DNA of 64,000 nucleotides from Telopea speciosissima. Taxonomy: Eukaryota > Streptophyta > Magnoliopsida > Proteales > Proteaceae. Shown here one piece after another: positions 1 through 64,000 of this stretch. Location of the stretch: positions 11,364,001 through 11,428,000 of the forward strand of contig NC_057916.1 of assembly GCF_018873765.1 (NCBI RefSeq), in the 5' to 3' direction. Numbering within the stretch: position 1 is the first letter of the stretch; each line of letters starts with the position of its first letter. Both the position numbers and the translations under genes were made by a program. The notes beneath the pieces are model-generated. The model was given only the letters and a program-made list of their open reading frames with translations. It ran no database searches and had not been told where the DNA came from.

Positions 1-10
1 CATATATTAC

Positions 11-176
11 CAGCAAGAAAGGGCGAACCCAGAGCACGAGGCTCCTGCCACTGCAGGGTCTGGAGAGAGTCGTAATGTACGCAGCCAACCCCTGCTTTCA
101 CAGAGAGGCTATTTCCAGACTCGAACCCGTGACCACTTGGCCACAATAGAACAACCTTACCGTTGCACTAAGGCCC
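11..176 (-). mobile_element. Au-type SINE, near full length
   Basis: Read on the minus strand, the block opens with a tRNA-like head: a box A-like stretch (gtgcaacggtaaggttg) near 152-168 and a clear box B (gggttcgagtctgg) at 115-128. The body carries the phrases typical of the plant Au SINE family (tgctttcacagagaggct and gtaatgtacgcagcc on the plus strand). The length of about 165 bases fits the family. I saw no target-site duplication. The family call comes from memory of the Au consensus; the tRNA-derived head is read directly. Confidence 0.85.
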
Positions 177-1891
177 GCTTTAGCTTAAACTGTAATAATA
201 ATCCGGTATGTCATGTGACAGTAGTGGCACCCCAAGCCATCAGATAAGGTCAACAACTGGAAGAAATTAGGTGAATGATAGCTGGGTCTCCATAGTCAAC
301 CACATTACATTGGAGCTTATCTAAGTGTGGTAAAGTTTGATTACATTGCTGCCCTAGCTTTTCAATATATTTCTATTTCACAATCAAGACAAAATTCTCA
401 ACACACCATAGTTCTATGTAGCATTAAATTCTCAACACATCATAGTTCTATGAAGAATTTCAATAAGGTAAAGCAGCAGAAAAAAAATCTTCAGAATGGC
501 TTTTAAACTCCTTGTAGCTCAAGTGAAAAAGCGTTAACTTGTTCTTCCAGAAATTAAAAGGCATTTCTCCTTTGTCACTTTCCTTCTATTAAAAAAATAG
601 AACCAGCATAGTTCAAGCAAATGTGTATATGCCCAAATGGCACAAGAACATTGTGCTGAAATTTGCTAGGGCAGACAGAAAATGACCTTCCAGCCTGAGT
701 TACCATACACAAAAAGTAAGGTTACAACTTCTTAGTTCACCACTTTGGTGACAAGAAGTTGTTCCTTTGTATAAAAGAATGTTGAAGCCTGTTTCCATAA
801 GAAAACAAACATTTATTTAGGTAAAGAACAAAATAAAATCACCCAATCTAATAGATGATCAGAGAAGGAAACTGTTCATGGACTGAAATATGCTGACCCA
901 CCCCTTGGATGGATGATCTGGCATTCACAGCCTTTCTTTTAAGAAGGGACTTATAGCTCCAATTAAACAGTATCCATTGATCAGACACCTGGACTGCCAG
1001 AATAATGTGATTTTGTGTCATCATTTTTCAGATATGATATTTATGATAGTTTGCAGGCCCCAAGTAGTTGGGAGTTGGGACAAGCCTCTCTCAAGTTACT
1101 TCTAGAACAGTTCATGTAAAGAATCCCTGTAACCTTAGATCCATAAAAGTTCAGTCAGGCCTCTCATAATGAATATTCAACAAAGTAATATTCTCCAATA
1201 GCAAATAATTTCAGAAGGAACCACTTTGCTACCATAGCACATAATTCACAACCTTTAATATCTACAAGGGCCATAACCCAATACAAGTCCCCTTAATTGC
1301 AGGATTCCAGAAGGGGTGGATGGAGTCCGTCTATGTCCTAACCTCTAAGATCTACAAATTAGTGATTATTTTGATATCGAGCATGATATTAGTTATTAAA
1401 ATTGTTAATAATGTGAACCGCAGGCTAAGGGGTGTTTTAGTCTTTTATTTATTATTGATGGACTTAAGTGCAATATATTACCTAAGTCTGTCCTTTATTG
1501 TAAATATACTTTAATGCTTTATAAATAAGTGGAGGATCACGGTTTGGAGACTCTTCTAGCATTTCCTTCTTCCTGTGGTTCGCAGCAACCAATACTGCCC
1601 TGTGCGCAATGAAACCCTCGTTGCGAGAACGTGAAAACTAGGGTTTCTTATGTTGATGCTGTTCAAGCTTTGCAGTGGAATGAAGATTAAAGTCAATTTA
1701 TCAGAATTACATACTTGCAGAAGGTTTTTTTTTTTTTTAGATAGATATTTATCATGGAAATTCATGACATGTTAGAACAATGTAATTCAACCTAATATAA
1801 ATATGGGTAAACTATGGGGTCTGTGATTTTCCCAACCTAATATAAATATGGGTAAAACTATGGGGTCTGATTTTCCAAAGCAGCTTGGACA

Positions 1892-1892
<1 letters not shown>
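177..1892. other. No gene recognised
   Basis: AT-rich sequence with only short open frames, no recognisable protein motif and no clear repeat structure. Two near copies of a 30-base phrase (aacctaatataaatatgggtaaa) occur at about 1790 and 1834, a small local duplication. Confidence 0.5.
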
Positions 1893-1940
<48 letters not shown>

Positions 1941-1941
1941 T
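1891..1941. repeat. Compound microsatellite (CT)n(CA)n
   Basis: A run of about 13 CT units passes directly into about 11 CA units. It is a plain simple-sequence repeat with no coding potential. Confidence 0.95.
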
Positions 1942-1959
1942 GCAGAAGTAGTCCTGAAC

Positions 1960-3205
1960 CAGGGAAACCAGTGGGAGATTAGCTAGCGACAGGATCGCAG
2001 GAAAAGAACACAACCTGATTACAGAAAACCAAATAACTCAGTCGAAACAGACAGATAAGTAAGAAATTCTGGCCAATTAGTTGCTATAAACCAGTAAAAT
2101 TAGATGGAAATCTGATGGTTGGATTCAAAAGATATGGAGGAAACCTACTAGGAGTAGGAAAACTTGAGCTGCAGAATCGATGGACTGTAAAGGATTCAAA
2201 ACAAGATTTAGTTAAGAGATTAAATAAATGACAGAAACCAGAAAATCCCAGGCAAAAACCTGATTCAGAAACTCAGATTTGAAGTTGAGTTGAAGTACAA
2301 TTTCAGAAATTAATGAGAAAACTGAATAAAAATATAATCTCATTATAATACTTCACCAAGCAAATCGATGGCAATTGCTAGTAGCGTTTAATCAGGGATT
2401 AACTAAATAACCAGAAATAGGTATTGATATATAAAGATAGGAGAATTAGAATAAAAAAATAGAAGAAAGTAGAGGAGCTAGAAGAAGATATTAGAAAATA
2501 AGAATAACAGAGAAGAAGTGATGGGATTCTAGAAGACCCAAGGAACTAGGTTTCAGAAACTCAGACTAAACCAGACACGCAGTGAACAAATAAGGACCAG
2601 AATAAAAGGTTAAGTGATAAAACAGTGATCCGGATTTTAGATTTGAATCAATTTCAATGGATCACTAAATTCAAATATAGGAACAGAAAATAAAAAACTG
2701 AACCTGATTCAAGGGTCTGATCTTGAGTTTCAGAAGAACCCTACTAAGAAAAGGATTCTTTGAAACCAGCTCAAAATGAAATTTTGAAACCATGAATCAC
2801 TGAAACATGAAGTGAGATTTATATGTAAGCAGAATTTTATCAAACTTGGTGAGGGTAGATAGGAAGAACCCTATGTTCAGATTACACACCGTTTTTAATA
2901 GGACCTCAGCAAACCCTAAAATAGAATGTAGATCAACGAAGAGGTTAAAGTCAACCTTATCAGATGAAGGTCAGATTCTGACAACTATTAGGACAAGTAA
3001 ACCCGAAAGTATTGTGATGTTATAACATTCAGATTTATATCAATGGTCAAAACAGTGAAGGTTTGAAAAGCCTAAGCCAAAATCAGGTGATTTCTTATAA
3101 CAACAGATGAGCAGGTCCGATCTGGCTTAAACTCCAGTCGAAGGAGCCTCTTAGGAGGACCTTTGACACCTCAAAATATGGGGGTAATCAGCTGGCCAGA
3201 TCCCC
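1960..3205 (-). mobile_element. LTR-type repeat fossil, relative of the one at 14827-16022
   Basis: No coding content. The stretch shares phrases, order and orientation with the LTR-like block inside the receptor kinase gene: the 'gtcgaaggag..cctnnggnggnccttga' segment at about 3135-3170 against 15257-15290, and the 'agcaaaccc...tcagatgaaggt' segment at about 2906-2970 against 14900-14950. Both look like diverged copies of one long terminal repeat family. It is old, with unclear ends, and no internal protein-coding part can be seen. The exact family is not established. Confidence 0.45.
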
Positions 3206-3214
3206 TATAATTGG

Positions 3215-3395
3215 TGTACACCCCCTGTACTTTGCCTAAAACATTAATAAATCCGAGGTTTCCAATAACCACCTTGTACACCCCCCTCGATTTAAAAAAA
3301 ACACACACACACACACAAAATAACAGTCCGCTAGGAACTCAACTTTAAGCGATGATGTGGAGTATACTTTGGACATGAAATGACCCTTATACCCT
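3215..3395 (+). repeat. Left outer terminal inverted repeat
   Basis: Pairs with 6880-7039. Shared landmarks in order are tgtacaccccctgtactttg, 'aaacattaataaa', 'gaggtttccaataaccacc', a variable A-rich stretch (here with an (AC)n run at 3301-3317), 'aggaactcaac' and 'gtggagtatactttggac'. Confidence 0.85.
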
Positions 3396-3554
3396 TGCAT
3401 AACACCCTTAACAAATCCTACAGCCATCGTCTTCCCCAAACCTATTCTCTGTTTTACCCTAACCCTATTTCTAACCCAAACCCAGATATTCAGGTGATAT
3501 TTTAGTAGATTCAAAGGGGAAGGGAAAGCGAAAAGGTGAAAAAAATTGGAGGAC

Positions 3555-4400
3555 GGAAGCTTTTCGTATATCCCAAGATTGGCAATGTTTGATTAGTGAT
3601 TCTTTCTTCATTACTCTGCACCTCAATCGATACAAGGAGAAAAACCCTTCTCTCGTTTCATAATTGATGATAGAAAAACCTTCTGCACAGTAGAGGACAA
3701 TACATGTCATAAACTTGATATGCCTTTCTTAACTTCTACCGAATTGTGGAATTACGGGCATAAGATCAACGTCATGGGTTCGTGCAATGGGTTGTTATGT
3801 TTTTCGCAGTCAAGGTTTAAGATTCGTTACAGAGACCACATATACCTGTTGAATAGAGGCACTAGAGAATTCAAGGAACTTTCATATGCTCCCTGCAGTA
3901 ATTACAATGCTCCTCTGGTCGGACTAGGGTTTGATCCCATGAGTAAAGACTACAAATTTTTTAAGATTGGATACTATAATAGGCTTGGAGATAAACCCAC
4001 AATTTTGCAAACCGATGTCTGGTTGTACTCGTTGAATTCAAATAATTGGAGAAAATTTGGAGATATCCCAATCCCAGACCTATATTTTCTTGATTCATCA
4101 ACGCCAGTTGTAAATGCTACTATTCATTGGATGATATCTCGGAAGAACAGTTTAGGTTCTTTATCGTCCTCGATCTTTTCTCTTGAAGTAGTAGATGAGG
4201 TGTTTAGAGAGTTACCGCAACCTCCTGAACATGGTTGTTATAGAGATATTGCAGTGATGGGAGGATGCCTTTCTGTTTTCTATGAAGGAGGTCATGACTC
4301 AACTGAGATATGGGTGATGAAGGAATCGTCTTCCCCAAACCTATTCTCTGACTCCCTTGTGAGCTTCGCTTTGCTTCTTGAAGATGATTGGACACCTTGA
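3555..4400 (+). pseudogene. Broken F-box gene with F-box-associated (FBA) domain
   Basis: The open frame at 3720-4400 (226 residues) reads as the FBA beta-propeller-like domain of plant F-box/kelch proteins: GSCNGLLCF, LLNRGTREFKELS, GLGFDPMSKDYKFFKIGY, VWLYSLNSNNWRKFGD, NATIHWM, YEGGHDSTEIWVMKE. Just upstream, 3555-3660 in another frame gives DWQCLISDSFFITLHLNR, the stretch that normally follows the F-box, so one frameshift near 3660 separates the two. No intact F-box motif is visible before it. The C-terminus departs from the family right after WVMKE at about 4325, where a 26-base phrase also present at 3427-3452 begins, so the original 3' end seems to have been replaced. Intact relatives would recruit substrates to SCF ubiquitin ligases. 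The piece lies inside an inverted-repeat element and is probably a captured fragment. Confidence 0.85.
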
Positions 4401-4493
4401 AGTTAAGGTACAGGGCATCAAAGTCAAGCCCAGAGTAGTAGACACAGAAATCGCTTTAAGGGCAGGCATTGAAGAGCTCTGATCATACATTGG

Positions 4494-4996
4494 CAAAGTG
4501 ATGCAAACACGACCTGGGATGGAGCTCCAATCGGTTATGGTTTTTTAGCCCATATTCTGGGTTTAATAAATCCATCGAACCAGCCTAGTTTGGTTCAACT
4601 TCTGACCCAGTCAACCAGTCCTTTTTTAGGAGAGAAATTCTAGCTATCAGCCAACCTGCTATGTGGAGGATATTTTCCAAAATTGGTGGACATCGGACAG
4701 CTGTATTTTCCCCCCCATCGATCCAGCAAATATTGTGGGAGATTTTTCATATTTATTAGTTATCAATTTGCTGATTTATAGGGGAATTAGTAGATTCATG
4801 GGAACCTAGGAGGACAGCTATCGATCAGCACTGAAGGAGATAATGATCAAGATTGTGTGGGCCCCATGGCCAATATGAAGAGAATAATCTGTGGAAATAT
4901 TCCCCAGATCTTGTGGGACCCATGCCAATTTGCATTAGAGAATGATGCTGCAAAGGAGCCATATTTCTTGAGAGATTTTCTAGTGGGGCCCAGCTG
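4494..4996 (+). repeat. Inner inverted repeat, left arm
   Basis: About 500 bases that match the reverse complement of 5981-6488, with roughly one difference every 10-15 bases by eye. Landmarks are gatggagctccaatcngtta, 'ttgaaccaaactaggctggttcgatgg' in reverse, the run of C at 4708-4716, 'gacagctatcgatcagcact' and 'gtgggccccatggcc'. The function of the sequence is unknown. Confidence 0.9.
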
Positions 4997-5001
4997 CTTT
5001 G

Positions 5002-5743
5002 TGATGTGTTAGTTTCCTATAATATAGAATTCTATCTAGTCCTTGCGTGGGGGGCTTAGTAGCTTTAAGGTTGTTTTTTTTTTTATTAGATTTATTATGT
5101 AATGGGTAGTTCTATTTTTAGGACACTTTAATTTCTTGCTTAGAATAGGATTGGGTTGCTTTATTATAAATACATATAAGTGGTTGAGCAGAAGAGGACA
5201 AAGATTGAAGAGAAAAGAGTTATGGTTGAAGCTGTGAGATGCGGCAATGGTGACAGACCGTAGGTGAGAGGCCCTAGGTGAGAGGATGAAGGGTTGGTGA
5301 GAGCCTGGGTGAGAGAGCTGATCCTATGCCCCTTCTATATCCCTTTATTTATTTATTTATTTATTTATTACAATAAAAGGCCTATTAATAACTTAGGCAA
5401 GCTTACAATAATAATAGAAACTTCCAAAATAGAAATTAGTCTAACTTAGAAAATAGAAACTACTAAATCCTAACTAAAATAGAAGGTAACTAAATCAGAA
5501 ACTACTAGGCTTTATAATTCAGCCACATGCAAGGAACAAATTAGAAACTAATAAATATAGTAACTACTAAAGTGCACCAATCCTAATTGATTGGTCGAAG
5601 GAGGATCTTATCAAAATCGTGGGGCATCTTTGGTCCCTGCTTGGCTGGCTTGAGTTGGCCCTGCTGGGCTGGCTTGAGCTGGTCCAAAAAGGGACCTAGT
5701 TTGATGGGTCTTTTGCTTCTTCCTCTGGCCAGAATCTACATCA
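5002..5743 (-). mobile_element. Gypsy-type LTR fossil
   Basis: On the minus strand this block runs from TGATGTAG to CACATCA, so it has matching TG...CA borders, and it is preceded by a purine tract (aaagagggggagagc) at about 5744-5758 like a polypurine tract. A short stretch that looks like the 3' end of an internal region lies at 5744-5980. The 5' LTR and nearly all of the internal part are missing, so this is a broken remnant. It contains an (ATTT)n run at 5347-5371. Family assignment to Ty3/Gypsy rests on the tract and border style only. Confidence 0.55.
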
Positions 5744-5980
5744 GCTCTCCCCCTCTTTGGAAGGAGTGGAATTGATCTTCGTGTTGTGTAAATCCGTCTT
5801 AGTCCATAGAAAAATTCAGGCAGTTCTTTGGAGATACGGATGAAGTCTACGAGATGTGGCATCCGTTCTTCAGTGTACTTGGGTGGAATAATAAATTCCA
5901 CATGCTCAACTTCAAAATCTTCAGAAGTATCCATGGGATCATCCACATATGTGTAAGCTTGCCTAAGTTATTAATATGGC

Positions 5981-6488
5981 TGGGCCCCACTAGAAAATCT
6001 CTCACAAAATATGGCTCCTTGGCATCATCCTTCTCTAACACAAACTAGCTTGGGTCCCACAAGATCTGGGGAATATTTCCATAGATTATTCTCTTCGTAT
6101 TGGCCATGGGGCCCACACAATCTTGATCATTATCTCCTCTAGTGCTGATCGATAGCTGTCCTCCTAGGTTCCCACGAAATCTGTTAATTCCCCTATAAAT
6201 CAGCAATTTAATAACTAACAAATATGAAAAATCTCCCACAATATTTGCTGGATCGATTTGGGGGGGGGGGAATACAGTTGTTCGATGTCCACCAATTCAG
6301 GGAAATATCCTCCATGTAGTCAGGTGGCAAATAGCTAGAATTTCTCCCTAAAAAATGGGCTGATCAACTCGATCAGAAGTTGAACCAAACTAGGCTGGTT
6401 CGATGGATTTAATTAAACCCAAAATATGGGCTAAAAAACCATAACTGATTGGAGCTCCATCCCAAGTCGTGTCTGCATCACAAAGGCA
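5981..6488 (-). repeat. Inner inverted repeat, right arm
   Basis: Mirror copy of 4494-4996. The two arms are separated by about 980 bases made of the LTR fossil and its short internal stub. A transcript across both arms could fold into a long hairpin. Confidence 0.9.
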
Positions 6489-6640
6489 TTGGTTCAAAGT
6501 ACGTGGTGGATCTAGAAATTGAATGCAAACCATTTGAATCCATAAACAAGGTTTCAGTTTTGAAATTGGCTTCTGGGTCTTTCTGTCTCATCATAAGGCT
6601 TCTGAAATTTGGTAAAATCCCTGATTTCCTCTTCAATTTC
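6485..6640 (+). pseudogene. Piece resembling a WRN-like 3'-5' exonuclease
   Basis: The plus-strand frame beginning at 6449 reads VVDLEIECKPF, then KVSVLKLASGSFCLI, then IRLLKFGKIPDFLFNFL. This follows the start of the plant Werner-syndrome-like exonuclease domain, where the usual pattern is V-G-L-D-x-E-W-x-P, then LQLC...CLIFQLL, then IP..L..FL. The first catalytic Asp position is Glu here. Only about 50 residues are present, there is no sensible start, and the following residues leave the family, so it is a fragment captured between inverted repeats. The family call is by eye. Confidence 0.55.
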
Positions 6641-6879
6641 CTTCATTTACCTGATCTGCCAACATTGGCTGCTTCTGTTCTTGATGATCGAAGGCTGTGC
6701 AGCGTTGCGCCCTAGATGGAAGAGTCCGAATCTGCAGCAGAAACTACCTCGGAAATTCCGATTCCAACGGAAACCAAACTGAGAGGGGGCAGGGGGAAGA
6801 GGAGAGAGTTGCAGAGCCGGAGAGGGAGAAGAAGGTCGGTTGCCGAGGTGGGGGAGGAGACTTAGACACATGAGGATAT

Positions 6880-7039
6880 AATGGTCATTTCATGTCCAAA
6901 GTATACTCCACGTCATCACTTAACGTTGAGTTCCTAACAGACTGTTATTTTTATTTTTTTTCCATCGAGGGGTTGTGCAAGGTGGTTATTGGAAACCTCA
7001 GGTTTATTAATGTTTTAGGCAAAGTACAGGGGGTGTACA
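6880..7039 (-). repeat. Right outer terminal inverted repeat
   Basis: Reverse complement of 3215-3395; see the composite element. The immediate outside sequences differ on the two sides, and no direct repeat of 8-10 bases was recognised. Confidence 0.85.
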
Positions 7040-7050
7040 TGGAATTTTCC

Positions 7051-7690
7051 CTTTAATAAAAGATACATGATAGGCAGTACCTTCCTTTGCTGTCCCGCGA
7101 GTTGGAATGTTGTGATCAAGTGCTTAGTCACTACCAAACTCCAAGAATGCATCCTTAGTATCTACTTGTTGTTAATTGATGAATCTCCATTGTGTTTGAG
7201 GCTATAATTTAAGGCAAAAGTGGGAAAATTGTGACTGAAGGAAAAGGAATAGGGGAGATGAAGAGGGTGGTAGCCTAAGAAAGAAGAGTTATTGAAGGGA
7301 AAGGGGGTTCACACCAACTTGGATTCACTTCAAGGTTTGTAGGGAATCACTCATGTTGTAGAGAATGGGAGAAAATCTCACAAATTCCAACATCATTCCT
7401 TGTCTTCTGTGTCAAAATACAGTCTTTTAAACCCAAAATGAAAAGAAAAGAAAAGAAAAAAAAAAGGAAATAACTACTTTTCCAGCAACAACTCCTTTAC
7501 AACATTGGTACATAACTGTTTTGACACCAATAAAATAAATACAACTAAATAAAACAAGCTACACATAAGTAACATCCACACAAGTTAATAAGGGACATTT
7601 AGCCACAATAAAGTGAAATGTTGTTGTGTAAGTTGGCATCTCCTCTGATATGTCCTAAATCCTATTGCGATGTCCTCATCAGTACCTAAA
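7051..7690. other. No gene recognised
   Basis: AT-rich intergenic sequence with an A/G-rich run at 7437-7466. No coding motif seen. Confidence 0.5.
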
Positions 7691-8510
7691 GGGGGCTCCA
7701 GGTAAGGGGCTTATTTATCGTCCACACCAAAATGTTGCTCTAGTTGGATTTTCTGATGCTGATCGAGCCAGTGCTGACTGTGATTGACGGTCTACTTGGT
7801 TATTGCACCTTTGTTGGTGGCAATCTTGTCTCCGGGTAGCAAGAAGCAGACTACTGTGGTCTGGTCCAGTGCTGAGGCTGATTATAGAGGCTCATACCGT
7901 AGCTGGGTTAATGAGGTTGAAGTCACTTCTTTAAGAATTGAGCTTTCCCATTACTCATCATATGAAAATTCTTTGTGATAATCAGGCTGCTAACTACATT
8001 GCCAGCAATCCAGTGTTTTCACGAACGAACTAAACACATTGAGGTTGATTGCCATTTTGTGCAGGATGTTGTTATGAAGAAGCTGATCGGTACCCCAGTT
8101 GGCATCTGTTTACCAAGCCTCTTTTTGGTCCTGCCTTTTGGAAGTGTTGTTCCAAACTGGGCATGGGAGACTTGTATGCTCCAGCTTGAGGGGGAGTGTT
8201 AAGTTGGCGGTATTTAGTGTGCTTGGTGTATTCCCGATAGATGGAGAATCCCCATCGTGATAAGTTATTTAGTTTCTTATTTTGACTTATATTACGTAAT
8301 AGTTTCCTAGTTGGTTTTTATTTTCCTTGTTAGATTGTAATTCAATGACATTATCTATATATGCAATAGAGTCCAGCAGCAGCAATCACGTACTGATTCT
8401 GTCGCTGGATCAGTTTCTTCCTACTTTCTTTTCTGTTCTTCCTCTTTCTCTCTCTTTCTTCTCTTGTTCTGGTTTCTGACTGGTTGTTTGTGAAGTTATA
8501 TTTGGTTACA
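7690..8510 (+). mobile_element. Copia retrotransposon 3' end fossil with LTR
   Basis: 7690-8190 gives, across several frames, the end of a Ty1/Copia polyprotein: VGFSDADRASADCD, then a CDNQAA-type motif, then ERTKHIEVDCHFV, which is the typical RNase H to C-terminal stretch. A purine tract (gagggggag) at 8188-8196 is followed by TGTTAAG at 8197, and the LTR probably ends at TTACA near 8510 (about 314 bases). The rest of the element is absent. It is broken, with several breaks in the coding part. Confidence 0.85.
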
Positions 8511-9265
8511 ATATTAACTAATGCACTTTGAGAGTTATGCTGTCTACCACTCATAATCATAAAAGAGAGCTTAGAGTTCCCTTACATAAGAAGACAGAGA
8601 GAGGGGAATGGGAATTAAAAAAGGAAGTGTACACTCATGTGTAGCCTTCCAAATAAGAAAACCCAGAATTTTCCTGATAGAGACTTAGAACTCAAATGCA
8701 ACAGCTAATATACATAAATGTTTAAAAGAAAAGATGCAATATAATAACTTACTCTAGCATTAACTATCATATAACACCTGGAAGTAGACCATCACTGATA
8801 GGAGACGTCCGTACTTCAAAAGAACATGTACTTCTTTGACCACACAGGAACTTCCCCACAGCTCCATTGCTCTCCTGGTTACATGTCCTACAGGATAAAG
8901 ATCTAGAAATTTTATTTTACAGCCTTAAAAGTATTAACTCACAAGCGAAAGTGCAGAGGTTCAGTTAAGTCGTGACTTGTTATGATTCATCTCAAAGCTG
9001 GCTCATACCATGAAAACCAAGTGAAAACACCAATTCCAGCTCACTTTGAAGAGTTTCTCTGCAGAGACTACAATTAAGCATGAGACACAAATAGAGATAG
9101 AGAGAATAACCCAACCCATGACTACTTTATATTACAAAAAAAAGGCAGCAAGTCGAATATGGGGAATGGGTGTTGACTTGCAGCTAAAGAAACATGAGAG
9201 GTTAAGCCAATAAGGCAATGAAGAAGAGGAATCATTTCATTCAAAAATTTACTGAATGAATGTTT
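8511..9265. other. No gene recognised
   Basis: No protein motif, RNA gene or repeat structure recognised on either strand. Confidence 0.4.
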
Positions 9266-9772
9266 GAATGCATAACTACTGACAAAAATATGTATAAACA
9301 ATTTTGTTGGTCTGATTACTTCTTCTGCTTGAGAAAATGGCCCCAGAATGTCGATCAATCGACCAAAGAAACAAATTTGCAAAAAAAAAAAAAGTGCACA
9401 AACAAATCTGATGGACTCATTGTCAAGTTCAATATCACACTAAGTCATGAAATCTCTGGAGAAACTCAGCAAGTTTCGACCTACTTCTAAGGTCATCTGG
9501 TGACCTGAATATGCAGAAAAAACAAATTTTGTTGAATGCATAATTACTGACAAAAATATGTATAAACAATTTTGTTGGTCTGATTACTTCTTCTGCTTGT
9601 GAAAATGGCCCCAGAATGTCAATCAAAGAAAAAAATTTTGCAAAAAAAAAAAGTGCACAAACAAATCTGCTGGACTCATTGTCAAGTTCAATATCACACT
9701 AAGTCATAAAATCTCTGGAGAAACTCAGCAAGTTTCGACCTACTTCTAAGGTCATCTGATGACCTGAATATG
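9266..9772. repeat. Tandem duplication, two units of about 268 bases
   Basis: 9266-9510 is repeated at 9534-9772 with few differences. Shared landmarks are gaatgcataactactgacaa, the A-rich run followed by gtgcacaaacaaatctg, 'ctctggagaaactcagcaag' and 'gaatatg' at the end. The open frames on both strands here are by-products of the repeat. Confidence 0.95.
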
Positions 9773-9819
9773 GCCCACAATGCCTAAAAAATGACCTTAC
9801 CAGGCTGAACCACCAAACT

Positions 9820-11060
9820 ACGGTGTTAACGTTTCCAATTTCCAAGTGGTACAACCATATGTTACCAACACCATCCATTTTAGGTAAGCATTACAGATCC
9901 CGACTAAATCAAATGTACACGGCGACTCAAATTGGTAAACAAAGAATGAAATCGCACCATCTCTGCTGAGTGTATCACTGGCCAGAATCAACCGTTGCAA
10001 AAAGAACAATCGATTCTCTACATTCTAATCATAAGCAGGCCTGTAAGTCCAACACCAGTGAAGAACTACCTGATGCCAAACGTTACAAATCAACTTGGTA
10101 TCAAATACTGACTGAAAACGAGTTAATTAAGCTGAGTTAAAAGTAGCCAAAAATAAACCAATGAATTCACCCTACGACAAATAACGAAGAAGTTCGTGAT
10201 GCATCCCTCTAGTGTCCGGTCACCATTATTTGACAACAAGAGCTCAGTAGCCAACCGAGGGCCTCAGCTTTTCCAAATGCTTCCTAAGCCTGCCTACAGA
10301 AGAAATTAACAAATTCACAGTTTGCAATACCAGTAGGCAATGACGCGGTTGATGATAGAGAATTTTGTCAATTTCTTTAATAAGCCCAAAGTCCAAGTGC
10401 ACAAACTAACCTTACCCAGTCCAAAAACTTTGCTCTGGCGAAGTCCCTTACACGACCGACGAGGGCCAACTGAGGAATATAAATTCCTACATGTACATAT
10501 ATACAAAGAACCCTAACAACCCTCTCTTCCTCATCACTGTCATCAACATCCCATTTGTCTGGATTACCGTTTACAAAAGCGGTGACCGCCAGTTCCTCTC
10601 CATTTTTCCTTTCATTCAATGCGACTAACTACGCTTTACTCGTCGAATTGTTTCCAAGCGATGGAATTGTGGATTCACATGATGAAGACGACGACGACGA
10701 CGTTGGCGAAGAGAACTTAGTTATCTGCCGCACGAACAGAAGCTCTGGTCTCGATTCATAGAGAATTCTTGAGGAATCTGAAAGTCTGTGCAAATATCTT
10801 TGCCAAAACAAAAAAGAAATGACGGATTGCCGTGCGTGCGAGAGGTGGTATTTGCACCTGGTTTGATTTTATTTTTTGTTACAACAAGAAAACAGAGACA
10901 TTCATGAATGAGATAGTGAGAAATTTGAAAGTCGATTAGTCGAAGTACCAAAGATTACCTGGATGGCTTTCGAGGACGGAAGAGACTGGAAGAACGCCAT
11001 TAATGACCAGAAACCTGTCATTGATCATTTTACAGTATGGACTGGCGGGAGGACGAGAAC
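9820..11060 (-). other. Possible unrecognised minus-strand transcript
   Basis: On the minus strand an ATG at about 11001-11003 gives MAFFQSLPSSKAIQ and then a good donor (CAG|GTAATC, near 10960). Downstream are GT-AG style signals, a short acidic frame (NPDKWDVDDSDEEE, around 10545-10590) and a donor-like GTAAGG at about 10415. I could not assemble a continuous protein longer than about 30-60 residues and do not recognise a family. It could be a small-protein gene, a noncoding transcript or chance. This is a weak call. Confidence 0.2.
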
Positions 11061-11504
11061 TAGAAGAGAGCGAAGGGGAAGGATTCGCTGCGCAAAGTGC
11101 GCACCGCGCTCAAGTGTAAATGTAAATTTTCTGCCCCTAAACTATGCATATATTTACAAAGACTGACCCATACTTATTAGTCATAGCATTCTATATACGT
11201 TTTCTAGTGTTTAAACCATGTAAATTAATTTAATCTGTTTTTATTTTTTAAGTTCACAATTTAAACCTAAATATCGTGGTTCAAGTTCAACAAAAATAAA
11301 ATCGTTCTCAATTAAACCTAAAATTGTTAACTCAATTCGTTCTCATATATATTTTTCTCTTTGGTCACCTCCTTACGTTTATAATAATTTCGTCGGTGTC
11401 ATCTTGACGAGCCAAGAAGAAAGAAATGACGAGAAATTGTTTTTATCATCTTAAAATGCATTATCGACCTAGAATGCATACTAAATACAATCTTATGGTA
11501 TGTT

Positions 11505-12135
11505 TGGTATGTATTCTTGGAACGCATTCTAGGCCAATAATGCATTCCAAAGAATCATACTAGTCGCAACTTTAATTAAAAAAAGCAAACCACAATACGA
11601 TTCCAAAACGCTTTGAAAATATAATTGTATAGTTCATTCTCTGTAACCAATATTCAGAGTCTAGATCTTCAAGTGAGGTGTTCAAGTCCTACAAAATGCT
11701 GATGTTGAGAAGATGAGATGACAAAAAAATGTTAAATAAACAATTGGTCCAAGTGTTCAAGATTATGGGTGGAAAACAAAGATTGCATTTGGTATGATTT
11801 TTTGGAATGCATCATCGATTTAGAATGCATTCCAGGAATGTAAACCAAAAGTAGCCTAGTAGTCTTCCACACATGATCTTAAACATCTGAACCCATTCTA
11901 TATTTAACGTATATTTGTCTATCTCACATTTGCAATCTCAAGATTTTTTGGGTCCTGGGCAACCCACCCCCTAATGATCTCAACTCTAAATTGTGATTAA
12001 AAAGAATGAATTATACAACTATACGTTCAAAGTGTTTAAAATCGTATAATGGACCTTTTGAAATTAAGGTTGCATTTGGTATGATTTCTTAAAATGTTTA
12101 AATCGACCTAGAATGCGTTTCGTATGTATTCTCTA
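11505..12135. mobile_element. Inverted-repeat MITE relic
   Basis: The arms are 11505-11650 and the reverse complement of 11990-12135. They share 'gaacgcattctaggncna', 'aatcatac' and the 'acgcttt..gtatagttcattct' segment. A third related motif (catttggtatgatttttt) sits between them at about 11787. There is no coding capacity. The motif 'ggtatgtttggtatg' at the left end resembles hAT-type MITE ends, but no clean target duplication was found. Confidence 0.6.
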
Positions 12136-12803
12136 AATAGAATTGGATCTCAAAAACATTCCGAAGCAAGACTATAAACTTTACTCGAGACATGTTCGAG
12201 AAGGATTTCTTCCCTTGCGGATCAATCCGGACTAACAGTCAAAGAGAAAAACCAAAAGCACCTCAGTTTGGTCTAAGTATAAAATCAAATGACTGGAAAC
12301 CAGAACCAAACCAGGCAGCTTTTAAAATTGTGATTTTTTTTGGGTAAACAGTCAGGTTCAGTTCAACATTTTGTTTTATACAAATCAAATGCTTATGAAA
12401 GGAGACTTGGGAACTCCAAACCTATGCTAATGGACTGTCACATAATGATACATTATTTTCATTTATTCAATTTGTTTCTAATTTTGGTTTGACTGGCCAA
12501 AACTGGAAAAGACCCATTTTAATTTTTAAAATCTCTATAGATCATAATACAACTTAAAAATTTTAATCTTCTGGTGAATCACAATACAAATTTCCATGGA
12601 AATTTAATTCACTATTACCAAATATTTTTCAGCTAAAAATGAAGCTACTGACTTTCAAATATATTTCAATGTCATTTTTCTGTTCTACCTATCTCAAGCG
12701 TATGAAGTGCATTAAGCTGCTTCTATTACTCCAGCCCATACTTCAAAACCAGGACTGAGGGAGAAAATAATAAGAAATTACACACTTAGATGGATAAAGC
12801 GAC

Positions 12804-15800
12804 TTATCGAGCTGTTGGATGACCAATGGACTCATCGAAGGAAACTAATGGCTCAGCCATTCTCAGATTAATGGATCCAATGTTGATGGAAGAGTGCATA
12901 GAGCCTCTTGACATATCATCAGAGTTACCTTCTCTTCTCACTTCTGCTCCCCTTTCAATCAAGATTGCATCCTGAACTTCCTTCAGCACTTCTGATATCG
13001 AAGGTCTCATACTCCCGTGGGATTGAACACACATCATTGCTTTCTCAGCAATCTTCCACACTGATTGGATCTCAAATTCATTCTGTAGCGAGGGGTCAAT
13101 GATTCCTTGAATGTCCCCACTCTCAATGTGTGTTTTTGCCTGCAATTCAATGGGGTACAGTTTCAGGGACAAACAAAAACAGATACAACTACCTTACCCA
13201 GGTTATAAAAAATTGTTGAGATGTTCAAATGTAAGGTTCAGCTGTCCCAATTCTATCCATCAAAATCTTGTGACAAAGTATATAAAATGAAAATGACAGT
13301 AAAAGAATTGACATAAGAAAGGCAGCTGAACCAAGATAACCCAGATACCAGGTCATCCCTAACAATTGGACCACGTTGCTGGATGCAAAAGTTAAGCAAG
13401 GCATCTAGATGGGAAAACAGAAGTTTTCAACTGACCCACTGGACAATGTTACGGCAGTTAACACCAAAGTTCTCATTCGATATTGCTTCTTGACCAGATA
13501 TGAGCTCAAGAAGAATAACACCAAAACTATATACATCACTCTTGTCTGTCAACTGCTGAGAGACGTAATACCTGCATGTTGAGAGACAAAATCAGAGTGT
13601 TGGAAAGAGAGAATAAAGACGAGAAAAACTGATACTGAACACAATGTTAGACAAATACATAGACTAGACTGTATATGGTTCAAGTGGCCTTACACTGCAG
13701 CCTACCTCACACTAACTACTTGTGGCCACCAACTCATCCATTCATCTTACAACAGAGATGACATCTACCATAAGGGAGAAGATGCATCAAAATAAAGATG
13801 AAAACAGAGATGGCATCTACCATAAGGGAGAAGTACATCAAAATAGTCACCATAACACAAGTTCCATTGTACTTGACAGCTTCATGTGTGCTTTTTTTCT
13901 TTCTTTTTTGGGACGGATGGATGAGGGGGTAGTTTTTCATCCCCTTTTACAGAGCAGTAAAAATAATCGAAATAAAAAATAAAGAGAGACGTATATTGGC
14001 AGGAAGCCAAGGTAGCGGAAGAAAAGGAAAAGGGGAAAGCAGAGTACAGGGACAAAAGTCAACCACCTGCAACTCGCATACCATCCACAAACCCCAACCA
14101 CATAAGCAGCAGACTTTCCCTTCCAACCACACAATCAAGGATCACCAGCACAGCCAACCCAAAGAACCATCATCTACCAAACAACTGTTATAGTACAGAC
14201 TATAAGTGCACAGGAGAGCAACTAGCCAACAGGTTCAATGTTGCATAGGATTTTAAACCATAGTTGCATGAAGCGGGAGCACTTGTATATTCAGGAATCA
14301 GGAGGGGAACAAGGATGCATTAATACTTGAAAGTCCAAGTTGTACTAATAAAACACACTTTTTCTAATTAGATAAGTATCAACAGTTCTGTTTTGAATTA
14401 TGGTACAATAAGACATTTCGATATACAATAAAAAAAATCACTTTTGATATAATTAAAGCCATGTCACGGTGGTTAAATATGTTTTAAGAAAGGTTAAGGC
14501 TTCAAAGCTTCGGAAACAAGAAAAAGATGTTAGAAGGTGCAAAATCAATAGGTGCCGGAGTAAGCTGATTGTAGAGCACCGTTGCACGTTAGTGATCTAC
14601 AACCAACCTTTTCTTGCTGCTGATCGTAGAAAAATAAACTTTTACATTTATGCAAGGTATACACATACAGTATGAAGATCCACAGGTCCATTGACAGTCT
14701 AGGCACTCAGTTTGACTGTTCGACCATCTAGGTTGGATGGGCAAGCCAGCAGTTTTTTGTTTTTCTTTTTATCAGTTTTTTTTTTTATAACAGGGGTTTG
14801 GGTTTCCTAAACCATTATACTGTGACTGCATGACAGTGATGAGGGGTAGGGAGGATGAACCCTAGGTTGAGGCTAAACACCTCCCTTACAAGATCCCAAG
14901 CAAACCCAAATAGAAAAATCACAAAAGTTCAACCATCTCAGATGAAGGTGAGACTTTAACAAGCACTCACAGATGAATAGAATAAGTGAACTTTAGAAAT
15001 TTAATAAATGTGGAACTTGAAACTCAGAAACAAGAGATTTTCAATTAACCAAAATCAAGAACTCAGACCAGTATGAGATTCAAGTCGAGTTTCAACTTTC
15101 AATCTTGGGGGATTCAGTCAGTTCCCAAAATATAGATCAAATCCGAAAGTCAGATTAAGATTAATCTGAAGAACTTCAGGTCTGAAGTTGAACATAAGCT
15201 GAAACACGAGAATTTCAATAACGGTAAAACAAAAGTTCAGATTCCTCCCAAACCCTGGTCGAAGGAGAGTCCTAGGGTGGCCTTGAAGCCCCCAAGTCTC
15301 ACCTATTCTGATGGGTATATCAGATTCACATGATCAAACAAACTTGGCTGAAAATAGGGATAAACCGTAAAACAGGGTAGCCGCAGGTTCAAAAATCAAA
15401 TATCCTGTGGAAATCCAACTAGTACCAATACTTATGATTACTAATTGAAAACTAAGATTAAAACCACTTGACCCAGGGAATCAATCAGGATCAATGGACA
15501 GAGGATTCAGATCAGTACATTTTTAACAGTAAAACAGAGTATAGAAAGAGAAGAGAGATTACAATGGCTTCCCACCAAATGGATCAGAATCCCACTGTCC
15601 AAGGCTTCACACCCATGACTGAATCACACAGCAACATGAAGAAACTTCAAACTCTAATTTCATAAATCGTACGTGAGCCAATGGCTCTTACAAGCTTTGT
15701 AAAGACAACTAAACAGAATCCAATTCTGACTATGAAATCAAATCCTATTGCCAATAACAAAACATAATTGAAAAAGGAAACATAATCCTAATAGGAAAAC

Positions 15801-18800
15801 CTCGCACGCAAGTTAGGGAGTTCTAATTTATTTAAAATACTTAAATTAAAATCTAAATATCAAAGCCTAATCCCATATGCCTACCTTCTACCCATGTTTT
15901 AGGCTCATTAAAGTGGCCCATTACAATGAAAACCCATGGGATCGAAGGCCCAACATATACATAACCCAACCCAAAGCTTATTTCTAATAACATAAGCCCA
16001 TTTATGTGGTTTATCTGCATCAGACAATCAACAAGTTCAACCAGCAGGGCCAGGCTGGACCTCAGAACCCTATTTCATATGATAACTGGCATCAAAAGTG
16101 GGATCACAGTCATAGTAACAATAGTTGATAATTTAAGCCTCAAAGTCCCATAGTTGAACCAGGAAAAGGATCTACATTACTAAGTGTGGCATCGGTTTAC
16201 ATATATATATATAAAAAAAAAAAAACCTGCCACTATGTTTTAATTACTCTTATTTATATGCTCCTATACATCACTTATGCATGCACGGTTGTATGTGTAC
16301 CCAACGCTGGCTAATAAATAGTGAGAGTGGGGGTGACCCGGTGGGGGAACTTCATCAATTGTGTCCCAAACTTTAACTTTGTGCAAGTAAAGATGTCAAA
16401 GGATCTATGCTAGGGCTTCAGTGTACACGATGGAAAACTTAGCATCAGATTTCCTTATCCATTGGCAAGATTGGACAACTCACTGTGGATCAATCTGATA
16501 CACTAGGGTTTCATGGAACACAATGGAGGAATGGGTCAGTCCCAGCCAATCCTGTTCCCGATTGGCATCATATTGCCCTATCCATTGACAAGATTGGACA
16601 ATTTATTGTGGATCAATCCGACTCTCCAAGTGAACCAGACAATCCACCTCATACGGATCGGCAGATCCTGGAAATGTCAATCTCTGTCGAACAAAGACAT
16701 CTCCAATTTCATTAATAAATAATTATACTGCAAGAGGTCATCTTCAACTTGAGTTTTCACATAGTGTTACAAAATCACGAATTAATAGTGATGACTGGAG
16801 TGAAGAGCCTTACTCAGGATCTAGATATCCTACGGTTCCCCGAACAATGCTCGAGACATGAGAAGCTCCATCTACTGCAAGTTTCGATAGGCCAAAGTCT
16901 GAGACCTTTGCTCTCATGTGCTTGTCAAGAAGGATGTTACTGCTTTTCAGATCCCTATGGATGATGGTCGGAATACAGCCTGTATGAAGATACTCAATCC
17001 CTGAAAGAAATTCAATTATACAGCAATCAAATTGATTTCCATGGGTGACAGTTATGATTTCTCCAATAAACTTGGAAGTTTAATATTCCCATGGCTATTA
17101 ACCTTTTGCAGCATCTTCAGCAATCTCTAGGCGCTTGAGCCAACTGATGCTTTTCTCACATGTTAAAGGTCCTGGATGATTTACATCAGATGAAAGATCA
17201 AGAATTCAGAGTTCAGTCTCAGTCCAGATCAGTCCTGGGCGATACTGGATCAAGGATAGGCCAGTCCAGACAGAAAGATTAATAAAATTAAAAGGATTGG
17301 GATCGTATACTGTCCCAGATCAGGATAGCCTTGCCCGATAGTGATCTGGATCGGATAATCCAGACAATCCAACACCAAGTTTTATAACCAGGGTAAGATG
17401 CAAAATTAAGCTGCTTCTGATCAAAGGGACAAATGACATTACCATAAAGATGTTCTTTCAGAGTTCCATTATGCATGTACTCATAAACAAGGATACTCTT
17501 CCCTTGTTCTTGACAGTACCCGAGAAATTGAACCAGGTTCCGGTGATGTATTCTAGAAAGTAGAGTTACCTGGATCAAATAGAAGCTTTAGTCACTTTAC
17601 AGGAACCAAAACTTACAAAAGGAACATCTCCCTAACTTTTTTTAGCCTGTAATCCCAACAGTACCCTTGAAACCAGCTGTCATAAACTATAGTGCTTTTG
17701 CCACACATAGTCTTAATTTTCAGTTAAATTATACTTTCAGGCAATCGATGACCATATTTCAGCCCCATTCTAATCCCTATTTCAGTTTCAACTTCGAATT
17801 ATGCTCATTTATACATCCCTGGAATTACATTGATGAGTTCTCTTACCCGACCCCCATATTTCCACTGATTTCCACAGTTGATCTGTCTCTTTTGTTCATT
17901 TTAAAAACATAATGACATGTTCACAATTTCTTGACACAAGGTCATCAGCAACATCACTGTTTTGAATTGTGGTTCCATATTTTCAGCATATGATTCTATG
18001 AACTTAGATGATTAATTCCAGAAGAATGGCTATAGAGATGAGCATATAAAAGCACAAACATAATCAATAACATTTCAAGTTACCTCATTTGAAAATTCAC
18101 GCTTCCCCTGATAGGAATTACTGGTTAGAACTTTGACTGCAATTTCCTTTCCATCTTTCATCTTCCCATGGTAAACCTCTCCAAAGCCCCCTGAACCAAT
18201 TTTCTTCTCAAATTTCTTGGTGGCATCTTCGATTTCAGAAAATGCAAAGCAATGTGCAGCTTCAGTAGCAACATCACTCAAGGAAGATATTAGTCTCTGG
18301 CCAGGCAGCGGAGGAGGAAGCTTCTCTGCAATAAAAAGAAAGCAGAAACCCATATTCTGACTCCATTTACAAACTTAATGGACAGAAGAGGGATACGGAA
18401 ACTTAGGCATGTTCAATCGGACCTTCCTTATAATATTTCTCCGCTCCCTTACGCATAAATATATAAGATATTATGGCAGCAATAAACAGCACGGCAGCAC
18501 CAACGGATGATCCAATAACTACTTTCATGTGGCTCCTTTGATTCCCTCCTTTATGAAGATTGATATTTCCTGAATAACTGTGAAGCACCAAAATAGAAAA
18601 TAAAAAAGAAGTTATATTATGATTTCAAAATAGAAGCAGCAATCCATTATAATTGCAAATATGATATATCAAACTACTCCAGGTACATCGTGATTTTATC
18701 ACATTATCTGATCCAATCAGTGTTACACTGGAAGTCCCTAACTTATTTTCTCTATTTTACTTCCATGATTAAAAAGAATTGCAGGTTTACTCAAATGGTA

Positions 18801-21800
18801 TTTTTTGCCCCTTCCTTTACATCTAGTAATACGGTCATGTTACCAAATCATTTCACTCTGAACTTGCCACTCCACGTTTGCCATAATCTTTGACCTTCTC
18901 ACTAGCTTCCACATCTATCAATCTCAAGGACACAAAGTTGAGTCAACAGAACCTTATCCCAACTTAATTTATTGACGTGACCACATAATTAATCATCTCC
19001 TGAGTCTATCTTGTGACACAGAGGATGAGAGGAACCTAAAACCAGGGGGGGAAGAGGCTCAATTTGAATCCTACCAACCCCACAAGATCACATTTGATAG
19101 ATTGGTAGAAACAGAAATAGGTCGAACATCACATAGCAGATATTTATTCGAAGAATATTCTCCCTAGGCAACTCAATATCTGAAAGTCAGGATATGCAGA
19201 AGAAAAACGAAGAGGACTTGTCAAAAGGGGGGGGGGGGGAAGAGACGAAGAATAGGAGACTGCTCCATAACAGTTGACTTCTACGCATGGGAACTTTCCA
19301 AAACAATGTAAGCTCTTCACCATAACCTCCAACAGTTCTCAACCCAGTCTCTGTGTAGCTTACTCTAAAAAGGATTTGGGAGCAGCCATAAGGTCTAGAT
19401 GTGACTGTTATATGATGGATTAGTTGTTCATTTCATGTAGCCTCCTTTCACAATGTGTTTCCTTGTAATTATACACATGTATATAGAAAGTTAGTCATTT
19501 CTTTGCAATACAATTCCCAAAATAAGGAAGAAATGCATCATATTGTGAGAAAGCCCATGGAATCAGAGCTTCTATCAGACCAGTACTAGATCATTTAATC
19601 CCTTCCCAAACATGCCATCTTCAACTTCCACTCCACTGAACTACACAACCTTGGCTCACCTTTCAGCCTCGGTCTTTATTAAGCTTGCTGCTAAAAATTT
19701 ATCTCTCTGGATATGTGAGGGAGGCTGGTGAACCAAAGCAGTAGGCAACCTCACAAGATGGAAACAGTGGAAAATCCTTTTACATGGTGCAGAAGGTAGA
19801 TCATCTTATGAAAACCTTAATCTAAGATAATTACGTAACAAGTACTAGGGAGAGTCATTTGGCAAGTCACAGCCTGAAAAACCTAGAGCTTCCTTCATTG
19901 AAAAGGCAATCGTGTGGGAGCTTCTGTGGAGTTGTACGTTTAGAATTTCTCCTCTTATTTTTTTTTAGTTTTAAGTTTATCTGTAGATTGGGCCCAAGCT
20001 TTATTTTGCAATCACTGTTTTTTAACAATGAACAGTCTGTTGGTTATGTAAATTGAAATTATAGAAGGGACTTCATACCCAACAAAAAAATATTATAGAA
20101 GGAACATTTTTAGTTTCTTTAGGTACAAAGGGCAGATTAGTCCATCTGTGGGATAAGATTAGTGTTAATTGATTTATTAAGGATAAGTAATCATCAAAGT
20201 CAATCAGGGATGGCTAAATACGTGATATTATGGACAACATATATGGATGTAAAGTTTTTACTTGACAATTTTATGGTTTTGTTTATTATTATTATTTTTT
20301 TATGGCTACAGTAAAAAGAGATAGACTATTGCAGCAGCTTGGTTTTAATGGTTAAATGCAAGACAAACACCCACATGGAGCCCAAGGGCACCCAGAATGA
20401 GGCCAAGTATAAAAGGTAGGTGGCTAGGGTCACAAGCTTTGGTTTAAGCCTCCAAAAACGCTGATGCTCATTTAACCAGCATATAGCAATTGCATCATTC
20501 ACTCCTTCATGGATTAAAGCAAACTCCTGATGTCTATTAGACTGTTAAATTCTCTAACTTCATTATGGTGTCAAACTGGCATATTTATTTATTTATGATG
20601 ATGATATCATTCTTACGGAAACTATGCCTATGTTCATCATTTCACTTCCCGAATTGTCTCTGAGTTTTCTGTGAAACCCTTAATCCTCTCAACTCTTTTA
20701 GAATTGAAATTTCTCATACATTCGACGGCTTTCCACAAAGAAAAAAAGGTAAATATATCCTTGACTGTACTGATATATCTGATTATGAATTTGCCATCCT
20801 GTTGCTAAATAGTCTTCATCATCTACTCTGTTCCCCTCTTCTGATGGCGCTTCTTAGTATTGTTGACAGTCTTCATAGTTTGACTTACCCATCCAGTCCC
20901 CTCTTTTGATGATAAACTCTCCTCCTAGTTCAGGCATGCTCCACTTCTCATTTTCAGCCTATAAAGTGCATTATTAGACATTTTAGAAAATCTGCTTGTG
21001 ACAGAATCCTGGACACAAATTTGGGTTGCATTCCTCCTCCAGTGCTGATTGGACCGGGTGCCATCTGCTATTGGCTATTGTTCCTTTTTTTGCAGTAATA
21101 TGACTCATATCTGATGTATTGGGAATGAAAGAAGCAACAAACTGTTGCACCGTCAAATGCTGTTCCAATTCCATGTGCTCATGCCACTGCACAAATGAAT
21201 TGGATATCCTTCGTTCTTCACACTATAGGAGTAATATTACACTATTACTCCTGCCACACTGTTCTGGAATAATTTGAATGCATTATGTACATCTATAGTT
21301 CTGCTACTTATGAGCAGGCATAGCACATTAAACTTTAATATCATTTTGTTCAAGAACAGGTTGCATAAAGCTTTCTTGTTACTAGATATACATTCTTCTG
21401 ATCAGGTGACTGCAGTTCTTCATTAAGCCTATAACCAACAATATTTTTTCACCAATTGACAGCCAAAAAGGGTCTTCTCCATCCTTCACACTGTAGCTCA
21501 AGGAGTAATACATAGGGTTTTGAAACCAATCTAGATGGAGGACATTATGACAGACTGAAGGTCCCATTGTGACTAGTGCATGCAGTGCATGAGTTGTTCT
21601 TCTTACCAAACATCTTTCACTATAGTTGTGTTTCCCCATAGATCGGTATGCCCATATATAGGATGTTATTTCATTGTACTACGGTTTCCCCAAATAAGAA
21701 GACAATGTATCCTAATGTATCCCTTGTAACCCAAGTTATACAATGAATGGTCAAAATTTCCAAATTTTGTACTCGTGAATCCCCAAAGTATTATGAGAAC

Positions 21801-24800
21801 ACTCACTCAAGTCTTTGGTTACCAAAAACTGGTATGCAGAAGGATCAGAATAATCCTACGACCCAAGTTTTCAATGGTCTGAAGTTACCCAGCAAGAATG
21901 CCGATCTTCTCCATTTACAATTACCTAAAATGAATTTAATTTATTGATGTGAAACTGATCACCTAAAATGACCCTAAAAGCAATGCCACAGATTACCACA
22001 TATGTAAAATTAAATAAATTTAAACAGCTTAAACAGTCTCTTGTAAATGATAAGAAGTAAGCATCAGTTGCATCTGGTCTTTTAGTATACAGATGAGATT
22101 CCAGTATATTAACTAGATTACATGCATTTAATTGCACAGGAACAGAAGAAATGCTCACTTCAAAATCAGATTCTTTTCAAGAAGACTGCTCGGAACTGTT
22201 CCAGATAAACTATTATATCTGCAACCATCAGAATCAGCAAGTAAAAAAGACCTTCTTCAATAAGTCAAATAGATGAGTTATTTGGTGCAGCTCAACCCAA
22301 AAAGGGGATGTGAGCATAGTTAAGTTCCTTTAGGGAAAGGAACCCTAACTAGTTGTCGAGAAACTCTTTGATATTTAATCAAAAAAGGAAAGAAGAGGAT
22401 TTTTTTTTTTTTTGCTAATAGAAAGAAGAGGATAGATAACCCCTAATTGTAGGGTTAGGTTTATATTAGGGAAAGAAACACTAACTAGTCATGAAAGCAA
22501 CTTAAATGAAAAAATTATAAAAAGAAAATACAAAAAAATATTCAGGATTATGCTTGGATCATTGATAGATTCCATGTGAGCTACCATTCACATTTCCTTT
22601 ATTATACAGGCATATAACGGTGGGCCTTATGCAGGCTTGTGAAGGGTTGGAGGCTGGTACAACCCAACTGCATAAATGTTATTTCCTATAAGCAATAGGA
22701 TAGAACATGCAGCTGCAACAAAATGCTCACAAAATCTAGTCATAGATATATCACCCAGTGCTACCATAAAGTATCATCATGTGAAAGTCCCCTCAAACTG
22801 TTTGGGAACTCATAGTAACTGACAATTCAGGTAATACTTACAATTCCTTCAACTCCTGTAGGTCTGCTAAAGACGAAGGCAGCTCACCACTCAACTGATT
22901 GTTCTCAAGATGACTGACAAACAGAAATAAAACCATGACCAGGATAAATTTTGGGCGGTAAAAAACTAAAAAGGAAAAACATAGTTGGTTTTTACATTAT
23001 TTTCAAGTTTATGCATCCAGTAAAAGCAGGTATTGGACCTGTGAGCGAGTTTCCATCAAGCCATCTGCAGTCATATGATTAGTAGTCATTGATACCAAGG
23101 AAACCAATTATATGTTAGGAAACTGTTCACCAATTTTGAAACTTACAACTCAACTAAGCCTGTCAATTTTGTCAGCTCCAAAGGAATATTTCCTGTCAAA
23201 TTCTTCCTCGACAAAAAACTGCCAAGATATCAGAAAGGGAAAATGGTACATAAATCAGTGGCAATAGTTTTGATAGTTAGGTGCAGAACTAGATCTCAAC
23301 AGAAAGTAAGATGAATGTATTGGAAGTGAGGAGAACAGATATACATTGAAACTATCCTTGGCTGTGGATCCGAGTTACATTGCACCCATGACCATGGAAC
23401 TGGCAAGCATGGATCACCACCCTCTTGGGCCCAATCTGCAGCTGAGTAGTGTGAAACTAGATCGGCAATAACTGTTCCTGTAGGGAATGAAGCATTCCAT
23501 CAGTAATGCCTAGATTAACACTGGGACCAAAGAATTCCATTCAAAAAGATTCCCTCAAGGATACAAATCCATCCAATCACTAGTAATAACTGTACATTCA
23601 AAAATGCTGTAGCAGTACTTCTGGCAAAAGAATATAATTCACAAGAGGCCATAGCATACAAGGAGCCAAATCTATACCATCAAGAGAACCATCATTTATC
23701 CGCAAGTACTTATTTATCTCCATAGCATTCAAGAGCGGTCCCCTGGATGAGTCAGACGTTTTTTGGAATTGAAAACTCAATATAAAGGGAAGTGATATGT
23801 TGGGTATTCCTGGTTGGTACAGTCGATCTTTCCCCTGGGCATTTTCTTGAATATTGACTGCAGCTTTGGTGATGTCAGGTGCGCCAGGGAGGATAAGCCT
23901 AAATTTCCTAGTCTCATTTGGACTCAAATCTTCAATTTCAGCGAAGTATGTGCATGCCCACCCAAAACCTGGGAAGCCATCCAAGTTCAAGCGGTATGTC
24001 AACAGTCCACTTGTACCAACAACAGCTGTCTGCATCACTTTTTCAGGTGGTCTGTCATTTCTATTAACATCAATAGGCATGATGGTCGAGATTTTCTTAG
24101 TGCCTGCAGCAACATCTACAAGATAGTTTGCCTTCTTCAAAGAATCAGACTCCCATATTCTATCAAATGGATCATCTGGATACCTGAAAAAGAGAATTTT
24201 CTTACAGAAAAAGCCAAAATAAAAAGACACAGCACAAAAGAAATATAGTTTACCTTCTGATGCAATTGGAGAGCCAAATAACCAAACAAGCAATCATAAT
24301 TAGACAGAGCACAAAAGAAAAAGGCAGTAAGCACTTTTAAGCATAGGTTTGAGATATACCTCACTGGAGCATCACTCTCTGCACCAAAGTTAATTCTTGC
24401 AGATGTGCTAAGGAAAAACTGATTTTCGAAATCTGTATAGTAAACTGAACCATTAAATTGCCGAAGCTCAAGTGTAGAGACAAATGGCTTCCCAGTTGTA
24501 GCATTGGATAAACACACACTAATTGTGGGAAAAGAAGCCAAGAATATCAACTCTCGAACCTCAATAGTATTAGCATCCGAAATCACAATTGTCGACCAAT
24601 GAGTAGCCCCCAATGATAAATCAAATTTTGGGTACACATTATTGTTGTCAAAGTTACCATACAAGAATGTTGTCCTTACAAGGTAACGTGTTCTAGTCAC
24701 AACATTGAGAGTATAACAATACTTTCTGTTATCTGCTGGGAAGTGCCGCAGTGTCATATATTGCTTTTGAGTCGCATTTGCAACAAATATATTAGCTGTT

Positions 24801-27582
24801 TCACCATAATTAAATTGATCATCAGGAATCCACTCAAGACCAATATCATCCGTGAAATTCTCCTTCCCTCCACAGTCTATGCTTACAAAACCTGCTTCGC
24901 ATGATCAAATGTGTTAGTACAGCAAACCAAATAGGTGAAAAGAAAAACAGGCCATTCAGAGAGTGTTTTTGCACAAAAACTCTGGGTCAAATAATTCAAC
25001 CAACTTAGGAGATTCTACACGAGCAGAGTTTATGGCTCTAAAGACTCGTACAAATTTGTTATTAAGGATGACAGATGTTAGGGGTGAACCATGGCGTTAT
25101 GCTCATTTATGGCCAATAAATCATTTAGCAACTCAAGTCAGTATACAGTTCTGTTGGCATCCGAGAGCTAGAAGTGCTAATGAGGTTGCAGATGAGTTAG
25201 CTAAGGAAGGGGTTGTTAGACCCCAGATCTGTTTTGGGAATTCTATTCTTTTTGATTGAGTTGTGAGAGTCTTCCTTTCATTGGTTGGGGGTTTCTTTGG
25301 TGGATCTTTTGGTTAGAAGTATCTTATACTTTATGTACTGCTATGTATCTCTCTGTACCAATATGCTGCTGTGATTGGTTTTAGTAAGGTTATACTTGTG
25401 ACAAACCCAGAACCTGGAACCAGTACCTGCAAGTGGAAGAAAGAGAGAGAAAAAGAAGAGAAGAGAGTTTCTGAACCCATGATAGACTCAGCTTGTGTCT
25501 ATCCATGATAGTCTAATTACAAGAGGAATAAAATTAAGACTTAAACTAACAGCAAACTACTAACTAAGCTAACCTATATCACGATGGGACACTCCCCCTA
25601 TCTTGACTAACTACTAACAACTAATGTACTGTGGTACATATCTTAACAATACTCAATATCGCTTTTCCGACATGCTTTTAGTGACTCAACCAAAGAAACC
25701 ATTTCCCTATATGTGCATAATGCAGTAGATATGGTTTCCTTGGTCAGTTGAGCAAGGAGAGCTAAATTCACAAACCCACCTCGCCTAATGTATGTAAACT
25801 GATAAAAGGCCAATATTTCCTCATCCAAGTGAAGATATCACTCGCATAATATAATTATAAACTAAGAACATAATCTTAAACTTAGCGTAGAAGAAATGGC
25901 CTCATCAGTACCAGAAGTGAGCAAGAAATTAGACTTTTTTCCTGGTAGCAACAGTTAAACAAACTTCTGCAAAAGATCTTAAGAGACAGATGTGGCTTTA
26001 AAGGAGTATCCGACAGTCACCACAGTATCCACGAAGCATTTCAATCAAAAGAACTGGGAGGAGAAAATTTTAACACTTCCACTTGGAATATCCGACAGTC
26101 ACCACAACTCAGCCTTTTGGAAAAAGAAAATGCAGCTTACCGGAACATTTAAAACATAATGTAGCACGTGAAAAAGTTGTCCAAGCAATTCAACAAGGGA
26201 TTGAAATAAAAGCTATTAAACAAACTCACTTTAGGACCATAGTGTCCGGAACAACTAACATACTGGTTCAAACTTTTTGCAACCTACTTAGCATTTACAA
26301 AACTAATTCTATCCAGACCCTTCAAAACTCCCATGCTCATGTCCTCATATCCTGTGACTTGAAAGATGATGGATCAAGCAAATCTAGTATTTGTACCCTT
26401 ACCCATGCAGCCATGCCAAACACCCTACAGGTAGCTTACACAGAGAATCACTAAAGAATAGAACCAACAAACAAGAAGTTGGTGCTTGGGAACCACTGGG
26501 GTACTGAAAACAGAACAGTCCAAGGATCAGCTGCCGAGAATTCTACATAATAGTCACATAAGACAATTCTATTAACCATTGATCATCTAAAGAGCCAACA
26601 GTGGGTCCAGTTGACCACATCAATGTGAAAAGAGCATGAAATGGGAGGGGGGGGTCTGGCTGGATTTGTTGAAGTATTAACATATCAATTTGAACTTATT
26701 CAATGCCTCCAACTCCTGACACTAGGGCAGTTTTGGTGTTTTGAGCTTAACATTTTCTTGGAGTAGGTTTTGAGTGTAGTCATGTAGCCAATTTGAATGT
26801 AATTCCAGTCTCTTTGGGTTCCCAGTTTTAAGTCCAAACTTTTTGGTTGTCTTTATTTCATTTTCAGAAGTCAATTGAGTGTAGGTAATTTTCCTATCAA
26901 CTTTTATTGGGGATCAAATATTACCGTTAGGCATGACTTTCATAAAACCTTCAGTTTACAGTCAATCCCATGTATTCCATCAACATCACTTAACCCACAT
27001 GAATCCTCAAATTTTCGTTCCCTCTGGCTGTTCTTCAACAAATTGCAGCCAAAAAGAAAAAAGAACCATAGGCTTTACAACAATCTTAACTCAGTTAAAC
27101 TGAACATGGAATATAAGGAAACAGGTCGTTAGTCGTTACTGCTCTTTCTATCAAGAGTAATCAGTTGTTCCAAACTGAAAGGAAAAAAAAAATAAGTAAT
27201 TCTTCGACGAGTAAATATCAAAACAAGAACAGAACTGGAACCTAGCAAATATTTTAAGGCTCATGCAGAACAGTGCAATATGAAATTTCAAACAGAAATA
27301 TCAATAAAAACGTAAAAATTTATAATAAAAAAAAACATAAAGCCACACTTAGAAATGCCTTAGATTTACTGGAGAAATCTGAGCGTGAATCAATTCTTAC
27401 GTTACAACTTTCGTGGAGAGTAAGTTAGTGTCGTGATCTTTTTAAGCATTCAAGAAACGAAGAAGAAAAAATTAAGAGAGAGGGTGGATGGAAGCTAACA
27501 TACCGGGCATCTGAGCATTGGTCGGGTAGATGAAGAAAAGGAGTGAAAGAGAAAGCAAGAGGAAAGGCCTCCTCGCCTCCAT
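12804..27582 (-). CDS. Malectin-like LRR receptor kinase (At2g37050 type)
   Basis: Fifteen coding exons join in frame into 924 residues: 27582-27504, 24891-24360, 24183-23678, 23477-23345, 23218-23147, 23064-22996, 22913-22842, 22218-22159, 18577-18423, 18325-18084, 17569-17443, 17171-17103, 17000-16814, 13571-13436 and 13139-12804. Residues 1-25 are a signal peptide ([16 protein letters not shown]). Next come a malectin-like region to about 375 ([22 protein letters not shown]), an EGGDPC hinge and leucine-rich repeats to about 508. The membrane span is near 525-547, and a kinase follows from about 593 with [30 protein letters not shown] and GTVGYLDPE, so it is an RD kinase. It would sit in the plasma membrane and phosphorylate Ser/Thr; the ligand is unknown. 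The LRR exon 22218-22159 is 60 bases and joins as ELYNSLSG, three residues shorter than the usual repeat, yet in frame. Length and exon pattern match Arabidopsis At2g37050 as I remember it. Confidence 0.93.
14827..16022 (-). mobile_element. LTR-type fossil inside the receptor kinase intron
   Basis: On the minus strand the block runs from TGATGCAG at 16022 to TCATGCA at 14827, with matching TG...CA borders, about 1.2 kb, and no coding content. A diverged relative is at 1960-3205. It is probably a solitary long terminal repeat and looks old. I see no matching 5-base duplication at the borders, so the ends are approximate. Confidence 0.5.
16440..16650. repeat. Degenerate dispersed repeat with 'ggatcaatc' motifs
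   Basis: The phrases 'attg(g/a)caagattggacaa' and 'gtggatcaatc' occur twice, at about 16460-16497 and 16580-16620, marking a local duplication about 125 bases apart. No coding sense. Confidence 0.55.
17205..17395 (-). repeat. Dispersed 'GATCGG/GGTTTTAAAAC' type repeat relic
   Basis: On the minus strand it begins 'ccctggttataaaact' and continues with repeated gatc/cggat/ctggac words. The same style of sequence occurs at 41345-41540 ('agggttttaaaactagg...'). It lies in the short intron between kinase exons at 17171 and 17443. Family unknown. Confidence 0.45.
18578..22158 (-). other. Long intron 8 of the receptor kinase gene
   Basis: 3.6 kb between the last LRR exon and the exon with the membrane span. 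I found no recognisable element in it. There is a G tract at 19227-19239 and many short frames without motifs. Confidence 0.7.
24960..25395 (+). mobile_element. L1-type LINE 3' end, RNase H domain remnant
   Basis: The plus-strand frame 24963-25259 reads as the end of a plant L1 ORF2 RNase H domain: [12 protein letters not shown], then WRYAHLWP and [20 protein letters not shown], followed by a stop and a 130-base AT-rich 3' part. Everything upstream of the domain end is missing, as is usual for 5'-truncated LINEs. It is antisense to the host gene. Confidence 0.8.
25397..25591 (-). mobile_element. Short LTR, Copia or TRIM type
   Basis: On the minus strand it runs from TGTCCCATCG to TTTGTCACA (195 bases) and is preceded by a purine tract (tagggggag) at 25592-25600. 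A second LTR was not found nearby. It abuts the LINE end. It is a remnant with no coding part that I can recognise, so family and age are uncertain. Confidence 0.5.
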
Positions 27583-28200
27583 CTCTACAGTGTGCGTAGC
27601 TCTTGCGTAGATTAGAGTGAGTGAGAGATAACTGAAAATGTTCACAGTTCAGCAATGGCAGAAACTAATCTGAGAGAACTGAGAAACAGAGAATAGGAGT
27701 GTTTTCTGAGAGTGAAAGACAAAGAGAAAGAGGTTTTGCTCGTAACTTTAACAATTATTTTTCATTATAATCATAAATTCGAGAAAAGAATAAAATTGCT
27801 GCTGTTTCTGCTTCAAAGAAAGAGAGAGAGACGTGAGTGGCGATGCAGCGAAGCGAAGGACAGAAGTGGGAAGAATGAGTCTCCCAGTGGCCCACTGCCA
27901 CTAAGCAATTAAGATATTATGTTTTGGGAAGCAGTTTTCTGTACGGAAGTGTGACCTACGTCAGTATTTTCATGTGTCTTTCCTCCTTAAAATAACGGGG
28001 CAGAAATGTCTTTTCACATGAGAAAGAGAGATACACTCATGGGAGTGCTGGCATAGACCGCATTCCCGGACAGAGACCTTTTTCCTGTTTTTTTTTGGGG
28101 GTGGTGGGTGGTGGTGAATGGGGATGTTTGGTAATAAGGAATTAAGAAGTCGGCCCACTCCGAAGTCCGAAGCAGCTTTTCCCTTATTTATAGGGGAATT
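27583..28200 (-). promoter_or_regulatory. Upstream region of the receptor kinase gene
   Basis: The minus strand just before the ATG is rich in CT on one strand (leader-like, 27600-27740). A candidate TATA box (CTATAAATA, minus strand) lies at about 28186-28194, some 600 bases before the ATG, which would give a long leader. Nearer TATA-like signals were not clear, so the start of transcription is uncertain. Confidence 0.35.
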
Positions 28201-28319
28201 TCCTCTTTTGTTCACAGTAACCAGTCTGGATTCTTACCCCTTCCCTGGTGTAAAGCTCCTAAAGGGAGAAAGGCAAGCCAGCCAGTGACGATATTCAAGA
28301 TTCCCTTGGCAGGTTAGCA

Positions 28320-29030
28320 CCACTTATTCCAGTATCGGATATCAGACACCTTCTAATCCGATATGATACTGATATAGTATCGGCATGGATCAACCGTATT
28401 GGACTTTAAGCCTTTAGGGTAATCCCGACAAGAGGTCAAAAGAAGGCTCTTAATGCCTAAAGACCAAGCTCATATGACAAAGTCAATGGTCTTAGAGCTT
28501 GTAGAATCCCAGCTTAGAGATCAGTGATGACTTCGGAATAAGAATGGATGCATCTTAGACGGCTATCCAAGATTTGGCGGACGAATCTTGTGGGTTGTCC
28601 CTCTGGTTTTCTTTTAAAAATGAGTTTGTTTTTTAACTATTTTACCTCTTGTCCCTTGTTCGGCTAGATATCGATATCACCCAATAGTGATACTTCAAAC
28701 CATGCACTTCTCTCTCTCTCTCTCTCTCCCTTTCCTAATTCCATTTATTCTCTTTTCTATGCTTTCCATTTTTTATGAAATCATCGGATTCAGATCTAAT
28801 GATAATATGCATATTTCAAATTCCATGCAAGGATTCCTTTCGATATGAACCTAGGTTAAAGGTATTGATGTTCATATCGACATAAAACAAATTTAGATTG
28901 GCTAGAATCAGACTGTATTGAGCCTAGTTTCAAAATTGTATCATTTTTTATCCGTTTCATCCGATTCATATCGGTATCGTATTTTGACTGGTCCGATACC
29001 GATTATTATTGGTACCATAAATTAATATGA
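28320..29030. repeat. Dispersed repeat relic rich in 'ATCGGTATC' words
   Basis: Words such as ccgatatgatactgatatag, 'gatatcgatatcac' and 'atcggtatcgtat' recur at 28335-28400, 28660-28690 and 28960-29015 in both orientations. A (CT)n run is at 28708-28728. No gene recognised. Confidence 0.45.
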
Positions 29031-29389
29031 GCTAATGAAATAGACTTTCAGCTCCACTCATTGAAGCATTACCTCATGTGGTATTGCAACCAGGCCTACC
29101 TGCCACTGTCATGCAGCAACTAGTACCACCTCCGCACATGGTCCATGTAAGCATATGCCAGTCTCCACCAACTTCTCCGAACATTTATTTTTTGAAAGTT
29201 CGCTGCCCGGTTGCGCCCCCTACGCCCAACACATGATCACCTGAAAAAACCACCTTTTTTAAGTCTTTCACTATGTGTGGATAGTGGATTGGGACAAGCA
29301 CTAGAGCAGGGCCACGCGGCCTGACACCAAGCAGCAAACTTCACCACCCTCTTGAATTGATAGTTCCAAAATTTACTTGTACCTTTTTT

Positions 29390-29527
29390 GGGAGAATGTT
29401 TTCTGTGCCGCAGTGCAGGCTGTGCCCAGGCACATGGGCCTGCCACTAAGGAGACAGGGTGGTCATTGCACCCACTCCCATGTGCCTGGGGCGTAGCCTG
29501 TGCTGTGGCACAGAGAATAGCACTCCC
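29390..29527. mobile_element. Fold-back MITE, copy 1
   Basis: A 138-base near-palindrome. The left arm 'ctgtgccgcagtgcaggctg' pairs with the right arm 'cagcctgtgctgtggcacag' read in reverse, and the loop region is ggtggtcattgcacccac. The same structure recurs at 52898-53032, and a decayed relative lies at 42340-42486. Confidence 0.8.
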
Positions 29528-30505
29528 ATTTTACCACCTGACATGATTTCTCTTATTCTCTATACATGAAATTATTCAATTACCCCTCATTGATGTGTTC
29601 TCACGTGTCATTTGCTCAAAAAACAAATGAGATGTGATGAAATAGTTTCTTATACAAGAGGGTAGCGAAGTCATTTCATGTGAGGAGAAAAGAGACAGAG
29701 AGAGGGTGCTTGTGTACCCTCTCTTGAACGCATAGAAAACCTTTTAGTTTTTACCCATAAAATTTTGTTGTTCCATTTAGGGTGACTTAAGTACACTCAA
29801 TACTTGGTAAGCTTAGCCTCAATTATTAAAGCTTGAGTCCAAATTTAAGTATTTGATAAAGTATAGGTTTTTATTTTTGGTAAATAATAACTGAATAAGG
29901 TATAGGTTTGGGATATTATATCAAAAAATAAGTATAGGATTGATTTTATATCAATGGTTGTGATACATGTTGATGAGTTAAAGATTCTCTTAAGCGGATT
30001 TCCCTCCCAGACCATTGCCTATTTCTACGACATGGGATGATAGTTTGATTATGTTAAGCTTTTGTAATAGTTGTGTTATTGTGTTAACCTCTTAAATAGG
30101 CCACATAAAAAATTTAGCGACGCATCTCATATGAGCTACCATAAATGAAGCTTATTTGTTCTTGTTTCTCTTCAATAGTCGGACCATACTTCGAACAATT
30201 TCTAACAAATTTGACTTATGAAGATAATTTTCAAAGCATTATATTGATATATAGAGAAATCAATTTATTGGGAGCATGCTCTTTTAGATTGTTCATATAT
30301 CTACATTTTTTTAGTAAATATTGTTCATATATATATGATGACATAGATAACATGTTCAGAAGACCACAATGTTGTTTCCTGATATCAAGTCCAGCTGCTC
30401 CGACATCTCTTGATGTAATTCTCATTCTCCAGTTGAATAATATTTTCTTTCAACATAATAAAAAAAATAAAACTTAAATAGGTGGGAATTCCACAAAACA
30501 AAAAA
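29528..30505. other. No gene recognised
   Basis: AT-rich intergenic sequence. Only short motif-free frames are present. Confidence 0.5.
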
Positions 30506-30664
30506 GGGGAAAATTTTCATACACGGTGTGTGTAAACCGTGTATGTGAGAGGGTGGGAGTTTCAAGGCATTAATTAATGAGTGGGGGTTTATAACTTTTC
30601 CAACTCTTTGTGAAAGAAGATACGACCATGCATGCTTACACGGCCGTATATGAACACTTCCCCC
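30506..30664. mobile_element. Small inverted-repeat MITE
   Basis: The left end 'ggggaaaattttcatacacgg' pairs with the reverse of the right end, 'ccgtatatgaacacttcccc'. 159 bases, non-coding. The TSD was not identified. Confidence 0.6.
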
Positions 30665-31871
30665 AAAGAAAAATTTGATGGAAAAAATCAACTTTTTTGT
30701 TGGATTTATTCAAGGGTTTGCCCCTTCTCAAAGTTCTGAGTAACTTTTTTAAAAGTACTTTATATTTTTTTATCACACAAAATAGAAAAGAAAAAACAAA
30801 AAAAAGGGAAACTTTGCATAAAGAGAACTGATTTCCCATTCCTTTTGGGCAGCTTTACTTTCTACACCCGAGGCCAAGGAAGGGACTGCTTACAATATTT
30901 TTTCTTTGAAATCTTTATCTGAAGTCTTAACAGCTTTATTGCCTTTCCTTTTTTTTTTTGTTATTTGGCTTCAGAATCTTATTCCATTAAAAGAATATCA
31001 AAGGATCAAGTTTCCCTCAACCCCGGGAGAGAACGGGAATGGATATCGGGAGGATGTTTTGGAACATACTAAAACACTAAGAGGGGTTTGTGAACCCTAG
31101 GATGATGGATGACCATCCACCGTCCTCTGTGGGTGAAGAAAACTTTGTCCAATAAAAAAAGACTTTATTTCTTCTGAAAAGCATGCAAAAGGTAAAAACA
31201 TAACTAGCAGGGCAGAGAGGCCATTTCATAGGGGAACACACCATTACTCCAACGAGGGGCGATGGAATGGTTTCATAAATAGAAGGGCTGAGAGGCCATT
31301 TCATGAAGATTTTCCCCAAAAAAAATAATTTGAAGGGCTTTTTATTTCTCATTAGCATACCCTCCAAACAAATACAATCAAATAAATTCTTCTGTCTACA
31401 TACTATTTTACACCAAAGATACAACAGAAACTCTTGAGGATCAAAATAATCCAGGAAATAAAAATTGGCACAAGAAAAACCAGGAACTCTCACAAGTATA
31501 GAAGAGCTATCAGTTTTACAAACCTTGTAAGGTGACTGATAGCTCTACAGTCTGTAAATCTATAGAATGAATCCCATTGATGGGCGTCACAATCTGTAGT
31601 CATAAAACAAGAACACTAGAAGTAAGAAATCAGCACTTCCTAAAGAGACATCATCGCCGAACAAAAAGGCAATCAGAAACAACAAAGATCTGCAAATGTT
31701 GCTCACTGGAGTATGTGGTGTGCAATCTTCTGATGCATCAACCCTTGACATAATTTCTCAAGATGGGACAAGTTGATGGTTAAATGGCATGTCAGTAGTC
31801 CCTCCCTGATGCATCTCTGTATATATATATATATATGCACTCAATTCATCCACAATACCAAGACCATAGGA

Positions 31872-40941
<9,070 letters not shown>

Positions 40942-41275
40942 TTTCTCTCTCTCTCTCTCTCTTCTCTCTGTCTGATCTGAATCTTAAATGTTCCGAAAAT
41001 CCAGAGAAGAAGAGAATTGGTAATGGTGGTGTCTGTTCTGCTTTATGTGGAAGAAAGTCCGAAATGGAGAGAGTTTTCTTTCAGGTAGTTCCGAGCAAGT
41101 GCTCCAATCCGATGGAAACAAATAGGAAATAGGGAAAACAGGAGAACGGAGAACCGCGTCGGAAATGAGATTGGACGGTTGACGCGTCGGCCGCCTCCAA
41201 TCCGACGATTGACATTGACTGGCGGCCATCTTGGTCAACGGGTTTTGGAATTTTGTTGCATATCCCTTTTATTAG
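40942..41275 (-). promoter_or_regulatory. Leader and proximal promoter of MAPK copy A
   Basis: The leader directly before the ATG is a (GA)n run on the coding strand (40943-40962). Upstream, 41147-41260 is conserved with 52625-52755 and 53055-53180. It contains two TTGAC cores in opposite orientation (41179-41183 and the inverse gtcaa at 41234-41238), which is the W-box core recognised by WRKY factors. The conservation is seen directly; use by WRKY factors is inference. Confidence 0.55.
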
Positions 41276-41344
41276 GGAATCAAAACCAGATCATATACGT
41301 AATCTTTAAATTATCTTAATTGAAAAGCAGGCTAGATCCTAATA

Positions 41345-41540
41345 TCAGGGTTTTAAAACTAGGAATCGGTCATTGCCGATTCTGATCTAAATAAGATTGG
41401 AATTGGCTGGAATCGGCCATTTGATCTGAAACTCACCGATTTTTTGCGTGAACATTTCAATCTAGAGCGACAGAAATTAAGATCAGTCCCGGCCGATTAC
41501 CAATCCGATTCTCCGATTTTTCTAATCCATATTAATATAG
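41345..41540. repeat. Dispersed repeat relic ('ggttttaaaactaggaatcgg' type)
   Basis: Starts at the phrase agggttttaaaactagg and is filled with 'gatt/aatcgg/ccgatt' words in both orientations. Related in style to 17205-17395. Non-coding. Confidence 0.45.
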
Positions 41541-41784
41541 TTTCTGAGGTTCGGTCCATGGAAGTTTCTATGCAATAACCATCTAATGTAATGTGCTCCA
41601 TGAAAGGATGATTGGAAAAATCTAATCACATTCACGGATAAATGTGATGACTTGTATTCTTTTGTTTTCATAAAAATACTCCTCCATGCTGTCATTACAA
41701 GTGTTTAGAGGAGCATTTGTGGAAAAAAGGATATGTGTTGTCACGAAATAGTATGTGAATGGTGAGTTGATCTGGGCTCATTGG

Positions 41785-41965
41785 TGTAGGGGTGTCAACC
41801 ATTCGGTCTCGGTCGGCTTAATCAAGCTTAACCAAGCTTGAAGCCTAAACCGTGACCGCCTGTTTAGATAATTGGGCTGGGCATGGACGGGTTCGATCGG
41901 ACTCATGCTATAATCGAGCCTTAACCAGGTCTTAGCCGAATTATTAGCCTGTATAAATCTAAACG
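41785..41965. repeat. Dispersed repeat ('aggggtgtcaa' start), copy 1
   Basis: Begins taggggtgtcaac and continues with 'gggctgggcatggacgggttcg' style sequence. A second, more GC-rich member begins at 63190 in the same way. Possibly ends of a hAT- or Mutator-like family. No inverted partner found. Confidence 0.4.
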
Positions 41966-42339
41966 GGCTTTAAACGGGCTATCCTCTTTCTAAATTGTTT
42001 AAGCCCTAAATTTTTAAAGTATGGTTTGGTCTGTGATTAACGATTGGCAACGCCCATCTTTTCCGGTTTACCCAGTGCATGTTGCTTGTGGCTTCTTTTT
42101 AATGCCTCAAGATCCAAGCAGTGAAGTAAATGCATGCTTCACTAGTGAGAAAACACACAGCAGTAAGTCAAATGATCAATTGTAGTAAGTCTTTTCAGAC
42201 GGTCGAGTTAGTTTCAGCCTTTTAATAGTTTGTAAAAACCAAAATCAATATCGAACCAATAAGGAATTTGATCGTTCAATTTCAATTAATTCAATCAGGC
42301 CATGTGAGTTACATATAAATGATATTAACAATAGAGGTG

Positions 42340-42486
42340 CACGTTCTTTGTATAGGAATGCAGACTGCATCCAGGCACATGAGACAAGACAAGGGAGGGG
42401 TTTAGGTCATCCAGGGGACAGCCGATCATTTGACCCACCCCTCTGTCTCTGGGCGCATCCTGCACCCCAGTTGCAAAGAACTTTAT
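42340..42486. mobile_element. Fold-back MITE, decayed relative
   Basis: Arms 'ttctttgtataggaatgcagactgc' and 'gcatcctgcaccccagttgcaaagaa' pair imperfectly, and the centre has 'ccaggcacatgag' and 'catttgacccacccc' like the copies at 29390 and 52898. Confidence 0.6.
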
Positions 42487-43277
42487 CCTAACAATAATTA
42501 TCTTATCTTTAACCAAAAAAAAAAAAACAATAATTATCTAACCGGAATAGATTTTTGACAGTTTAAATAGAGAGGACTAATGATAGGAATTGAGAAAAAT
42601 ATTACAATATCTTCATTCATTAAATAAGGGAGTATTAATGCTCAGTCCATAGTGGATGGCTGCAGAGCACCGCATCCATCTCTGGTCAATAGATTAGAAA
42701 ATCCTTTCCCTTATTATATGATATCCTTTTAGGAGGGGGTTGTTGTCAGGTTGTGTGGTTCCTACATTAACGTGGGAGCCAATAAGGGCACGCATAAGGG
42801 AATTCAATAGGTTGTGTAATTTTTCTTTCCATGGGAGTAGGGGTGGTCATTTCTCTCTTCTTGGCACATGGCATTGGCCTACGCAGCTTGACAGTCTTCT
42901 TTTTTCATAATATTATTTTATAAAATAACATGTCATTTTTATTATAAATAATACAAATATGTGATGCATCATATGTTATTGTTGCTTCGGTTGGACACAA
43001 GAGATCTATGAATCACTTATGAAGGACATAAAAATAGACTCTAACTTTATTATTGTTGGTTCGGTTGGTCAGGAAATTGAATATTTCATTTGGGAGATTG
43101 TTCCACCACAACGCCAGTGAGAGGAATCTGCATGTCACACCAATGGTGGTGAAGGAAACGGTATCATCTACATGAGACCCACATGGTCCAACAAACACAG
43201 AGAAAATAATAGAGAATCCCATATGAGAGGGAATAGTACAAGTTAATCCGTTGAATGCCCTTCTATTTAAGAACGAT

Positions 43278-44233
43278 AAGAGAGCTGGTAGAAACCTCTT
43301 CTGATCGGTGTCATCTGCCGAGTTCCTGGTTTCTCATCCGAAAACTTTTCTCAATTTTACAAAGTTTGCATCATCCGATTTTTTGACGGAACCCCTTCTC
43401 CGCCTTTTGTGCGTGTTTTTCTCCACCGTTTGTGCGTGCCATTTCTCAACCGTTTGGGCGTGTCTCTTCTCCGCCTTTTTGTGCGTGTACTACTTCTCTT
43501 CTCCTTCTCTACTCCGTTCACCATGATCCTTGGAACCATTGGTGACGATACCGATGATGCCGACGACGATGATGACAAACTCACCCCTTTTTTCACGGTT
43601 CATCACCGCCCCGCCTTTTCCGTTTTCTTTGTTTGTTTGTTTGCAGGTGTTGCTGACCTAGGTGTTGGTGGCACTGAGTTTATCGTCGACTCAGAAACTC
43701 TAGCCGCTGTTCAACCTTCACCATACCTCTCCTGTCGTCGGACGAATCTTCACTCGCCGATCCAACAGATCCTTGCAGATCTGTTCGAAAGTAGGCTGTG
43801 GCAACATTTCAAATGGTTTTTTAACTGTCTATCGAAGCTCCACTTGTCGATCCAGTAGAACTTTGTCTCTCTAGCAAGTCTGTTTGAAAGTAGACTATGG
43901 CAGTGTGGGAAGTCCGGTGTTTTTGGTTTGTTCGGCACGTATGGGCCCCCCTCTATTGAAACGTATGTACATGCGCTTATCTTTAGCTATGTCTACAGTT
44001 TTTTCTCTAGGGATATGGTTGTAATCCATCCCCTACTCTGGATGACCCAGTCAGTCAATGGCATGTGAGACCGGGTCACTTTCCACTCCTTGGTTTTGGA
44101 TACTATATATCCATACCTTGTATTTATCATGCTCTCTATCTATCTTATGTATTTTGTTTTCCTTTGTTTGGCGTTGAGCACGCATGAATGAATAGCCTTC
44201 TTTTCTACCCAAAAAAAAACAAGAGAGCTGGTA
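43278..44233 (+). mobile_element. Retroposed segment with A tail and 13-base target duplications
   Basis: The 13-base sequence aagagagctggta occurs at 43278-43290 and again at 44221-44233, directly after an A run (44211-44219). The 930-base segment between them is thus a target-primed retroposition product, probably a 5'-truncated LINE or a non-autonomous partner. It has one open frame (43409-43858, 149 residues) without any family motif that I know, beginning in an in-frame 24-base minisatellite. The 3' end (gaatgaatagccttcttttc before the A tail) looks like a plant LINE 3' end. It inserted close to the junction between the two MAPK segments. Confidence 0.85.
43397..43493 (+). repeat. 24-base minisatellite, four units
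   Basis: Units start at 43397, 43421, 43445 and 43469 with the pattern ctccncc-ttttgtgcgtg followed by a short variable stretch. The period of 24 keeps the reading frame, giving an eight-residue repeat (for example RLCVPFLN, RLGVSLLR) in the 149-residue frame of the retroposed segment. Confidence 0.85.
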
Positions 44234-44941
44234 AGGGCAACTATGGTAGATTTCTCCAAAAAATAAAAATTGAAGTGCTTTTTATTTCTCAAAATTTTTT
44301 TTTGGCGGATACTTATTATTTCTCTTTAGCATACTCTCCAGACAGATACAATCAAACAATTTTTATGACCACATATTTTACACTCTACTAAATAACAAAG
44401 ATACACCAAAGCTAAATAAAATATGGCACATGGAAAACCAGGAACACTCACATGTAAGAGTGACTGATTGCTCTACAATCAGTAAATCTGTAGGCTGAGT
44501 CCCATAAATGGGCATCACAAGCTGCAGTCACACACCAAGAACACAAGCACCAGAAAATCAGCATTTCCCCCAAAGAGACATCATGGCCAAACAAAGGCAA
44601 CCAGAAACCATAAAGATCTGCAAAGTTGCTCACTGGATTATGCCATTTGCAATCTTCCAAACATTTGACATAATTCCTGCTAGATGGTACATGTTGAATG
44701 ATAAAAATCTCAGGAGAACTCGCCCCTAAAATCCGGCTCATAAGGTGAGGGAGCTGAAGATCTTATCAATCCCCACCAAGTTCCTTATGGAACCGATGTG
44801 GGATCAGCCTCCAATATCACTGATATGTGATTAAACATTGAAGGTTAAATGGCAAGTCAATAGTCCCTTCATGAGGCATCATGTATTCTGATATTGTGTA
44901 TAGATGCGCATTCATCCATCTACAATGCCAAGACCAAAGGC

Positions 44942-52489
<7,548 letters not shown>

Positions 52490-52760
52490 CTCTCTCCTCT
52501 CTGTAAGTCGAAGATCCACAGAAGAAGAGATTTTGGGGGTTTTGTTGTTTTCTTTATATAGAAGAAAGTCGAAACGGAGACCGTTTTCTTTCAGGGTAGT
52601 TACGAGCAACTGTTACAAAGTAAGCACGGACCGCGTAGGAATGAGATTGGACGGTTGACGCTACAGCCGCCTCTAATCCGACGGTTCACAATTATTGAAT
52701 GATCAACGGTCATCTTTGTCAACGGTTTTTCGGAATATTCTGCATTTCCCTCAATGTATC
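52490..52760 (-). promoter_or_regulatory. Leader and proximal promoter of MAPK copy B
   Basis: Aligned with the copy A promoter: gattggacggttgacg at 52645-52660, 'gccgcctctaatccgacggtt' and 'tgtcaacggtttt' at 52717-52729. TTGAC cores are at 52655-52659 and inverted at 52718-52722. The (GA)n leader of copy A is much shorter here. Confidence 0.55.
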
Positions 52761-52897
52761 AAAATCATATCTACACACCAGTATTCGCTCATTACTTTAT
52801 TTAAAGGGATTTTCCCCTTTTCTTTCTTATTGTCTTAAATAATTTATACTACTTGACATAATATTAGTTACTTTCAAATTATTTCTGAAAATCTTAC

Positions 52898-53032
52898 GGG
52901 GGAATGTTCTCTGTACAGTAGTGCATGCTGCGCTGAGGCCCATGGGTTTGCCACTTAAGGGGCAGGGTGGTCATTGCGCCCACCCCCATGTGCCTAGGCG
53001 CAGCCTACGCTGCGGCACAGAGAAAGCGCCCC
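52898..53032. mobile_element. Fold-back MITE, copy 2
   Basis: Same near-palindrome as 29390-29527: 'gggggaatgttctctgtacagtag' pairs with 'ctgcggcacagagaaagcgcccc' in reverse, and the centre is 'ggtggtcattgcgcccaccccc'. It lies between the copy B promoter and the extra promoter piece. Confidence 0.85.
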
Positions 53033-53039
53033 TTATCTT

Positions 53040-53195
53040 TTAGAGAAAACAAAGAAAGAATGAGATTGGACAGTTGATGCTATAGCCACCTCTAACCCGA
53101 CGGTCCGCAGTGACCAGGTGATCAATAGTCAGCTTCGTCAACAGTTTTTTTGAATATTCTGCATTTTCCGTCCATGAATCAAAACCAAATCAATA
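53040..53195 (-). promoter_or_regulatory. Extra copy of the MAPK promoter segment
   Basis: Matches 52625-52785 in the same orientation and order: 'atgagattggacagttgatgc', 'gccacctctaacccgacggt', 'gtcaacagttttttt', 'gaatattctgcatttccgtc'-like and 'aatcaaaacca'. No coding exon follows it, so it is a detached promoter piece about 420 bases upstream of the true copy B promoter, with the fold-back MITE between. Some TTGAC cores are changed (ttgatgc). Confidence 0.75.
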
Positions 53196-53267
53196 TTGAT
53201 TTCAATTAAGCATGTGAAATGATAGGATTTACCTTATTGGAAACAAAAAGATATGTTATAGGTAACC

Positions 53268-53410
53268 CCAAGGGGCAGCGCAGTTGGCAAGGGACGAGGC
53301 CTAAGGAAGCTAAAGGTCCTGAGTTCAACTCCGTTTCCCCCCGTGGGGCTACCCGTCCAGAGGAAACTCCCTAGTGAACATGGGAGCCTCAAAGATTTGA
53401 GTCAAAGGGC
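53268..53410 (+). mobile_element. tRNA-derived SINE or SINE fragment
   Basis: A box A-like gcgcagttggcaagggac at 53279-53296 and a box B-like ggtcctgagttcaactcc at 53315-53332 are spaced as in tRNA heads. The following 'ggggctacccgtccagagg' is typical of plant SINE bodies. It is not a tRNA gene, because the acceptor arms do not pair. The 3' end and target duplications were not settled. Confidence 0.6.
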
Positions 53411-53498
53411 AAATTCGTCTTGATGCCAGTTTGATGAATCCAATCTTGATTACATCAAACAAGACCCTATTAATTTTTTGTATGCAACATTCACAACA

Positions 53499-53800
53499 CC
53501 ATCCTAGGGTTCACAAATCCCTCTAGGGTTTTGGTATTTTTTTAAAACACCTTCGCGATGCCTTCTCCTGCCACTCCACACCCGCAGTGAATGGATTCCC
53601 ATTTATTGTGGGTGGAGAAAAACTCGATCCTAAAATAAATGTTTTCATTTGTTTATTATAAATAAAGGACAAAGTTTTCCTCCACCCACAGTGTATGAGA
53701 ATCTATCTACCGTGGGTGTGGAATGAACGGGAGAAAGCATCCAAAGGATATTTTGGAAAATGCCAAAACCCTAGGATGAGATTGTAAACTCTAGGATGGG
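53499..53800. mobile_element. Inverted-repeat MITE
   Basis: Arms of about 130 bases: 'ccatcctagggttcacaaatc' through 'ttattgtgggtggag' pairs with 'cctccacccacagtgtatgag' through 'aaaccctaggatg..ctaggatgg'. The loop is about 45 bases. A fragment with the same words ('gaaccctaggatgatgg', 'ctgtgggtgaagaaaac') lies at 31090-31145. Confidence 0.75.
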
Positions 53801-54278
53801 AGAGGGTGGAGGAAAAATTTCTCCATAAATAAATAACTTGAAGTTGTGATGTATTATATGTTCTTGTTGTCTTTGACAAAAGAGATCCACAAGTCACTGG
53901 TCAAGAAAATAAAGATAGCCTCTCATTCTTCTATTAGTGTCAAATCTTAAAAGTAGTGAAAGATATAATTAACTCAGTGACCAATTCATCCACAGGGTAC
54001 TCTCCATGATAGCTTTTACTTTTTTTGTTTTATACCAGCTAGGCAGTTGCCATGACTTAATATCTTAATAGTACTAAAAATAATAAGTAACAGAAAAAGT
54101 AAAGAATATTAAAAAAAATAATAGTAAAAAAGCAAAACATGTAAAGGAATAAAATCCATGTCACCTTAGACCCGATATGGCATAATATCATATGATGGAT
54201 ATTCTACTAAAAGGAAAAAATAAAAAGATATATCATAGATCTTTGATGAAAGTTCATTATTTTTTAAAGAATGGATAA

Positions 54279-54281
54279 TAC

Positions 54282-54309
<28 letters not shown>
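54279..54309. repeat. Poly(A) tract of about 31 bases
   Basis: Pure A run. No target duplication or retroposon body recognised beside it, so it may be a plain homopolymer. Confidence 0.9.
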
Positions 54310-54312
<3 letters not shown>

Positions 54313-57300
54313 GTTTTTTTCTTTTCCATTTTCTTTATATATTGAAAACAGTGAATTAATTGATTAACATCTTAAAAAGTTTTTTGCTCTCTTTTGATCA
54401 AAATATTTATTCCTAAGTAATGAGATGTTGGATTTTTTTATTTTTTTTTAGGTATCTATTGTATGAGGGAGGGAGGGAAGATGAGAACCAGGAGGCAGTT
54501 TCAAGTTCTTGGTGCTTTTATTTACTTAAAGAGCTTTTTCCATTTAATACCTTGAGGTTTTTGGTTAAACTCTCCTGCATGATACCAAAGCTCATGTCAT
54601 TTGTTATCATTTATAAGTTGTTTATTCACATGTAAAGTTAGGAATGTCGAAGTTCACATGAACGGAAGTGTTGAGATGTTAAGAGTTATAGAATTATAGT
54701 TTCATATATTTGAAGTGTACTCTCCACTAACTAATACCTTAAGGTTTTAGATTGGACCCACCAACAATAACTTTATGATTGTTTCTATTAAAAAAAAATA
54801 CCTCTAGATTCATTAGCAACTTGTAAGAACCATTGCAAGGTATGATAGTTAAAGCTGCTAACTTGAGGCATGAAGACATGGGTTCAAATAAGAGGACAGC
54901 CACTTTGTGCAAAAAATACCAAAGGTTAGAACAGACTCCCAATCCATCCCTCTTAAGATATTATGAAAGTGGAAATTTGCACTAGTTACTGCTTTTTTGA
55001 ACAATTACTTGAAGTAGTATTTGTACATGAAAAATGGTGGTCAAATTTTTTTTTACCAGCTTTTTCTTGTTAATCTTTGATTTTATGGTGTATCTTACTA
55101 TCTTGTTGTACCTAAAGTGATGATCTGAGAAGTTGTAATTGTCTTTTGATTGCTCTCGTTTTATTTTCAAAAGTCTTTTAATTCAAAGGATAAAAAAGAT
55201 TTTCAATTCCAAAAAGGAAATTGACGAGCAAAATTCAGCGTAGAGCAATGATAAAGACAAGGGGAAAAGATGTGCGCTAGGCGATTTAAAATGGGAAAAT
55301 TAGATTGTAATCTTCTATTTTTATTTTTTTTTAGATAAAATTTTTGGGAGAAAAATCTGTTTGGGAATGTATTGTTCACGTCCAGATACAATGGGGGAGC
55401 AAAATGACCACTCCGTCCCATGTGAAAACCAAAAATCTCACCCCCAAGATGCCTTTGTGCCTTCTCTCATTGGCCGTACATGCGCAGGTGCCACACGGTC
55501 TCCCAAATTTTTGTTGCAATCATTTAGGGGAATCTACAGTGTCTATCTAAGTAACATTTGTCACCCATGTAATGCCAAACCCTTTCATGTGAATGTAACA
55601 CATCCCTCCTCACCTCCCCCAGAGGCAGACAGAAAGTCAATAATCTCACTTCAACAACCGCAAAGGCAATATTACGTACGAGGCAGGGAAGGAAGGGCCT
55701 TCTTTTGGCAGCGTCTAAAGAACGCTTACACCACACACAATTGAGCCAAATCCTACGCTGAAGACTTGAGCTTGACTTCCATCGTTAATCTCTATTGTGG
55801 AAGAGTGGGATGAAGAGACAGTAGTGACCAGGAGAAAATTCAAAAATTTAAGCATGCCAAGACAGATTAGAAATGTGATAACTTTTTGTTTTCAGCGACG
55901 TTGATTTCCATAAATTGGAATCGAATCAACTGCTTGGTTTTTTAACCAATTCCGGTCAATTGCAATTTAACCAAATTCTGATCTCATTGTCAATATCATT
56001 TACTTTAACCTTGATTTCGGGTGATTTAATTTTTGACTACTACATCCTCACTCCCCCACCAAAGATTTTAAAATCAAAATTGAGGATGGATTGGAATTGG
56101 AATTGGAATTGGAATTGATTGTAACCAGTCCCAAAAACCTTAGAATATGCCCCTTAGTTTTGAAAACCGATCGATACAGTTCAAAAAACCCTTGAATAGA
56201 CTTGACCTTGATTTCAATATCTCAATATTGAAACAGATCCTTAGCTATTTCAATATTTCAATTTCTCATAAATAACGTGAAATTATCATACCAAACAACA
56301 TAATTTCATTTATGATTCAATAGAAATTGAGATAGGAGGAATCATACCAAAACAGCTAACTGTTACACAACTCAGCCCCATCATCACTTTGATATCTCTT
56401 GAAACTCATTGCTGTGTTAAAGGTTGCTGTCCAATTTCAGTTATATCACAAGTGGTTCAATAATTTGAATCGTGGTTGCAGACCATCAACGACCTTGGAC
56501 TTTGCCAGAGGTTTCAGACCAAGTACCGCCTTCGCAGGAGGTTGCTGACCAAGAAGAGCCTTAAACACAATGGTTCAAAAGGGGTTCGATTTCACCGGTT
56601 TGGGAGGAATGGAGAGAGAAGGCGAGAGGGAAGGGGTTACTGAAAAGGTTTTGGGAATCGTTTTACCTTTTTTAAAATCCACCATTGGATACACGTGTCG
56701 GATGAGAGAATCATAGGAACCATTGGGTGTCAGAACCGTAGACAATAAAAATCCGATTGTGAAACATCCTTTGCTTGCTATCTTTACTACAGTAGCTTTT
56801 GAATCACCAATCAACTAAGCCCTTTTTTTTTTTTTTTGGTAGGAATCAGTGAAGCTTTTTAGTGATTCGGGAATTACTGTTAGAGATAATCTCCGAAGGG
56901 CATGAAAAAACTATCGTTAAATCCGAGACTGAGGATTTTGTTGCCTATTCTTCATCACGACAACAACTCATCTACATTATTCATTCTTGAGGATTTTGTA
57001 CTCTTCTTGTCAAACTTTGAATCATGTATCTTCAATTTCGTACCCTACCAAGAGAGATTAAAAGCCAGCCGATCTATGGTTTCAAAGATTTATAATCATC
57101 CAGGCTGTCGATGACAGACTGCCTACCGAAAAGAAAAGAAACCATAAAAACTAAGTCCACCAATGATAGAAACACTGGTGGTGCACAAGTCTTTTAAGGT
57201 TTGAATGGATGTCTCACACATTTGCACCAACATGACGAACCTTTAGTAAAAGATTAAACAGGGACAGAAAATAGAACCTAAATTATTTGACAAAACACCA

Positions 57301-57550
57301 ATCGGTTTCAAATTCGTTAAGAGACTTTGGATCATCAAAACGAGGATTCATAGTATTTCAGAAAAAAACAGACTAATATGATACTATGATAATACGATAA
57401 TACTGTCACTGTTTAAAGTGATAATTGCGAAGATACAGCAAATATCTGATTCACCAACATCCTCAAAAAAGATAGTACCAAATGATCCAAAACACCCAAC
57501 ATTTTCACCCAACTACCTAATCTAGCTAATCCAGGATTAAACCGAAGCTT
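54310..57550. other. No gene recognised
   Basis: AT-rich intergenic sequence downstream of the peroxidase gene. It includes a short GGAATT hexanucleotide run (56090-56118) and a stretch at 55340-55520 with 'gggggagcaaaatgaccactcc', loosely like the fold-back MITE centre. No coding motif or RNA gene seen. Confidence 0.5.
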
Positions 57551-57557
57551 TCTCTGA

Positions 57558-60500
57558 CTACGCATCAGCAAATCTGGAAACATGGACAGAAAACATCAAT
57601 TAGTCACAGCGACTTATAAGACTAATGGAGGAGCATAAAAAATACAAGAACCTTCCATGAAACAAGAACATAATTAATTAAACAAAGAAAAAGCATAGTA
57701 ACTCAGCCTCACCCAAGCTCAGAAAGATTAAGATGGGCTTCGGTATAGTCAGCAAAGAATGCATCCTCATCCTGCACTCATTCCAAATCAACACAAACTT
57801 TTTAATTCATTCCCACAAATTCAGTCATCTTTTAAATTAACTTATTAAAACACACAAATCCATTAAAGAACGTACCTTAGCATATTTTTCAACATAGGGG
57901 CGGAAGGATGGATCTTCTACAAGGACCTTATCTGTTGGCAACTGCAGAAGGCCTGCCTTCTCCCCAGTAATCAGTTCCCTGGGGAAACCCAAAACATGAA
58001 TTCAATTGGAAAAAGAAAAAAAATTCAAGAGATGCGGATGAATGGGTATAGCTTACGTGAAGTAGGAGTTGTCAAATACAAGCGGGTTAGCAGTCCAAGG
58101 TCCTTCGAACCCAGAGCGCTCCTTGTGGCATCTTCCCTACAGCACACCAGAACCACTTTAGAGATTCAAACTCCCAGAGAAAACAACTAAGTGAACAGCA
58201 ACAACGAGAGAAATAACCAAATATTTTTGGCCTAACCAGAGTATGGGCACCAGAAAGAGCAACAATCTCCTTGTCGCCAAGACCCATGTGTCCAAAGACA
58301 TCCCTCAAATGGTCCGCACCTGAAATGGTTACAAAAGCCTTAGAAACAAACCAACCTCAATATCTGAATTCAGAGAACTCTTTATAAAATTCAAACCAAC
58401 CCTTTGTAGCATCAGGCAGACGCCCTTCTGGGGGTGGCTCAGGCTTGTCCTGGAATTTGGAAAACAAAATAATGCTTATTATAATACAAAAACCAATAAT
58501 AACATTACTGCCAGCATCTCAACAAGTATCTCAAAATAAAATATTAACCACAAAAAAGAGCACTGCAAAGGCCAAAAGGTACAGGCAAGGCATCTTATAA
58601 AAATCTCCAAATTAACAACGTCCAATCTTCAACGTAGATTCTATAAAATCTATTTGAGGTCAGGCAAATAACTAAGACAAGAGGGAGGAGTAAACTCTCT
58701 ACTTGAGCCCAATCCAAAATCTCTGAGGCACAATACACCAGCCAAAACCCAAGATCAATGAGCTCAACCCATAAGGTTTTCCGAACTGCCAGTCCAAATG
58801 GGAATTCATGGTCCATCTATCTAGTGCAGGCATCGAAAAGATAATATGGATGTTCCAAATATAAAAATCTCAAAAGTCTTAAATTTCAGAATCAATCATA
58901 TAAGCCCTACATGAATACCATTCAGCTTCTCTGTAGCTGCAAGTATGTGGTCCTGGATTTCAATGCTCTATTTTGCCAGTACACTAACTTCATTTGTGCT
59001 GAGAACAACCATAAAATTTCACCCCATCTTAACTACTATTTTTCATGTACCGTAGAACAATATTTTATGTTTCTTTTGGATATATCAAGGACAAGGCCTA
59101 CTGTTTCCTCTGCGGATGCTTCCTTAACTGCCTATGTAAATCTACCATGTGATGGTCTGTAGAAGAAGCTTATACTTTCCATCCCATACAAATGAATTTT
59201 AGTCCACTCATAAAACAAATTTTAAAAGAAATAAGATACCTGTAGAACATATAAACAGTACAATGCTTTTGAAGGAGTTGGGAGAAAAGAAAAATTCTGA
59301 CAGAGAAGAGATCACATACATTCATTCAATTTTGGAGAATAAGAGGTTTGTCATCATACGCATCATTATAAAACGGTAAAACTTTTCAGGCATTACAATA
59401 ATCTATTGTAGAGCAGTTAAGCATCCCCTGGATCTGTATCACCATTAGGGGAGAGAGAGAGGCGCTATCGAGTGATATCAAACCCAATTCCCTACCAGAG
59501 AGGCAATATGACCCACTTGTATCTTAGAGTGCCCACGCCGCCAATATAGGTAGCATTTGAAATGGTCTGCGGTCACTATAATCATGAAAAGCATGTGGGC
59601 ATGGGCTCCGCTCTTCTCTCTTAAAATTACAAAACATAAATCACAAAGACCTACTGAGCTCATTTCGTTCAATATCCTTAAGAATAACACAATCGAATTT
59701 AAACTCGACTCAAACAGTCGGCTACAGATTAGGGACGCTTGCAATCTCTGGCAGAACGTCCATTCTGCTACGTTTTTCATTGAGACAGAGTAGGGAATCA
59801 AGTTCAATATCATCAAGAACCACTCATGATAAAACGAAAAATCAAATGCAATAATAATATAATCAACGATACGATCTAAGCATAACGACATCAATGATAC
59901 GATTTAAGCAAAATGAGATCAATGATATAATTTTTTATAGTTAATGTTAAAACTATTTAAATCAAGATGAATCGACATAATTAGGGATCACAAATCAGAA
60001 AATGGGAATTTCAGAAGGAAGCATCCCTCACCTCTCTCCCGGGATGGAAAGGAATCTCAGGTCCTCCAGTCACTTCCACAGCAACAACTCCAGCCAACTA
60101 CGAGTAGTTAAGTGCAGGGGGAAAAAACAAACCAGAGTAAGGGACAGAAGGTGAATAAAGGAAACAATACTAAGAACAACAACAACAGCAGTACCTGAAC
60201 GAAATCTGCATACGAGAGGATCGGGAACTGCTTCTCAATAGGTTCAAGAAGCCTGACAGCAATGTCAAGACCGTTGTTCGCCCCGTGAGCAAGCTCCTGT
60301 GCGTGCTTGATGGTTCCAAATGGACCTCCCGTCTTTGTTTTAACATCAAAGGTCCCAGCGGAGTGCCATCTGAAACATCAGAACATAATAAACCACTACT
60401 CTCTTCCCCGAAGAAACTCTGTGCGCAAACTCACACGCAAAAGGTTTACAGATCAACGTGAAGTCACTTACGCCAATCGAACAACAATCGGAGCACAGTT

Positions 60501-60590
60501 CTTCTCAGCGATGACTCCTCTGAGCTTCCTCCTGCATTTCTCAACGGCCTTCTTGTATTCCTCACTCACTGTTGGGTATGCCTTTCCCAT
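57558..60590 (-). CDS. APX: Cytosolic L-ascorbate peroxidase
   Basis: Nine coding exons (60590-60472, 60369-60195, 60097-60032, 58449-58401, 58319-58237, 58136-58057, 57978-57876, 57771-57713, 57573-57558) give 249 residues, the usual cytosolic length, ending GFADA. The enzyme reduces hydrogen peroxide to water with ascorbate. Visible are [18 protein letters not shown] at the start, Cys32, the distal pocket [11 protein letters not shown] (Arg38, Trp41, His42), [13 protein letters not shown], the proximal helix [21 protein letters not shown] with His162 (one less than the classic 163 because DVFGHMG is a residue shorter) and Trp178. The proximal motif is split exactly between exons 5 and 6 of the coding set. 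The last exon adds just five codons; a TGA lies directly after the exon 8 donor, so unspliced transcripts would end SELG. There is no targeting peptide, hence a cytosolic enzyme. Confidence 0.96.
58450..60031 (-). other. Long intron of the peroxidase gene
   Basis: 1.6 kb between HPGRE and DKPEPPPEG. No element with clear borders. Short imperfect repeats 'atcaa(c/t)gatacgat(c/t)taagca' occur three times at 59860-59935. Confidence 0.8.
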
Positions 60591-60601
60591 AGCGTCGATT
60601 T

Positions 60602-60967
60602 CCTACCATTTATCAAAAAAACAGGAAATGAGGTAGAAAAATCAATCAATAGTAAGCAAATCAGCCAAAAAAACACGATCAACATCTGCATCGGTCGATC
60701 GAAATGAGAAGAAACGAAAACGAATTACATAAAACAACGATCTAAAATACAGATCTGTATCTTTTTTTCAGGAAAAGAAATAAAGCTATAAATAGAGCTA
60801 AGACAAGTTATACGAAATCTGAAAATGCGCAAATGGTGAGAGTTGCAGACCTTCGAGACTTGAAGAAGAACAGACAGAAAACGAACCCAGAGCACTCAAA
60901 TGTAAAAGCGAATGGCACGAGTAGAACACAAGCTCTCCTGCTTTGCAAATGGCGAGGAGTATATAAA
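60602..60967 (-). promoter_or_regulatory. Peroxidase 5' leader with intron and TATA box
   Basis: A TATA box (TTTATATA on the minus strand) lies at 60960-60967, so transcription should begin near 60930. The first leader exon runs to 60851 with donor AAG|GTCTGC. The acceptor is at 60603, followed by 12 leader bases before the ATG at 60590. A 5'-leader intron is a known feature of cytosolic APX genes and often supports expression; the positions here are inferred from signals only. Confidence 0.65.
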
Positions 60968-61099
60968 GGGTTTTGGGTTGAGAAGTTTCTAGGAACTGCA
61001 TATGATCCGTTGGATCATATTAATTTCTCGGTCATTGAACGGTTCAGATCTTGCTTGACTATCGGATCTGTGGTTAGCATTCCTCGTGTTTGGTGGCGA

Positions 61100-61640
61100 T
61101 GAAATTTAATTCCATTACTGAAAAAATCCTAAACGGTATGAACCGCAGAGAAATCCCTATTGCACCAATCACCAGACGAAGAAAAGCATCAAGTGACTAT
61201 TTTAAGAATACGATATTTTTTCGTGCCCGTCTAGAGAAGGTATTTATGTCTTTTCACGATTTGTGGTAATCGTATTCTTAGGTGTGAACGCGTGGGACTT
61301 TGGAATGATTCCTTCCATGACCGGCGCTTAGAGCCAAAGACTGTAAGAAGGACACGTGGGGAACAGATATTGGAGGGCTTGGTAAAGGGTATCACCAAAG
61401 GCGGGGAACCAGTGGCTAAGAAGTGGTCATTTGTCCACGTCAACATCAGAGGCGGCCGCGCATGTATTTATCTGAGAAACAAATGCTTAGATGAGGAGAG
61501 AAAAATACGTCCTTTAATGGCATAGTTAAAGGCAGAAAGATACACTTCATTTGAAAATTATACTCATAATTAAAGGAAGAAAGATACACTTATTACTAAA
61601 AGATAAACAAAAGGGATGGAAAGAAAATTATTTTTATTTG
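61100..61640. other. No gene recognised
   Basis: Upstream flank of the peroxidase gene. No protein motif or repeat with clear borders. Confidence 0.4.
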
Positions 61641-63188
61641 GAAATATTGTTTTTAGTACGAACAATGACGGTTGCTGTCCAGAAATTTCATCCGTTGGAT
61701 TGGGATCATGATGGCTTATGGATTAACTAATGGAGGGGAAAGATTAAATTGAATTAAAATATGATAGTCAAAACTTACAACGATCATATTCAATGTCGTT
61801 ATATCTCTTTTATGTTTTTTACATTCTCTTTCTTCTTGACACTCTTTTTTATTTTTTATTGTGTATATCTCATGTATACGAATCATGGGACACTCCTCTC
61901 TTGTGCATCTATTGGTTCAAATGTGAGACGTAATTTTATATGAGTGGAATATAGATTTCATTTCTTAATTATTATATCATTCATGGATTTGTGAGTGATC
62001 AACCAAGGAAAATAAGAAGGAAAAGAAATTAAATAATTCATAAAAAAAAAAAGGGATTTTTTTAATCATTACCTAAATGATTGTGCATTAATTCTATATC
62101 ATCTTAAATTTGATTATTATATTTTATTTTATTTTACAATCAATTGACTTTAAATTTAAAAATAAAATAAAAATTACGTTGGAAGATCTAATTATTAAAT
62201 ATGTCAAGAATTTTAATATCAACAAATTTCATCCATTGGATTGGGACCATGAGAGCTTGTAAGTCAACAAATGGAGGGAAGAGATTGAATTAAGTTTGAA
62301 TACAATGGTTCAAAACTCCAAAGTATCGTACTCAATGTTGTCATTTCTCTTTTATATTTCTTAAGTGATGAAAGAATATAGTTATGATTATTAAGAAGAA
62401 CGAATACATGTAATATGCATAGTTTGCAGACACTCTCTTTCCTCCCAGAACATGTGTGCCCTATATAAACAAATCATGAGACACCCCTTTATGCGTCTAT
62501 TGGCTTGGCGGGGGAGACGTCATTGCGTGTGAGTGGGATGTAGATCTCCTACCCTAATTATTTTATCATTCATGAACATGTGGGTGATCAACAAGTGAAA
62601 TATATTATTAATGGAAAAACTAGGTATTATTAAGGTGAGAGAAACGTACGCTGTCTAGTTAACAAAAGAGAATAAAAAATAAAAAAAAAAGAAATGAAAT
62701 TAATATATCCATAAAAACAAAATTTGTAATCATTACCTGAATTATTGTGCATTAGTTCCAAATCATTTTAAATGTGATTACTAAAATTTATTTTATTTTG
62801 TAATTACTAAATATGGAAATAATTTTAATATCAACAAATTTCATCTGGATTGAGATCATGAGGGCTTTTAGAACAACCAGGGGGGGGGAGGTTGGATTGA
62901 ATTAAGTTCAATTCCAATGGTTCAGAACTCAGGAGGACTGTATTCAATGTCGTCATTTATCTTTTATACATCTTTTTGCGATGAGAGAATATAGTCATAT
63001 TTACTAGGGGAAATAATATACATGCGATGTGTATCGTTTTCACACTCTCTTTCCTCATGACACTCTCCTTCCCCTTGACCATGTGAGCCCACATGTACGA
63101 ATCTTGAGGCACCTCCTCCTGTGCATCTACTAGATCAGTATAGGAGATATCATTGCATGCGAATGACACATAGATCCACTATCTTAAT
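61640..63188. repeat. Tandem array, about three units of 540-610 bases
   Basis: Anchor phrases recur at 61685, 62227 and 62838 ('atttcatc..ttggattg(g/a)gatcatga'). In each unit 'attgaattaa', 'caatgt(c/t)gt(c/t)at', 'acactctctttc', 'cgaatc(a/t)tg(g/a)gaca', 'gtgcatctattgg' and 'tagatc' follow in the same order, then an A/T-rich spacer with 'aatcattacct(a/g)aat(g/t)attgtgcatta'. The units differ by many substitutions, so the array is old. Confidence 0.9.
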
Positions 63189-63400
63189 TAGGGGTGTCAA
63201 TGGGTCGGGTTGGGCCGGGCCTGCCTAAACCCTGGCCCTGACCTAACCTTGGCAGGGCCAAGAAACCCTCAACCCTGACCCGACCCTGCCAGGGTTTTAC
63301 CTAACCCGGCCCTGCCCAGATTGACCCTGGTAGGGTCGGGCAGGGTCGGGTTGGCCCTGATTGACCCTGTCCCTGAACTGACCTTGACTTTAATTTGTTT
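63189..63400. repeat. GC-rich dispersed repeat ('aggggtgtcaa' start), copy 2
   Basis: Begins taggggtgtcaatgggtcgg and consists of many variants of 'ccctgacc', 'gggtcggg' and 'ccagggt' in both orientations, so it can fold extensively. It starts exactly where the tandem array ends ('cttaatta'). Confidence 0.6.
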
Positions 63401-64000
63401 TTTTTTGGAAATGGTTTTTCTTATGCCTGTAATTTTTACTATGCCAAAGTTGATCAGATTGTAAACATCACTTCAATGATTGAACAGAGTAAGAAGAAGA
63501 CCAAATTACAACACTGCAACATTTGATTCAACTATTGATATTCATACTAGGCCTAATTCATACAAAAATAAAAAGCAAAGCAACATGGAAGAATCAACCC
63601 AAAAACAGCAGATCACACAACCAAGGGTTACAATGTTGCGCAACCGATGAAAAATATACCTAGTAAAAAAACTCCACCACCATCAACCGTCTCCACTCAT
63701 CCAGCGTTGGAAAGATTCACAAGAGCAACGCCAAATTGTTCCAGGGGATAGATCAGAATTCGATCTGAAGCCATAATAGGAATCCAAAGCTTGCTCTTCA
63801 TTAAATAAATCTCCATTCAAACGGCAAAACCTGCAAAACAAAAATCACATGATAAAGAAAAAGAAAATCCAAAAAATGAAAAAACTAAAGGCAACAACCA
63901 TCACCAAAGCCAAGCAGCTTCTTCCTATAGATCAACCTTGTTCCGCCACACGTTTAACCCAAAAACTTAATAGAAACAAATGCAAAATATATAAACATCA
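63401..64000. other. Unassigned sequence at the window edge
   Basis: No coding motif. The minus strand has an acceptor-like 'ttttgcag' near 63830 followed by a stop-rich stretch, which could be a 3' untranslated exon of a gene lying beyond the window. I cannot support more. Confidence 0.25.

Follow-up and report, generated by a model that had tools for sequence, protein, structure and literature searches.

Results

At positions 3211 to 7051 of the window, a stretch of 64,000 nucleotides from the Telopea speciosissima genome (NC_057916.1, positions 11,364,001 to 11,428,000), lies an element with long terminal inverted repeats (TIRs), which encloses pieces of host genes and a nested LTR-retrotransposon composite. 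The left TIR (3211-3395, forward strand), placed by repeat comparison, genome matches, family ends and breakpoint analysis, has lost about 10 outer bases, and the right TIR (6873-7051, reverse strand), placed by repeat comparison and family ends, has kept its outer end ...GGAATTTTCCC. The long inverted ends described in an earlier sequence-only reading of this DNA are confirmed as two blocks, one pairing 3215-3285 with 6969-7039 (94% complementary) and the other pairing 3317-3395 with 6873-6951 (91%). In the TIR family the ends extend about 11 bases beyond these blocks (GGGAAAATTAC...GTAATTTTCCC), an extension that is kept at the right, up to 7051, and missing at the left.

These ends are not private to the locus, as the 823-Mb genome contains at least 41 matches to the TIR family (40 of 174 candidates scored). 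Using the 11 other complete TIR pairs as a comparison set, we found the left and right TIR of the copy at 3211-7051 to be 87.7% alike; the corresponding values of 10 of the 11 relatives range from 80.1 to 93.9%, and the left end of the remaining one (L049, 62%) matches in two pieces. Duplications of 9 bp with at most one mismatch flank seven of the 11 relatives versus 3 of 110 swapped control pairs, which were scored under the same rule with small offsets allowed. The other four relatives have 2-3 mismatches in their best 9-mer, and two of the seven good duplications (L037, L039) sit in T runs. The 9-base target duplications anticipated by the sequence-only reading are in this way present in relatives and missing from the copy itself, where no 9-mer at 3151-3214 comes within two mismatches of TTTAATAAA, because the left end is truncated. 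The repeats on both sides of the left-end breakpoint continue elsewhere in the genome, and the left terminus of the MULE copy was lost together with its duplication to this later breakpoint. The idea that the two ends stem from different MULE copies, prompted by the missing duplication, is unsupported in view of a TIR likeness inside the range of these ten relatives. Being truncated at its left end, the copy is not expected to move.

Other members of the family carry other cargo. Reading frames of seven relatives, chosen by eye, were scanned for domains, and in four of them we found matches to kinase, LRR, TPR and WI12 domains; the scanned frames of the other three (L053, L038, L055) contained no domain. 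Together with the many TIR copies and the 9-bp duplications, this supports the Mutator-like, Pack-MULE class that had been proposed from the sequence alone. The MULE transposase domain PF10551 has at least 150 matches in the genome (150 of 827 candidates scored), dozens of them in open frames of more than 600 aa, and none of these matches falls within the TIR pairs found for this family when coordinates are compared by eye. In the two longest pairs (L044 and L045/L046), the 20 frames scanned yielded Copia domains but none of the MULE type, and a transposase-sized reading frame is absent among the listed frames of the copy at 3211-7051.

Inside the left TIR follows a sub-terminal region (3396-3565, forward strand), of which 3398-3443 and 3424-3487 are common to other MULE-type copies. 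It includes a 26-base stretch (3426-3451, forward strand) that recurs exactly, and in the same orientation, as filler between the two captured gene pieces at 4325-4350. The first of these pieces (3566-4326, forward strand), which was found by genome and domain matches, is a frameshifted F-box-associated (FBA) sequence that lacks most of the F-box motif. Its assignment rests on the NCBIfam model F_box_assoc_1 (E=6e-17); Pfam gave two Kelch matches in the FBA frame, both below their cut-offs. The FBA part of the earlier F-box/FBA call stands, and of the F-box motif the last residues alone remain. The best genomic copy, located in a C2 cluster, is 76% identical, a value at which the true donor may have been lost or missed.

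The second piece derives from a WRN/EXD2-type 3'-5' exonuclease gene and was delimited by genome matches in two parts on the forward strand. The 5' part (4352-4498) comprises the leader, a start codon at 4384 and an in-frame TGA at 4480, and the 3' part (6481-6697) has an 84-base in-frame internal deletion; the first BLAST match begins at 4368, and 4352 was set by eye. The sequence-only reading has to be corrected here, as the exonuclease piece starts ahead of the nested repeat and is split by it. The piece is 90-92% identical to the genes L022 and L023 on C11 and C33. Pfam finds no domain in the joined piece of the window, and the identification rests on the parent L022, whose match to the 3'-5' exonuclease family PF01612 (E=6e-12) agrees with the WRN-like call of the sequence-only reading. 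The intron-like gap relative to the parent had suggested capture of a spliced, cDNA-derived copy, an idea we rejected, given that L022-L025 have an open frame through the gap. For the same reason we read the gap as sequence deleted at a microhomology of 4 bases (TGAT). The best parents of the FBA and exonuclease pieces, on C2 and on C11/C33, respectively, are unlinked, which fits the earlier description of two unrelated host genes and leaves no shared F-box and exonuclease order among them; the two pieces were captured separately.

An element with two coding pieces raises the question of a functional chimeric F-box/exonuclease product, and a 266-codon open frame indeed spans most of the FBA piece. 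With a frameshift on the 5' side of that piece, the missing F-box motif, the TGA at exonuclease codon 33, the 84-base deletion and a 2-kb insertion, we consider such a product highly improbable. Downstream of the exonuclease piece, a genome match marks a candidate third captured piece (6698-6775, forward strand): 6698-6780 has a single match outside the MULE family, with 86% identity, at C9:5356469-5356547. The right sub-terminal region (6776-6872, reverse strand) is common to 8 of 18 family loci compared. An Rfam scan of the window returned nothing at gathering scores.

The nested inverted repeat recognised by the sequence-only reading is real (4499-4994/5979-6480), although it is no part of the Pack-MULE and represents an LTR-retrotransposon insertion with a target duplication of its own. 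By comparison of repeats and LTR families, the composite covers 1982 bases (4499-6480) and has inverted U3 ends. Its left arm (4499-5363, forward strand) is LTR-A from the U3 start into the presumed transcribed region. It is followed by the 3' end of an LTR family B on the reverse strand (5364-5954), consisting of the internal 3' end, a polypurine tract recognised by eye and LTR-B, cut near the presumed polyadenylation region; Pfam finds no domain in a 118-aa frame of family B. A short inverted copy (5955-5978, forward strand) of the LTR-B stretch 5378-5407 leads into the right arm (5979-6480, reverse strand), which contains the first ~500 bases of the LTR-A U3 in inverted orientation. The composite is flanked by CAAAG at 4494-4498 and 6481-6485, an exact 5-base duplication when read against the continuous exonuclease parents, which run uninterrupted across the insertion site. 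The uninterrupted parent gene serves as an exact empty site and ties the inverted-LTR structure to a single 5-bp duplication.

Elsewhere in the genome, three solo copies of LTR-A (L030, L032, L034) each lie between perfect 5-base duplications, begin with TGATG and end with TGCATTA, and L033 carries LTR-A as a direct pair together with a primer site of the tRNA-Met type. The second LTR of L033 has its far end outside the locus, which precludes a clean test of LTR end and duplication; L035/L036, which is one diverged element, showed no LTR end motif, and its duplication was left out of the scoring. In contrast to the solo copies, the nested unit has the U3 start TGATGCA at each of its two ends. 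The U3 terminus has 10 matches in the genome (control pattern 0), and the two in the window are the only close inverted pair. The arms are 82-93% complementary in blocks; they are 90.1% alike in a multiple alignment (496 columns) and 91.7% in a pairwise alignment with 17 gap columns. At 90.1%, they resemble each other no more than they resemble L030 (92.3 and 90.9%), a pattern that leaves one source neither proven nor excluded.

Discussion

Pack-MULEs are Mutator-like elements of plants that have taken up fragments of genes. Based on our data, the locus is very probably a dead Pack-MULE, a MULE-type element with pieces of unrelated host genes, that was later split by an LTR-retrotransposon composite. 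It resembles other Pack-MULEs in its long TIRs, the 9-bp duplications in the family, the unlinked host-gene fragments, the differing cargo of other members and, among its listed frames, the lack of one large enough for a transposase, and differs from them in that this copy has neither its left terminus nor its own duplication and is interrupted by a retrotransposon composite. The MULE relic itself is of an ordinary kind; what is unusual is the inserted fragment, which turns a U3 end outward on both sides.

For the history of the element, we propose that a non-autonomous MULE with ~180-base TIRs would have gained the FBA fragment, the WRN/EXD2-type exonuclease fragment and possibly the third piece separately. 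Capture may have proceeded by copying with template switches while a gap inside the element was repaired, a process that the 26-base filler repeat and the unlinked parents fit. A comparable gap-filling mechanism, with captured "fillers" and microhomology at breakpoints, is described for animal Pack-TIRs (PMC8277862). Our element shares filler and microhomology with them; the difference is that it is one plant element with one 26-base filler repeat and one 4-base-microhomology deletion. A transposase acting in trans would then have inserted the MULE into a repeat, chimeric LTR-retrotransposon DNA would have integrated at 4499-6480 within the exonuclease piece, and a breakpoint later than the MULE insertion would have removed the left terminus and target duplication.

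In this sequence of events, capture of the exonuclease piece is likely to be earlier than the LTR insertion. The anatomy of one copy leaves the order unfixed, and the composite might already have interrupted the copy of the exonuclease gene from which the MULE took up its piece. This would demand that a 2-kb composite was taken in with the capture; both close parents are uninterrupted, and the composite junctions occur in no other match among at least 48 (40 of 779 candidates scored), which makes this order improbable.

The inner repeat could also be regarded as another Mutator TIR pair or as a foldback DNA transposon in its own right, in view of its long inverted arms, the published multi-TIR MULEs (Ferguson and Jiang, 2012; PMC3310237) and the tandem TIRs of our relatives L050 and L056. 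Our element is like those MULEs in having an additional inverted pair, whereas the inner pair here is LTR-A and not TIR sequence. At other loci the arm sequence is found as LTRs, either paired in direct orientation or standing alone between 5-base duplications, which already contradicts this explanation and makes it scarcely credible. A second MULE is ruled out by the LTR-A identity of the arms and the separate 5-bp duplication.

The most likely source of the nested unit would instead be a template-switched chimeric cDNA that integrated via two U3 ends, a case based on one copy. Switches between A and B templates within a single particle would have produced DNA that carries the LTR-A U3 end at each terminus and, in between, the 3' end of family B in reverse, and joining of the two U3 ends by integrase would have created the 5-base duplication. 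We lean modestly towards this scheme in its full form, in which a palindrome-like cDNA with no U5 at either terminus arises after switching between two families, one of them used in both senses. A single base next to the duplication distinguishes the normal U5 end TGCATTA from the inverted U3 TGCATCA, so that the last few bases carry little weight by themselves, and the argument depends on the adjoining 500 bases of U3 in inverted orientation. The nested unit might also have started out as a normal LTR-A element inserted at CAAAG and been remodelled where it stood, with microhomology-mediated template switches or fold-back repair bringing in LTR-B and the inverted U3, a course that we regard as rather unlikely. 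The internal junctions show short stretches of shared bases, as such a repair would leave, and the near-inverted 7-mers at the U3 start (TGATGCA) and U5 end (TGCATTA) offer a possible switch point. However, at least three switches would be required, one of them to a family-B copy, the process would have to stop precisely at the boundary between LTR and duplication, and the right terminus is TGCATCA (U3), not TGCATTA. Relative to five other LTR copies, the arms have one derived base in common and 10 and 15 private ones, a further argument against rebuilding that is weak given the star-like family tree.

Integration of a template-switched cDNA has a precedent in Triticeae, rice and maize, where a multi-part LTR insertion with one 5-bp duplication was explained as a single integration event (Sabot and Schulman, 2007; PMC1950507). 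Like these insertions, our composite is a multi-part LTR structure within one 5-bp duplication (CAAAG). The insertions described there comprise three LTRs of one family, with near-identical outer LTRs, and two core regions, apparently all in one direction, whereas the outer LTR pieces of our composite are inverted relative to each other, ~90% alike and end in U3 on both sides, and the middle belongs to another family in reverse. Judged by the term "inverted LTR" or by title and opening of the abstract, none of the open-access literature matches listed concerns inverted-LTR insertions, an absence that is no proof of novelty.

The Pack-MULE part adds a further case of gene-fragment shuffling, in a plant element family with assorted cargo, and the nested insertion is of greater use. 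Composites with two U3 ends look like foldback transposons, and annotation based on inverted ends could misclassify them. Long natural hairpins, such as those formed by U3-U3 composites, can give rise to siRNAs. If the proposed origin is true and general, a share of the plant "inverted-repeat" elements and hairpin small-RNA loci would be products of U3-U3 retrotransposition rather than DNA transposons.

The Mutator-like family and its outer ends

The sequence-only reading described a Pack-MULE, and its outer inverted repeat (TIRs at 3211-3395 and 6873-7051) is real according to a repeat comparison within the window (C1:11364001-11428000). In the genome (823 Mb, 1287 contigs), whose genes mark it as that of a plant, the left end has at least 41 matches (40 of 174 candidates were scored), and those listed include seven inverted pairs 1.3-1.6 kb long. 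From 20 regions taken, we examined 11 complete TIR pairs within single loci, whose outer termini follow the pattern GGGAAAATTAC...GTAATTTTCCC with some variation. Using the best 9-base match at the ends with small offsets allowed, a 9-bp duplication with at most one mismatch was found in 7 of the 11 relatives versus 3 of 110 control pairs, in which left and right ends were swapped between elements; the remaining four relatives have 2-3 mismatches in their best duplication. Since two of the seven good duplications sit in T runs, only L041, L042 (perfect), L044, L051 and L052 count as clean. Long TIRs combined with 9-bp duplications are the signature of Mutator elements.

Regarding the cargo of relatives, seven frames, chosen by eye as one per locus from seven loci, were run against Pfam. 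Four contain domains, namely protein kinase (L047), leucine-rich repeats (L041), TPR (L042) and WI12 (L052), and Pfam found none in the frames of L053, L038 and L055. The TIR family thus collects gene pieces. The two longest pairs, L044 and L045/L046, whose outer TIR matches are 9.6 and 16.6 kb apart, contain Copia pieces with integrase, reverse transcriptase and GAG-pre-integrase domains; a MULE domain was not found in the 20 longer frames scanned from these loci. With its TIR family, the duplications in 7 of 11 relatives and their different cargo, the Pack-MULE holds up as such and is an already known kind of element.

Two further observations concern the ends. TIRs occur in tandem and in the same direction in L050 (two copies, C2:42956500-42959500) and L056 (four copies, C7:31734500-31738500), resembling published MULEs with multiple TIRs. 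Besides, the 64-base block adjoining the left TIR (3424-3487) is 95-97% common to L063, L064 and L065, whose MULE-like ends are only ~68-76% similar, pointing to sub-terminal sequence exchanged between TIR families.

A repeat begins directly right of 7051: leaving the window itself aside, 28 of 43 matches start exactly at 7052, and two copies (L068, L069) still align with each other ~185 bases upstream of the equivalent point. A different repeat ends left of 3211, and its copies L070-L073 align mutually well past that point. Since both repeats continue elsewhere, it is most likely that the MULE originally inserted in the right-hand repeat and that a later breakpoint fused the left-hand repeat to the TIR without its outer ~10 bases. 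Loss of this left outer end would explain why the 9-bp duplication is absent here. Transposition is not expected of a MULE that has lost one of its outer ends.

Captured host-gene pieces

The region 3566-4326 aligns with an F-box gene cluster (C2:78.43-78.46 Mb; best identity 76%), whose best parent L010 matches both F-box (PF00646, E=2e-9) and F_box_assoc_1 (E=3e-27). The assignment to F-box genes thus stands, but the piece itself is the F-box-associated part (F_box_assoc_1, E=6e-17): it begins at the final F-box residues, with a frameshift close to its start. Right after it, 4325-4350 exactly repeats 26 bases of the element's sub-terminal region (3426-3451). About 5 kb from one end of the cluster (C2:78426902) and ~39 kb from L010, a 770-aa open frame contains a match to MULE transposase (G000, C2:78421838-78422107), a proximity that may be coincidence.

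The exonuclease piece starts at ~4352 with a partial leader, has its start codon at 4384, is coding to 4498 and resumes at 6481-6697. Its nearest genomic copies, L022 (C11, 91%) and L023 (C33, 90%), have uninterrupted open frames, and the proposed WRN-like identity is borne out by L022: it matches PF01612, a 3'-5' exonuclease family (E=6e-12), and its first hit among proteins of known structure is EXD2 (E=3e-10), with WRN exonucleases next (E=6e-7). The captured copy has TGA at 4480-4482 versus TGG in the parents and an 84-base in-frame deletion at TGAT microhomology. Because the best parents are located on different contigs, the two pieces were most likely gathered separately. A third captured piece may be 6698-6780, which has one match on C9 (86%). 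The stretch 6776-6880 is common to 8 of 18 family loci compared, some of which had been selected because they matched it.

Elsewhere in the window, 31844-40922 and 44914-52452 form a long degenerate tandem duplication: of the 20 direct-repeat families shown, 14 consist of 112-300-base blocks that recur at 11-13 kb spacing with 72-90% identity. A 259-base unit at 9264-9772 is present in two head-to-tail copies (93% matches). On the minus strand, 23598-24904 holds two overlapping open frames (231 and 255 aa) which resemble, by eye, the malectin-like extracellular portion of receptor kinases.

The nested unit is an LTR-retrotransposon composite

The second inverted repeat had been read as part of the Pack-MULE, which does not apply: its arms (4499-4994 and 5979-6480) match LTR family A, whose copies elsewhere are arranged as direct repeats, for instance L033 (C11:5926535 and 5927720) and L036 (C6:37466442 and 37467399). 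In L033, an LTR of ~1.08 kb is followed by TTTGGTATCAGAGC, a tRNA-Met-type primer site, and a purine tract precedes the second LTR. Three of the loci examined are solo copies (L030, L032, L034; L033 and L035/L036 carry no score), all three with perfect 5-base duplications (CCCTT, TTAAC, TTTCC), starting with TGATG and ending with TGCATTA. The nested unit (4499-6480) has its own duplication, CAAAG at each flank, and both exonuclease parents read TTGGCAAAGGCAC unbroken at the insertion site. Its left end is the LTR-A U3 start and its right end is the U3 start too, inverted, and the U5 end is absent. With at most 3 mismatches, a pattern that misses more diverged copies such as L033, the U3 terminus has 10 genomic matches (control pattern 0), among which the window's two are the only close inverted pair.

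LTR-A extends to ~5363 and is followed by the reversed 3' end of LTR family B (5364-5954), comprising the internal 3' end, a polypurine tract (by eye) and LTR-B. This family is multi-copy, with at least 48 genomic matches (40 of 779 candidates scored), and its copy L058 has, by eye, gag-like and protease-like frames upstream. An inverted LTR-B scrap of 24-30 bases (5952-5981 versus 5378-5407) links B to the right arm. Short runs of bases are shared at the junctions. Counted by eye, the A copy L033 shares 12 of 14 bases with the B copy L060 and 10 of 14 with L061 near 5350; 3 bases (ACA) are in common near 5953 and 2-3 near 5979. Neither outer junction occurs in the family-B matches listed, window excepted, because these are confined to query positions 26-625 of 671.

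Origin of the nested unit

A single integration accounts both for the exact duplication of 5 bases and for the flush U3 ends that the unit has on either side. On this reading, which we favor, the unit has to be a chimeric cDNA, most readily produced by template switching in a particle containing A and B templates. Alternatively, an ordinary insertion was rebuilt in place, which would require a breakpoint exactly on the LTR edge; we regard this as less likely, but retain it because the 7-mers that open U3 and close U5 of LTR-A are nearly inverted copies of each other. The similarity of the arms (90.1% to each other; 92.3 and 90.9% to L030) does not choose between the two, and a tree of seven LTR copies has a supported grouping only for the two LTRs of L033.

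Template switching is the published explanation for complex LTR insertions that carry one 5-bp duplication each (PMC1950507); unlike the inverted outer pieces here, the LTRs described there apparently all run in one direction. A chimeric cDNA integrated in one event would make the nested composite, as far as the literature searched shows, a new form of template-switched LTR insertion.
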